Shown piece after piece: positions 1-64,000 of a stretch of 64,000 bases of DNA. Position numbers and translations under genes: made by a program. Within the stretch, counting starts at the first letter, position 1, and each line of letters starts with the position of its first letter. The DNA comes from Methylomarinovum caldicuralii (GTDB lineage Bacteria; Pseudomonadota; Gammaproteobacteria; Methylococcales; Methylothermaceae), in NCBI RefSeq assembly GCF_033126985.1, contig NZ_AP024714.1, positions 310,001 to 374,000 on the forward strand, in the 5' to 3' direction. A model generated the notes under the pieces. That model saw only the letters and a list, made by a program, of their open reading frames with translations, did not search any database and was not told the DNA's origin.

Positions 1-190
1 TCAGCAGATACATGATGCAGGCGATGGCATAGAGGGCCACGTTCTTGGTCAGGATCTCCACCGTATTTTTGGAACGTACCAGACCCGATTCGAGCATGGC
101 GAAACCGGCGGCCATCCACATGACCAGCGCCCCCATGACCAGAAAATACAGCGTATCGAGCGCGTAGCTGACTTCTATCACTTTCTCCAT
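1..190 (-). CDS. amtB: ammonium transporter AmtB, N-terminal part (cut by window edge)
   Basis: The minus strand reads from an ATG at 190 through 63 codons to the window edge without a stop. The peptide starts MEKVIEVSYALDTLYFLVMG and continues with WMAAGFAMLESGLVRSKN, the characteristic first membrane segment and following loop of Amt/Mep ammonium channels, which conduct ammonium across the inner membrane. It lies 34 bp downstream of glnK in the same direction, the classic glnK-amtB pair in which the P-II protein plugs the channel when nitrogen is plentiful. No signal peptide can be separated from the first membrane helix. Only the N-terminus is present, so integrity of the rest is unknown. 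Confidence 0.9.
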   Translation of the reverse strand, partial: MEKVIEVSYALDTLYFLVMGALVMWMAAGFAMLESGLVRSKNTVEILTKNVALYAIACIMYLL

Positions 191-224
191 TTTTTCCTCC
201 TGATGTTTGGTGCTTTACCGCCCC

Positions 225-572
<348 letters not shown>

Positions 573-633
573 TCACTCTGATATTGACAGACAATCTAGC
601 TGATGCAGCTATCGTACCAAAGGGAAACAATCC

Positions 634-649
634 CGCTACGTGCGTGCCG
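634..649 (-). promoter_or_regulatory. putative sigma-54 (-24/-12) promoter for glnK-amtB
   Basis: On the minus strand the sequence reads cGGCACGcacgtaGCg: GG, exactly ten bases, then GC, with the -24 element GGCACG intact and a weaker -12 element (taGC rather than ttGC). It would start transcription about 60 bp before the glnK ATG. Downstream of the NtrC palindrome at 670-686, it fits NtrC-dependent expression of glnK-amtB. The poor -12 box keeps confidence moderate. Confidence 0.5.
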
Positions 650-669
650 CCGCTCTCCGCACACCCGGC

Positions 670-686
670 TGCACCAGTCTGGTGCA
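670..686. promoter_or_regulatory. NtrC binding site (perfect palindrome)
   Basis: TGCACCAGTCTGGTGCA is a perfect 17-bp inverted repeat matching the enterobacterial NtrC consensus TGCACC-N5-GGTGCA at every fixed position. It sits between divergent glnK-amtB and ntrBC, 107 bp from the glnK start and 65 bp from the ntrB start, so it could activate the former and repress or autoregulate the latter. The match is direct observation; binding and direction of action are inferred. Confidence 0.8.
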
Positions 687-751
687 ACCGGGCCGTTCTC
701 ATGCCCGGCACGATGCAAAATTTCAGGCATATATATTGCTTTCATTCCCGT

Positions 752-1808
752 ATGAACCCTGAAAACCTCTATCGCCAGATTCTGGACAACCTTGGCAATG
801 CGGTGCTGCTGTTCGACCGCGGGCTGCGGCTGCGTTTTCTCAATCCTGCCGGGGAAATGCTGCTCGATACCAGCGTCGCCAAGGCGCTCGGCCAACCGCC
901 CGCCCTCCTGTTCGGTTCCCTGGGACAACACCTCGCCCGCAACCTGAGAACGACGCTCCAGACCGGCGCGCCGCTGGTCGAGCGCCATGTGCCGCTCCAG
1001 CAGGGGGAACGCACCCAGACGGTGCATTGCACCATCACCCCTCTGTTCGAAGGAGACAGGGTCGCGGCCGCCATCGTCGAGATCGAGCCGGTGGAGAATT
1101 ACAGCCACCTTTCCCGCGACCACCAGGCCCAACACCAGCAGGCCGCCGTCAACCAACTGTTGCGGGGGCTCGCCCACGAAATCAAGAATCCGCTCGGCGG
1201 CCTGCGGGGCGCCGCCCAGCTCCTCGCCCAGGAACTGGACAGCCCCCAACTGCGCGAATACACCGATGTCATCCTCCAGGAAGCCGACCGCCTCGGCACC
1301 CTGATCGACCGTCTGCTGACGCCCCACCGACCACCCCGGAAACAGCGCCTCAACATCCATCAGGTATTGGAGCGGGTCCGCCAGCTGCTGGCGGCCGAAT
1401 ATCCGGCGCTGGCGTTCCACTGCGACTACGATCCCAGCCTGCCGCTTCTGGAAGGAGACTTCGACCAGCTCATCCAGGTGTTTCTGAACCTCGCCCGCAA
1501 CGCCGCCCAGGCCGTGGCAGGCGAGGGCGAAGTCAAACTGCGGACCCGCATCGAGCACCGCCTGACCATCCGCGGCCGAATGCACCGCCTGGTGCTGCGC
1601 GTCGACATTGCCGACAATGGCCCCGGCATTCCCGCCGAACTGGGCGAGCGGATCTTCTACCCCATGATCACCGGCAAGGCCGAAGGCACCGGCCTGGGGT
1701 TGTCGATCGCCCAGGCCCTGGTCACCCGCCACGGCGGCCTGATCGAATACCGCTCCCGCCCCGGCGATACCTGTTTCTCCGTCTATCTGCCCCTGGAGGA
1801 TTCCCCTC

Positions 1809-1819
<11 letters not shown>
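752..1819 (+). CDS. glnL: nitrogen regulation sensor histidine kinase NtrB
   Basis: A 355-residue soluble kinase, close to the 349 residues of E. coli NtrB. An N-terminal PAS domain (about residues 5-120) is followed by the HisKA segment GLAHEIKNPLGGLRGAAQ with phospho-acceptor His142, an N box (NLARNAAQAV), a G1 box (DNGPGIP) and a G2 box (GTGLGL). It phosphorylates NtrC when P-II is uridylylated. An upstream in-frame ATG at 584 would add 56 residues with no family resemblance and would run through the NtrC site, so 752 is preferred. It overlaps ntrC by 11 bp, indicating translational coupling. Confidence 0.93.
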
Positions 1820-3200
<1,381 letters not shown>

Positions 3201-3202
3201 AG

Positions 3203-3334
3203 AAAAAGCCCCTGTCGCAATGCTGGCATGATTGCCCTTGTGGCGCATCTTGTTCTCGTGATGAGAATGCCGCCAGGGTGCTTATGGCCTGGGTCATGGA
3301 ACAGATTGGCAGCCGGGAACCGGCCGAGGCGTGA
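3203..3334 (+). pseudogene. C-terminal remnant of a TnpB-family (IS200/IS605-type) protein
   Basis: Immediately after the ntrC stop, one frame reads CWHDCPCGASCSRDENAARV and then LMAWVMEQIGSREPAEA before a stop. The paired cysteines followed by SRDENAAR match the zinc ribbon and the third RuvC acidic motif (the D of RDxNAA) at the C-terminus of TnpB, the RNA-guided nuclease of IS200/IS605 elements. No start codon or upstream RuvC/WED domains are present: the preceding bases belong to ntrC. This is therefore a stranded 3' fragment of about 44 codons. Its identification rests on motif recognition only. Confidence 0.65.
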
Positions 3335-3572
3335 AGGGAGGTAAGACCGGCGAGCCTTCCGGGCAATCCGGCGCTCCCGTAAAATCGCGAAACTCGCGCC
3401 ATACCGTTATGGTTGGTGGGAGTCGTTCATTGCAGCAAGCGGTTTTTGTTCTTCAAAAGTCAGCGGGCACGGGGCATGGAAGGACGCTTGATCGTCCAAC
3501 CGCGCTCAGAGCAGCCACGGCGGTAGCGGAAACAGGGATTCCTGGCTGAAGGCAGGAAGGGCAGGAGAAGAA
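3335..3572. other. intergenic remnant region after TnpB fragment
   Basis: No convincing gene. It contains two small perfect inverted repeats: CGCGA-aac-TCGCG and CCATA-ccgt-TATGG, about 50-80 bp after the tnpB remnant stop. The 3' end of tnpB plus the element's right end is normally the source of the guide (omega) RNA, so these hairpins may be relics of it. A 72-codon open frame here on the plus strand has no family resemblance and looks spurious. Confidence 0.35.
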
Positions 3573-3646
3573 TGGAGGCGGCGGTCGGAATCGAACCGGC
3601 GTACACGGCTTTGCAGGCCGCTGCATAACCACTCTGCCACGCCGCC
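3573..3646 (-). tRNA. tRNA-Cys (GCA)
   Basis: The minus strand folds as a 74-nt cloverleaf: acceptor GGCGGCG pairing with CGCCGCC, D arm with AGAGUGGUU, anticodon loop CUGCAAA (anticodon GCA), T arm GGUUCGAUUCC, encoded 3' CCA. It is transcribed after the tRNA-Gly gene on the same strand, 48 bp away. Confidence 0.95.
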
Positions 3647-3654
3647 TTGAGAAC

Positions 3655-3678
3655 AGAAGAAAAAAGCCGCATGGCGGC
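3655..3678 (-). terminator. possible hairpin plus T-run between the two tRNA genes
   Basis: On the minus strand GCCGC-cat-GCGGC is followed directly by TTTTTTCTTC. The short stem and U-run fit a weak intrinsic terminator or attenuator between tRNA-Gly and tRNA-Cys. Tandem tRNA genes are usually cotranscribed, so it may instead be a processing spacer. Confidence 0.35.
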
Positions 3679-3694
3679 GGCTTCTTCCTGAAAC

Positions 3695-3770
3695 TGGAGC
3701 GGGAAACGGGACTCGAACCCGCGACCCCAACCTTGGCAAGGTTGTGCTCTACCAACTGAGCTATTCCCGC
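3695..3770 (-). tRNA. tRNA-Gly (GCC)
   Basis: A 76-nt cloverleaf on the minus strand: acceptor GCGGGAA with UUCCCGC, D arm AGCUCAGUUGGUAGAGC, anticodon loop UUGCCAA (anticodon GCC), T arm GGGUUCGAGUCCC and encoded CCA. It reads toward tRNA-Cys, a pairing common in gammaproteobacteria. Confidence 0.96.
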
Positions 3771-3838
3771 GTTGAACGACGTGCTATTTTAAGCACCAGC
3801 GATTTTCTGTCAACCCCGATTTTCATAAGGAGGTGACC

Positions 3839-4381
3839 ATGACCGATCCGGCCTGCAACAAATTCCGCCTGGTCAAGGGCGACATCACCCGCATGGAAGT
3901 GGACGCCATCGTCAATGCCGCCAACTCCTCCCTGCTGGGTGGCGGGGGCGTGGACGGCGCCATCCACCGGGCCGCCGGCCCCGAACTGCTGGAAGAATGC
4001 CGCAAACTGGGCGGCTGCCCCACCGGCAAGGCCAAGGCGACCCAAGGCTACCGCCTGCCGGCCAAATACGTCTTCCACGCCGTCGGCCCGGTGTGGCACG
4101 GCGGCGACCGGGGCGAGGACGAACTGCTGGCCTCCTGTTACCGCGAATGCCTGCATTTGGCAAAGCAATACGGCGTCCGCACCCTCCCCTTTCCCGCCAT
4201 TTCCTGCGGCGCCTACGGCTTTCCAGTGGAGCGGGCGGCGCGCATCGCCATCCGCACCCTGCGCGAAGGACTGCAAAGCCAGCCGCAGATCGAGGCGGTG
4301 TATCTGGTATGCTTCGACGATCATACCTATCGCGCCTACCGCCAAGCCCTGAAGGAGGAATGCCCCGATGCCCTCGATTGA
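3839..4381 (+). CDS. macrodomain ADP-ribose-binding protein / O-acetyl-ADP-ribose deacetylase
   Basis: A 180-residue single macrodomain protein of the YmdB/MacroD type. The signature [18 protein letters not shown] begins at Asn26 and includes Asp39, the position of the catalytic aspartate of Ymd[13 protein letters not shown] is the second phosphate-binding loop. The family removes acetyl from O-acetyl-ADP-ribose or ADP-ribose from proteins. A GTG six bases upstream is also in frame, but it overlaps the strong AAGGAGG ribosome site (3827-3833), which is correctly spaced for the ATG at 3839. Its end overlaps the aminopeptidase gene by 14 bp, so the two are probably cotranscribed. Confidence 0.9.
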
Positions 4382-5693
4382 TCCGGAATTGCGCCGTCCC
4401 GCCCAGCACCTGCTGCGCTTCATCGACGCCTCCCCCACCCCCTGGCACGCCGCCGCCGCCCTGGTGGAATGGCTGGAGGAGGAAGGCTTCAGCGCCCTCG
4501 ACGAACGCAGCCCCTGGATCCTGGCACCGGGGGGGCGCCATTACGTGCTGCGGGACGACTCCTCCCTGATCGCCTTCATCGTCGGCAACGACGACCCGGT
4601 CCGCGCCGGTTTCCGCCTCGTCGGCGCCCACACCGACTCACCCGGGCTGCGCCTCAAGCCCCAGGCACCCCATGCCGCCGATCCCATGCTGCGCCTGGGG
4701 GTGGAGGTCTATGGTTCGCCGATCCTGGCCACCTGGACCGACCGCGATCTGAGCCTGGCCGGCCGGGTAGTGCTGCGGTCCGAACCGCCGAGCGTGTGCC
4801 TGGTGGACTTTGGCGCACCGCTGCTGCGGCTGCCCAACCTCGCCATCCACATGAACCGCAAGGTCAACGACGAAGGACTGAAGCTGGACAGACAGACCGA
4901 ACTGCCCCTGTTGCTGGAAGTGCTCGCCGACGAGCTGCCGCCGCAGGCGCGCTTCCGCCAACTGCTGGCCGAGCGGCTCGAGTGCGGACCGGAGGCCATC
5001 GTCAGCTGGGAGCTGTCCGTGTACGACACCCACAAGGGGGCCTTCTGGGGACCGGCGCAGGAATTCCTCGCCGCCGCCCGCCTCGACAACCTGGCCTCCT
5101 GCCACGCCGCCATCCGCGCCCTGATCGCCGAGGAGGAAACCGCCGCGACCCGGGTCTGCGCCCTGTTCGACCACGAGGAGGTGGGTTCGGAAAGCTTCAA
5201 GGGCGCCGCCGGCGCCTTCCTGCGCGACGTGCTGGAACGCATCGGCGCCGCCCTGGGGCTGGACGGCCCGGCCCGCCAGCAGGCGCTGGCCGCCAGTTTC
5301 CTCGTCAGCGCCGACATGGCCCACGCCTATCAGCCCAATTTTCCCCAGGGCTACGACGGCGAACACAAAGTCCGGGTCAACGGCGGCCCGGTCATCAAGA
5401 CCAACGCCAACCTGCGCTACACCACCGAAGCTCTGTCACAGGCCCTGTTCATCGGCTGGTGCGAGGAGGCCGAAGTGCCGTGGCAGCATTACGTCCACCG
5501 CACCGATCTGCCCTGCGGCTCCACCATCGGCCCCCTGACCTCGGCCCGGCTCGGGGTGCGCAGCATCGACGTGGGCAATCCCCTGTGGGCCATGCACAGC
5601 GTGCGCGAGAGCGCCGGGGTCGTCGATCACGCCTGGATGATCCGGGTGCTGGAACGTTTCTTCGCCTGCCCGCTGCTGCCGGTCAGCGGTTGA
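4368..5693 (+). CDS. apeB: M18 family aminopeptidase
   Basis: A 441-residue protein of the M18 metallopeptidase family (aspartyl aminopeptidase type), which removes N-terminal acidic or neutral residues from peptides in the cytoplasm and forms large oligomers. Visible metal-site motifs are [13 protein letters not shown] (His88), [12 protein letters not shown], the catalytic [10 protein letters not shown] and the C-terminal [13 protein letters not shown]. Length is normal for bacterial M18 enzymes. It has an AAGGAGG site in the end of the macrodomain gene. Its 3' end overlaps the convergent purD by 11 bp, leaving no room for a terminator between them. Confidence 0.93.
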
Positions 5694-6960
5694 GCGCCCG
5701 CCACCCGATGTCCCGGCGGTACTGCACGCCGGGCCAGTGGATGCGTTCCACCCAGGCGTAAGCCTTGCGCCGGGCCTCGGCAACGGTTCCTCCCAGGGCG
5801 GTGACGCACAGCACCCGGCCGCCGGCGGTGACCACCTTGCCGTCCACCAGCCGGGTGCCGGCGTGGAACACCTTGAGGTCATCGCGCTCCTCGGCGGGCA
5901 GGCCCTCGATGACGTCGCCGGTGCGGACCTTGCCGGGATAGCCCGCCGCCGCCATCACCACCCCGAGGGCGAAGCGGGGATCCCATTCGGGATCCAGGCC
6001 GGCCAGATTGCCTTCGACCCCGGCCAGGCACATTTCCGCCAGATCGCCGCGCAGCCGCATCAGGATCGGCTGGGTTTCCGGGTCGCCCATGCGGCAGTTG
6101 AACTCCAGCACTTTGGGCTCACCGGCGGGGGTGATCATCAGCCCGGCGTAGAGGAAGCCGGTGTAGGGCACGCCATCGCTAGCCATGCCGGCGATGGTGG
6201 GATGGATAACCTCGTCGAGGATGCGCCGCTGGATTTCCGGGGTGACGACCGGCGCCGGCGAATAGGCCCCCATGCCGCCGGTGTTGGGGCCGCGGTCGCC
6301 GTCAAGCAGCGGCTTGTGGTCCTGGGAGGTGGCCAGGGTGAGGATGTTCTCGCCGTCGGCCATGACCATGAAGCTGGCCTCCTCGCCTTCGAGGAACTCC
6401 TCTACCACCACCCGGCGGCCGGCCTCGCCGAACACACCTGCGGCCATCATGTCGCGCACCGCGGCGATGGCCTCGTCTTCGCTGCGGGCCACCACCACTC
6501 CCTTGCCGGCGGCCAGACCGTCGGCCTTGACCACGATGGGCGCCCCACAGCGACGGATGTGGGCGATGGCCGCCTCCGGCTCGGTGAAAGTCGCATACCG
6601 GGCGGTGGGAATGCCGTGGCGCTGCATGAAGTCCTTGCAGAAGGCCTTGGAGCCCTCGAGGCGGGCGGCCGCCCGGGTCGGGCCGAAGCAGCGCAACCCC
6701 CGCTGGCGGAACACGTCGACGATCCCGGCCACCAGCGGCGCCTCGGGGCCGACGACGGTGAGATCGATGCCCTCGGAGGCGGCGAAATCGGCCAAATCAG
6801 GCAGATCGGTGGCGCCGATGGCTACGTTGTCGATGTTGGGCTCCAGGGCGGTGCCGGCATTGCCCGGCGCCACATAGACCCGCTTCACCCCGGTGGAGCG
6901 GGCCATCTTCCAGGCCAGGGCGTGCTCACGGCCGCCGCTGCCGACGATCAGTATTTTCAA
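5683..6960 (-). CDS. purD: phosphoribosylamine-glycine ligase PurD
   Basis: A 425-residue glycinamide ribonucleotide synthetase, which joins glycine to phosphoribosylamine in purine synthesis. It shows the N-terminal GSGGREHALAWKMA motif, the ATP-grasp core (PIVVKADGLAAGKGVVVA, then VVEEFLEGEEASFMV) and the signature FNCRMGDPETQPILMRL. Length and motifs are canonical. It follows the glycine-zipper lipoprotein gene by 21 bp on the same strand, so it may be transcribed from the long gatCAB/chaperone run; purH, its usual partner, is not next to it. Confidence 0.97.
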   Translation of the reverse strand: MKILIVGSGGREHALAWKMARSTGVKRVYVAPGNAGTALEPNIDNVAIGATDLPDLADFAASEGIDLTVVGPEAPLVAGIVDVFRQRGLRCFGPTRAAARLEGSKAFCKDFMQRHGIPTARYATFTEPEAAIAHIRRCGAPIVVKADGLAAGKGVVVARSEDEAIAAVRDMMAAGVFGEAGRRVVVEEFLEGEEASFMVMADGENILTLATSQDHKPLLDGDRGPNTGGMGAYSPAPVVTPEIQRRILDEVIHPTIAGMASDGVPYTGFLYAGLMITPAGEPKVLEFNCRMGDPETQPILMRLRGDLAEMCLAGVEGNLAGLDPEWDPRFALGVVMAAAGYPGKVRTGDVIEGLPAEERDDLKVFHAGTRLVDGKVVTAGGRVLCVTALGGTVAEARRKAYAWVERIHWPGVQYRRDIGWRALNR

Positions 6961-6981
6961 TGCGCGTTCTCCCTTGTCGTG

Positions 6982-7410
6982 TCAGTATCCCGGTGTGAAT
7001 TTTTCGCCTTCGCAGACCTCGCGGATGCGGTCCTTCACCAACCGCCCTCCCTGCCAAATCCGCTCGTGGACCTTGTGGCAGCGGGTCTTGGCGTCGTAGC
7101 CCAGCGGCTGGGCCTCGACCCGCTGCCAGCCGTCGGTGCTCTGGTAAGCCACCGGCCGGTTGCTCATCGCCGCCTCGCGGGCGGCACGGGCGGCGATCTC
7201 GGTGGTGAGCGCCCCCAGAGCGCTTCCCAGGGCGCCGCCGATCACAGCGCCGCGCCAGCGGTTGTGTTTGTCGATCAAGGCCCCGGCCGCCGCTCCGATG
7301 GCCGCTCCGGTGGTCCCGCCCTGATAGGTGTAGGGATTGGTGGTACAGGCGCCGGTCAGCATCAGAAAGCTGCCGAGCACGAGTCCGGCGATCATCTTAC
7401 GCTGCCACAT
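6982..7410 (-). CDS. glycine-zipper lipoprotein-like protein
   Basis: A 142-residue protein with an N-terminal hydrophobic segment (MIAGLVLGSFLMLTGAC) that resembles a lipoprotein signal, though the -3 residue before Cys is Thr rather than the usual Leu. Next comes a Gly/Ala-rich stretch, GGTTGAAIGAAAGALIDK, and then WRGAVIGGALGSALGAL, the paired glycine-zipper pattern of the YMGG/OsmB-like families. The C-terminal part has two cysteines. ATG 7410 is preferred over a further upstream ATG because GGAGGAGAAGC precedes it. It overlaps the zinc-ribbon gene by 14 bp and closes the chaperone cluster. Its role is unknown, perhaps envelope stress. Confidence 0.75.
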   Translation of the reverse strand: MWQRKMIAGLVLGSFLMLTGACTTNPYTYQGGTTGAAIGAAAGALIDKHNRWRGAVIGGALGSALGALTTEIAARAAREAAMSNRPVAYQSTDGWQRVEAQPLGYDAKTRCHKVHERIWQGGRLVKDRIREVCEGEKFTPGY

Positions 7411-8052
7411 GCTTCTCCTCCGGTATCGTTGCGGGAAGCACCCAGCCCAGTGCCACCGCCGCGCCGCCGCAGTGCAGCCACAGGCCGGCCTCCAGGCCGA
7501 CGAGACGGACGATGGCGCTGAGATCACGGATGCATTGGGGGAGATTATCGGCTTCCGTGAGAATCACGGCAAGGCGGCCGTCGAGCAGCCAGTCGATGCG
7601 GTAAGGCGTCGAAAAACGCCCACCGCCGTACTCGGCTTCCACCGCCACGTCGGCGCGGAAGGGCAGCGACCGGTTGGCCAGCTCCAGGGTCAGCGCCGCC
7701 CGGTACACGGGCGTTCGCAATCCCGGCCCCAGTGCGTGACGCACCCGGCAGGCAGCCTGCCACATCCCCTTAGCCAACGCCTGCAGGCGGGCGTCCGCCG
7801 GGGCGGCATACTGCCAGGGGCGCTCCAGCAATGCCGCCAGCCAGACGCCCAGTTCGTCCGCGCCATCCAGCTGTCTGGCCCGCTGCAGCAGGTGGCGGGC
7901 CTGGGCCGGCTCCCCCGCCTGCAATTGTTCCACGGCCTGGCGCATCAGGGCCCGGGCCTGGCGGCAGGCCTGCTCGGCGGTGGTGAAATCGCTGCCACAG
8001 CGGGGACAGACCGGATCGGTGAGGTGGGCGCGGCAGACGGGACAGCGGTCCA

Positions 8053-8053
<1 letters not shown>
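7397..8053 (-). CDS. zinc-ribbon protein of the HscC-type chaperone cluster
   Basis: A 218-residue cytoplasmic protein without signal peptide or membrane segment. The N-terminus MDRCPVCRAHLTDPVCPRCG holds two CxxC knuckles, a rubredoxin/zinc-ribbon pattern. A helical region with a TPR-like spacing (residues about 25-90) follows, then a domain I do not recognise. The start codon overlaps the Hsp70 stop (TGATG), so translation is coupled. Linkage with Hsp70, GrpE-like and J-like genes suggests a client-binding or accessory role; the function is inferred from context alone. Confidence 0.8.
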
Positions 8054-9756
<1,703 letters not shown>

Positions 9757-9759
9757 GCT

Positions 9760-10374
9760 TTACTCCTGTTCCGTTCGGTTGACGACGACTTCCGCCGGCC
9801 GCAGGATTTCCCCGCCCCAGCGGTAGCCGGACCGGATCTCGGCCACCACTTCGCCCGCCGGGCGGCCGGCATCGTGCACCACTTCCGCCACCCGCATGCA
9901 ATGGGGCTCGAAGGGCCGGTCGAGGGTTTCAAGGCGGTGCACGTCCATGCCCGCCAGGGCCTGATCGAGGCGCGTCAGCGTCAGGCGCTGTCCTGCTATG
10001 ATGGCCAGCAGTCGCTCGAGTTCCTTTCCCAGCAGCCAGCGCCGGAACCAGCCGGGACGCCAGCGCTCCAGGGCCTCGACCCCGGCGGCGAAACGGTCGC
10101 GCCAGTCGAGCACTTCCCGAAGCAGAGGTTCGAGGGCGCGGCGTTGGGCGCGGGCGATCTCATCCTCGTGACGGGCGCTTTCCCGCGTCAGGGTTTCCAC
10201 TGCCTGCTGCAGGCTGGTGAGCGCCTGTCTGGCCTGACGGCGTTCGCCGCGGACCTCGGTGCGCAGCGCCGCCATTTCGGTCAACAATTGGGCCAGGCCG
10301 ACTTCCGCTTCCGGCGGCTCGGGCTGCTCCTCGAGCAGACGCTCGAAGGCCGCCAGCAGTTCAGCCCTATCCAT
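9760..10374 (-). CDS. GrpE-like nucleotide exchange factor
   Basis: A 204-residue protein with a long N-terminal coiled-coil region (about 15-75), an intermediate helical region and a C-terminal GrpE-type beta wing: LDRPFEPHCMRVAEVVHD, then VVAEIRSGYRWGGEILRPAEVVV, which parallels the GrpE C-terminal signature. GrpE proteins release ADP from Hsp70. It lies directly upstream of the HscC-type Hsp70 and overlaps the J-like gene by 8 bp. Divergence from housekeeping GrpE suggests specialisation for this Hsp70. Confidence 0.85.
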   Translation of the reverse strand: MDRAELLAAFERLLEEQPEPPEAEVGLAQLLTEMAALRTEVRGERRQARQALTSLQQAVETLTRESARHEDEIARAQRRALEPLLREVLDWRDRFAAGVEALERWRPGWFRRWLLGKELERLLAIIAGQRLTLTRLDQALAGMDVHRLETLDRPFEPHCMRVAEVVHDAGRPAGEVVAEIRSGYRWGGEILRPAEVVVNRTEQE

Positions 10375-10666
10375 CGTCCTGCACCTGGGCGCAGTCTCGC
10401 AACAGCGCCCGCAGTTGCGCCAGGGAAGGACGACCGGCTGGCAACGCCGCGGCGATCTCCTCCGGTTCCATCACGTGGAACAGCCGGTGGTGGATGCGGC
10501 TGCGTTCGTCCCTGATCTGCTCGTAGGCCCATTGGATCTGCCGGAAGATTTCGGGATCCCGTTCGGGAGGATGCCGGCGCACCTGATCCAAATAGGCGCG
10601 GCGGATGGTTTCGTCATCGGCCTCCGGCCCCACCTGCAGCACGACATAAGGGTCCAGTGGTTTCAT
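10367..10666 (-). CDS. J-domain-like co-chaperone with degenerate HPD motif
   Basis: A 99-residue protein. DPYVVLQVGPEADDETIRRAY, followed by a second helix ending RRHPPERDPE and then FRQIQWAYEQIRDE, follows the helix I-II-III plan of a J domain. The invariant HPD tripeptide reads His32-Pro33-Pro34: the Asp is replaced by Pro, with an Asp only three residues later. A long upstream extension in this frame is antisense to the TPR gene coding and is rejected; ATG 10666 overlaps the TPR stop as ATGA. It probably partners the neighbouring Hsp70, but classical ATPase stimulation is doubtful. Confidence 0.78.
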   Translation of the reverse strand: MKPLDPYVVLQVGPEADDETIRRAYLDQVRRHPPERDPEIFRQIQWAYEQIRDERSRIHHRLFHVMEPEEIAAALPAGRPSLAQLRALLRDCAQVQDDG

Positions 10667-12426
10667 TTCGATCTCACGCTTTTGATCCAGTCCATCACCC
10701 ATACACGGGCGGTTTCGAGCATTTCCGCAGGCGACTGCGGGGCCGGCACGGAAACCGGCACCTCCGCCGGCACCGGCGGAGCGGGATTGGCCGCCAGCAA
10801 AGCGTCGATGCGGGGGATCAGCCAATCCTGTCCCTGGACGGCCGCCGTTTCCGATGCCCGCACCAGGCGCTGCACCTCGATGAGATCCAGATTGCCGGGA
10901 ACCCCGCGGCTCTTGGCCGCCAGATCGCAATAAACCAGCCGGGGATCACCTTCGCCCCAGGCCGGGTGCCGGCGCACCAGATCCCGCAGCCATTGCCAGC
11001 ACTCCAAGGTCAGCAAACGTTCGCCCAAGTCCCGCAGTTCATCCCAGGTCCAGGACAGCGTCAGCGCCCGCCTGAAGTAGCGCCCGCTGACTGAAAACAG
11101 GCGCGAGACGGCTTCCGGATGCTGTGCCGCCACCACGGCCGCCTCATCAAGCAGAGCCAGCACCTGGGTCTTGTCAGGCGGCTGCCGGGCGGCCAGGTCC
11201 ATCGCCTGCTTCAATGCCTTGCGCTGAATCTGGAGTTCGGCTTCCGGCCGCCCCAGGCGGATCTGCAGCAGGGCGATGAGCCAGTCCCCCCAGGGCGCCG
11301 GTACCTGCTCGCGGGCACGGTAAAACTGGATTTCCGCCGAGGCCAGTCCCGCCTGTTGGCGGATGATGCCTTCCAGGGCCAGCCAGCGGGCGCGGTCCTT
11401 GGGCGTCTCGGCCAAAGGTTCGGCGGCGGCCACTTCCTTGCGCGCCAGATCGCTGCGGCCGGCCGCCAGCTGCCTGCCCACCTGGGCGACGACGGCATCG
11501 AACAGACGGCGGCGCGCCTCGCGGTCGAGAGGATTGCGGGCCAGAACCCGGCCGAACAGGCGGATGGCCTTCTTGTAGGCACCGCGCTCGAAGGCCGCCT
11601 CCGCCAGGGCGGTCAGGAAGGCGTCGTCATCCGGGAATGCCTCCAGGGCCGCCTCCAGCACCCGGCGGCGGCGTTGCCGGTCCCCGCGCAGGCGGTAGTA
11701 ATCGGCCAGATCCTGCCAGCTTTGGCGGCATCCGGGATCCAGCTGGCAGGCCGGAATCAGACTCTGTTCGATCTCCTCGGCCCCCGGTCCGAAATGTCGC
11801 CGCGCCAGCTCGGCCCGGTGCCGGGCCACGGCCGCGGCCTCAAGGCGATCCCCTCGGGTCTGATAGACTTTGCCCAGCTGGACCCAGGTCTGGAAGGCTT
11901 CCCGGGGATCGCCGTAACGCTCCAGATGCAAAGCCTGCAGGCGCAGGCGGTCCGCCTCGTCCAGGGGGCCGAAATGGCGCTCGTAATCTTCCCGGCACTG
12001 GGGACAGTGGACCAGCAGCTGCTTCAGCAGATTCTGCCAGGACGGATCGTCATCCTCCCGGGCGCGGGCCAGTGGCCGGCGGAACAGCGCCTCGTCGTCG
12101 GTCTCCGCAGGGCGCAGGGATTTCAGGAATGGCGGCGTCAGCCGGGCCGGTTCCCGGAAAGGCGAATCCGGGCCGATGCGCGCCAGCCATGCTTCGGCCC
12201 GATGCTCCTCCCGGGGCTGACAGGCCAGCGCCGCCAACCACCAACGCAGGTCCCGGTAAGGAGAGCGAAAGGGAAGCTGCTTGAGCGCCGCCTCCATGGC
12301 CGCATCGTCCCCCCGGCAGAAGGCATAGAGAGCGGCTCGGGCGGCCGGCAGATGCCGCGCCAGGGGCGAGTCAGGCGGCACCTCGTCGCCGGCCAGGGCC
12401 AACAGCACCTGCCGCCGCGCATCCAT
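10663..12426 (-). CDS. TPR-like repeat protein heading the chaperone cluster
   Basis: A 587-residue soluble protein, almost wholly alpha-helical by composition, with degenerate tetratricopeptide-like segments (for example GDRLEAAAVARHRAELARRH and AFERGAYKKAIRLFGRVLAR in the middle). No signal peptide. A Cys pair (CPQC) occurs near residue 140. It starts 1 bp after the gatB stop, so it is likely expressed from the gatCAB promoter. TPR proteins often recruit Hsp70 or its clients; that role here is inferred from gene order. No enzyme motif is seen. Confidence 0.82.
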   Translation of the reverse strand: MDARRQVLLALAGDEVPPDSPLARHLPAARAALYAFCRGDDAAMEAALKQLPFRSPYRDLRWWLAALACQPREEHRAEAWLARIGPDSPFREPARLTPPFLKSLRPAETDDEALFRRPLARAREDDDPSWQNLLKQLLVHCPQCREDYERHFGPLDEADRLRLQALHLERYGDPREAFQTWVQLGKVYQTRGDRLEAAAVARHRAELARRHFGPGAEEIEQSLIPACQLDPGCRQSWQDLADYYRLRGDRQRRRRVLEAALEAFPDDDAFLTALAEAAFERGAYKKAIRLFGRVLARNPLDREARRRLFDAVVAQVGRQLAAGRSDLARKEVAAAEPLAETPKDRARWLALEGIIRQQAGLASAEIQFYRAREQVPAPWGDWLIALLQIRLGRPEAELQIQRKALKQAMDLAARQPPDKTQVLALLDEAAVVAAQHPEAVSRLFSVSGRYFRRALTLSWTWDELRDLGERLLTLECWQWLRDLVRRHPAWGEGDPRLVYCDLAAKSRGVPGNLDLIEVQRLVRASETAAVQGQDWLIPRIDALLAANPAPPVPAEVPVSVPAPQSPAEMLETARVWVMDWIKSVRSK

Positions 12427-12427
12427 C

Positions 12428-13864
12428 TCAGCCTTCCTGCAGCTTCTTCCGCAGCAGTTCGTTGACCTGTTTGGGATTGGCCTTGCCGCCGGTGGCCTTC
12501 ATCACCTGGCCGACGAAGAAGCCGAACAGCTTGTCCTTGCCGGCGCGGTACTGTTCCACCTGTTTGGGATTGGCGGCGATCACCTCGTCGATGATCTTTT
12601 CGATGGCACCGGTATCGGTGATCTGTTTGAGGCCTTTCTCATCGATCAGAGTATCGGCGTCCTTGCCCGTCTCCCACATCAGCTCGAACACCTGCTTGGC
12701 AATCTTGCCGGAGATGGTGTTGTCGGCGACACGTTTGAGGAGACCGGCGAGGCGGTCGGCGCTCACCGGGCTCGCCACGATGTCGAGGCCGGCCTTGTTG
12801 AGGGCGCCGGACAGCTCCACCATGACCCAGTTGGCGGCCAGTTTGGGATCGACGCCCGATTCTCTGACCACCTGCTCATAGTAGTCGGAAATCCCGCGGG
12901 TGGCGGTGAGCACCTCGGCATCGCAAGGTTTGAGACCGTACTGGTCGATGAAGCGGTGGTAGCGCTGCTCCGGCAGCTCCGGCAGCTCCCGGCGCACTTC
13001 GTCGATGAAGTCGTCGCTGATGACCAGGGGCAAAAGATCGGGGTCAGGGAAGTAACGATAGTCGTTGGCTTCCTCCTTGGTGCGCATGGGACGGGTTTCA
13101 TCCTTGTCGGCGTCATAGAGACGGGTCTCCTGGACGATGGTGCCGCCCGATTCGAGCACTTCGATCTGACGTTCGATCTCGTAGGCAATCGCCCGCTCGA
13201 CGAAGCGGAACGAGTTGACGTTCTTGATTTCGGTGCGGGTGCCGAATTTCGCCGCCCCCTTCGGCCGCACCGAGACGTTGGCGTCACAGCGGAACGATCC
13301 TTCCTGCATGTTGCCGTCGCTGATGCCGAGCCACACCACCAGCTGGTGCAGCTTCTTCATGTAGGCGACCGCCTCTTGCGGCGAGCGCAGGTCCGGCTCG
13401 GAGACGATCTCCAGCAGCGGGGTGCCGGCGCGGTTGAGGTCGATGCCGGTCAGGCCCTGGAAATCCTCGTGCAGGGACTTGCCGGCGTCTTCTTCCAGAT
13501 GGGCGCGGGTGATGCCGATGCGCTTTTCCCGGCCGTCCAGATGGATCATCAGATGGCCCTTGCCCACCACCGGCAGCTCGTACTGGCTGATCTGATAGCC
13601 TTTGGGCAGGTCGGGGTAGAAGTAGTTCTTGCGCGCGAACACTGACCTCCGGGCGATTTCCGCCTCCACCGCCAACCCGAACCGGACCGCCAGGCGCACC
13701 GCCCTTTCGTTGAGCACCGGCAGGGTACCGGGCATCCCCAGGTCCAGGGCGCAGGCCTGGGTGTTGGGCTCGGCCCCGTAGGCGGTGGAAGCCCCGGAGA
13801 AGATCTTGGATTTGGTAAGGAGCTGGACGTGGATCTCCAGCCCGATGACAGGTTCCCATTCCAT
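12428..13864 (-). CDS. gatB: Asp-tRNA(Asn)/Glu-tRNA(Gln) amidotransferase subunit B
   Basis: A 478-residue GatB, the subunit that binds mischarged tRNA and activates it with ATP. It starts [20 protein letters not shown] and includes the family signature [20 protein letters not shown] and [12 protein letters not shown]; the C-terminal YqeY-like domain (about 330-478) ends [16 protein letters not shown]. It works with GatA and GatC to convert Glu-tRNA(Gln) or Asp-tRNA(Asn) to the correct amide. Order gatC-gatA-gatB on the minus strand with short gaps (24 bp to gatA) is the usual operon. Confidence 0.97.
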
Positions 13865-13888
13865 CGTGTCGATTCCTCTGCGATTGGT

Positions 13889-15340
13889 TCAGGCGAAGGC
13901 TTCCGGCAGGCGCCGGTGCCAGTCGGTCACCTGTTGATAACGGTGGGCGGCGCCGAGCAGGCGGGCCTCGTCGAAATAGGCGCCGATCAGCTGCATGCCC
14001 ACCGGCAGGCCGTCGATGAAACCGGCCGGCAGCGATATCCCCGGCAGCCCGGCGAGGTTGACGGCGATGGTGTAGATGTCCGACAGATACATGGACAAGG
14101 GGTCGCCGGTTTTCTCCCCGAGACGGAAGGCCGGGGTGGGGGTGGTGGGCCCGAGGATCAGGTCCACTTCCTCGAAGGCGCGCTTGAAGTCGTCGGCGAT
14201 CAGGCGGCGGATCTTCTGGGCCTTGAGGTAATAGGCGTCGTAGTAACCGGCCGACAGGGCGTAGGTGCCGATGAGGATGCGGCGCTTGACCTCGGCGCCG
14301 AAACCTTCGGCGCGGGTGCGCAGGTAAAGGTCCTCGAGATCCTTGGGATCTTCGCAGCGGTAGCCGTAGCGCACCCCGTCGTAACGGGCCAGGTTGGAGG
14401 AGCACTCCGACGGGGCGATGACGTAGTAGGCCGGCACCGACAGGCCGATGTTGGGCAGATCGATGTCCCGGAACTCGGCCCCCAGTTTTCGGTATTCGGC
14501 GACGGCCGCCTCCAGCACCCGGGCCATTTTGGCATCGAGATCCCGGAAGAACTGGGTCGGCAGGCCGATTTTCAGACCCTTCAGGTCCAGGTCGAGGGCG
14601 GCGGCGTAGTCGGGCACCGGCGCGTCCACGCTGGTGGAGTCACGTTCGTCGAAGCCGGCCATAGCCTGCAGCAGCAGGGCGCAGTCCTCGGCGCTGCGGG
14701 CCATGGGACCGCCCTGGTCGAGACTGGAGGCGAAGGCGATCATCCCCCAGCGCGACACCCGCCCGTAGGTGGGCTTGAGCCCGGTGATGCCGCAGAAGGC
14801 CGCCGGCTGGCGGATGGAACCGCCGGTGTCGGTGCCGGTGGCCGCCGGCACCAGACCTGCCGCCACCGCCGCCGCCGAGCCGCCGGAGGAACCGCCGGGC
14901 ACCCGCTCCGGATTCCAGGGGTTCCGCACCGGGCCGTAATAGCTGGTCTCGTTGGACGAGCCCATGGCGAACTCGTCCATGTTGAGCTTGCCCAGTAGCA
15001 CGGTGCCGGCCTCGGCCAGCCGCCGCACCACGGTGGCATCGTAGGGGGCGGGGAAATTGTCGAGCATCCTGGAGCCGCAGCTGGTGCGGATGCCGTCGGT
15101 GCAGAAGATATCCTTCTGCGCCAGGGGGATGCCGGTGAGCGGCCCGCCCTCGCCTTTGGCCAGCCTGGCGTCGGCGGCCTCCGCATCGGCGAGAGCCCGC
15201 TCGGCGGTGACGGTGATGAAGGCGTTGAGCTGCGGCTGGTGGCGCTCAATGCGGGCGAGAAAATGCCCGCTCAGCTCACGGCTGGAAAATTCCTTGTTTT
15301 TCAGTCCTTGGGCCAGTTCGGCCAGGGTTTTGGTGTGCAT
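13889..15340 (-). CDS. gatA: Asp-tRNA(Asn)/Glu-tRNA(Gln) amidotransferase subunit A
   Basis: A 483-residue amidase-signature enzyme. The catalytic Ser-cisSer-Lys triad is visible: Lys76 in PLAQKDIF, Ser151 in [14 protein letters not shown] and nucleophile Ser175 in [12 protein letters not shown]. It releases ammonia from glutamine and channels it to GatB. It lies 20 bp after gatC and 24 bp before gatB, with no frameshift or missing motif. Confidence 0.97.
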
Positions 15341-15360
15341 GGCGCTCCTTGGAATTAAGT

Positions 15361-15648
15361 TCAGTCGATGACTTTGGGCACCAGATACAGGCCGTTTGCC
15401 ACCGCCGGGGCGACAGCCTGGAACTTTTCCCGCTGGTTCGGTTCTGTGACCTCATCGGGCCGCAGCCGCTGCGGCAGGTCGAGGGGATGGGCCATGGGCT
15501 CGACGGATTCGGTATCGACGGCGTTCATCTGGGCGACGAAGTCCAGGATTCCGGACAGGTCGTGGGCGTACTTGGCGGCGGCCCCGTCGTCGATGCCGAT
15601 GCGGGCCAGCCAGGCGATCTGCTTGACTTCTTCGATGGAAAGGGACAT
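15361..15648 (-). CDS. gatC: Asp-tRNA(Asn)/Glu-tRNA(Gln) amidotransferase subunit C
   Basis: A 95-residue GatC, the small belt subunit that holds GatA and GatB together. It starts [19 protein letters not shown] and has the conserved [17 protein letters not shown] segment. ATG 15648 is preceded by CAGGAG; longer open frames upstream have no family match. It is the first gene of gatCAB and, through close spacing, probably of the downstream chaperone genes. Its promoter region ends in an insertion sequence. Confidence 0.95.
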
Positions 15649-15807
15649 GACGGACTCCTGCTCGAAAGCGTTTTTCATGCAGCAACCGCATATGATAACC
15701 CAGATTCCCTGATAAGCCTGCAACCTGCGGGAAATGGGTCTGTATTACCATGATACAGATGTGGTTATCTCTAAAAATGCTCTCGAGGCAGGGCGGTGGG
15801 CATCTCT
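15649..15807. other. gatC upstream region left of the insertion sequence
   Basis: About 160 bp without a gene. On the minus strand a possible -10 (TATCAT near 15690) lies about 45 bp before the gatC ATG, without a convincing -35 at the normal distance. This is the surviving left half of the gatC/mreB divergent control region. Confidence 0.35.
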
Positions 15808-15834
15808 GAGGGTGAAAAAGGTGCCACTGCGGGG
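15808..15834 (+). repeat. left imperfect inverted repeat of the insertion sequence
   Basis: Core TGAAAAAGGTGCCACTGCGG on the plus strand resembles the reverse complement of 17274-17296 (GAGAAAAGGCGCACGCTGCA) with a one-base gap and several mismatches. Assignment as the terminal repeat is tentative. Confidence 0.3.
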
Positions 15835-15929
15835 CTGCTTACCGGGCCGCAGGCGTGCTCAAGACAAGCGCCATTCTGCGCAGGTGGCGCATCGACGGAG
15901 TAAAGACAACTCAAGCAGCGAAGGGATGG

Positions 15930-17222
15930 CTATTCCAACTGACAACTGGCGTAGTACAGCCAGTCGAGCCGGAAGGCTGTCTTGGCGAAGTCCAGCCGCC
16001 AGCGTCGGGCATGGCAGACCAGGCGTGCCGTGGAACGGATCAGATGGCGGATCAAGGGACGAATGCCATGCCCTCTGGCCTTCGGCGGCAACAGCTGATA
16101 CTGGATCATCCGTAACAACAACTGGGCCAGCTGGCCACACAGGTAATAGGCCTGATTGGCATGGAAGGCGCGGCAGGGTGGATGATGCAGATCGAGATCG
16201 ATCAACGGCCCCTTGAAGGCATTTTCCTGGCCTTGTTTCTGGCGATGCCGACGCACCAGTTCGTCCACTGGCAGATCGTCACGTGAGACCAGGATGACGG
16301 TATAGGCCGGCTGAAGGCGTTTCTGTGCGCCGTCATGGGTCCGACGGATCACCACATAGGGATGTTCCCGCCACCCCTGGGGACGATGGTAGGTCAGCGT
16401 CGCCTCTTCCCCCAGTCCAATGTCGGTCCAGGCCTCGTCGGTCAGACCCTCGATCGAGTCGAGCACCGGGCGCCGAAAGCCTTCGTGCGTGACGCTGATG
16501 GAGTAGTCCCAGCCCCGGCGATGGCAGTCCTCGACGAAGTCCTTGCTGTAATAGGCATTGTCCACATGAACCCACACCGGGGTTTCTGGTGCGATCCAGG
16601 ACGCCACCGCGGCCAGCTGTTCCCGCCAGCCCTCCGTGACCGACACGCCGCCCGGATGCAACCGGGCCGCGCCCCAGGCGGTGCCGAGGAAGACGCCATG
16701 CAGCCAGTATTGATCCTGGCCGTTGTAGCCCTTGGCCGCTTGCTCGAATAAAGGTCCCGACACCTCGATGGCGCTGCCATCGACGAACAGAGGAAGATAA
16801 CCTCGCTGATCGAGTTCATGAGCAATGACCGCCGGCATCACCTCAGCGGCCACCGATTGCACCAGCAACTCCAAGCGTTCGATCGAGTGGGCATCGAAAC
16901 GGCAGAGATACTCGCCTAATCTCCGGCTGTCAGGCACTTCCGACAACCCCAGCAACCGCTTTCCCACCGCATCGACCCGCAAGACGTCCACATCCGACAA
17001 CGCCCCACCACCGGCCACCTGGGAAGCCACCAGCGATAACAGCATCTGCGCATCACTCGCGCCACGGGCGCGTTGCTTCAGGCGAAGTGTCTCTCCGATG
17101 CGCTCACCGAGCCTCAACCGATTGAACAAGCGACCGAGAAATATCCATCCCCCATGGCTGGTCAGCTTCTCGTCGGTGAAGTCGATCTCGATCTTGGCGG
17201 GCATTGGTTGTAGGCTTGTCAT
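15930..17222 (-). CDS. IS1380-family DDE transposase
   Basis: A 430-residue transposase, a typical length. The N-terminus KIEIDFTDEKLTSHGGWIFL and the following helical region resemble IS1380 transposases; acidic residues of the DDE core are in LFVDGSAIEVSG (first Asp), WVHVDNAYYSKDF (second Asp) and QENAFKGPLIDLDLHH (Glu, with the trailing region). The frame is uninterrupted, so the enzyme may be active. It points the same way as gatC. The start at 17222 is the first ATG; MPAKIEIDF 18 bases later is an alternative. Family assignment is by motif recall. Confidence 0.8.
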   Translation of the reverse strand: MTSLQPMPAKIEIDFTDEKLTSHGGWIFLGRLFNRLRLGERIGETLRLKQRARGASDAQMLLSLVASQVAGGGALSDVDVLRVDAVGKRLLGLSEVPDSRRLGEYLCRFDAHSIERLELLVQSVAAEVMPAVIAHELDQRGYLPLFVDGSAIEVSGPLFEQAAKGYNGQDQYWLHGVFLGTAWGAARLHPGGVSVTEGWREQLAAVASWIAPETPVWVHVDNAYYSKDFVEDCHRRGWDYSISVTHEGFRRPVLDSIEGLTDEAWTDIGLGEEATLTYHRPQGWREHPYVVIRRTHDGAQKRLQPAYTVILVSRDDLPVDELVRRHRQKQGQENAFKGPLIDLDLHHPPCRAFHANQAYYLCGQLAQLLLRMIQYQLLPPKARGHGIRPLIRHLIRSTARLVCHARRWRLDFAKTAFRLDWLYYASCQLE

Positions 17223-17270
17223 CGGCGCACCTGTGGGGTGTGGGTTTGCTTACCTGGCATTTTGCCGTAA

Positions 17271-17300
17271 CTCCCTGCAGCGTGCGCCTTTTCTCTGCTA
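17271..17300 (-). repeat. right imperfect inverted repeat of the insertion sequence
   Basis: On the minus strand this reads TAGCAGAGAAAAGGCGCACG and then CTGCAGGGAG, pairing imperfectly with 15808-15834. See the left repeat. Confidence 0.3.
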
Positions 17301-17310
17301 GGGTCCCAGA

Positions 17311-17364
17311 CCTATCCGGGGATCAAGGTATGATAATCCATCCCTTGCCCGATCCCCTATCCGG
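17311..17364. promoter_or_regulatory. mreB upstream element with inverted and direct repeats around a -10-like box
   Basis: GGGGATC (17318-17324) and GATCCCC (17351-17357) form a perfect inverted repeat, and CCTATCCGG occurs twice in direct orientation (17311-17319 and 17356-17364). Between them lies TATGATAAT (17329-17337), a strong -10 candidate with no clear -35. It lies 37-90 bp before the mreB ATG and next to the insertion sequence end. It may be the mreB promoter with an operator; function is inferred. Confidence 0.4.
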
Positions 17365-17376
17365 TTGTTAAAGTAA

Positions 17377-18444
<1,068 letters not shown>

Positions 18445-18456
18445 CGGCACCGCACC

Positions 18457-19326
18457 TTGACCGCTAAACCCATCTTCACCCGCGGCCCGTCGCTTCCGGC
18501 CCGGCTGGCGCTATGCGTGATCGCTTCGCTCGCCCTGATGGCGGCGGACCACCACCGCCATCTCGACCGGCTGCGCCAGGGACTGGCGCTGACCGCCTAT
18601 CCGGTCCAGTGGCTTGCCAGCACGCCGGCCCGGATTGGAAAGGCGCTGGCCGAACAGCTGGCCGCGCATCAGGTGCTGGTGGCAGAAAACCGGGCCCTCA
18701 AACGCCAGGTCGCCGAACTCAAACGACGCACCCTCAAGTACGAGGCACTTAAGAAGGAAAACGACCGCCTGCGCGCCTTTCTGGACAACTCCTTCAAACT
18801 GGGCGAGCAGATGCTGGTGGCCGAGCTGCTGGCGGTCAACCTGGTTCCCTACGAGCATCGGGTGCTGGTCAACAAGGGCAGCCAGTTCGGGGTGCACGTG
18901 GGCCAGCCGGTTGTGAGCGTCGACGGCGTGGTGGGTCAGGTGGTGCGCGTCACGCCGCTGACGGCGGAGGTGCTGCTGATCACCGATCCCAACCACGCCA
19001 TTCCGGTCCAGGTCAACCGCAACGGTCTGCGCGCCATCGCCGTCGGCAGCGGCGAGTACGACCGTCTCGTGCTGCCCAACCTGCCCAACAACGTGGACAT
19101 CCGCCCCGGCGACCTGCTGGTTTCCTCCGGCCTCGGCGGGGTGTTCCCCCAGGGCTATCCGGTGGCCCGGGTCACGACGGTCGCGCCGCAACCGGGCAAA
19201 CACTTCGCCAGGGTAGAGGCCAAACCAACCACCGCCCTCGACCGCATCCGCGAGGTCCTCATCACCTGGAGCCAGAACACACCTTCCCCGTTCCTGCCGC
19301 CGACCGCCGATGCAGCCCGCCCCTGA
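18457..19326 (+). CDS. mreC: rod shape-determining protein MreC
   Basis: A 289-residue bitopic inner-membrane protein. One membrane segment (about 14-32, LPARLALCVIASLALMAADH) is followed by a coiled coil (about 65-110) and the MreC beta domain, with VLVNKGSQFGVHVGQPVVS and GDLLVSSGLGGVFPQGYPVA. The only start that keeps the full membrane segment is TTG at 18457, 12 bp after mreB; the ATG at 18441 is in another frame and stops after eight codons. A TTG start implies modest translation. It overlaps mreD by 17 bp. Confidence 0.93.
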   Translation: MTAKPIFTRGPSLPARLALCVIASLALMAADHHRHLDRLRQGLALTAYPVQWLASTPARIGKALAEQLAAHQVLVAENRALKRQVAELKRRTLKYEALKKENDRLRAFLDNSFKLGEQMLVAELLAVNLVPYEHRVLVNKGSQFGVHVGQPVVSVDGVVGQVVRVTPLTAEVLLITDPNHAIPVQVNRNGLRAIAVGSGEYDRLVLPNLPNNVDIRPGDLLVSSGLGGVFPQGYPVARVTTVAPQPGKHFARVEAKPTTALDRIREVLITWSQNTPSPFLPPTADAARP

Positions 19327-19798
19327 ACCCAGTCCCTATCCCCTGATCGCGGCGACCCTGGTCGGCGCGCTGTGGCTGCGGCTGCTGGCCCTGCCCGAGG
19401 CCATCGTCCCCTTCAATCCCGACTGGGTGATGCTGGCGCTGATCTACTGGAGCCTGGCTCTGCCGCAGCGGCTTGGGGTGGGGCTGGCCTGGATCGTCGG
19501 CCTTTGGACCGATGCCGCCACCGCCAGCCTGCTGGGGCAGCACGCCCTCGTCTATGCGGTCGCCGCCTTCATCTGCGTCCGTTTCCACGCCCGCCTGCGC
19601 GTCTTTCCGCTCAGCCAGCAGATGCTGCTGGTTCTGGCCTTTCTCCTCGCCGCCCAGCTCATGACTTTCTGTTTCCAGTTCCTGCAGGGACGAAGCGGAC
19701 TGCGTTGGACCTACTGGCTCCCATCACTGACGGGCACGCTGGCCTGGCCACTGGTTCTAACCCTGTGCCGCCGCCTGAAACACCGCTTTCTGGGCTGA
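19310..19798 (+). CDS. mreD: rod shape-determining protein MreD
   Basis: A 162-residue hydrophobic protein with about five membrane helices, the normal MreD size. MreD bridges MreC and the PBP2-RodA synthase in the inner membrane. Conserved features are the N-terminal helix after PYPLIAATLVGALWLRLL and the segment NPDWVMLALIYWSLALPQR. It starts inside the end of mreC and stops 1 bp before mrdA, so it is translated with both. Confidence 0.93.
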   Translation: MQPAPEPSPYPLIAATLVGALWLRLLALPEAIVPFNPDWVMLALIYWSLALPQRLGVGLAWIVGLWTDAATASLLGQHALVYAVAAFICVRFHARLRVFPLSQQMLLVLAFLLAAQLMTFCFQFLQGRSGLRWTYWLPSLTGTLAWPLVLTLCRRLKHRFLG

Positions 19799-19799
19799 C

Positions 19800-21635
19800 A
19801 TGGCGCATTTCCGCCTCAAAGACGCCGTTCATGAAAACCGCCTGTTCCGGCAGCGGATCCTGACGTCCGCCGCCGTGGTGCTGGCGCTGACCCTGGCGCT
19901 CGTCGCCCGTCTGGTCTACCTCCAGATCTTCGGCCACGAACACTACGCCATGCTGGCCCGCGACAACCGGGTCAAGATCGCGCCCCTGCCCCCGACCCGC
20001 GGGCTGATCTACGACCGCCACGGCCGCATCCTGGCGGAAAACGTCCCGGTCTACAGTCTGGAAATCGTGCCCGAGCAGGTTGAGGACATGGAAGCGACCC
20101 TCGCCCGCCTGCAGCGGCTGCTCGCCGTCACCCCGGAGGAGATCGCCCGTTTCCGCCAGCAGCTGCGGCGCCACCGGCGCTTCGACAGCATCCCCTTGAA
20201 GCTCCATCTGAGCGACGCCGAAGTGGCGCGCTTCGCGGCCCGCAGGCCTTTCTTCCACGGCGTCGACATCCACGCCCGGCTGGTGCGTCATTATCCTTAC
20301 GGGGAACTGACCTCCCACGTGGTGGGCTACGTCGGCAGCATCGACGAACGCGAGCTCAAACGTCTCGATCCGGCTGAATACCGCGGCACCACCCACATCG
20401 GCAAGATCGGCATCGAACGCGCCTATGAGGACCTGCTCCACGGCCAGGCCGGCTATGCCGAGATCGAAACCAACGCCCGCGGCCGCGCGCTGCGGGTGCT
20501 GCGTGAGGTTGATCCCCGCCCCGGCGCCGATCTCCACTTGGGATTGGACATCGATCTGCAGCGTCTCGCCTATGAGGGCCTGGGGGAGCACAACGGCGCC
20601 GTGGTCGCCATCGAACCGGCCAGCGGCCAGGTACTGGCCCTGGTGAGCAAACCGGGCTTCGACCCCAACGCCTTCGTCTACGGCATCCGCCGTCAGGAAT
20701 ACCAGGCGCTGCAACGCTCCCCCGACCGCCCCCTGTTCGACCGCACCCTGCGGGGCCGCTATCCGCCCGGCTCCACGATCAAACCGTTTGTGGGGCTGGC
20801 GGGGCTGGAATACGGGGTCATCGACGCCCACCGGGAGATCTTCTGCCCCGGCTACTACCAGCTTCCCGGCGTCTCGCACCGTTACCGCGACTGGAAGAAA
20901 TGGGGCCACGGCCGGATCGACCTCAAAGACGCCATCGCCCAGTCGTGCGACGTCTATTTCTATGATCTGGCCCACAACCTCGGCATCGACCGCCTCCACG
21001 ATTTCCTGGACCGCTTCGGCTTCGGCCGCCGCACCGGCATCGATCTGGTGGGGGAAAAGGCCGGGCTGTTGCCGTCACGGGACTGGAAACGCAAGGTTTT
21101 CCACCAGCCCTGGTATCCGGGGGAAACCCTGATCGCCGGCATCGGCCAGGGCTTCCTGCAGGTGACGCCCCTGCAGCTGGCCCGGGCGGTGGCCGCCCTG
21201 GCCAACCGGGGCCGGCTCATCCGTCCCCATGTCGCCGCTTACCAGGTCAGCGGGGAGCGCTCGGCGCCGCTGTTCCCGGATCCCGGCGAAGGCCGCATTG
21301 CCCTCGATCCCCGCCACCTCCACACCATCGTCGACGCCATGATCGCGGTGGTGCACGGCCCCCGCGGCACCGCCCGCCGCATCGGCAAGGATCTGGACTT
21401 CCTCATCGCCGGCAAGACCGGCACCGCCCAGGTGTTCACGGTGAAACAGGACGAGGAATACCGGGCCAGCAAGCTCGCCAAGGAACTCCACGACCACGCC
21501 CTGTTCATCGCCTTCGCCCCGGCGGACCACCCCAGGATCGCGGTGGCGGTGATCGCCGAACACGCCGGCCACGGCGGCTCGGTGGCCGCCCCCATCGCCC
21601 GCCGTCTCATTCTCCATCATCTCAACCAGCCATGA
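19800..21635 (+). CDS. mrdA: penicillin-binding protein 2 (elongation transpeptidase)
   Basis: A 611-residue class B PBP, near E. coli PBP2 (633). A membrane anchor at about 19-40 precedes the dimerisation/pedestal domain (motif APLPPTRGLIYDRHGR) and a transpeptidase domain with Ser325-Thr-Ile-Lys (GSTIKP), SQSCDVYFYDLA (SxD/SxN region) and Lys539-Thr-Gly (AGKTGTAQVF). It crosslinks peptidoglycan during elongation with RodA. Its stop overlaps the mrdB start by 4 bp. Confidence 0.97.
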   Translation: MAHFRLKDAVHENRLFRQRILTSAAVVLALTLALVARLVYLQIFGHEHYAMLARDNRVKIAPLPPTRGLIYDRHGRILAENVPVYSLEIVPEQVEDMEATLARLQRLLAVTPEEIARFRQQLRRHRRFDSIPLKLHLSDAEVARFAARRPFFHGVDIHARLVRHYPYGELTSHVVGYVGSIDERELKRLDPAEYRGTTHIGKIGIERAYEDLLHGQAGYAEIETNARGRALRVLREVDPRPGADLHLGLDIDLQRLAYEGLGEHNGAVVAIEPASGQVLALVSKPGFDPNAFVYGIRRQEYQALQRSPDRPLFDRTLRGRYPPGSTIKPFVGLAGLEYGVIDAHREIFCPGYYQLPGVSHRYRDWKKWGHGRIDLKDAIAQSCDVYFYDLAHNLGIDRLHDFLDRFGFGRRTGIDLVGEKAGLLPSRDWKRKVFHQPWYPGETLIAGIGQGFLQVTPLQLARAVAALANRGRLIRPHVAAYQVSGERSAPLFPDPGEGRIALDPRHLHTIVDAMIAVVHGPRGTARRIGKDLDFLIAGKTGTAQVFTVKQDEEYRASKLAKELHDHALFIAFAPADHPRIAVAVIAEHAGHGGSVAAPIARRLILHHLNQP

Positions 21636-22750
21636 ACGCCACCCTGGACACCTATTCGACCCCATCGCGCAGCCTGTGGCTGCGCCTGCACATCGACCCC
21701 TGGCTGCTGGGAGGGCTTTTGCTGCTGGCCGGCACCGGTCTGCTGATCCTTTACAGCGCCGGCGGCGGCAATCCGGTGCTGGTCTATAAACAGGCGGCCC
21801 GCCTCGGCATCGCCTTCACGGTCATGCTGGCACTGGCACAGGTCCACCCCCGTACCCTCTATCGCTGGAGTCCCTACCTGTACGCCGTCGGCATCGTGCT
21901 GCTGGTCGCGGTGCTTGGGGTCGGGGATGTGGGCAAGGGCGCCCGGCGCTGGCTGGATCTGGGATTCGTCCGCTTCCAGCCCTCGGAATTCGTCAAGATT
22001 TTCACCCCCATGCTGGTGGCTCGCTTCCTGGCCCAGCAACCGCTGCCGCCGGGGCTGAAAACCCTGGCCTGGGCGGGGCTGTGGATCGCGCTGCCGGTGC
22101 TGCTGATCGCCAAACAGCCGGACCTGGGCACCGCCCTGCTGGTGGCCACGGCAGGCGGGGCGGTGGTATTCTATGCCGGCGTCTCGTGGCGGCTGCTGGC
22201 GGTGCTCGCCGGCACCGTGCTCGCCGCCCTGCCGGTCGTGTGGATGCTGCTGCACGATTATCAGCGCGACCGGGTATTGATGTTCCTCAATCCGGAGCAG
22301 GATCCCCTGGGACGCGGTTATCACACTATCCAGGCCAAGATCGCCATCGGCTCCGGCGGCCTCCAGGGCAAGGGCTGGCTCGGCGGCACCCAATCCCATC
22401 TGGAATTCCTGCCGGAACCGCATACCGACTTCATCTTCGCGGTGCTGGCCGAGGAATTCGGCCTCGTCGGCTGCACCGCCCTGCTGGGGCTGTACCTGTT
22501 CATCGTCGGCCGCGGTATGGCCATGGCCCTGGAGGCCCAGGACACCTTCAGCCGCCTGTTGTGCGGCGGCCTGGCCCTGACCTTTTTCGTCTACGTGTTC
22601 GTCAACGTCGGCATGGTCATCGGCCTGCTGCCGGTGGTGGGGGTGCCGCTACCGCTGGTCAGCTATGGCGGCACCTCGATGGTCACCCTGATGGCGGGCT
22701 TTGGTATCATGATGTCCCTGCACACCCATCGCAAACTGGTGCCTTCCTGA
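21632..22750 (+). CDS. mrdB: rod-shape peptidoglycan polymerase RodA
   Basis: A 372-residue SEDS-family glycosyltransferase with about ten membrane helices. Recognisable are RRWLDLGFVRFQPSEFVKI, KQPDLGTALLVATAGG and the segment LPEPHTDFIFAVLAEEFG that contains the functionally essential Asp, plus LPLVSYGGTSMVTLM near the end. It polymerises lipid II in the elongasome with PBP2. The ATGA overlap with mrdA and the TGATG overlap with mltB indicate one transcript. Confidence 0.97.
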   Translation: MNATLDTYSTPSRSLWLRLHIDPWLLGGLLLLAGTGLLILYSAGGGNPVLVYKQAARLGIAFTVMLALAQVHPRTLYRWSPYLYAVGIVLLVAVLGVGDVGKGARRWLDLGFVRFQPSEFVKIFTPMLVARFLAQQPLPPGLKTLAWAGLWIALPVLLIAKQPDLGTALLVATAGGAVVFYAGVSWRLLAVLAGTVLAALPVVWMLLHDYQRDRVLMFLNPEQDPLGRGYHTIQAKIAIGSGGLQGKGWLGGTQSHLEFLPEPHTDFIFAVLAEEFGLVGCTALLGLYLFIVGRGMAMALEAQDTFSRLLCGGLALTFFVYVFVNVGMVIGLLPVVGVPLPLVSYGGTSMVTLMAGFGIMMSLHTHRKLVPS

Positions 22751-23726
22751 TGAACGCCGCCGCCCGCTGCAACCTGCTCGCCCTGGTCTTGGCCGCCGCC
22801 CCGGCCTTCGGCCTCCCGCTCGCTGAATATCCCGAGGCCCGGCAGTTCATCGACACGATGGCGGCCCGCCACGGCCTCGACCGCGACACCCTCACCCAAG
22901 CGCTGGAACAGGCCCGGATCGATGCCGGCATCCTGAAAGCCATCCAGCGCCCGGCGGAAGGGCTGCCCTGGCACCGTTACCGCAAGATCTTCCTCACCGA
23001 GGAGCGCATCGCCGGCGGGGTCGAATTCTGGCGCCGGCACCGCCGGCTGCTCGATCAGGTGGCGCAAAAGTACGGCGTTCCACCCGAGGTCGTGGTCGCC
23101 ATTCTCGGCGTGGAAACCTTCTACGGCACCCGCACCGGCGGTTTCAGGGTGCTCGACGCCCTCGCCACCCTGGGGTTTTCCTATCCACGCCGGGCCCCGT
23201 TCTTCCGCCGCGAACTGGAACAGTTCTTCCTGCTGACCCGGGAGGAACGATTGCCGCCCACCGAACCGGTGGGTTCCTACGCCGGGGCGATGGGCTGGCC
23301 CCAGTTCATGCCCTCGAGCTATCGCCGCTATGCCGCCGATTTCGACGGCGACGGCAAGCGCGACATCTGGACCAACCCCGCCGATGTGGCCGCCAGCGTG
23401 GCCAACTACTTCGTCGAACACGGTTGGCGGGGCGGCCAGCCGGTCGCCCTCCCCCTGCCGGCGGAGGCGGCAAAATTCGGGGACGAAACCCTGGAAGCCA
23501 AATATCCCCTGGCGGAACTGGAAGCCAAAGGCTTGAAACTGCCGCAGCAATCCATACCGAAGGACCTGCGGGGGAATGTCGTCGTCCTCGACGGCGAATC
23601 CGGCCCGGAAGCGTGGCTGGGCCTGCCCAACTTCTACGTCATCACCCGCTACAACCGCAGCCGCCTCTACGCCATGGCGGTCCACCAGCTGAGCCAGGCC
23701 ATCAGGCAGCGCATGGAGGGAGCGCA

Positions 23727-23730
<4 letters not shown>
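22750..23730 (+). CDS. mltB: lytic murein transglycosylase B
   Basis: A 326-residue member of transglycosylase family 3. A cleavable signal peptide (about 1-20, NLLALVLAAAPAFG) lacks a lipobox, unlike E. coli MltB, so it resembles soluble forms such as SltB. The catalytic glutamate is in VVAILGVETFYGTRTGG; GSYAGAMGWPQFMPSSYRRY is the family signature. It cleaves glycan strands to 1,6-anhydromuropeptides in the periplasm. An open frame continues 669 bp upstream but is antisense-frame noise over mrdB. Confidence 0.93.
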
Positions 23731-24467
<737 letters not shown>

Positions 24468-24484
24468 ATTTCCGGAAATCCGCC

Positions 24485-25639
24485 ATGCGACGACTTCTTC
24501 CGTTCCTGCTTCCCCTGTTGTGGCTGGCACTGCCGGCCCGGGCGGTGATCCCCCCACCGCCTCAGCTGGCGGCCAAGAGCTACCAGCTGATCGATTTCCA
24601 CAGCGGCAGCGCCCTGGCCGGCAAGGCGGCCACGATGCGCCTGCCGCCGGCGAGCCTGACCAAAATCATGACCGTCTATGTCGCCTTCCATGAGCTGGAA
24701 CAGGGCAATCTCAAGCTCGACGACAAGGTGACCGTCAGCGAGAAGGCCTGGCGGGCGCCGGGCTCGCGGATGTTCATCGAAGTGGGCAAGCAGGTCCGGG
24801 TCGAGGATCTGCTCAAGGGGATCATCGTCCAGTCGGGCAACGATGCCAGCATCGCCCTGGCCGAGCACATCGCCGGGGACGAACGCACCTTTGCCGAACT
24901 GATGAACCAGCACGCCCGGCGCTTAGGGCTGACCGACACCCACTACGTCAACAGCACCGGCCTGCCGGACCCGGACCACTACACCACCGCCCACGACCTG
25001 GGCGTCCTGACCCGGGCGCTGATCCGGGAATTTCCCCAGTATTACAAGTGGTTCAAACTCAAGCAGTTCACCTACAACGGCATCACCCAACGCAACCGCA
25101 ACCTGCTGCTGTGGCGCGATCCCACAGTGGACGGCGTCAAGACCGGCCATACCGAGGAGGCCGGTTACTGTCTGGTGGCCTCGGCCAAGCGTGGCGACCA
25201 GCGGCTGATTTCGGCGGTGATGGGCACCGCCAGCGAGAACGCCCGCGCCGGCGCCTCCCAGGCGCTGCTGAACTACGGCTTCCGCTTCTTCTTCACCCGC
25301 CGTCTGGTGGATGCCGGCAAGCCCCTGGAGGAGGTCAGAGTCTACAAGAGTGACCGCAAGACCCTGCCGGTCGGGGTCAGCGCCCCGGTGTACGTCACCA
25401 TCCCCAAAGACAAGGCCGACGCCCTGGAGAGCGAAATCGTCGTGGAGCCGTGGCTGACCGCCCCGGTCGCCAAGGGTCAGACGGTCGGCGTGCTCAAGGT
25501 CAAATTGGGGGACGAAACCATCGCCGAGCATTCGCTGGTCGCCCTGGAGGACGCGCCTGAAGGGGGGCTGGCCAGCCGCCTCATCGACGAAGGCTGGCTG
25601 TTGTTCGATCAGTGGCGGACGGAGCGCGGCCATGAATGA
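24485..25639 (+). CDS. dacA: D-alanyl-D-alanine carboxypeptidase (PBP5/6 family)
   Basis: A 384-residue low-molecular-weight PBP with a signal peptide (about 1-20). Active-site motifs are Ser57-Leu-Thr-Lys60, SGNDASIALAEH (SxN) and Lys219-Thr-Gly (VDGVKTGHTEEAGYCLV). The C-terminal beta domain (about 285-370) is followed by a short amphipathic tail that would attach it to the outer face of the inner membrane. It trims the terminal D-Ala of stem peptides. It overlaps the aminotransferase gene by 8 bp. Confidence 0.96.
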   Translation: MRRLLPFLLPLLWLALPARAVIPPPPQLAAKSYQLIDFHSGSALAGKAATMRLPPASLTKIMTVYVAFHELEQGNLKLDDKVTVSEKAWRAPGSRMFIEVGKQVRVEDLLKGIIVQSGNDASIALAEHIAGDERTFAELMNQHARRLGLTDTHYVNSTGLPDPDHYTTAHDLGVLTRALIREFPQYYKWFKLKQFTYNGITQRNRNLLLWRDPTVDGVKTGHTEEAGYCLVASAKRGDQRLISAVMGTASENARAGASQALLNYGFRFFFTRRLVDAGKPLEEVRVYKSDRKTLPVGVSAPVYVTIPKDKADALESEIVVEPWLTAPVAKGQTVGVLKVKLGDETIAEHSLVALEDAPEGGLASRLIDEGWLLFDQWRTERGHE

Positions 25640-26480
25640 TACGCGCGCCTATCTCAACGGTCAGTTTCTGCCCCTGAGCCAGGCCCGGGTGCCGGTGCTC
25701 GACCGCGGCTTTCTGTTCGGCGACGGGGTCTACGAGGTCATTCCCGCCTACGGCGGCCGTCTGTTCCGCCTCGACCAGCATCTTGAGCGGCTTGAAAACA
25801 GCCTGCGCGCCATCCGCCTTGAGCCGCCCCTGACGCGGGCGCAGTGGCGGGAGATCCTGACCGAGCTGCTCGACGGCGCTGCCGACCAGGCGGTCTATCT
25901 CCAGGTAACCCGCGGGGTGGCGCCGAAACGCGACCACGCGTTTCCGCCGGTCGTGGAACCGACGGTGCTGGCCTGGGCCTTCGCCATCGGCACCGCCGCC
26001 CCCGCACCGGCCAAAGCCATCACCCACGAGGACATCCGCTGGCAGTGGTGCCACATCAAGGCCATCACCCTGCTCGCCAACGTCCTCCTGCGCCAGGAGG
26101 CAACGGAACGCGGCTGCCAGGAGGCAATCCTGATCCGCGACGGCCGCATCACCGAGGGTGCCGCCAGCAATGTCTTCGCCGTTGTCGACGGCGTCATTGT
26201 CACCCCGGCCAAAGGGCCGCACCTGCTGCCGGGCGTCACCCGCGACCTGATCCTGGAACTGGCCCGGGAACTGGCACTTCCCTGCCAGGAGCGCGATCTG
26301 GACGCGGCCGAGCTGGCCCGCGCCGAGGAAATCTGGCTTTCCAGCTCCACCCGCGAGCTGGTGCCGGTGGTGGAACTGGACGGCGAGGCGGTGGGGGACA
26401 GCCGCCCCGGCCCGCTGTGGCGCCGTCTTTACCGGGCGTTTCAGGACTACAAGCGCCGTTTCCGCGAGCAAGCGCCATGA
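25632..26480 (+). CDS. dat: D-amino acid aminotransferase (class IV PLP)
   Basis: A 282-residue fold-type IV aminotransferase. The PLP lysine is Lys143 in WCHIKAITLLANVLLRQEA; DRGFLFGDGVYEVIPAYGGR is the N-terminal signature and ITEGAASNVFAVVDG the phosphate-binding segment. Bacterial D-amino acid aminotransferases make D-Glu and D-Ala for peptidoglycan, which fits the neighbouring carboxypeptidase gene. A branched-chain or aminodeoxychorismate lyase role cannot be excluded from motifs alone. It overlaps ybeD by 4 bp. Confidence 0.88.
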   Translation: MNDTRAYLNGQFLPLSQARVPVLDRGFLFGDGVYEVIPAYGGRLFRLDQHLERLENSLRAIRLEPPLTRAQWREILTELLDGAADQAVYLQVTRGVAPKRDHAFPPVVEPTVLAWAFAIGTAAPAPAKAITHEDIRWQWCHIKAITLLANVLLRQEATERGCQEAILIRDGRITEGAASNVFAVVDGVIVTPAKGPHLLPGVTRDLILELARELALPCQERDLDAAELARAEEIWLSSSTRELVPVVELDGEAVGDSRPGPLWRRLYRAFQDYKRRFREQAP

Positions 26481-26740
26481 GCCAAGTCACCGGACTGGAA
26501 TTTCCCTGCGAGTGGCCGGTCAAGGCCTTCGGCCCCGGCACCGAGGCTTTCGAACTGGACGTGGTGAGCATCGTCCGCCGACACGCCGGCGACCTGCGCG
26601 AGAACGCGGTGACCACCCGCCCCAGCCGCAACGGCAAATACACCGTGGTCACCGTCACCATCCGCGCCCGCAGCCGCGCGCAGCTCGAAGCCCTGTACAC
26701 CGAACTGCGGGCCCACCCTGACGTGGTCATGACCCTGTGA
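26477..26740 (+). CDS. ybeD: DUF493 (YbeD) family protein
   Basis: An 87-residue protein of the YbeD family, an ACT-like ferredoxin fold: LEFPCEWPVKAFGPGTEAFE, a central SRNGKYTVVTVTIRARSRAQL strand-turn-strand and the terminal [11 protein letters not shown]. No catalytic function is established. The location between dac and lipB is conserved in gammaproteobacteria, as here (ATGA overlap before, 4-bp overlap with lipB after). Confidence 0.92.
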   Translation: MSQVTGLEFPCEWPVKAFGPGTEAFELDVVSIVRRHAGDLRENAVTTRPSRNGKYTVVTVTIRARSRAQLEALYTELRAHPDVVMTL

Positions 26741-27408
26741 ACACGGTACGGCTGCGCTGGCTGGGACGACGCCCCTATCTGCCGGTGTGGCGGGCGATGC
26801 AGCGCTTCACCGCCGCCCGCACCCGGGAGACCGAAGACGAAATCTGGCTCCTGGAGCACGAACCCGTCTACACCGTCGGGGTGCGCGGCGACCGCGCCCT
26901 GCGCCGCATCGGCTACATCCCGGTAATCGCCACCGATCGCGGCGGCCTCATCACCTATCACGGTCCCGGCCAGCTGATCGCTTACCCGCTGCTGGATCTG
27001 GCGCGCTCGGGTCTGAGCGTGCGCGACCTGGTCACCGCCCTGGAAACCGCCACCATCGACGTGCTGCGCCAGTACGGCATCGCCGGCCACGCCCGCCGCG
27101 ACGCCCCCGGCGTCTATGTGGACGGCGCCAAGATCGCTTCCCTCGGCATCCGGGTGCGGCGCTTCTGCAGTTACCATGGTCTCGCCCTCAACGTCGATCT
27201 GGATCTGGCCCCGTTCCAGCGCATCGACCCCTGCGGCTACCGCGGCCTGGCCATGACCCGGCTGGCCGATCTCGGCGTCGGCGCCGGGGTCCACGAGGCA
27301 GCCGTGCCCCTGCTGGCCGCGCTGCTGGAGCGCCTGGGCCTGGCGTCCGTCAGCACCCGCCTTGACAACCTGCCCGACGAGGACATCCGCCATGACCGAC
27401 CCGCTTGA
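26737..27408 (+). CDS. lipB: octanoyltransferase LipB
   Basis: A 223-residue enzyme that moves octanoate from acyl carrier protein to lipoyl domains. Motifs are [37 protein letters not shown] with the catalytic Lys, and nucleophile Cys166 in [14 protein letters not shown]. The start is GTG, overlapping the ybeD stop. Length is normal. It is cotranscribed with lipA, whose start lies within its last codons. Confidence 0.96.
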
Positions 27409-28387
27409 CGAACTGCGCGCCCCCTCACGCCGCCGCCCCGACACCCACCAGCGCGGCGCCGCCAAACTGGCGCGGATCCCGGTGAAGGTGGAACCGGCCG
27501 CAGCCCCCCTGCGCAAGCCGGCCTGGCTGCGCATCCGCATCGCCAGCGATCCCAACGTGGTCCGGGTCAAGCGCCTGCTGCGCCGGCACCGCCTCAGCAG
27601 CGTGTGCGAGGAGGCCGCCTGCCCCAACCTGGGGGAATGCTTCGGCCACGGCACCGCCACCTTCATGATCCTCGGCGACCTGTGCACCCGCCGCTGCCCC
27701 TTCTGCGACGTCGCCCACGGCCGGCCGCAACCGCCCGACCCCGAAGAACCGCAGCACCTGGCCCGGGCCGTGGCCGAACTGGGGCTGCGCTACGTGGTGA
27801 TCACCTCGGTCAACCGTGACGACCTGCGCGACGGCGGCGCCGGCCACTTCGCCGCCTGTATCGCCGCCCTCCGCGCCCAGACCCCGGACACCCTTGTCGA
27901 GATCCTCACCCCGGACTTCCGCCGCCGCGAGGACAAGGCCCTGGCGCTGCTGGCCCGCCAGCCGCCGGACGTCTTCAACCACAATCTGGAAACCGTCCCC
28001 CGCCTCTATCGTCAGGCCCGCCCCGGTGCCGACTACCAGGGATCGCTGCGGCTGCTGCAGGCGGCCAAAGAAACACTGGCGGTTCCCACCAAATCCGGCC
28101 TGATGCTGGGGCTGGGGGAGACGGAAGCGGAAATCGTCGCCGTGCTCGAGGATCTTCGCCGCCACGGCGTGGAGATGCTGACCCTGGGGCAGTACCTGAA
28201 ACCGTCGCCGGACCACCTGCCGGTGCGCCGCTACGTACCGCCGGAGGAATTCGACCGCCTGGCCGAACACGCCCGGAACCTGGGCTTCCGCCAGGTGGCC
28301 TCCGGCCCCCTGGTGCGCTCCTCCTATCACGCCGACCAGCAGGCCCGGGCCCTCTTTGCAGTAACCCCCAAAGGAGAGGAAGCATGA
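27392..28387 (+). CDS. lipA: lipoyl synthase LipA
   Basis: A 331-residue radical-SAM enzyme that inserts two sulfurs into the octanoyl chain. The auxiliary cluster motif [12 protein letters not shown] starts at Cys72, and the SAM cluster motif [11 protein letters not shown] follows at about residue 98. [10 protein letters not shown] and [16 protein letters not shown] are conserved. ATG 27392 gives a length near E. coli LipA (321); an ATG 30 bases upstream is less likely. It overlaps lipB by 17 bp and the dehydrogenase gene by 4 bp. Confidence 0.97.
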
Positions 28388-29241
28388 GCGACCGCCCCGT
28401 CATCGCCTGGCTCGGCACCGGCCTGATGGGCGCGCCGATGGCCGCCCGTCTGGCGCAGCACGGTTTCGCCGTCCACGCCTGGAACCGCACTCCCGCGAAA
28501 GCCGAAGCGCTGGCCGCCGCCGGCGTCCGTCCCGAACCCACAGCGGCGGCCGCGATGACCCCGGCCGGGATCGTGTTCACCACCTTCAGCGATTACCCCG
28601 TCACCGAAAGCGTGCTGACGGGGTTGCCGCTGGAGGGCAGAATCCTGGTGCAGATGGCCACCTTGGGGGTGGAACAGAGCCAGCGCCTGGCAGCGCAGGT
28701 CGAGGCGGCGGGCGGACGCTATTTGGAGGCGCCAGTCCTCGGCAGCATTCCCGAGGCCAAGGCCGGCACCCTGATCATCATGGCCGGCGGCCGTGACAGC
28801 GATTTCAACACTGTGCGGCCGTTGCTGGCCATCCTCGGCAAGGAAATCCGCCTGATCGGCCCGGTGGGACAGGCGGCGGCCCTCAAGCTCGCCCTCAACC
28901 AGCTCATCGCCACCCTGACGACGGCCTTCGCCACCACCCAGGGCTTCGTGCAAAAGCACCAGGTGCCGGTGGACACCTTCATGGACATCCTCCGCGCCAG
29001 CGCCCTGTACGCTCCCACCTTCGACAAGAAACTTCCGAGGATGCTGGTCCACGACTACGCCGATCCCAACTTCCCCACCGAACACCTGGTCAAGGACATC
29101 GACCTGTTCCTGGCCGAAGCCCAGGGTCTCGAAGGAAAGCTGCCGGCGGCCGCCGCAGCCCTGTACCGCCAGGCCCTGCAACATCACCGTTTCGAGGACT
29201 ATTCCTGCGTCTTCGAAACGGTGACCGGGAACGAACCCTGA
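28384..29241 (+). CDS. 3-hydroxyisobutyrate dehydrogenase-family oxidoreductase
   Basis: A 285-residue NAD(P)-dependent beta-hydroxyacid dehydrogenase. The Rossmann loop is [20 protein letters not shown]; the substrate segment [20 protein letters not shown] and the catalytic Lys in [17 protein letters not shown] match the family. Candidate substrates are 3-hydroxyisobutyrate, tartronate semialdehyde, glyoxylate or succinic semialdehyde; sequence alone does not decide. It follows lipA with an ATGA overlap. Its stop TGA and the stop of the convergent gene together form TGATCA at 29239-29244. Confidence 0.88.
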
Positions 29242-29772
29242 TCAACCGCCTACCAGCGCCGCCTGCAGGGCGCTGGCCAGGGCGTTGCCACCGGTTTCCT
29301 TGACGTAATTCACCACCACCGGGATGAACTGGTTGACCATGTCGGAAGACAGGTTCAGTTGCCTGAAACCCTGAATCAGATTGGCGGCCTGATTCACCGT
29401 ACTGCCGGCGCCCCCCATGAGCGAGGAAAGGCCGCCGGTCTGGGGTGCCGCCGCCATCAGCCGGTCCACGCCCGGCACCGAGTGCTCCAAAGCCTTGAAC
29501 TGTTCCGGCGCCATCCTTTGTCTGGCGGTCTGGAACAACAAGCCGGCACCGCCGGCGGCCTGCTCCGGCGCGTCCCCCAGCTGCCGGGTCAGCTGCTGTA
29601 CCAGGGGGTGACCGGCGAGCGATCCGGCCGTGCGCAGGGCGGCTCCGCTGCGCCCGCTGGCCTGGCTGACATTCGCTGCCGACTGGACGGCATTGCCCCA
29701 ACCGTTCACACCTGCGGCCGCTGCCGCCCCGGAATTTCCTCCCTGACCGGCACAGCCTACGGCAAGACTCAT
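29242..29772 (-). CDS. DUF2780-like protein, signal peptide apparently truncated
   Basis: A 176-residue Ala/Gly/Gln-rich protein resembling the DUF2780 (VcgC/VcgE) family; the C-terminal half, HSVPGVDRLMAAAPQTGGL through LNLSSDMVNQFIPVVVNYVK, is the family part. In the first annotated codons, MSLAVGCAGQ looks like the tail of a lipoprotein signal. Upstream in frame are ATG CGT TGA (29808-29800), then codons for YAILPALAG: a complete lipoprotein signal would begin there but is broken by the TGA. Either a start other than ATG is used or export is lost. Function unknown. Confidence 0.7.
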   Translation of the reverse strand: MSLAVGCAGQGGNSGAAAAAGVNGWGNAVQSAANVSQASGRSGAALRTAGSLAGHPLVQQLTRQLGDAPEQAAGGAGLLFQTARQRMAPEQFKALEHSVPGVDRLMAAAPQTGGLSSLMGGAGSTVNQAANLIQGFRQLNLSSDMVNQFIPVVVNYVKETGGNALASALQAALVGG

Positions 29773-29843
29773 TCCCGCCAGTGCGGGCAGAATGGCATAT
29801 CAACGCATTTTTTGACCCCGTTTGGTTGATACAAAATGGGATT

Positions 29844-30965
29844 CTACCCTGCCCGCCGGTCAGGACCCAACTCCGGCGCCACATCTTTGCCCTGCAGCCG
29901 CACTTCATGGGTGAGTGGGGTGGCCAGGGAAATCCCGTGACGATTGGCCGCCTCGAGGACATATTCGTTGAGGGTTCGCCGTATTGCCGGGATCCGTTCC
30001 GGGGTCTTGGTGTAGTAGAACAACCCCCATTCGAGGGCGTGATCGCCGGTGTTCTCCAACCCCGTCTCCAGAGGAAACTGGATTTCCACCCCCTCCGCCT
30101 GGTCCTCCACCACTTGGCTCCAGGCGTCTTCCAGCATCGCCCGTACCTGCGCGGGGCAAACGTCATAACCGATGTTGAAAGCCAGCCGGTCGCGGACGCC
30201 GCGGGCGGAGGCGAACTTGGAAAGGTTGTGGATCACCCGGTCCCGCAGGGCGGCATTGCGCACCAGCAGGCGGTGGTTGGCCACCAGGTCGAGAATCTCG
30301 GTGTGGAACATCTTGGTCTTGAACACCACCCCCAGGAAGCCATCCTCCCCACCGATACGGAGCACATCCCCCTCCTCCAGCACATTGCTGTTGAGCAGAA
30401 TCAGGCCGCTGAACAAATCCGGCGCCCAGGTGGCCTGAGTCATGGCTAGCAGCACGCCGATGAATCCCAGAACGCCGCCGGCCTCCAGCAACGATTCGAA
30501 ACCCAGCATCCGCACCAGGGTGATGAGCGTGACCACGAACACGAGCAGACGGGACACCAGCGTCAACAGGCGCGACTGGTAGGTTTCCACCCAGCGCCAC
30601 TCCCCCCGGATCTGTTTGCGTTTCCCAAAGCGGCGCAGAATCCAGATCCCCAGCAGATGGGCCACCAGATAGGCCAAGTAGATCAGAACCAGGATTCCCA
30701 GGGCGGTCCGCGCCCAGTGCCCCTGGGCGTCGCCGCTGAAGAAATGCCAATAGACGAAACCCAGGACGATGGCCAGGTTCAGGCTCTGGAACACATGCAC
30801 CCGCAGACGCAGCAGGGCCGGTGGCGTGTCATGACCGGAGGCCAGACGCACCAGATGGCGGGCGAACAGAATCAACACCAGATTGACGGCGACAACCCCC
30901 CAGGTCAGGCCATCGACCCGCTCCAGGAGGCCGGCCAGCCGGTCCCAGTTCAAGCGCCCGTCCAT
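29844..30965 (-). CDS. mechanosensitive ion channel family protein (MscS type)
   Basis: A 373-residue inner-membrane protein. Four hydrophobic segments (about 17-37, 56-76, 85-110 and 135-165) lead into an MscS beta domain: GVLLAMTQATWAPDLFSGLI, then NSNVLEEGDVLRIG and a C-terminal alpha/beta region. MscS-like channels release solutes upon hypo-osmotic shock or carry small ions. ATG 30965 is chosen because it gives an N-terminus continuous with the first helix and overlaps the SprT gene by only 16 bp; longer starts read antisense through SprT. Confidence 0.85.
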   Translation of the reverse strand: MDGRLNWDRLAGLLERVDGLTWGVVAVNLVLILFARHLVRLASGHDTPPALLRLRVHVFQSLNLAIVLGFVYWHFFSGDAQGHWARTALGILVLIYLAYLVAHLLGIWILRRFGKRKQIRGEWRWVETYQSRLLTLVSRLLVFVVTLITLVRMLGFESLLEAGGVLGFIGVLLAMTQATWAPDLFSGLILLNSNVLEEGDVLRIGGEDGFLGVVFKTKMFHTEILDLVANHRLLVRNAALRDRVIHNLSKFASARGVRDRLAFNIGYDVCPAQVRAMLEDAWSQVVEDQAEGVEIQFPLETGLENTGDHALEWGLFYYTKTPERIPAIRRTLNEYVLEAANRHGISLATPLTHEVRLQGKDVAPELGPDRRAG

Positions 30966-31468
30966 TCCAGCCGCTGCCCGCAGGATTTGCAGACGTATTC
31001 CCGTTCCCCCCGCTGAATCCGCCCGTGGCGGATCGAGGTCAGCTCGTGCTCGCGGCAGCCGCAGCGGTAGCGGAACCGTTGCAGGCGGCGGGCCTGGGCC
31101 CCGGCGACGTCGTAATCGTGGCAACGCTGCGGTTCCAGACCGAACAGTCGCATCACCGCCTGCCATTCCGGTCCGTGCGGTTTGGCCCGCCTGCCGTATT
31201 GCCACCAGACCACCGCGTGGGCCAGTTCGTGGGCCACCACCCTATGCAGGAAATCCTCCCAATTCTGCCGCATCAGCACCGGATTGAAGCGCAGACGCAC
31301 CCCGCCGCGACCGGCGACCATCTGCCCGGCCGCCTTGCCTCTGAGGTCGAAGGCCACCTCGAAGGCCGGCAGCACCTGCCAGCGGAAATGCCCCGCCGCA
31401 AGCGCCAGCAATTCACCGAGACGCTGATAAATTGGTGTGATCCGGGGTGTTTCCGGTAATGGCGTCAT
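30950..31468 (-). CDS. SprT-like zinc metalloprotease
   Basis: A 172-residue SprT/SprTN-type protein. The HExxH motif is in FLHRVVAHELAHAVVWWQYG, with a further metal His in KPHGPEWQAVM; the C-terminus is a zinc ribbon, RCGCREH ... YVCKSCGQRLEW. Eukaryotic relatives cleave DNA-protein crosslinks; the bacterial role is less certain. Start and stop overlap dciA (4 bp) and the channel gene (16 bp), so the three minus-strand genes are likely cotranscribed. Confidence 0.88.
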   Translation of the reverse strand: MTPLPETPRITPIYQRLGELLALAAGHFRWQVLPAFEVAFDLRGKAAGQMVAGRGGVRLRFNPVLMRQNWEDFLHRVVAHELAHAVVWWQYGRRAKPHGPEWQAVMRLFGLEPQRCHDYDVAGAQARRLQRFRYRCGCREHELTSIRHGRIQRGEREYVCKSCGQRLEWTGA

Positions 31469-31923
31469 CCCTCACCCCCCTCAGAGCACCAGGTCTCCAG
31501 CAACCGCAGCAGGGAGGTGCGCACCCCCTCGTCCGCCACCCAGGCGACCTGCTGGCGCAGCTGGGCGACGATTTCCGGCGGCGGCACGCGCGGTTGCGCC
31601 GCCGCCATGGCGGGCGGAGGTGACGGCGGCAGCACCCGGGTCCGCAGTCGGGTGACGGGCGCGATGGCCGTCAGCGCAGGCAACAGGCGGGGCTGAAGAT
31701 AGCGCAACTGCGTGGCCCAGGCCGGCGAATCGGTGTAGAGGATCAGCGTCCCGTCGCGCCCGAACACGCAGGCCAGGCAATGATCGCGCAGGGCTGACGG
31801 CAAACACTGGCGCAGCGCCGTCAAAAGCCGCTGATGCAGCGCCAGGCGGCCCTGCAGGCCGCGGTTTCCGGCCGCGCTGCGGAGCCAGTCACGTACCGGC
31901 CTGGGGGATTTTCCGGCCACCAT
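31465..31923 (-). CDS. dciA: DciA-like DUF721 protein
   Basis: A 152-residue DUF721-family protein. The N-terminal half (about 25-100), including CLACVFGRDGTLILYTDSPAW and ATQLRYLQPRLLPAL, is the KH-like domain of DciA, the ancestral loader of the replicative helicase DnaB in bacteria without DnaC. The C-terminal tail is Pro-rich and variable. Its position divergent from secA is the usual one in gammaproteobacteria. DciA presence predicts no DnaC in this host. Confidence 0.82.
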   Translation of the reverse strand: MVAGKSPRPVRDWLRSAAGNRGLQGRLALHQRLLTALRQCLPSALRDHCLACVFGRDGTLILYTDSPAWATQLRYLQPRLLPALTAIAPVTRLRTRVLPPSPPPAMAAAQPRVPPPEIVAQLRQQVAWVADEGVRTSLLRLLETWCSEGGEG

Positions 31924-32053
31924 TTCCTGAACGTTTTTAAGGTTGAAGCGTCCAAAAAGGCGATGATCCGGTTTCCGGCCCGCCTCTCCGGTAAGGTAAA
32001 ATGGCGGGCAGTCAACGGGTCGCCGTTCCCATCAATCTCGGAATTTAACCACA

Positions 32054-34803
<2,750 letters not shown>

Positions 34804-34804
<1 letters not shown>

Positions 34805-36024
34805 TGGCGGTCGGCCCCGACACCTTTCCCGCCATGCCGGCCATCGCCGGCATCCGCCTGGGTACGGCCCATGCCGGCATCCGCAAGTCTGAGGCTGACG
34901 ATCTCACCGTCATCGAACTGGCCCCGGGCACTGCAGTGGCGGCCACCTTCACCCGCAACGCCTTCTGCGCCGCTCCTGTCCGCGTGGCCCGGGAACACTT
35001 GGCGCACGGCGGCGACATCCGCTGGCTGGTGATCAACGCCGGCAACGCCAACGCCGGCACCGGCACCGAGGGGCTGGCGGCCGCCCGCGCCACCTGCGCC
35101 GCCCTGGCGGAACTGACCGGCGGCACACCCCGTCAGGTCCTGCCTTTTTCCACCGGCGTCATCGGCGAACCCCTGCCGGTGGTGAAGCTGACCGCCGCCC
35201 TCCCCGCTGCCCTGGCCCGGCTCGATGCCGCCGGCTGGGAAGCGGCGGCCCGGGCGATCATGACCACCGATACCCGACCCAAGGGCGCGGCAGCCACCTG
35301 CAGCATCGAAGGCCGGCCGGTCACGGTCGCCGGCATCGCCAAGGGCAGCGGCATGATCGCCCCCAACATGGCCACCATGCTGGCCTACGTGGGCACCGAC
35401 GCCCGCGTCGATCCGGCCGCGCTCCAGACCCTGCTCCGGGAAGCGGTGGCAGTCAGTTTCAACGCCATCACCGTCGATGGCGACACCTCCACCAACGATG
35501 CCTGCGTTCTCATGGCCACCGGCCAGGCCGGCACTTCCCCCTTGGCCCCTGCCCATCCCGACTGGGGCGGGTTCGCCGCTGCGGTCACCCGGGTCTGCCG
35601 CGAGCTGGCCGAGGCCATCGTCCGCGACGGCGAGGGCGCGACCAAATTGATCCGCATCCGGGTGGAACAAGCCGCAGATCAGGACGAGGCCCGCCGGGTC
35701 GGCTTCACCGTCGCCAACTCTCCCCTGGTCAAGACCGCCTTCTTCGCCGGCGACCCCAACTGGGGGCGGATCCTGGCCGCGGTGGGACGCGCCGGCATCG
35801 AGGGTCTGGACATCGGCCGGGTGGAGATCTGGCTCGACGCGGTGCGCATCGTCCGCGCCGGCGGCCGCGACCCGGACTACACCGAAGCGGCCGGGCAGCA
35901 AGTGATGGCGCGTGACGAGATCGGCGTCCGCATTCTGCTGGGACGGGGACAGGCCGGGGCGGAAATCCTCACCTGCGACCTGTCCTACGACTATGTCCGC
36001 ATCAACGCCGAATACCGCACCTGA
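34804..36024 (+). CDS. argJ: bifunctional glutamate N-acetyltransferase / amino-acid acetyltransferase ArgJ
   Basis: A 406-residue ornithine acetyltransferase. The autoproteolysis site and nucleophile Thr191 are in GSGMIAPNMATMLAYVGTDA; the tail FTVANSPLVKTAFFAGDPNW and the end SYDYVRINAEYRT are conserved. It recycles the acetyl group between N-acetylornithine and glutamate in arginine synthesis, and here may also make N-acetylglutamate. Its ATG overlaps the secA stop. The Nudix gene start lies within its last 32 bp. Confidence 0.96.
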
Positions 36025-36979
36025 CCCTTGGCCCCACGTCGCCGCCGGCGTGATCCGAGACGCCTGCAGGCGGGTGCTGCTGAGCCGGCGGCCGCAGCAC
36101 GTCCATCAGGGGGGGTTGTGGGAATTTCCCGGCGGTAAGTGCGAGCCGGGGGAAACCGCCCGCCAGGCGCTGATCCGGGAGCTGGCCGAAGAACTGGGGA
36201 TCGCCGTGACCGCCGCCGAACCCCTGATCCAGGTCCGCCACCGCTATCCGGACCGCTCTGTCCTGCTCGACGTTTTCGAAGTCACCGGCTTCGAGGGCAT
36301 TCCCGAAGGCCGGGAAAACCAACCCCTGGCCTGGGTGGCGCTGGAGGAACTGGACCGCCATCCCCTGCCGGCCGCCGACCGCCCCATCGTCACCGCCCTG
36401 CGCCTGCCGCCCCGCTATCCCATCCTCGAAGGCGGACGGACGGCAGCGCGTTATCAATACTGGCTCGAGCACCTGCTGGCGACAGAGCATACGCTCATCT
36501 ACTGGCGGGCCCGGGACCTCGATCCTGAAGCTTACCGCAAGCTGCTGGAGCGCTTCCTGCCCCGGGTCCGGCAGGCCGGCGCCACGCTGATGCTGCGCGC
36601 TGATCTCGAAATCCCCCCCGCTCCGGGGCTGGGGCTGGGGCTGCACCTGGACCGCACTGCCCTGGCACGCTGCCGCCAGCGGCCGGCGGGCTGGCGCTGG
36701 GTCGCCGCGGCCTGTCACACCCTGGCCGAGCTTCAGCAGGCCCAGTCCCTGGGGCTGGATTTCGCCGTCCTCTCCCCCGTCCTGGCCACGCCCACCCATC
36801 CCGACGCCCGTCCCCTAGGCTGGGATACCGCTGGCGACTGGCTGCAGCAGGTCAATCTTCCGGTTTACCTCCTCGGGGGGTTGAAGCAGCGGCATCTGAG
36901 CCGGGCGCGCCGCTGCGGCGCCCGCGGCCTGGCAGGCATCCGTGCTTTTCTTCCGGAACGCGAATTCAACTACACTTGA
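35993..36979 (+). CDS. Nudix hydrolase (MutT-like) fused to thiamine phosphate synthase-like domain
   Basis: A 328-residue two-domain protein. Residues about 14-140 form a MutT-type Nudix domain, with the Nudix box GGKCEPGETARQALIRELAEELG. Residues about 145-325 resemble ThiE/TenI (CHTLAELQQAQSLGLDFAVL, then PVLATPTHPDA), but lack several phosphate-binding residues of true ThiE. MutT removes 8-oxo-dGTP; the second domain's activity is unknown. This fusion is common downstream of argJ in gammaproteobacteria. ATG 35993 is the nearest ATG before the Nudix fold but lacks a clear ribosome site; ATG 35912 is longer. Confidence 0.85.
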   Translation: MSASTPNTAPDPWPHVAAGVIRDACRRVLLSRRPQHVHQGGLWEFPGGKCEPGETARQALIRELAEELGIAVTAAEPLIQVRHRYPDRSVLLDVFEVTGFEGIPEGRENQPLAWVALEELDRHPLPAADRPIVTALRLPPRYPILEGGRTAARYQYWLEHLLATEHTLIYWRARDLDPEAYRKLLERFLPRVRQAGATLMLRADLEIPPAPGLGLGLHLDRTALARCRQRPAGWRWVAAACHTLAELQQAQSLGLDFAVLSPVLATPTHPDARPLGWDTAGDWLQQVNLPVYLLGGLKQRHLSRARRCGARGLAGIRAFLPEREFNYT

Positions 36980-37096
36980 AGGAGACGAGCTATTGGCACC
37001 GCGCCAGAATTTTCTTTTTGAGCCTGCCATGCCAGTGAGTTTCTTCGACAAAGAACCGCCCTGCCGATCTGGAACGGCATTTTAAAGGTGTCTTCC

Positions 37097-38389
37097 ATGC
37101 TGAAACGCCTGTTGAAAAAAGCCGGCACCCGGCGCAAACCGGCTGCCACTCTCGCTCCCAGACCGGTGACGCTGGCGGAGCTGCAGCAACTGATCCCGAT
37201 CCGCAACCTGTCCGAGGAGGAGTTGCTCGCCTTCTCCCTGAACCAGAGCACGGAAACCTACGGCGCCGGCTCCATCCTCTTCGAAGCGGGCACCCCGGAG
37301 GACACCGTGCTCTATCTGCTGAACGGCACGGTGACGATGGTCCTGGGCGAAAGCCAGGAATACGAGGTCGTCGCCGGCTCGGCCAAATCCCGCTTCCCCC
37401 TGTCCCACGGAGACACCCACAAGGCCACCGCCATCGCCAAAACCGACGTCGAGGTTCTGCGGGTCTCCGCCCGCGTCATGCACAAGAATCTGGTCCTTGA
37501 CGACGACCGCCTGTCGCAGCCGGAAAACTGGGACGTCCCGGACTGGATGCGCAAAACCACCCTCTATCAGGCTTTCTGCCAATATCTGACCGACGAGGAA
37601 ACGAAACTGCCGATGCTGCCAGACATTGCCGCGCGCCTGCGCCGGGCCATCGACTGGGACGACATCGGCGTCGCCGAAGCGGCCAAGATCGTCCAGCTGG
37701 ATGCCAGCGTCGCCGCCCGCCTCATCCAGGTTGCCAACAGCCCCCTGTACCTGGCGGCCAGGCCGGTGACCAACTGCCTGGAGGCGGTCAACCGCCTGGG
37801 ACTGAAGGCCACCTGCAATCTGGTGATGTCGTTGTGCCTGAAGGATTTGTTCCAGTGCCGCGATCCCCGGCTGCGGAAACGGATGCAACGGATCTGGCGG
37901 GACGGGCTGCATCTCTCCGCCCTGACTTACGTGCTTGCCAAGGACAATCGCTGGCCCGATCCGGAAGAGGCATTGCTGGCCGGGCTGATCTGCGAGATCG
38001 GCGCCATTCCCTTCCTGGTGTTCGTCAGCGACTTTCCCCGGGACCACTATACCGAGGAAGATCTGGACCGGACCCTGAAGGCCGTTATGGGACCTGTCGG
38101 ACACTACCTCCTGAAAACCTGGGGATTTGCCGACGAACTCGCTCAGGTGCCGTTGCTGGCCGAGGCCTGGCACTACGACAGCGGCCCTGAACTGACCCTC
38201 AGCGACCTGGTGATGCTGTCCAAATTGCATTACTGCATGGAACAGGGCCAACGGGATCAGGTTCCCATGATCAGCGCCATCCCGGCGGGCCAGAAACTGC
38301 GCGACGGCCGCCTGTCACCGGAATATTCCCTCAAGGTGTTACACGAGGCCAAGGCCGAGATCCAGGAAACGCTGGCGCTGCTGCGCTGA
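37097..38389 (+). CDS. cyclic-nucleotide-binding-fold plus HDOD signalling protein
   Basis: A 430-residue regulator. Residues about 25-130 form a cNMP-binding-like beta barrel (FSLNQSTETYGAGSILFEAG, VLYLLNGTVTMVL), without a clear RxA phosphate cassette, so nucleotide binding is doubtful. Residues about 165-365 form an HDOD domain: LPMLPDIAARLRRAID, ASVAARLIQVANSPLYL, NRLGLKATCNLVMSL. HDOD proteins lack the HD metal site and act in signalling and motility control. ATG 37097 follows AAAGGTG; an in-frame GTG lies nine bases before. The preceding 116 bp hold no gene. Confidence 0.85.
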   Translation: MLKRLLKKAGTRRKPAATLAPRPVTLAELQQLIPIRNLSEEELLAFSLNQSTETYGAGSILFEAGTPEDTVLYLLNGTVTMVLGESQEYEVVAGSAKSRFPLSHGDTHKATAIAKTDVEVLRVSARVMHKNLVLDDDRLSQPENWDVPDWMRKTTLYQAFCQYLTDEETKLPMLPDIAARLRRAIDWDDIGVAEAAKIVQLDASVAARLIQVANSPLYLAARPVTNCLEAVNRLGLKATCNLVMSLCLKDLFQCRDPRLRKRMQRIWRDGLHLSALTYVLAKDNRWPDPEEALLAGLICEIGAIPFLVFVSDFPRDHYTEEDLDRTLKAVMGPVGHYLLKTWGFADELAQVPLLAEAWHYDSGPELTLSDLVMLSKLHYCMEQGQRDQVPMISAIPAGQKLRDGRLSPEYSLKVLHEAKAEIQETLALLR

Positions 38390-38399
38390 AGCCGCAGGC

Positions 38400-39197
38400 T
38401 CAGAAGCGCAGCGGCCGGGGGATCGCGTGGCGCCGGCGGCGGTAGTCCGCCAGGATCTTCCGCACGTAGCGGCGGGTTTCCCGATAGGGTGGAATGCCCC
38501 GGTGCTGCCGGACCGCCGCTTCCCCCGCGTTGTAGGCCGCAAGCGCAAGCCCCACGTCGCCTTTGAAATGGCGCAGCAGCCAGTGCAGATAGAGCGCCCC
38601 GCCGATCAGATTCTCCACCGGATCGAACCGGTTCACCCCGAAACGCCGAGCCGTCTCCGGCATCAGCTGCATCAGCCCGTAGGCCAGCTTGGGGGACAGG
38701 GCGGTGGGATTGAAATCCGACTCGGCCTTGACGACCGCCACCACCAAACGGGGGTCGACCCCCAGTTCGGTGCCCAGCAGCTTTGCCCAGGCAACCACCC
38801 GGCGGCTGTCGAAACGCCCGGGATCCCGGGTCAGGGGACAGCCCGGATCCGCGGCCGGCCGGAGACCACGCAGCCGGCGCACCATCCGCAGGGCATAGCC
38901 GTCACCGTGGCGGGCGGCGCGCCGAAACCATCCCAGGGCGATGCGGGGATTGCGCTTCACCCCCCGGCCGTTGAAACGGAGCCAGCCCAGGCGGAACATG
39001 GCCCGGCGGTCGTGCAATGCGGCCGCAAGGCAGTAAAGGCGGTATGCCCGCCCCAGATCCTGCCGTCCTGCGGTTCCCAGTTCGAAGCTGTGGGCCGCCT
39101 GGCGCAAGCGTGCGGCAGGCAGCCCACCCTCCTGGCTCCTTGACGGCCAGGAGACCAACAGACACCCCAGGAGAACCCAACACTGCCAGGATTTCAT
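38400..39197 (-). CDS. SLT-type lytic transglycosylase with Sel1-like region
   Basis: A 265-residue exported protein: signal peptide (about 1-22, WVLLGCLLVSWPSRS), a short Sel1-like helical repeat region (DRRAMFRLGWLRFNGRG, then NPRIALGWFRRAARHGDGYA) and a C-terminal SLT domain. The catalytic Glu lies in VAVVKAESDFNPTALSPKLA, with YGLMQLMPETARRFGV and ALAAYNAGEAAVRQH completing the family pattern. It cleaves peptidoglycan glycan strands. ATG 39197 is chosen because the signal peptide starts there; the open frame continues 102 bases upstream. Confidence 0.88.
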   Translation of the reverse strand: MKSWQCWVLLGCLLVSWPSRSQEGGLPAARLRQAAHSFELGTAGRQDLGRAYRLYCLAAALHDRRAMFRLGWLRFNGRGVKRNPRIALGWFRRAARHGDGYALRMVRRLRGLRPAADPGCPLTRDPGRFDSRRVVAWAKLLGTELGVDPRLVVAVVKAESDFNPTALSPKLAYGLMQLMPETARRFGVNRFDPVENLIGGALYLHWLLRHFKGDVGLALAAYNAGEAAVRQHRGIPPYRETRRYVRKILADYRRRRHAIPRPLRF

Positions 39198-39300
39198 CGC
39201 CGTCCGCAAAGTGATTGTCCTGCTGATTCGAAGGGCAAAATCGATACCACCCCACGAATTCCGGTAATCCTTTCCGACAGCTGTAAAAAATTCTGACACT

Positions 39301-39915
39301 TCAGGCCAGCAACTGCCTGAGCAGATCGGCCAATGCTTCCCGTTGCCGTGACAGCCGCAGGCGGTCGGCGACGATGATGCTTTTGAGCGCGCTCAGGGCC
39401 TGATCGAAATCGTCGTTGACGACCAGAAAGTCGTATTCGTCGTAATGAGCGATCTCGGCCTTGGCGTCGCGCATGCGCCGGGCGATGGTTTCCTCGCTGT
39501 CCTGGCCGCGCCGGCGCAGGCGTTGTTCCAGCACCTCCCGGGAGGGGGGGAGAATGAAGATCGAGCGGCACTCCGGCAGTTTCTCCCGGATCTGACGCGC
39601 CCCCTGCCAGTCGATCTCCAGGATGACGTCGTAGCCCCGCTCCAGCTCGTCCAGCACCGGCTGGCGGGCGGTGCCGTAGTAGTGGTCGAACACCCTGGCG
39701 TATTCGAGAAACGCCCCCTCGGCGATCATGCGTTCGAAAACTTGGCGGGATACGAAATGATAGTCGCGCCCGTCGACCTCACCCGGACGGATGGGGCGGG
39801 TGGTATGGGAAACCGAGATGACCAGACGGTCCATCTCCTCCCGCAGGCGTTTGAGCAGACTGGTCTTGCCCGCCCCGGAAGGCGCGGAAACGATGAAAAG
39901 GGTTCCTTTGCTCAT
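39301..39915 (-). CDS. gmk: guanylate kinase
   Basis: A 204-residue guanylate kinase. The P-loop is SAPSGAGKTSLLKRL; SHTTRPIRPGEVDGRDYHFVS and GTARQPVLDELERGYDVILE are GMP-binding signatures. It converts GMP to GDP. It is followed in E. coli by rpoZ and spoT, but here a lytic transglycosylase gene lies next on the same strand. Three bases separate it from yicC upstream. Ordinary and complete. Confidence 0.97.
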   Translation of the reverse strand: MSKGTLFIVSAPSGAGKTSLLKRLREEMDRLVISVSHTTRPIRPGEVDGRDYHFVSRQVFERMIAEGAFLEYARVFDHYYGTARQPVLDELERGYDVILEIDWQGARQIREKLPECRSIFILPPSREVLEQRLRRRGQDSEETIARRMRDAKAEIAHYDEYDFLVVNDDFDQALSALKSIIVADRLRLSRQREALADLLRQLLA

Positions 39916-39918
39916 GGT

Positions 39919-40785
39919 TCACTCGATGTTCTGTACCTGTTCGCGCATCTGTTCGATCAGCACCTTCATCTCCAGGGCGCACTGGGTCAGGGCGGTGGAG
40001 GCGGCCTTGGCGGCCAGGGTGTTGGCCTCGCGGTTCATTTCCTGACACAGAAAGTCCAGCCGCCGCCCCACCGGCGCATCTTGGGTCAGGAGGCGCTCGA
40101 CCTCGTCCAGATGGGTATCGAGCCGGTCCAGTTCCTCGCTGACGTCCAGTTTCTGCGCCAGATACACCAATTCCTGTTCGAGGCGGTCGCGGTCCGGTTC
40201 GGCGCAGACTTCCTCGATGCGGGCGGTCAGCTTCTCCCGCAGCGCGGCCAGGGCCTGCGGCAGACGCTGCCGCGCTTCGGCCCCCCAGAGGCGCAGTTCC
40301 TGCACCCGCTGGCGCAGGAACTGCGCCAGCCGCTCGCCCTCCCGCTGCCGGACCGCAACCAGCTGCGTCAGGGCCTGGTCGAGCGCCTCCAGAATGGCGC
40401 CTCCCAAGGTCTCGCGGTCCACCTCCGGCTCCTTCAGCACCCCGGGCCAGCGCGCCACGTCGGTCGGGGAAGGCGGGGTCGAGGCCGGCAACCGGGCCTC
40501 GATGCCCACGAGCGCCCGCACCAGCGCGGTCACCAGCGGCTGGTTGAGCGCGAAGGTCCACTCCACATCCGGCAGGGGATCCAGACGCAGGGCGCACTCC
40601 ACCTTGCCCCGTTTCAGCCGCCGGGAGACGCGCTGGCGGATCTCCGGCTCCAGGAAGCGGAAATTTTCCGGCAGCCGCGGGATCAGATCCAGATAGCGGG
40701 AATTGACCGAGCGGATTTCCCAGCGCACCGCGTAAGGTTCGGCCCGCGCCTGGGCCTCGGCAAACGCCGTCATGCTTTTGATCAT
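39919..40785 (-). CDS. yicC: YicC family endoribonuclease-like protein
   Basis: A 288-residue protein matching E. coli YicC in length (287). It starts MIKSMTAFAEAQARAE and contains SVNSRYLDLIPRLPENFRFL; the C-terminal half contains EINRLDTHLDEVERLL-type text and the end PVGRRLDFLCQEMNREANTL, then IEQMREQVQNIE. YicC is reported to be an RNase that acts on small RNAs. ATG 40785, with GGAAGAGG upstream, is preferred over the ATG at 40797. Order yicC-gmk is conserved. Confidence 0.95.
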   Translation of the reverse strand: MIKSMTAFAEAQARAEPYAVRWEIRSVNSRYLDLIPRLPENFRFLEPEIRQRVSRRLKRGKVECALRLDPLPDVEWTFALNQPLVTALVRALVGIEARLPASTPPSPTDVARWPGVLKEPEVDRETLGGAILEALDQALTQLVAVRQREGERLAQFLRQRVQELRLWGAEARQRLPQALAALREKLTARIEEVCAEPDRDRLEQELVYLAQKLDVSEELDRLDTHLDEVERLLTQDAPVGRRLDFLCQEMNREANTLAAKAASTALTQCALEMKVLIEQMREQVQNIE

Positions 40786-40838
40786 GGCCTCTTCCATCTA
40801 TGCTTAAGGGACATGATGGTAAGCGCAATCCACGACAG

Positions 40839-41744
40839 ATGAAAGCCCGCCGCCCCGAGCCGCCGCCCGAGCGCCCCTTCGACCACCTCCCCAGCGGGCT
40901 GGTGGTGGACCGATACGTCATCGAGCGCCCGCTGGCCGACGGCGGTTTCAGCGCGGTCTATCTGGCCCGGCGGCTGGAAGACATGACCCAGGTGGCGATC
41001 AAGGAGTACCTCCCCCGCCGTCTCGCCTACCGCGACTGGAACGGCGCCGTGGTCCCCAACGACGAGGACTGCTGCAGCGCCTTCCTGCGGGGACGGAAAC
41101 TGTTCGTGGCCGAGGCGCAGATGCTGGCGACCCTGAAACATCCCAACATCGTCGAGGTCAACAGTTTTTTCCACGCCAACGCGACCGTCTACATGGTCAT
41201 GAGCTACGACTACGGCAAACTGCTCTCCTGGCACCTGAAACACCGTCCCCGGCAGCTGAACACCGCCTTCCTGCGACAGCTGGCCCTGGCGCTGCTGTCC
41301 GCCCTCGAATGCATCCACGGTCACGGTTTCGTGCATCTGGACCTGAAGCCGGAGAACATCCTCATCCGTCCCGACGGCAGCCCCCTGTTGCTCGACTTCG
41401 GCGCCGCCCGCCCGTTTCCCGCCGCAGCCGACTGGCGTCGCCCGGGCAAGGTCCGCACCCCCGGATTCTCACCGCCCGAACAGTATGGCAACCGCTGGCC
41501 CCTGGGACCCTGGAGCGACTTCTATGGCCTCGGGGCCACCCTGCGCTACTGCCTGGAACGACGCCCCCTGCCCGAAGCCTCCCGCCGCCTGGAACAGGAC
41601 CCGCTCGCGCCCCTCGCCGCCACCGCGGCGAGGCAGCGCCCACGCCCTTTCCTCGAAGCGATCGACCGCTGCCTGGCGCTGGAGCCGGGAAAACGCCCCC
41701 AGACGGCGGCCGAACTGCGCACTTTGTTGACTTCCGAAGGTTGA
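40839..41744 (+). CDS. Ser/Thr protein kinase
   Basis: A 301-residue Hanks-type kinase without a membrane segment. The glycine loop is PLADGGFSAVYLARR, the ATP Lys is in QVAIKEYLP, the catalytic loop is GHGFVHLDLKPENILI and the metal motif LLLDFGAAR; GFSPPEQYGNRWPLGPWSDF is the activation-to-subdomain IX part. All essential residues are present. No ribosome site decides the start: 40800 (13 more residues) is possible but leaves 14 bp to divergent yicC. Overall location beside yicC-gmk occurs in other gammaproteobacteria. Targets unknown. Confidence 0.85.
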   Translation: MKARRPEPPPERPFDHLPSGLVVDRYVIERPLADGGFSAVYLARRLEDMTQVAIKEYLPRRLAYRDWNGAVVPNDEDCCSAFLRGRKLFVAEAQMLATLKHPNIVEVNSFFHANATVYMVMSYDYGKLLSWHLKHRPRQLNTAFLRQLALALLSALECIHGHGFVHLDLKPENILIRPDGSPLLLDFGAARPFPAAADWRRPGKVRTPGFSPPEQYGNRWPLGPWSDFYGLGATLRYCLERRPLPEASRRLEQDPLAPLAATAARQRPRPFLEAIDRCLALEPGKRPQTAAELRTLLTSEG

Positions 41745-41748
41745 TGCG

Positions 41749-42315
41749 ATGAAACCAAAGAACGTCTGGCTCCTCCTGGTTCTGGTGCTGCTCGGTTGCC
41801 AGCTGGGCGATCTGGACTTTTACGTCCGCTTCGGGCAATCGCCCGGGCTGCAGGCGGAAGACCGGGTGCTGCTGGCGGGACGTCAGGCGGGCAAGGTCGT
41901 GGCTGTCAAGCGCGTCGAAGACGGCAGCTGGTGGGTGCAGGTGCAGATCGCATCCGGATTCCGCCGGCAGGTGACGACCGGTTCGCTGTTCCGCGCCCAG
42001 CCCGATCCGGGCCGGCCCGGGCGCCGCTGCCTCTACATCGTCCCCGCCCCGGAGGGAAAGCCCCTGCGTGACGGCGCCGTCGTGGAGGGGACGGAGGTGC
42101 CCGCCGACTTCCTTTCCCCCCTGTTGCAGAACATGGAGCAGGCGCTGAAGGAACTGCAGCGCCTGCCCGAATCGCCGCAGTTCCGGCAATTGCAGCGCCA
42201 GCTGGAAGAACTTTACCGGCAGATGGAGGAGACGGCCCGCGAGCTGGAGAAAAGGCTGTTCCCCCGGCGGCCGTCCCCCCAGCGGCGGCATACGCCCGAG
42301 CCGATGGACCTGTGA
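41749..42315 (+). CDS. MCE-domain lipoprotein
   Basis: A 188-residue protein with a lipoprotein-like signal (NVWLLLVLVLLGC) and a single short MCE/MlaD-like domain at about 25-115 (FYVRFGQSPGLQAEDRVLLA, then GRQAGKVVAV). A coiled-coil tail (about 120-165, ALKELQRLPESPQFRQLQRQ) ends in a Pro/Arg-rich stretch. MCE proteins ferry lipids between membranes, usually with an ABC transporter, none of which is encoded nearby. It starts 4 bp after the kinase stop, so they are probably cotranscribed. Confidence 0.8.
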   Translation: MKPKNVWLLLVLVLLGCQLGDLDFYVRFGQSPGLQAEDRVLLAGRQAGKVVAVKRVEDGSWWVQVQIASGFRRQVTTGSLFRAQPDPGRPGRRCLYIVPAPEGKPLRDGAVVEGTEVPADFLSPLLQNMEQALKELQRLPESPQFRQLQRQLEELYRQMEETARELEKRLFPRRPSPQRRHTPEPMDL

Positions 42316-42320
42316 CGCCG

Positions 42321-42761
42321 TCAGGGCTGCAGGACGATCAGCAGCTCCAGCACCAGCCAACCAGCCAGGATGGTGGCGAAAATCAGATGCATCAATATCC
42401 GGATCGGCAGTCCGGGCGGCGCCTCTTCCGTGAAGGGAACGAAATAGTCCGCCACCCCCAGCAGCTTCTCGCAGGCCAGGATCCGGCGGCACTTGAGGTC
42501 GTAGAACTTCTGGGTCCGGCTGTCGAGGATCCAGAACAGCACCGTGAGCACGATGCCGAACAGGGCGATGTAGATGTGATAGGGATGCAACTCGGCGATG
42601 GCGAAGGTGGCGGCCCCGACCACGGCGTTGATGGCGACGAAGATGGCAAAGCGCAGATAACGCAGCCGGATGTAGGCGCGGGCGTTGATACACGCCTGGC
42701 GGTAAAGCTCCAGCAGCACTTCGACGTCGATCTCGTCCAGATGGTGTGGATGCACGGTCAT
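42321..42761 (-). CDS. small inner-membrane protein, possibly RipA-like
   Basis: A 146-residue protein with a soluble N-terminus (HPHHLDEIDVEVLLELYRQA) and about three hydrophobic segments: AIFVAINAVVGAATFAIAEL, YIALFGIVLTVLFWILD and LIFATILAGWLVLELLIVL. The pattern of two helices, a charged loop (SRTQKFYDLKCRRILACEKL) and a last helix resembles proteins called RipA-family membrane proteins, but I am not sure. ATG 42761 has a GGGGGAAGC site; the longer upstream frame is antisense to purA. It follows purA by 32 bp. Function unknown. Confidence 0.72.
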   Translation of the reverse strand: MTVHPHHLDEIDVEVLLELYRQACINARAYIRLRYLRFAIFVAINAVVGAATFAIAELHPYHIYIALFGIVLTVLFWILDSRTQKFYDLKCRRILACEKLLGVADYFVPFTEEAPPGLPIRILMHLIFATILAGWLVLELLIVLQP

Positions 42762-42793
42762 GCTTCCCCCCTTGTCTGTTCCAGAGCGGCCCT

Positions 42794-45287
<2,494 letters not shown>

Positions 45288-45364
45288 GAATGGCGACTCC
45301 GAATCCACAAACGAAGGCCGGTCCCGATTGACATCGGAACCGGCACCCGGTTCAGCCGGGACGC

Positions 45365-46240
45365 TCAGTGCGTCGGCTTCTCGTGCTTGAAGTAGCGGAA
45401 GAAGTCCGAAGCCGGCTCGAGGACGATCATGTCCCGCTCCTGGTCGAACGACTTCTGATAGGCGTTCAAGCTGCGATAGAAGGCGAAGAACTCCTCGTTC
45501 TTGCCGTAGGCCTTGGCGTAGATGTCCGAGGCGACGGCGTCCCCTTCACCGCGGATCTTTTCCGCATCGCGGCGGGCCTCGGCGATGATCACCTCGCGCT
45601 GGCGGTCGGCATCGGCCTTGATGCGTTCGGCCGCTTCCATCCCTTGCGAGCGGAATTCCTTGGCCACCCGGGAACGCTCGGAACGCATCCGCTCGTACAC
45701 CGAGCTGGACACCCGCGGCGGCAGATCGATGCGCTTGATGCGAATGTCGATGATCTCGATCCCCAGCTTTTCGGCGATCGGCTTGGTCGCCTTGAGGAGA
45801 ATCTGACGGATCACCTCGCGGTCGGTGGACACCAGCTGGCGGATGGTGCGCTTGCCGAACTCGCTGCGCAGCTCGTCCTTGATGATCTGGTCCAGGCGGA
45901 TGTTGGCCTGACGCGGATCGCCGCCGACAGTGATGTAGAAGGTCTTGACGTTCTTGATCCGCCACTTGACGAAGGAATCGACGATGACGTTCTTCTTCTC
46001 CGAGGTCAAAAAGCGCTCCGGCTTCGAATCCAGGGTGAGAATGCGGGCATCGAACTTCTTGACGCTGTTCCACACCGGAACCGGCACCTTGAAGTGCAGG
46101 CCCGGCTTGTAGTCGTAGCGGACGATCTCACCGAAGCGGAACTTGATCGCCTTTTCGGTTTCGTGGACGGTGAATGCCGAGTTGTAACCGAGGAACAACA
46201 GCAGGACCAGCAGGCCCAATCCCCATTTCGACTGTGCCAT
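45365..46240 (-). CDS. hflC: FtsH protease modulator HflC
   Basis: A 291-residue SPFH protein with one N-terminal membrane segment (about 5-22, WGLGLLVLLLFLGYNSAFTV). KAIKFRFGEIVRYDYKPGLH and RMRSERSRVAKEFRSQGMEA are typical. With HflK it forms the large periplasmic cage around FtsH. It overlaps hflK by 1 bp. Complete. Confidence 0.96.
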   Translation of the reverse strand: MAQSKWGLGLLVLLLFLGYNSAFTVHETEKAIKFRFGEIVRYDYKPGLHFKVPVPVWNSVKKFDARILTLDSKPERFLTSEKKNVIVDSFVKWRIKNVKTFYITVGGDPRQANIRLDQIIKDELRSEFGKRTIRQLVSTDREVIRQILLKATKPIAEKLGIEIIDIRIKRIDLPPRVSSSVYERMRSERSRVAKEFRSQGMEAAERIKADADRQREVIIAEARRDAEKIRGEGDAVASDIYAKAYGKNEEFFAFYRSLNAYQKSFDQERDMIVLEPASDFFRYFKHEKPTH

Positions 46241-47403
46241 CAGCGTCCCCTCCCTTCACGGCTGCGCACCACCCGGCGCAGCGGCTGGCGCTGCAGCATC
46301 TGCTGGGCCGCCGCCGGCCCGCTGAGGACCGGCTGCGAATGGGGCAGGTTTGGCGCCGGTGCCGCCTTGAAGCGGTCGAGCGGCAGATAGAGCAGGTTGT
46401 TGCCCCCTTTCACGTCCACCATGATCGTCTCCGTCTTGCTGAACACCGCCTCCAGGGCGTCGAGATACAGGCGGGTCCGGGTCACTTCCGGCGCCTGTTC
46501 GTACTCGGCCAGGATCTGCTCGAAACGGCTGGCCTCACCCTGGGCCTTGGCGATCATCTTCTGTTTGTACCCCTGGGCTTCCTCGAGGATGCGCGCGGCC
46601 TGACCGCGGGCCTTTGGAATCACCTCGTTGGCATAGGCCTGGGCTTCGTTGATGAAGCGCTGTTTGTCCTCCCGGGCCTTGATGGCGTCCTCGAAGGCAG
46701 CCTGCACTTCCTCCGGCGGCTGGGCGTCCACCAGGTTGACGGTTTCGACGGCGATGCCGGAACCGTAACTGTTCATGATCTGCTGCACCAGCTTTTTCAC
46801 GTCGGCGGCGATCTCGCTGCGGCCTTCGGTGAGGACGAAATCCATGGTGTGCTGTCCCACGACCTCACGCAAGGCGCTTTCGGTCACTTCACGCAGGGTC
46901 TTTTCCGGGTCATTGATGTTGAAGAGGAAATCCCGGGCGCTGCTGATGGTGTACTGCACCGCCAGGCGCACATCGACGATGTTCTCATCCCCGGTGAGCA
47001 TCAGGGCTTCCTGGGGCACCGACCCGACCCCGGTGCGGTAACCCACCTCGAGGAAACGCTGGTGTTCCACATCGACGATGTCGACAGCCTCCACCGGATA
47101 GGGAATGTGCCAGTGCAGCCCCGGCATCGTGGTCTCGGTGTAGCGCCCGAAACGGGTCACGACCCCACGGTTGCCCTCGTCGACGATGTAGAAACCGGAC
47201 AGCAGCCACAGGATGAAGACGATGCCGACCAGCGCCCAGACGACGAACGCCGATGCCGCAGCACCACCGCCGCCACCGCCGAACAGGCGGCCGATCTTTT
47301 CCTGCAGCGACCGAATGATTTCCTCCAGGTCCGGCGGACTGCCGCCCGGCTCCTGACCGCTCCAGGGGTCTTTCTTGCCTCCACCCGGTTCATTCCAGGA
47401 CAT
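46240..47403 (-). CDS. hflK: FtsH protease modulator HflK
   Basis: A 387-residue SPFH protein. A Gly/Pro-rich N-terminal region (MSWNEPGGGKKDPWSGQEPG), a Gly run, one membrane segment (about 50-70, VVWALVGIVFILWLLSGFYI) and the SPFH domain from GNRGVVTRFGRY onward, with the coiled coil (KAREDKQRFINEAQAYANEV), match HflK. ATG 47403 is chosen as the family start; the open frame begins 54 bases earlier. It is cotranslated with hflC. Confidence 0.96.
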   Translation of the reverse strand: MSWNEPGGGKKDPWSGQEPGGSPPDLEEIIRSLQEKIGRLFGGGGGGAAASAFVVWALVGIVFILWLLSGFYIVDEGNRGVVTRFGRYTETTMPGLHWHIPYPVEAVDIVDVEHQRFLEVGYRTGVGSVPQEALMLTGDENIVDVRLAVQYTISSARDFLFNINDPEKTLREVTESALREVVGQHTMDFVLTEGRSEIAADVKKLVQQIMNSYGSGIAVETVNLVDAQPPEEVQAAFEDAIKAREDKQRFINEAQAYANEVIPKARGQAARILEEAQGYKQKMIAKAQGEASRFEQILAEYEQAPEVTRTRLYLDALEAVFSKTETIMVDVKGGNNLLYLPLDRFKAAPAPNLPHSQPVLSGPAAAQQMLQRQPLRRVVRSREGRGR

Positions 47404-47468
47404 GGATTTGTGCTCCTGATTGTGATTCTTGGAAAATCGACCGCCCAGCGGTCGCAAATGGCGCTAGT

Positions 47469-48752
47469 TTAGCATTCATTCGCATTTGAGGCCCCATTAT
47501 ACCCGGCCAGGTGACTGAGCACGCCCCTGTGACGCTCGGGCAACTCCACTTCCATGTTCCAGCCGCCGTCGGGATCGACCTCGTCGCGCAGGACTTTGCC
47601 CAGGCGGAACAGCCGGGCGCGCACGCATCCTTCCGCAGGAAGCAGATGCACGCGGGCGCGGAAAACGTGCTCGCCCAGACGTTCGGCCAAGGCCTCCTTC
47701 AGCAGCTCCAGGCCGGCGCCGGTGGCCGCCGACAGCCACACCCGCCGCGGCCGGCCCTGCGCGTCCCGCTCCAGCCGCGGCTGCCGGTCGAGGCGGTCGA
47801 TCTGGTTGTAGACTTCCAGCACCCGGTCCCGCGCCACGCCGAGTTCGTCGAGGACGTCGTACACCGCCTCGATGTTCTCCCGCCGGCGCGGGTGGCTGGC
47901 GTCGATGACGTGCAGCACCACCTCGGCCTCGCAGGTCTCCTGCAGGGTGGAACGGAAGGCGGCCACCAGCTCGTGGGGCAGGTGGCGGATGAAGCCGACG
48001 GTGTCGGCCAGCACCGCCGCGCCGCTGTCGAGTTCGATGCGGCGCAGGGTGGAATCGAGGGTGGCGAACAGCTGGTCGGCGGCATAGACCCCCGAGCCGG
48101 TCAGCGCATTGAACAGGGTGGACTTGCCGGCGTTGGTATAGCCCACCAGGGCGATGGTGGGCAGGTCCGCCTTCCTGCGGGCGCTGCGCCCCTGGGCGCG
48201 GTGCTTGTCCACCCGTTCGAGACGCTGGCGGATCTGGCGGATGCGCTGGCCGATCAGGCGGCGGTCGGTTTCAAGCTGGGTTTCCCCCGGGCCGCGCAGG
48301 CCGATCCCGCCTTTCTGGCGCTCCAGGTGGGTCCAGCCCCGCACCAGGCGGGTCGAAAGGTGGCGCAGCTGGGCCAGCTCCACCTGCAGCTTGCCCTCGT
48401 AGGAACGGGCCCGCTGGGCGAAGATGTCCAGGATCAGGCCGGTACGGTCCACCACCCGGACCTTGAGCTCGCGTTCCAGGTTGCGTTCCTGGCTGGGGGA
48501 CAGGGCGTGGTTGAACAGAACCAGTTCGGCCTCGTGGGCGGCGACGGTCTGGCGCAACTGCTCCAGTTTGCCGCGGCCGATGAAGAAGCGGGGGTCGGGA
48601 CGCTGCCGGCTGCCCGACACGGTCGCCACCGGCTCGGCCCCGGCGGCCCGGGCCAGGGCGTCCAGTTCGGCGAGATCCTCTTCGTCGAAGGTGGTGGCGA
48701 TGTGAACCAGAACGGCGCGCTCACCGGCGCCGGGACGCTCGAAAAGCTGCAT
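47469..48752 (-). CDS. hflX: ribosome-splitting GTPase HflX
   Basis: A 427-residue Obg/HflX GTPase. N-terminal domain (about 1-185) with NHALSPSQERNLERELKVRV and GGIGLRGPGETQLETDRRLI; G domain with G1 GYTNAGKSTLFNAL, G3 DTVGFIRHLPHELV and G4 NQID. HflX separates stalled or heat-damaged ribosomes. The ATG at 48752 is used; an adjacent TTG adds one residue. It lies 26 bp after hfq and 65 bp before hflK. Confidence 0.96.
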   Translation of the reverse strand: MQLFERPGAGERAVLVHIATTFDEEDLAELDALARAAGAEPVATVSGSRQRPDPRFFIGRGKLEQLRQTVAAHEAELVLFNHALSPSQERNLERELKVRVVDRTGLILDIFAQRARSYEGKLQVELAQLRHLSTRLVRGWTHLERQKGGIGLRGPGETQLETDRRLIGQRIRQIRQRLERVDKHRAQGRSARRKADLPTIALVGYTNAGKSTLFNALTGSGVYAADQLFATLDSTLRRIELDSGAAVLADTVGFIRHLPHELVAAFRSTLQETCEAEVVLHVIDASHPRRRENIEAVYDVLDELGVARDRVLEVYNQIDRLDRQPRLERDAQGRPRRVWLSAATGAGLELLKEALAERLGEHVFRARVHLLPAEGCVRARLFRLGKVLRDEVDPDGGWNMEVELPERHRGVLSHLAGYNGASNANEC

Positions 48753-48778
48753 CAACCGGTCGGACTATCGGGGCGCAT

Positions 48779-49027
48779 TCATTCTCTGGGACCGCCTTCG
48801 TCCGGATTGCCGTGGGGGATGCGCACCGGCCGGGCCGGCACGATGGTGGAAATGGCGTGCTTGTACACCATCTGGCTGACGGAATTCTTCAGCATGATGA
48901 CGTACTGATCGAACGAGTCGATCTTGCCCTGCAACTTGATCCCGTTGACCAGATAGACTGAGACGGGAATGTGCTCTTTCCGCAACGTGTTCAGGAACGG
49001 ATCCTGTAGATTCTGGCCTTTGGACAT
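48779..49027 (-). CDS. hfq: RNA-binding protein Hfq
   Basis: An 82-residue Hfq. It starts [20 protein letters not shown]; Sm1 includes [20 protein letters not shown] and Sm2 is [14 protein letters not shown]. The hexamer anneals small RNAs to mRNAs. The C-terminal tail is short (PDEGGPRE), unlike the long tail of E. coli Hfq. ATG 49027 has AAGGAG at proper distance. It is first of the hfq-hflX-hflK-hflC-hisZ-purA run. No miaA lies upstream, where E. coli has it; ispH diverges instead. Confidence 0.97.
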
Positions 49028-49178
49028 CCGCAATTCTCCTTATTGTTTTGCCCGGGAAGGATGGCTTGTATTAAAACAGATTCTATTCAAATTGGCCATG
49101 CGCCATTATCATAGACGCGATCCAGGTTGAAAAGTTTTCCCTCAACCCATCCATCAGCCATTCTCAAGGTTCAAGTCC

Positions 49179-50123
49179 ATGCAAATTCTGCTCGCCAATC
49201 CCAGAGGTTTCTGCGCCGGTGTCGACCGGGCCATCGAAATCGTCGAACGCGCCATCGACGCCTTCGGCGCACCGGTCTACGTGCGCCACGAGGTGGTCCA
49301 CAACCGTTATGTGGTCGACAACCTGCGCCGCCGCGGGGCCATCTTCATCGAGGAGCTGTACGAGGTCCCGGAGGGCGCCACCCTGATCTTCAGCGCCCAC
49401 GGCGTTTCCAAACAGGTGCAGGAAGAGGCCGAAAGGCGCAATCTCAAGGTTTTCGACGCCACCTGCCCGCTGGTGACCAAGGTTCACATCGAGGTCCACC
49501 GCCTCGCCAGGGAAGGGCGGGAAATCATCTTCATCGGCCACGCCGGCCACCCGGAGGTGGAAGGCACCATGGGGCAGTACCAGACCGACAATCCCAAAGG
49601 CGGCATCTACCTGGTGGAAACCCCACAGGACGTGGACAGGCTCCAGGTCAACGACCCGGACAATCTCGCCTATGTGACCCAGACCACGCTGTCGATGGAC
49701 GATACCAAGGCCGTCGTCGACGCGCTCAAGCGCCGTTTCCCCAACATCGTCGGCCCCAAGAAGGATGACATCTGCTACGCCACCCAGAACCGCCAGGACG
49801 CGGTGAAGAAACTGGGCGGACAGTGCGACGTGGTCCTGGTGGTCGGCTCTCCCAACAGCTCCAACTCAAACCGCCTGCGGGAAATCGCCGAAAAGCTGGG
49901 CCCGCCGGCCTATCTGCTGGACGACGCCGCCCAGCTGCGGCGCGAGTGGGTCGAAGGCGCCCGCACCGTCGGGGTCACCGCCGGCGCCTCGGCGCCGGAA
50001 GTGCTGGTCCAGCAGGTCATCGCCCGGCTCAGGGAATGGGGCGGCGAGACGGTGGAGGAAACCCCCGGCGTGGAGGAAAAAGTGGTGTTCTCCATCCCCA
50101 AGGGGCTGCGCCAGTCCGCCTAA
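49179..50123 (+). CDS. ispH: 4-hydroxy-3-methylbut-2-enyl diphosphate reductase IspH
   Basis: A 314-residue iron-sulfur enzyme, last step of the MEP isoprenoid pathway, which gives IPP and DMAPP. The cluster cysteines are in [19 protein letters not shown] (Cys12), [11 protein letters not shown] and [14 protein letters not shown]; the catalytic Glu is within [11 protein letters not shown]-proximal EGTMG. Length is normal. It diverges from hfq across about 150 bp and converges on the channel gene with a 4-bp overlap. Confidence 0.97.
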
Positions 50124-51883
50124 GCGCCCGTTTCGGCCGCCGGTGACCAGCACAGGGCGGCGGCACCGTAACGCTGGCGGTACAACCAGCGCAACAACCA
50201 GCCGTGGGGAAGGTCGCGACCGGTCACCACATAGAACAACAGGTGCTCGTTGTTGAGGGTCGCCTCCAGCCAGGTGAGGGCCGCCTCGGTGCCGCACAGC
50301 AGCAGCTCGTCGCCCACTCGCACCTCCACGTCGTCCTCCGGGAGGAACGCCAGTCTTTCATCAGGGCCACGGAGGACGAAGGGAACGATCGCCAGACGCG
50401 CCTCCCGCCCCCGCGGATCGCGCAGCAGATCCACCAGGCGGATCCGGGCGCCCTCCTCCCAGGCCCGGTACAGGGCGGGCGCCTGTTTTTCGGACAGCAC
50501 CACCGACCCGAGCTGCGGCCACTCGTCGCCGATGGTCTCCTTGAGGCGGGTCAGTAACCGCTCCATGAACCGGACATCGAGGCGGTGGCGGCGCAGCAGA
50601 AAGCTGAAGAACGGCCGCAGCAACGGCGCCGTGATCATGAACAGGATCTTGCGCGCCGTCACCAGCGACGGCTGCATGATGATGTCGGCATTGGCGGCGT
50701 TGAACGCCACCTCGTTCTCATGGCGGTTCTGGCGCACGATCATGAACACCCCGGGGTTGAGCCCCCGGGCGTTGATGATGATGCTGAGGTTGTGGCCGTC
50801 GTCGTCGTTGGCGGCCACCACCCCGACCGCCTTGCGGATACCCGCCGCCTTGAGGGTCTTGGCGGTGGCCCGGCCGCGGATGTAGATGTCGATGTCCTCT
50901 TCGGGGGGATGCGGGTCGATCACCGCCGTTTCCACCCCGAAACTGTGCAACACCTGGTGAACCTCCCGCCCCATGCGGCCGTAACCGCAGATGATCCAGC
51001 GCCCCGGCGGCGGCAGCCGCAAACGCATGTCCAGGGTCACGCCCCGGGCGTGGGACAGCCACTCGTTGAGTACGTAAAGCGGCGGGTTGACGATCGCCGC
51101 CCCCAGCCCCCGGGCGAATACCTTGAACGGATCCACGAAATGGGTGTCATGTCCCAGGGTGGCCAGGGTCTCTTCGTGGAACTGGGAGGCCGACACGGCG
51201 ATGATACGGATGTTGGGGTTGAGCAGGCGGGAGACAGCGGCGATCTTGAGATTGACCTCCTCGTCGTGGGTCAGGGCGATCACCCCCTTGCAGTTGGGCG
51301 CCTGCACCCCGGCGTCGATGAGAAAGCGGGGCACGCTGGCATCGCAGCACAACCCCGGCATCGGCACGTTGTAGTCGCGCAGCCTCAGCGCCCGGATGCG
51401 GTTTTCGTCCTTGTCCAGCACCACCGCCGGAATGCCGGCGTCGCTCAAGCCCCGGGCCAACAGGCTGCCGGTGTCGCCGAAGCCGCAGAGGATGTAGTAA
51501 TCCTCACTGATACGCCGCACCGCGGCGATGAAACGCCATTCCTCCCGCGCCAGCTGGAAGAAGCGGTTCTGCAACAGACGGATGATGGCGCCGATGGAAT
51601 ACAGCCAGGTGATGACGGTGACGAACAGGCAGACGATGGCCCACAGGCGCTGGGCGTCGCTGAACTGCTCGGGAATCTCGCCGAAACCGGTGGTGGTGGC
51701 GGTGTACATGACGAAGTAGAAGGCATGGAAGATGCTCATCGGCTCGCCGTCGCGGCCGGGGATGAGCGCCATGCCGAGGATCGCCACCGCATAGACGCAG
51801 ATGAGCACCAGGATGGGGGTGCGCATCTCGCGCAGGATGATGAAGATGACCGGGTTGTTCACCGGTCGCGGACGGATCGCCAT
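50120..51883 (-). CDS. potassium channel protein with two TrkA-N (RCK) domains
   Basis: A 587-residue protein. Two membrane helices (about 20-42 and 80-103) flank a pore loop with selectivity filter [18 protein letters not shown] replaces the common TVGYG. Two Rossmann-type RCK domains follow: [20 protein letters not shown] at about 130 and [18 protein letters not shown] at about 295, then TrkA-C-like regions. Such channels respond to nucleotides or Ca2+. It follows the small membrane protein gene by 6 bp, likely one unit. Confidence 0.85.
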
Positions 51884-51889
51884 GGCCGG

Positions 51890-52273
51890 TCAGCGCCGCA
51901 GCATCAGGGTCTCGGCCACCACCATCACCACCGACACGATGTTGGCCACCAGCGCCCCGCCGCTCAGGGAAACAATGCTGGCGGTCACGTCCGGGGTCAT
52001 CCCCGTTTCGGTCACGTGGACCACCACGGTCCAGTAGATGGCCGCCGCGATCAATTCCAGATCCGCCACCAGGCTGGTGGAGAGGAGAATGGCGCCGATC
52101 TGGGTCCGGTCCCCCAGCTTCAGGCCGGTGGCGATGAGGTTGACCACCACCAGCACGAACAATTCGTAGGCGTTGTGATACTGCGGATTGTCCATCTCAC
52201 CGAGGAAAAAGCCGAAGTTGAGGGTCAACGCCAGGACGATGAAGAAACCGAAGATGACTTTTTCCAGATTCAT
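51890..52273 (-). CDS. DUF6394-like small membrane protein paired with the channel
   Basis: A 127-residue protein with about four hydrophobic segments: VIFGFFIVLALTLNFGFFLG, LFVLVVVNLIATGL, LSTSLVADLELIAAAIYWTV and GALVANIVSVVMVVAETLML. I believe it belongs to a family numbered DUF6394, but this is from memory. It is placed 6 bp before the K+ channel gene and may be a partner subunit. No catalytic motif. Confidence 0.75.
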   Translation of the reverse strand: MNLEKVIFGFFIVLALTLNFGFFLGEMDNPQYHNAYELFVLVVVNLIATGLKLGDRTQIGAILLSTSLVADLELIAAAIYWTVVVHVTETGMTPDVTASIVSLSGGALVANIVSVVMVVAETLMLRR

Positions 52274-52387
52274 GCGCTACCTCGCGGCCGATTTGGGAAA
52301 GGCGCATTATCGCGCGTTTGCCGCCACAGCGGAATCCGTCGACTATCCTTAATCCTACGACAGTGCAAAACTCCGGAGTGAATTTCG

Positions 52388-53593
52388 ATGTCACGCCCCC
52401 TGCTGATCGGCCGCCAGCCCATTTTCGATCGCCAGCAGCGCCTATTCGGTTACGAGCTGCTGTTCCGCGACCCCGATCCGGGGCTGTCTCCGGAGACGGA
52501 CGGCGACCGCGCCAGCGAACGCCTGCTGGTCGATGCCGTGCTGGAATACGGCCTCGATGCCCTGTGTGGCGACGGTTACGCCTTCGTCAATGTCACCCGT
52601 GATAACGTGCTGTCCAATGCGGTCCGGGCCCTCCCCAAGGAGCGGGTGGTGCTGGAGATCCTGGAGGACGTGACCGTGGATGCCGAGCTGGTCGCCGCGG
52701 TCCGGGATCTGGCGGCAGCCGGCTACACCATCGCCCTGGACGACTTCGTCTTCGAGCCGGCCTGGGAACCCCTGGTCCGACTCGCCCGTATCGTCAAAGT
52801 CGATCTCCTGGCCCATACTGCCGGCGAACTGGAAACCCTGGTCCGCAGACTCCGGCCCTACGGGGTCCGTCTGCTGGCGGAGAAGGTGGAAACCGAAGCT
52901 GTCCTGCAACGCTGTCACCAACTCGGCTTTCACTACTTCCAGGGCTATCATCTGCAGAAACCGCAACTGGTCCGCGGCAAACGCATCGACGCCGGCCGTC
53001 TGGCCCAGCTGCGCCTGCTGGCAGCCATCAACGACCCCAAGGTGACGGTCGAAAACCTCGCCGCCATCGTCCGCACCGATCCAGGGCTCAGCTTCAAGCT
53101 GCTCAAATTCATCAATTCCGCCCGCTTCGCCCTGCCGGGACGGGTCGATTCCATCGAGCGCGCCATCGTTCTCCTCGGTCTGGCGGAACTGAAACGCTGG
53201 GCCACCCTGCTGATGCTCAGCGAAGCGATCACGGAATCTCCCGGCCACACGCTCCGCCTCTCTCTCTGCCGTGCCAGAATGTGTGAACGCCTGGCTGAAA
53301 CCGCCAATATGGCGGACACCGCCAGCTTCTTTCTGGTAGGCTTGCTGTCGATATTGGAAAGCGTGCTCCAGAAACCCATGGCGGACATTCTGCCCCATCT
53401 ACCCCTGGCAAAGCCGGTCGCCGAAGGTTTGCTGGGTCGGGGACCCGGCGGCGAGGCGCTGGGTTGCGTCCTGGCCTACGAAAATTGGAAAATGGACGCC
53501 GTCCGATTTCGCGATCTCCCCCTGCCGGTATTGGGGGAGCTGTATCTGGAAAGCCTGCGCTGGGCGGCGGCGGCCGTGGCGGAAATGCACTGA
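52388..53593 (+). CDS. EAL-like plus HDOD signalling protein (YuxH type)
   Basis: A 401-residue protein. Residues about 5-195 are an EAL-type domain in its HDOD-linked form: FGYELLFRDPD stands where EAL proteins have ExLxR, followed by FVNVTRDNV, LEILEDVTVD, YTIALDDFVFEP, IVKVDLL and LLAEKVETE. Residues about 200-395 are HDOD (VENLAAIVRTDPGLSFKLLK, FINSARFALPGRVDSIERAI). Cyclic-di-GMP hydrolysis is uncertain; relatives are often binding-only. It is monocistronic or precedes hslR with 68 bp between. Confidence 0.9.
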   Translation: MSRPLLIGRQPIFDRQQRLFGYELLFRDPDPGLSPETDGDRASERLLVDAVLEYGLDALCGDGYAFVNVTRDNVLSNAVRALPKERVVLEILEDVTVDAELVAAVRDLAAAGYTIALDDFVFEPAWEPLVRLARIVKVDLLAHTAGELETLVRRLRPYGVRLLAEKVETEAVLQRCHQLGFHYFQGYHLQKPQLVRGKRIDAGRLAQLRLLAAINDPKVTVENLAAIVRTDPGLSFKLLKFINSARFALPGRVDSIERAIVLLGLAELKRWATLLMLSEAITESPGHTLRLSLCRARMCERLAETANMADTASFFLVGLLSILESVLQKPMADILPHLPLAKPVAEGLLGRGPGGEALGCVLAYENWKMDAVRFRDLPLPVLGELYLESLRWAAAAVAEMH

Positions 53594-53661
53594 CCCCGGA
53601 ACCTGAAGCCGCCCTCGGAGGCCAAAACCTGGAATCTGCCGACAACCCCGGGGCGTTCCTC

Positions 53662-54057
53662 ATGTCCGAATCCTCTCAACGCATGCGCCTGGACAAGTGG
53701 CTCTGGGCCGCCCGTTTCTTCAAGACCCGCAGCCTGGCCGCCGAAGCCATCAAGGGCGGAAAGGTCCATGTGGACGGTCACCGGGTCAAGCCCAGCAAGG
53801 AAATCGGCGTTGGCAGCCGGATCGAGATCACCAAGGAACCCTACACCTGGGAGATCACCGTGGTCGCCCTCGAAACCCGGCGGCGCCCGGCCAAGGAGGC
53901 AGCCCTGCTCTACGAGGAAACCCCGGAAAGCCACGCCCGCCGCCAGGAAGAGGTGGCCCGCCGGCGTGCCGAACGGGAGGCTGCAGGCCAACCCCAGCGC
54001 CGCCCGGACAAGAAACAGCGCCGCCTGATCCACCGCTTCAAGCGGGGGGCGGACTGA
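53662..54057 (+). CDS. hslR: heat shock RNA-binding protein Hsp15 (S4 domain)
   Basis: A 131-residue Hsp15. The S4 domain (about 8-70) begins MRLDKWLWAARFFKTRSLAA and includes GGKVHVDGHRVKPSKEI; the C-terminal basic tail ends RPDKKQRRLIHRFKRGAD. Hsp15 rescues 50S subunits carrying nascent peptide-tRNA. ATG 53662 gives the expected N-terminal extension of seven residues; the open frame begins further upstream inside the EAL/HDOD gene. Its stop overlaps the xseA start (TGATG). Confidence 0.93.
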   Translation: MSESSQRMRLDKWLWAARFFKTRSLAAEAIKGGKVHVDGHRVKPSKEIGVGSRIEITKEPYTWEITVVALETRRRPAKEAALLYEETPESHARRQEEVARRRAEREAAGQPQRRPDKKQRRLIHRFKRGAD

Positions 54058-55415
54058 TGGCGGCGGTCGTCGATCCGTCCCATCAGGCGCGGGACGTTTA
54101 CAGCGTCTCGCGTCTCAACCGCGAAGTCAAATGGCTGCTGGCAGACAGCTTTCCCAAACTCTGGGTCGAGGGGGAAATCTCCAACCTGGCCCGTCCAGCT
54201 TCCGGCCACTGGTACTTCAGCCTCAAGGACGCCAAGGCCCAGGTGCGCTGCGCTATGTTCCGGCGCCACAATCAGGACCTCGGTTTCGTGCCGGAAGACG
54301 GCCTCCAGGTCCTGGTAAAAGCCCAGGTGAGCCTGTACGAACCGCGGGGAGATTACCAACTCCTGGTGGAGACCATGGAACCTGCCGGCGACGGCGCCCT
54401 GCGGCGGGCCTTCGAGGCCCTCAAGCAGCGCCTGGCGGCCGAGGGACTGTTCGCCGCCGAACACAAGCGGACCCTCCCCGCCTGGCCGGAACGCATCGGC
54501 GTCATCACCTCACCGACGGGCGCCGCGATCAGGGACGTGCTCACGGTGCTGCAACGGCGCTTCGCCGCCCTGGAAGTGATCCTCTACCCGTGTCAGGTCC
54601 AGGGGGAGCAGGCCGGGAAAGCAATCGTCGCCGCCCTGGATCGCGCCAACCGCCACGGCGTCTGCGACGTGCTGCTGCTGGTGCGCGGCGGCGGTTCCCT
54701 GGAGGATCTCTGGCCCTTCAACGAGGAGCAGGTTGCCCGTGAGATCCGCGCCAGCCGGATTCCGGTCGTCACCGGCATCGGCCATGAGATCGACTTCACC
54801 ATCGCCGACTTCGCCGCCGACCACCGCGCCCCGACACCCTCGGCCGCGGCCGAAACCGTCAGCCCGGACGGCGAAGTGGTCACGATCCAGATCCGCCGCC
54901 TGCGGGAACGCCTGCAGCGGGCCATGCGGCAGCAGCTGGGCCGGCTCGAGCGCAATACGGCGTGGCTGGCGCGCCGGTTGCACGCCCTCCATCCCCGGCG
55001 GCGGCTGAGCGATCACGCCCAGCGCCTCGACGAACTGGAGGCCCGGCTGCTGCGGGCACAGAGCCGTTACTTCCGGGAACGGCGGCAACGGTGGCAGGTT
55101 CTCCGCCATCGGCTGCTGCGCCACCCCCCGCAGCAACGACTGCAGCGGCACCGACAATCCCTGCTCACCCTGCGGCAGCGCCTGTATCAGAGTCAGGCGC
55201 AACGGCTCTCCCTGGCCCGCACCCGCCTGAGCACACTCAGCCGGGCCCTGGCGGCGGTCAGTCCGCTGGCGACACTGGAACGAGGCTACGCCCTGGTCAC
55301 CGACGAACAGGGACACGTCCTGACCGCGGCGGACCAGGTCCGCCCCGGGGATGCCGTCGAGGTAGAGCTGGCACGGGGACGGCTGCGCTGCCGGGTGGAG
55401 AAAACCGGGCACTAA
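54057..55415 (+). CDS. xseA: exodeoxyribonuclease VII large subunit
   Basis: A 452-residue XseA (E. coli 456). An N-terminal OB fold (VYSVSRLNREVKWLLADSFP, then WVEGEISNLARPASGHWYFS) precedes the catalytic domain with RIGVITSPTGAAIRDVL and VLLLVRGGGSLEDLWPFNEE and GIGHEIDFTIADFAADHRAP, then a long coiled coil. It degrades single-stranded DNA with XseB (not encoded nearby). It ends 1-2 bases before the terminator. Confidence 0.96.
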   Translation: MAAVVDPSHQARDVYSVSRLNREVKWLLADSFPKLWVEGEISNLARPASGHWYFSLKDAKAQVRCAMFRRHNQDLGFVPEDGLQVLVKAQVSLYEPRGDYQLLVETMEPAGDGALRRAFEALKQRLAAEGLFAAEHKRTLPAWPERIGVITSPTGAAIRDVLTVLQRRFAALEVILYPCQVQGEQAGKAIVAALDRANRHGVCDVLLLVRGGGSLEDLWPFNEEQVAREIRASRIPVVTGIGHEIDFTIADFAADHRAPTPSAAAETVSPDGEVVTIQIRRLRERLQRAMRQQLGRLERNTAWLARRLHALHPRRRLSDHAQRLDELEARLLRAQSRYFRERRQRWQVLRHRLLRHPPQQRLQRHRQSLLTLRQRLYQSQAQRLSLARTRLSTLSRALAAVSPLATLERGYALVTDEQGHVLTAADQVRPGDAVEVELARGRLRCRVEKTGH

Positions 55416-55443
55416 AAAAGGCGCCCCTCGAGGGGGCGCCTTT
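55414..55443. terminator. bidirectional intrinsic terminator between xseA and cytochrome c4
   Basis: GGCGCCCC (55420-55427), loop TCGAG, GGGGCGCC (55433-55440), with an A-run before and TTT after. The strong stem has A/T runs on both sides, so it can end both the plus-strand xseA and the minus-strand cytochrome gene that converge here. Confidence 0.9.
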
Positions 55444-55468
55444 GTCTGGACTGGCGGCTGATGTCGGA

Positions 55469-56071
55469 TCAGTCCTTCACCACGCTCAGCCCCACCTTGC
55501 TGGCGTAATAGGCAGAAACGTTCTTGACGTCCTCTTCCGACAAGCCCTGTACCATGGATTGCATGACCGGGTTGGCGCGCTTGCCGGTTTGATAATCCTG
55601 GATGGCCTTGACCAGATAGCTTTCGTACTGACCGGCCAGACGCGGGAAGTTGGGCGCCGGCGGGTTGCCGTCCTCGCCGTGACAGCTGGCACACTTGGCG
55701 GCCACCTGCTTGCCTTGGTCCACGTCGCCGGTGACCGGCCCCTCCTGTTCCCTGCCCTCCAGCTGGGTCAGATAGGCGGCGATGTCGGCGATATCCTGTT
55801 CGCTCAGGCTGCCGGCGTTGCCGTTCATGCTGGCATGCTTGCGGGCTCCCGTCTTGTAGGCCTGCAGGGCGCTGACGAGATAGGGTTCGGTCTGGCCGCC
55901 GATCTTGGGCACATGGTAGCTGGGATAAGCGTTGGAATAGCTGGGAATGCTGTGACACCCCTCGCAGGTATAGAACTTTTCCTTGCCGGCAGCCGGATCG
56001 CCTGCCGCCTGTACCGCACCCGCCACCAGCAGCCAAGCGCCGACCGCTCCCAAAAAGGTTTTCTTGTTCAT
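55469..56071 (-). CDS. diheme cytochrome c4
   Basis: A 200-residue periplasmic cytochrome. A signal peptide (about 1-22, FLGAVGAWLLVAGAVQA) precedes two c-type heme sites, CEGCH and CASCH, each followed by a distal Met candidate (NPVMQSMVQGLSEEDVKNVS in the second domain, KHASMNGNAGSLSEQDIADI in the first). Cytochrome c4 delivers electrons to terminal oxidases or nitrite reductase. ATG 56071 is used; upstream codons do not look like signal sequence. It follows mdh by 42 bp. Confidence 0.92.
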   Translation of the reverse strand: MNKKTFLGAVGAWLLVAGAVQAAGDPAAGKEKFYTCEGCHSIPSYSNAYPSYHVPKIGGQTEPYLVSALQAYKTGARKHASMNGNAGSLSEQDIADIAAYLTQLEGREQEGPVTGDVDQGKQVAAKCASCHGEDGNPPAPNFPRLAGQYESYLVKAIQDYQTGKRANPVMQSMVQGLSEEDVKNVSAYYASKVGLSVVKD

Positions 56072-56113
56072 AGACTTGTCACTCCCCCAAACGGACAAAA
56101 AACAACCTATCAA

Positions 56114-57088
56114 TTATAACAATTCCCGCACCGCGTCTCGCTCTTCCAGCAACTCTTTCTCGGTCGCGGCCAGATGCTCTCGGCAGAAGTCGTCCAGCTC
56201 CAGACCGGAAACCACCTGCCAATCCTGCTGCCGCGTGGTCACCGGGAAGGAAAACACGATGTCCCTGGCGATGCCGTAACTGCCGTCGCTCCAAACCGCC
56301 ATGCTGACCCAGTCGTCTTGCGGGGTAGCAAACACCCAGTCGCGCATGTGTTCGATGGCGGCGTGGGCCGCAGACCCCGCACTGGAACGCCCTTCCAGAT
56401 CGATGATGTTCTCGCCTCGGTGCTGGACCTGGGGAATGAAGGTGTTCACGTACCAGTCCCAGGGTACCCGCTCCAACGCCGGCCGCCCTTCCACCTCGGC
56501 ATGAAGCAGATCGGGAAACATGGTGGCGGAATGGTTGCCCCAGATGGAGATGCGCCGCACCGCGGTGACCGGCACCTGGCAGCGGGCCGCCAGCATGCTG
56601 CGGGCGCGGTTGTGATCGAGGCGGGTCATGGCGGAAAATTGGCGGGGGTCCAGATCGGGGGCGTTGTGAATGGCGATCAGGGCGTTGGTGTTGACCGGAT
56701 TGCCGACGACCAGAATGCGGGACTCCCTGGCCGCGACCCGGTTGAGCGCCCGCCCCTGTTCGGCGAAGATGCGGGCGTTGGCCTGGAGCAGATCCTTGCG
56801 CGCCATCCCCGGCCCCCGGGGACGGGCGCCGACCAGAAACACCAGGTCGGCGTCGGCGAAGGCCTCGTCAGGAACGTGGGTGGTCGTCACTCCCGCCAGC
56901 AGCGGGAAGGCGCAATCGAGCAATTCCAGGGCGACGCCCTGCATCACCCGGTCCATCGCCTCGACATCGAGCAGCTGCAGAATCACCGGCTGCTGCGGTC
57001 CCAGCAATTCCCCTGTAGCGATGCGGAACAGCAGGGAATAACTGATCCGTCCGGCGGCCCCGGTCACTGCAATGCGTATCGGCGTCAT
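56114..57088 (-). CDS. mdh: malate dehydrogenase
   Basis: A 324-residue NAD-dependent malate dehydrogenase of the soluble/cytoplasmic type (as in Thermus, actinobacteria and many gammaproteobacteria). The NAD loop is [20 protein letters not shown], the substrate Arg loop [20 protein letters not shown], and the catalytic His pair region [13 protein letters not shown]. It interconverts malate and oxaloacetate. ATG 57088 is the first of the conserved N-terminus ([13 protein letters not shown]). It is upstream of cytochrome c4. Confidence 0.95.
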
Positions 57089-57155
57089 CTCGCCCTCTTC
57101 AGTATCTGCCAATCCCCATTACTTTACCCTCACCCGGAAGGTTTGACAAAGCGCA

Positions 57156-58337
57156 TCAGGCCACGGTCTGCAGGCGGTAGCCTCGCAGCAGCGCGGCGAA
57201 TTCCCGCAGGGTGTCGATGCCGCTCTGCTCCGCTTCCTGGCACCAGATCCTGAGCTGCTGCAGGCGCACTTCCGGGTGGGGCAGATTGCGCGCCCAGATC
57301 GTCTTGAGGCGGTTCTTGAAGTCGTAGACCGTCTCCAGCGTGTCGCTGGCCTCGATGGCCTGCTGCAGCAACCGCTCCCGCTCGCCGTCGAGGGTGAGAT
57401 CCTCCCGTACCAGCAGCGGCCTGACCTGTCGGAACAGGCGGCGCAGGCGGCGGTCGGCGCGGCGGGCCTCCAGGCGCAGGACCGGGAGGATCACTTTGCG
57501 GGCATAAAGGGTCAAGACATGGCAGCGGTTGCGCATCAGCGCCTTGATCGTCTCGGCGCTCGGCTCGCCAGCGGCAGCCTCGATCCTCACCTTGGGCGCG
57601 ACGCGCTTCACCTTGGCCAGCCCGAACAGCGATAGCAGACGGATGTACAGCCACCCCAGATCGAATTCCCACCAGCGCAGGGAAAGCTTGGCCGAGGACG
57701 GATAGGCGTGATGATTGTTGTGCAGTTCCTCACCCCCGATGAGGATGCCCCAGGGGATCAGATTGGTGGCGGCGTCGTCGGTCTCGAAATTGCGGTAGCC
57801 GACGTAATGCCCCAAGCCGTTGATCACCCCGGCGGCCCAGACCGGGATCCACAGCATCTGCACCGCCCACACGGTCAGGCCCAGGACGCCGAAGCAGACC
57901 AGATCGATCACCAGCATCAACGCGATGCCCAGATCGCCGAGGCGGGGATGGCTGTAGATGTGGCGCTCGACCCAGTCCTCGGGCGTTCCCCAGCCATACT
58001 GCTCGATGGCCTCGCGATCGGCACGGGCCTGGCTGTAAAGCTCGGCCCCTTCCAACAGCACCTTCCGGATACCGAGAACCTGGGGGCTGTGGGGATCCTC
58101 CTCGGTTTCACAGCGGGCGTGATGCTTGCGGTGGATCGCCGCCCAGTCCTTGGTGCGCATGCCGGTGGTCAGCCACAGCCAGAAACGGAAAAAATGACTG
58201 ACCAGGGGGTGCAGATCCATGGCCCGGTGGGCCTGGCAACGGTGAAGGTAGAGGGTGACCGAGACGATGGTGACGTGGGTGAGGGCGAGGATGACGAGCA
58301 GGTAACCCCACCAGGGGAGTTCAAAGAGTCCAAACAT
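57156..58337 (-). CDS. acyl-CoA/fatty acid desaturase
   Basis: A 393-residue membrane desaturase. Three His boxes that bind the diiron site are HRCQAH, HRKHHARC and HNNHHAYP; four hydrophobic segments surround them (for example WWGYLLVILALTHVTIVSVT). A long C-terminal region (about 250-393) beyond the core is helical. It introduces a delta-9-type double bond into acyl chains. ATG 58337 gives the first helix; a TTG at 58364 would add nine residues. It lies downstream of the terminator at 58362-58386. Confidence 0.9.
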   Translation of the reverse strand: MFGLFELPWWGYLLVILALTHVTIVSVTLYLHRCQAHRAMDLHPLVSHFFRFWLWLTTGMRTKDWAAIHRKHHARCETEEDPHSPQVLGIRKVLLEGAELYSQARADREAIEQYGWGTPEDWVERHIYSHPRLGDLGIALMLVIDLVCFGVLGLTVWAVQMLWIPVWAAGVINGLGHYVGYRNFETDDAATNLIPWGILIGGEELHNNHHAYPSSAKLSLRWWEFDLGWLYIRLLSLFGLAKVKRVAPKVRIEAAAGEPSAETIKALMRNRCHVLTLYARKVILPVLRLEARRADRRLRRLFRQVRPLLVREDLTLDGERERLLQQAIEASDTLETVYDFKNRLKTIWARNLPHPEVRLQQLRIWCQEAEQSGIDTLREFAALLRGYRLQTVA

Positions 58338-58361
58338 GAAGAAAAAACCGGAAATCAAAAA

Positions 58362-58386
58362 CAAAACAAGCCGCCCTGACGGCGGC
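58362..58386 (-). terminator. intrinsic terminator upstream of the desaturase gene
   Basis: On the minus strand GCCGCC-gtcag-GGCGGC is followed by TTGTTTTG. It follows the lipoprotein gene at 58461 and separates it from the desaturase. Confidence 0.7.
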
Positions 58387-58460
58387 CTTTCTCAATGCGG
58401 AAACATTCAGAAAGCATGTTTGAGTGTAGCCCAAAGCCATACCTGCCACAAGGAAAAAGT

Positions 58461-59159
58461 TCAATAGCGGTCCCAGAACGGCTGGTAGCCGTAAACCGCG
58501 TTGAGATGATGCAGGAAGGCGTGGCGCGCGTGGTCGGCCCAGAGCCGGTCCAGAACGGCGGAGATTCGGCGGTAGTCATCTTCCGCCAATCCGTGCACAG
58601 CCTGCTCGGCAGCCAGGCGCTGCACCAGTTCCAGCCACATGGCGCTGACTCCCATGATGTACGCCGGCCAGGTGATCTGGATCACCTCGTTCCAGTTCGG
58701 ATCGCTGGTGTCGGCCAGACCGGGGCGGGTGATCCGCGCGGTGTCGTCGAGCCGGACCGCCTCGACGATACCCCGGCGCCGCAGCTCGGCCAGATCAGGA
58801 TCGGCCTCGATTTCGGCGTAGATCCGCCGGGCCGTTGCCGGGGTGGCGTAGAAAATGAAGCTGAACTGGTGGCCGGCCCCGTCACGGGCGGCGCGGCGAT
58901 GAATCCGCCAAAGCCGGATCTCCCGCAGATGACGGGACAGCACCGGCGCCACGATGCGGTGGGCCACCATCAGATCCCGGTGCCAGGCGGGTGCCCCGCC
59001 CTTAGGCCAATGGAAGCGGAAAGCGGCGTACCACCAGCCGTAACCTTCTTCCGCCCGCAGCTCGACGGGCGCGGCGATGTCGTGGCGGGGCGGCGGTGCC
59101 ACGGTGCCGCACCCCGGTAACCCAACCGCCAGCCATAACAGCAGCACCCAGCGCATCAT
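58461..59159 (-). CDS. uncharacterised lipoprotein
   Basis: A 232-residue protein with a lipoprotein signal (WVLLLWLAVGLPGC, lipobox LPGC). The mature part is Trp/Arg/His-rich (GYGWWYAAFRFHWPKGGAPA, then FIFYATPATARRIYAEIEAD, ITWPAYIMGVSAMWLELVQR) and contains no motif I recognise. It overlaps the SPOR gene by 4 bp (ATGA) and is followed by a terminator, so it ends the argS-SPOR-lipoprotein unit. Two ATG codons are adjacent; the first is used. Confidence 0.8.
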   Translation of the reverse strand: MMRWVLLLWLAVGLPGCGTVAPPPRHDIAAPVELRAEEGYGWWYAAFRFHWPKGGAPAWHRDLMVAHRIVAPVLSRHLREIRLWRIHRRAARDGAGHQFSFIFYATPATARRIYAEIEADPDLAELRRRGIVEAVRLDDTARITRPGLADTSDPNWNEVIQITWPAYIMGVSAMWLELVQRLAAEQAVHGLAEDDYRRISAVLDRLWADHARHAFLHHLNAVYGYQPFWDRY

Positions 59160-59722
59160 CGCTTCGCCGTCTGGACCACACTGTCGATGCGATGCCGGCG
59201 CAACCGGGCGCGAATCCGCTCCACCTCGGTCATGGAGGTGAAAGGCCCCAGCCGCACCCGGTACCAGGTCGCCCCCCGAACCTGGGCCGGCTCGACCCGT
59301 GATTCGACCCCGAGCAGCGCCAGCTGCGCCTTGAGCCGGTCGGCATCGCGCAAACTGCGAAACGACCCGGCCTGAACGAAATAACGCCCTTTGGCGGCCC
59401 GCCCCAGCTGTTCCTCGCGCTTGCGGGTGCGGACCTCGCCCTCCGGCACGATGACCTCCTTTTCCGGCAGAAGGGTATAGAAGGTAAAGCGCGGTTCCTT
59501 GGCCTTGCCGCCTTCGGCCGCCTTCGGCCGGGGGGTTGCCTGGGGCTTCTTCTCGGCCGGTGCGGGGGGCGCCTCCCGGGACAGGTAATAGAGAAAGTAG
59601 CCTAAACCGCCGAGCACCACCAGCACTGCGCCCCAGAGCCACCAGGGCACCCGCCGTTCCCGCCGCGGCGGACGGCGGGAACGGGAGACGGGACGGCGGC
59701 GGGGCGGCGGACGGCGGGCCAT
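59156..59722 (-). CDS. SPOR-domain inner-membrane protein (FtsN-like)
   Basis: A 188-residue bitopic protein. The N-terminus is extremely Arg/Pro-rich, then one membrane helix (about 27-47, WWLWGAVLVVLGGLGYFLYY), a low-complexity Ala/Pro/Lys linker, and a C-terminal SPOR domain (about 112-184, RYFVQAGSFRSLRDADRLKA). SPOR binds denuded septal glycans, so a cell-division role is probable. The position after argS is conserved in gammaproteobacteria. True FtsN identity is not proven. Its start follows the argS stop directly. Confidence 0.88.
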   Translation of the reverse strand: MARRPPPRRRPVSRSRRPPRRERRVPWWLWGAVLVVLGGLGYFLYYLSREAPPAPAEKKPQATPRPKAAEGGKAKEPRFTFYTLLPEKEVIVPEGEVRTRKREEQLGRAAKGRYFVQAGSFRSLRDADRLKAQLALLGVESRVEPAQVRGATWYRVRLGPFTSMTEVERIRARLRRHRIDSVVQTAKR

Positions 59723-61480
59723 CTACATCGACTCGGGGGCGCTGACGTCCAACAACCCCAGACCGTTGGCGATCGTCTGCCGCACCGCCGCGATCAGGCA
59801 CAGGCGGGCATCGCGCAAGGTGGCATCTTCCACCAGGAAGGTATGGGCGTTGTAATAGGTATGGAATTCGGCCGCCAGCTCGCGCAGATAGTGGGTCAGC
59901 TGATGGGGCTCGCGCAGCAGGGCGGCGCGCTCGACCACCTCCGGATAGCGCCCGAGGGTGGCGAGCAGCGCCTGCTCGTGGGATTCGGTCAGCCGCGGCA
60001 GGTTCTCCAGTCCGGCCTCCCGGTCCCATTCCCAGCCCCTCTCGCGCAACTGGCGGAACACGCTGCACACCCGCGCGTGGGCGTACTGGACGTAATAGAC
60101 CGGATTGTCGTTGGACTGGGACACCGCCAGCTCCAGGTCGAAATCCAGATGCTGTTCCGGCTTGCGCATCACGTAGAAGAAGCGGGCCGCGTCCTTGCCG
60201 ACCTCCTCCCGCAGCTGGCGCAGGGTGACGAATTCCCCGGCGCGGGTGGACATGGGCACCTTCTCCTTGCCGCGGTAGAGGACGGCAAACTGCACCAGTC
60301 TGACCTCCAGGACGTCCGGATCGGCCCCCAGGGCCTGGATCGCCGCCTTCAGCCGGGGCACGTAACCGTGATGGTCGGCGCCCCAGACGTCGATCAGATG
60401 TTCGAACCCCCGTTCGAGCTTGTCCAGGTGATAGGCGATGTCGGAGGCGAAATAGGTGTACTGGCCGTTGTCACGCACCACCACCCGGTCCTTCTCGTCC
60501 CCCAGCCGGCTGGAGGCGAACCAGACGGCGCCGTCCTGCTCGTACAGCCAGCCGCCCCGGCGCAGCGTCTCCAGCGCCTGCTCGACCCGCCCGGCGCGGA
60601 CCAGGTACCGTTCCGAGAACCACTGGTCATAGTGAACGCCGAAGGCCTCCAGGTCTTCGCGGATGTCGGCCAAGATCGCCTGCAGGCCGGTCTGGAAGAT
60701 GTCCTCGTAAGCCGCCTCTCCCAACAGCTGTCTGGCCCGCACGATCAGGGCGTCGATGTAGGCTTCCTTGTCCCCTTCCGGGGCGTCCGGCGGCAGACCG
60801 GCGAGCACTTCGGCCGCCGGGCGACGGTAGCGGTCGCCGACGCGCGCGTGCAGCGCCTGGGCGATGTCGCGGATGTAATCACCGCGGTAACCGTTGGCGG
60901 GAAACGGCACCGCCTCGCCACACGCTTGCAGATAGCGCATCCAGATGCTGACGGTGAGGATGTCCATCTGACGGCCTGCATCGTTGACGTAATACTCCCG
61001 GTGCACCCGGAAACCGGCCGCGGCCAGCAGATTGGCGACGCTGGCCCCGTAGGCGGCGCCGCGGCCGTGGCCGACATGCAGGGGCCCGGTGGGGTTGGCG
61101 GAGACAAACTCGATGTGAACGCGCCGCCCCCCGCCGATGTCGCTGTGGCCAAAGCGCCCGCCCTGTTCCAGGATCCTACCGACGATGGCGAACTGGGCCG
61201 CCGGATCGATGAAGAAATTGATAAAGCCGGGGCCGGCGATCTCGACCTTGCGAATCCACGATTCCCGGGGCAACGCCGCAACGATGGCCTCCGCCAGTTG
61301 CCGGGGCGGTTTCCCCGCCGCCTTGGCCAGAACCAAAGCGACATTGGTGGCGAAATCCCCGTGAGCGGCATCGCGGGTGCGGTCCACTTTGACGACGGCC
61401 TGAACGTCGGACGGCAACATACCCTGCCGTTGCAGACGATCGACCGCCTTCTCCAACAAACTTCGCAGCTGGTCTTTCAT
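59723..61480 (-). CDS. argS: arginyl-tRNA synthetase
   Basis: A 585-residue class I synthetase (E. coli 577). The HIGH motif is [21 protein letters not shown] is degenerate ([11 protein letters not shown]), as usual in ArgRS. The N-terminal tRNA-D-loop domain (about 1-110) and the C-terminal DALR domain (about 465-585, [14 protein letters not shown] onward) are complete. It precedes the SPOR and lipoprotein genes on the minus strand. To its right begins the secreted repeat-protein array. Confidence 0.97.
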
Positions 61481-61754
61481 GATCTCTGACAGTGAAAGGG
61501 TGACTATTATCTTTGAAACCGACCGCGACTACAAAAAATGAACTCCCGCCCGACCGACACCACAATCCAGGACGCGCCCAAGAAAAAGCATATGGATATA
61601 AAAAATTGCCATCTGCATGACTGGCAGAAAAAACAGAACAGGTCCGTGTATCACAGGCGAGTGAGATGTTCAGCTAACGAACATTGAGACTCGATCACAA
61701 CCAAACAGGCCGAAAGGCAACCTACAGTATTGATTTCAAACAGGAGATACGATC
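61481..61754. other. region between argS and the first repeat-protein gene
   Basis: No gene. From about 61563 it is the 5' part of the first 590-bp unit; its first 60 bases differ from units 2 and 3, then identity is complete. It holds an inverted repeat at 61666-61684 and the CAGGAG ribosome site before ATG 61755. A/T-rich stretches (TATGGATATaaaaaat near 61590) could supply a promoter. Confidence 0.6.
61666..61684. promoter_or_regulatory. inverted repeat upstream of repeat-protein gene 1
   Basis: ATGTTC-agctaac-GAACAT, a perfect six-base inverted repeat with a seven-base centre, 70 bp before the ATG. It recurs at 62256-62274 and 62846-62864 in the other units. It could be an operator or a hairpin in a long leader. 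Confidence 0.4.
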
Positions 61755-62069
61755 ATGACCAAGACCATCACTGCACTGACCGCCGCTATCGTGGGTTTGA
61801 CTCTGGCTTCTGGCGCCATGGCTGCCGGCTCCACAATCAAGAACTCGACTATCACCAACAAGTCCACGGTCAAAAACGCCGCCAACCTCGCCATCAGCAC
61901 AGGGGTAGGAAAGGCGGAAGCCAACCAGGGCAGCATCAAGATCAAACGCTCCACGGTCAAGAATTCGACCATCACCAACAAGTCCACGGTCAAAAACGCC
62001 GCCAACCTCGCCATCAGCACCGGCCTCGGCAGCACCAAGGCCAACCAAGGCTCAGTCGACATCGAATAA
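61755..62069 (+). CDS. secreted 40-residue-repeat protein, copy 1
   Basis: A 104-residue protein: 24-residue signal peptide (MTKTITALTAAIVGLTLASG then AMAA, cleavage after AMA) plus two 40-residue repeats. Each repeat runs S-T-[IV]-K-N-S-T-I-T-N-K-S-T-V-K-N-A-A-N-L-A-I-S-T-G ... A-N-Q-G-S-[IV]-x-I. Regular Asn, Ser/Thr and beta-branched residues at short intervals suggest stacked beta strands (solenoid or amyloid-like), with no Cys and no enzyme motif. The family is not known to me. CAGGAG precedes the ATG by eight bases. A hairpin follows the stop. Confidence 0.85.
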   Translation: MTKTITALTAAIVGLTLASGAMAAGSTIKNSTITNKSTVKNAANLAISTGVGKAEANQGSIKIKRSTVKNSTITNKSTVKNAANLAISTGLGSTKANQGSVDIE

Positions 62070-62083
62070 TCAGGAAACGTAAC

Positions 62084-62101
62084 GAGGCCAAGGATGGCCT
62101 C
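62084..62101 (+). terminator. hairpin downstream of repeat-protein gene 1
   Basis: GAGGCCA-AGGA-TGGCCTC, a perfect 7-bp stem with a four-base loop, 15 bp after the stop; a T-run (gatttttt) follows about 20 bp later. It recurs at 62674-62691 and, with one base changed, at 63264-63281. It could be a weak terminator or an mRNA-stabilising hairpin. Confidence 0.45.
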
Positions 62102-62344
62102 AACCACACGGACACGACCTCTGATTTTTTCCTTAAATTTGGTCGGTAAGCCATAATCCAGGCCATACCAAGAAAAAGCATATGGATATGATAAATAGTT
62201 ATCTATATGACTGACAGAAAAAACAGAACAGGTCCGTGTATCACAGGCGAGTGAGATGTTCAGCTAACGAACATTGAGACTCGATCACAACCAAACAGGC
62301 CGAAAGGCAACCTACAGTATTGATTTCAAACAGGAGATACGATC

Positions 62345-62659
62345 ATGACCAAGACCATCACTGCACTGACCGCCGCTATCGTGGGTTTGACTCTGGCTTC
62401 TGGCGCCATGGCTGCCGGCTCCACAATCAAGAACTCGACTATCACCAACAAGTCCACGGTCAAAAACGCCGCCAACCTCGCCATCAGCACAGGGGTAGGA
62501 AAGGCGGAAGCCAACCAGGGCAGCATCAAGATCAAACGCTCCACGGTCAAGAATTCGACCATCACCAACAAGTCCACGGTCAAAAACGCCGCCAACCTCG
62601 CCATCAGCACCGGCCTCGGCAGCACCAAGGCCAACCAAGGCTCAGTCGACATCGAATAA
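62345..62659 (+). CDS. secreted 40-residue-repeat protein, copy 2
   Basis: Encodes the same 104 residues as copy 1 without any substitution: signal peptide and two 40-residue repeats ending NQGSVDIE. It has the same ribosome site and hairpins. With copies this alike, gene dosage rather than variation seems to be the effect of amplification. Confidence 0.85.
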   Translation: MTKTITALTAAIVGLTLASGAMAAGSTIKNSTITNKSTVKNAANLAISTGVGKAEANQGSIKIKRSTVKNSTITNKSTVKNAANLAISTGLGSTKANQGSVDIE

Positions 62660-62673
62660 TCAGGAAACGTAAC

Positions 62674-62691
62674 GAGGCCAAGGATGGCCTC
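62674..62691 (+). terminator. hairpin downstream of repeat-protein gene 2
   Basis: Same GAGGCCA-AGGA-TGGCCTC stem-loop as in unit 1, 15 bp after the stop. Confidence 0.45.
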
Positions 62692-62742
62692 AACCACACG
62701 GACACGACCTCTGATTTTTTCCTTAAATTTGGTCGGTAAGCC

Positions 62743-63263
62743 ATAATCCAGGCCATACCAAGAAAAAGCATATGGATATGATAAATAGTTATCTATATGA
62801 CTGACAGAAAAAACAGAACAGGTCCGTGTATCACAGGCGAGTGAGATGTTCAGCTAACGAACATTGAGACTCGATCACAACCAAACAGGCCGAAAGGCAA
62901 CCTACAGTATTGATTTCAAACAGGAGATACGATCATGACCAAGACCATCACTGCACTGACCGCCGCTATCGTGGGTTTGACTCTGGCTTCTGGCGCCATG
63001 GCTGCCGGCTCCACAATCAAGAACTCGACTATCACCAACAAGTCCACGGTCAAAAACGCCGCCAACCTCGCCATCAGCACAGGGGTAGGAAAGGCGGAAG
63101 CCAACCAGGGCAGCATCAAGATCAAACGCTCCACGGTCAAGAATTCGACCATCACCAACAAGTCCACGGTCAAAAACGCCGCCAACCTCGCCATCAGCAC
63201 CGGCCTCGGCAGCACCAAGGCCAACCAAGGCTCGATCGACATCGAATGATCAGGAAACGTAAC
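62743..63263 (+). repeat. tandem repeat unit 3 (partial, diverges after the gene)
   Basis: Third unit, matching units 1 and 2 through the coding region, then diverging: single changes at the C-terminal codons (aGTC to gATC, TAA to TGA), and after the hairpin the sequence becomes the 5' end of the fourth gene instead of a new unit. Confidence 0.9.
62935..63249 (+). CDS. secreted 40-residue-repeat protein, copy 3
   Basis: 104 residues, identical to copies 1 and 2 except near the end (NQGSIDIE instead of NQGSVDIE) and with a TGA stop rather than TAA. It is the copy directly before the diverged paralogue, 54 bp away, and so may be nearest to the ancestral arrangement. Confidence 0.85.
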   Translation: MTKTITALTAAIVGLTLASGAMAAGSTIKNSTITNKSTVKNAANLAISTGVGKAEANQGSIKIKRSTVKNSTITNKSTVKNAANLAISTGLGSTKANQGSIDIE

Positions 63264-63303
63264 GGGGCCAAGGATGGCCTCGTCTTCCTTGGAGGATCTC
63301 CCC

Positions 63304-63747
63304 ATGCGGACACGAATTCTGATTTTCCTTATAAGCATCGGCCTGGCATTCGCCGGAATAAAAACCGTTCTCGCAGCCGGCTCCAAAATCAAGAACTCGA
63401 CCGTCACCAACAAGTCCACGGTCAAGAACGCCGCCAACCTCACCATCAGCGGCGCCGGCAAAGCAGAAGCCAATCAAGCTAGCATCCAGGTCAAAGGCGC
63501 CCGTCTGAATAACGTCACAGTCATCAATCGGGCCAAGGTCACCAATTCCGCCAACGTCGCCATCAGTGCAGGCGGCAGTGCCCGGGCCAATCAGGGATCG
63601 GTGGTAATCAAGCGATCTCTGAACGGAGTGACTATCGTAAACAACGCTAACATCAAGAATTCTGCTAACATCGCTGTAGATGCCATGGGAATTGGCGGTT
63701 TATTGGGCACCAACGAATCCAATCAGGGTTCTATTGTGATTAAATGA
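63304..63747 (+). CDS. secreted repeat protein, diverged three-repeat paralogue
   Basis: A 147-residue protein: 25-residue signal peptide (MRTRILIFLISIGLAFAGIK then TVLAA), then three repeats of 39, 39 and 44 residues following the same plan, each ending [AS]NQ[AG]S[IV]x[VI]K. The first repeat (KIKNSTVTNKSTVKNAANLT) is closest to the 104-residue proteins; the later two have drifted (for example VTIVNNANIKNSANIAVDAM). GGAGG stands eight bases before the ATG. An in-frame ATG at 63274 is less likely. Function unknown; surface or matrix structure is a guess. Confidence 0.85.
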   Translation: MRTRILIFLISIGLAFAGIKTVLAAGSKIKNSTVTNKSTVKNAANLTISGAGKAEANQASIQVKGARLNNVTVINRAKVTNSANVAISAGGSARANQGSVVIKRSLNGVTIVNNANIKNSANIAVDAMGIGGLLGTNESNQGSIVIK

Positions 63748-63762
63748 TTCGAGGTAAACACC

Positions 63763-64000
63763 ATGACTTACCGCAACTTCCAATCGATCGCCAACAGATT
63801 GATCTTGTGTTCTTTAGCGCTAGCGCCTGGTGCTGTTTCTCTGGCGATGGCCAACGATCTCAACGATGGCATTGCTATCGACGACCCGATCGATGATTCA
63901 CTGAAGCCTACTCTAAACGTCCCCTTTATTCTCATGAAGGCCAAGGCGGCCGAATTAAGATCCAAGAAAGGTTTGAAATCTTCACGCCCGGTCATCACCC
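63763..64000 (+). CDS. secreted protein, N-terminal part (cut by window edge)
   Basis: From ATG 63763, preceded by GAGGTAAACACC, 79 codons run open to the window edge. A signal peptide is visible (LILCSLALAPGAVSLAMA, cleavage near residue 30), then an acidic start of the mature part (NDLNDGIAIDDPIDD) and a Lys-rich segment (LMKAKAAELRSKKGLK). It does not contain the NQGS repeat. It starts 15 bp after the repeat paralogue and so is probably in the same transcript; it may export, anchor or process those proteins. Confidence 0.65.
   Translation, partial: MTYRNFQSIANRLILCSLALAPGAVSLAMANDLNDGIAIDDPIDDSLKPTLNVPFILMKAKAAELRSKKGLKSSRPVIT

Follow-up and report, generated by a model that had tools for sequence, protein, structure and literature searches.

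A tandem array of genes for small exported repeat proteins, adjoined by a remote CsgG homologue in Methylomarinovum caldicuralii, as candidate source of a curli-like surface fibre or matrix

The genome of M. caldicuralii IT-9 is one contig of 2,694,844 bp, of which positions 310001-374000 were analyzed here (the whole stretch of 64,000 nucleotides, called the window). Close to its end, three tandem genes for a small exported subunit form the head of an operon-like cluster that extends past the window end. The features are listed below with their coordinates in the window or, where L005 is given, in the locus that continues beyond it.

61642-61663 (block) and about 61658-61693 (hairpin), plus strand: leader of copy 1, with the conserved block GTCCGTGTATCACAGGCGAGTG and the hairpin
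61755-62069, plus strand: subunit gene copy 1, 104 aa, signal peptide and two 40-aa repeats
62083-62102, plus strand: GC-rich inverted repeat GAGGCC-N-GGCCTC after copy 1, repeated after copy 2 at 62673-62692
62104-62128, plus strand: junction relic of 25 nt with 84% identity to the 5' end of the fourth gene (63302-63326), found again at 62694-62718
62232-62283, plus strand: leader of copy 2, same block and hairpin
62345-62659, plus strand: subunit gene copy 2, 104 aa, protein identical to copy 1
62822-62873, plus strand: leader of copy 3, same block and hairpin
62935-63249, plus strand: subunit gene copy 3, 104 aa, V102I
63304-63747, plus strand: fourth gene, a three-repeat paralogue, 147 aa from an ATG with GGAGGA ribosome site
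From 63763 past the window end (L005:2763-3113), plus strand: small exported protein, 116 aa
L005:3133-4809, beyond the window and 0.9 kb downstream of copy 3: CsgG-like lipoprotein, 558 aa

The initial annotation had described three tandem 590-bp units for small exported proteins that are identical save one residue, and this was confirmed by the gene positions and by self-comparison of the window sequence at a lag of 590 bp. The region 61,625-63,233 is perfectly periodic, with a single run of 1,019 bp without mismatch (61,625 to 62,643). The divergence previously seen at the array start is found in the flank upstream of copy 1 (61,541-61,624), and copy 3 is indeed altered, having a distinct 3' end with the V102I exchange and a TGA stop. 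The proposed 3' hairpin exists as the inverted repeat listed above; however, its reading as a canonical intrinsic terminator after each subunit copy is unsupported, because the repeat at 62083-62102 lacks a T-run on the plus strand.

The perfect identity of the copies, and the presence of a single two-repeat gene in the sister species, would also fit an assembly artefact, or a neutral and transient duplication without function. However, the genome is one contig, and copies 1 and 3 have unique ends. The IT-9 genome was read with MiSeq and PacBio (PMC10950024), hence the reads would bridge the 1.8-kb array. Considering in addition the independent arrays in other genomes described below, we regard it as extremely unlikely that the three-fold array is artefactual or without function, and the partial assembly artefact that had been considered before is likewise unlikely. 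A phage origin and a plasmid origin were rejected, since neither a PHROGs search nor a plasmid comparison gave a match.

Each subunit consists of a signal peptide and two 40-aa repeats encoded by a 120-bp tandem repeat. The mature protein (81 aa, pI 10.4) is rich in Thr, Ser, Asn, Ala and Lys and contains neither Cys nor aromatic residues. On sequence grounds, the subunits are not curlins: three curlin patterns taken from PMC10192328 (X6QX10Q and published variants) found no match in them, the profile comparison with curlin gave E 0.92, and PF07012 (curlin) has no match anywhere in the genome. The AlphaFold2 model of the subunit is mostly beta at low confidence (pLDDT 58.7) and found no fold match in the PDB, which also contained no useful sequence relatives of the subunit or of the exporter. 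In this regard, a published study (PMC11795689) states that AlphaFold2 over-predicts solenoids for repeat proteins. For some subunits of relatives there are hits to left-handed beta-helix families (lowest E 3e-7), which, together with a DUF2807 head-GIN protein in the neighbourhood, would speak for a monomeric or low-order left-handed beta-helix coat or adhesin at the surface that does not polymerise. However, the window subunit reaches 16.1 bits against the left-handed beta-helix profile and stays under the Pfam cut-off of 23.3, and its two 40-aa repeats would give a very short, open-ended solenoid, which we infer to favour stacking. Such a non-polymeric coat appears therefore highly improbable.

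Every tandem subunit copy has its own 5' element, in which the block GTCCGTGTATCANAGGCGAGTG is followed by the hairpin. Among 13 genomes searched, the block (up to 3 mismatches) was present only before subunit genes. The hairpin arms vary between species, yet pairing is kept in several. Folding z-scores of about -3.6 to -2.7 were obtained for the leaders of the array genome (G000), the sister species (G009) and one copy of G005; because they are near zero in some other genomes or copies, a structured RNA in the leader is suggested and not asserted. No Rfam family matched the leader up to E 5. It might be possible that the leader serves as regulatory or mRNA-stabilising element.

Downstream of the array, the fourth gene begins at 63304 when read from its ATG and at 63274 in the list of open reading frames. 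Its product is 64% identical to the array subunit over the matched part and might represent a minor subunit or nucleator. The gene of the small exported protein is always found immediately 5' of the CsgG-like gene; comparison of its product with CsgF and CsgE gave probabilities of 5% and 2%, respectively, values from small alignments that still leave room for remote homology. The CsgG-like gene is followed by genes for a 101-aa BamE-like lipoprotein (weak match), an OmpA-domain protein and a DUF2807 protein, and the cluster further contains genes for a 155-aa protein, a Wzy_C (O-antigen-ligase-type) protein and an autotransporter barrel. The fourth paralogue and the operon-like cluster had been overlooked in the initial annotation, and the two-repeat structure of each protein is a further correction to it. 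Downstream of the cluster, an IS-type transposase-like ORF was recognized by eye (L005:9610-10746, minus strand), next to a gene whose 1,047-aa product combines Sel1 repeats with a coiled coil and a Peptidase_C14 (caspase-like) domain (L005:10818-13961, minus strand).

The 558-aa lipoprotein is composed of an N-domain without annotation, a PG_binding_1 domain (E 0.0016, below cut-off) and a DUF4384 domain (E 6.7e-24), and the lipobox Cys is invariant. When profiles of 16 CsgG-like and 29 CsgG-family sequences were compared with HHalign, the N-domain matched CsgG with a probability of 96.5%, E 7.7e-10 and a score of 71 over 183 columns, the 60 column-shuffled controls scoring at most 25; a smaller comparison, in which 6 CsgG-family sequences were used, had been no more than suggestive (E 9e-4, probability 23%). 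Judged from these profiles, the N-domain and the curli exporter CsgG are remotely homologous. The CsgG-like fold rests on the profile comparison, since the AlphaFold2 model of the CsgG-like protein (from three sequences) left the N-domain unresolved. Pfam CsgG (PF03783) matched neither the 558-aa lipoprotein nor any other protein of the genome, hence a canonical curli system elsewhere in the genome was rejected, PF07012 being equally without match.

The conservation of this gene arrangement was examined in a set of 41 relatives, the named ones being Methylothermaceae and Methylococcaceae MAGs. Of the 41, 11 carry the subunit, and these 11 are also the ones in which the CsgG-like N-domain was found, while in a twelfth relative (G036) the match was confined to DUF4384. 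The subunit and CsgG-like genes adjoin in the relatives, except in the fragmented G011. In Methylococcales, the gene order is subunit(s), small protein, CsgG-like protein, lipoprotein, OmpA and DUF2807; the OmpA and DUF2807 neighbours were also seen in other classes. Outside the Methylococcales, CsgG-like homologues preceded by genes for exported repeat proteins are also present in further orders and classes of the Pseudomonadota. Matches to the CsgG-like protein were obtained in 45 of 201 order-level, 8 of 369 class-level and 29 of 398 phylum-level genomes, many of them to DUF4384 only. The subunits of the array are homologous to those of G907, G838 and G218 (HHalign 98%); against the subunits of the most distant loci the HHalign probability was below 1% and homology was not detected, for which reason we make no claim of a common ancestry of all subunits. 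Some CsgG-like loci have no recognizable subunit upstream.

Relatives carry one to three subunit copies, and tandem exported repeat proteins are also encoded upstream of distant exporters: G271 and G907 have three, G016, G834, G867, G909, G156, G482 and G545 have two, and G438 and G447 have two with a remoter paralogue. Tandemly duplicated DNA (150 bp or more at a lag of 200-1,500, within 3.5 kb upstream of the CsgG-like gene) was found at 18 of 38 loci, which include close relatives and do not equal 18 independent events; downstream of the gene it was found at none of the 38. The tandem copies of G018, G271 and G016 have their own synonymous differences, which again argues against an artefact or a neutral transient duplication, as do the three copies in G907 and G271 and the restriction of duplications to the upstream side. 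The 12 codon differences between the two subunit copies of G018 are all synonymous, and copies 2 and 3 of G271 differ by 17 synonymous and 2 nonsynonymous codons, hence the copies are maintained as proteins under purifying selection. G018 harbors in addition a second, diverged CsgG-like gene adjoined by two diverged repeat-protein genes (L095, G018:C130; features at 1680-2885 and 2944-3387 on the minus and 3479-3913 on the plus strand). In G004, two contigs (C296 and C216; L039 and L040) both end inside a subunit gene. Breaks of this kind commonly point to a tandem array that the assembly could not resolve, hence G004 probably carries at least two subunit copies as well.

The history of the array can be traced by comparison with the sister species G009, which has one two-repeat subunit copy and the three-repeat paralogue. 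Relative to the single copy of G009, copy 1 of the array has 3 differences among 130 leader positions, 17 among 312 coding positions and 28 among 126 positions of the upstream flank, thus the leader is better conserved than the coding region. Between the array copies there are 0 differences over the periodic stretch (0 of 1,019 at lag 590), in line with the earlier view of a recent or recombination-homogenised amplification. The relic of the fourth gene at the junctions, taken with the identity of the copies versus the divergence from the sister species, suggests that an older first duplication reached into the fourth gene and that re-amplification or gene conversion followed after the species split. 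M. tepidoasis IN45 has a 2.42 Mbp chromosome and a plasmid and shows an ANI of 92.94% to M. caldicuralii IT-9 (PMC10950024). IT-9 probably lacks cellulose synthesis because bcsA is broken by a transposon, and IN45, putatively the single-copy relative G009, has cellulose genes (PMC10950024). It is conceivable that the amplified subunit array of IT-9 compensates for a loss of cellulose.

We consider it likely from these sequence comparisons that the protein encoded by the array is the major subunit of a curli-like system forming surface fibres or a matrix. This reading is favoured because of the CsgG homology, the co-occurrence and adjacency of subunit and exporter genes, the conserved cluster with OmpA and DUF2807, the upstream tandem repeat proteins, the purifying selection, the beta-rich prediction and the left-handed beta-helix matches in relatives. 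Against it weigh the profile-based assignment of the exporter fold, the low-confidence subunit model, the negative results for curlin motifs and for CsgE and CsgF, the single copy of the array gene in the sister species and those CsgG-like loci that have no recognizable subunit upstream. The original proposal that the product is structural, as part of a surface, matrix or fibre, has thus gained support from the conserved neighbouring CsgG homologue, the signal peptides and the low-confidence beta prediction. The proposed function is drawn from the biology of CsgG (PMC3521004) and HfaB (PMC6707917). Sec would export the subunits, and the CsgG-homologous lipoprotein pore would take them across the outer membrane, being anchored to peptidoglycan by its PG_binding_1 and DUF4384 domains and by the neighbouring OmpA-domain protein. 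Outside the cell, the 40-aa repeats might fold as stacked beta-strands and then polymerise into a possibly amyloid fibre. The three-repeat paralogue would act as minor subunit or nucleator that starts the polymerisation of the two-repeat major subunit, and the small protein encoded beside the pore gene could be a CsgE/CsgF-like adaptor. With a leader on each tandem copy, more copies may provide more subunit supply, and unequal recombination would gain, lose and homogenise copies. That the product is needed in bulk, as supposed earlier, is plausible from the recurrence of tandem copies in many genomes; however, the sister species has a single copy of the array gene, hence a high dosage is not essential.

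A similar pore could also serve a surface anchor instead of a fibre. In such an HfaABD-like system, the CsgG/HfaB-like pore would export repeat proteins, and a surface patch would tether exopolysaccharide. HfaA is CsgA-like, HfaB is CsgG-like, and the localisation of HfaA and HfaD requires HfaB (PMC6707917); moreover, the Wzy_C protein is kept in the clusters of several relatives. However, it is missing from other clusters, and the tandem subunit amplification points to a bulk product. We therefore regard an anchor as unlikely and prefer the curli-like fibre or matrix.

In the open-access literature we found no paper that joins CsgG with DUF4384 or DUF4384 with amyloid, or that ties DUF4384 or DUF2807 to CsgG-like proteins, while a description elsewhere is possible. 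The locus probably codes for a curli-like fibre or matrix system that has so far escaped recognition, and its layout recurs in many other bacteria. Curli systems are usually sought via curlin repeats and canonical CsgG, both of which fail at this locus; hence secreted fibre systems that are invisible to current annotation may exist in a considerable number of bacteria, among them methanotrophs. We see an even chance that the Pseudomonadota possess a widespread and so far undescribed class of fibre systems that depend on CsgG, defined by a CsgG-PG_binding-DUF4384 exporter with OmpA partner and by sequence-diverse non-curlin beta-repeat subunits, whose genes are repeatedly tandem-amplified and homogenised and in Methylothermaceae carry a conserved and possibly structured leader on each copy. 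The loci supply an exporter and partner set for further work, and the relatives with one to three subunit copies permit a comparison of dosage. If the mature subunits polymerise, such 81-aa proteins from a moderate thermophile, free of Cys and aromatic residues, would be useful fibre building blocks.

Among known systems, the Caulobacter holdfast anchor HfaABD resembles the locus in combining the CsgG-like HfaB with HfaA, a CsgA-like multimerising surface protein; in contrast, the neighbouring genes differ and no HfaD-type gene was identified, in a comparison made by published description (PMC6707917). From curli the locus differs in several respects. The array subunits have no match to curlin motif or profile and contain two 40-aa repeats instead of at least five repeats of about 23 aa, their genes stand in tandem arrays, the exporter bears PG_binding_1 and DUF4384, and CsgE and CsgF were not detected in the comparison with the small protein. 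The functional amyloid Fap of Pseudomonas is likewise built from exported imperfect-repeat subunits that have a dedicated exporter, the outer-membrane protein FapF, whereas the exporter candidate here is a CsgG homologue. The likeness to curli lies in the gene of a CsgG-homologous outer-membrane lipoprotein that adjoins genes for exported imperfect-repeat subunits, in the presence of major-like and minor-like paralogues, and in the small-protein gene immediately before the exporter gene.
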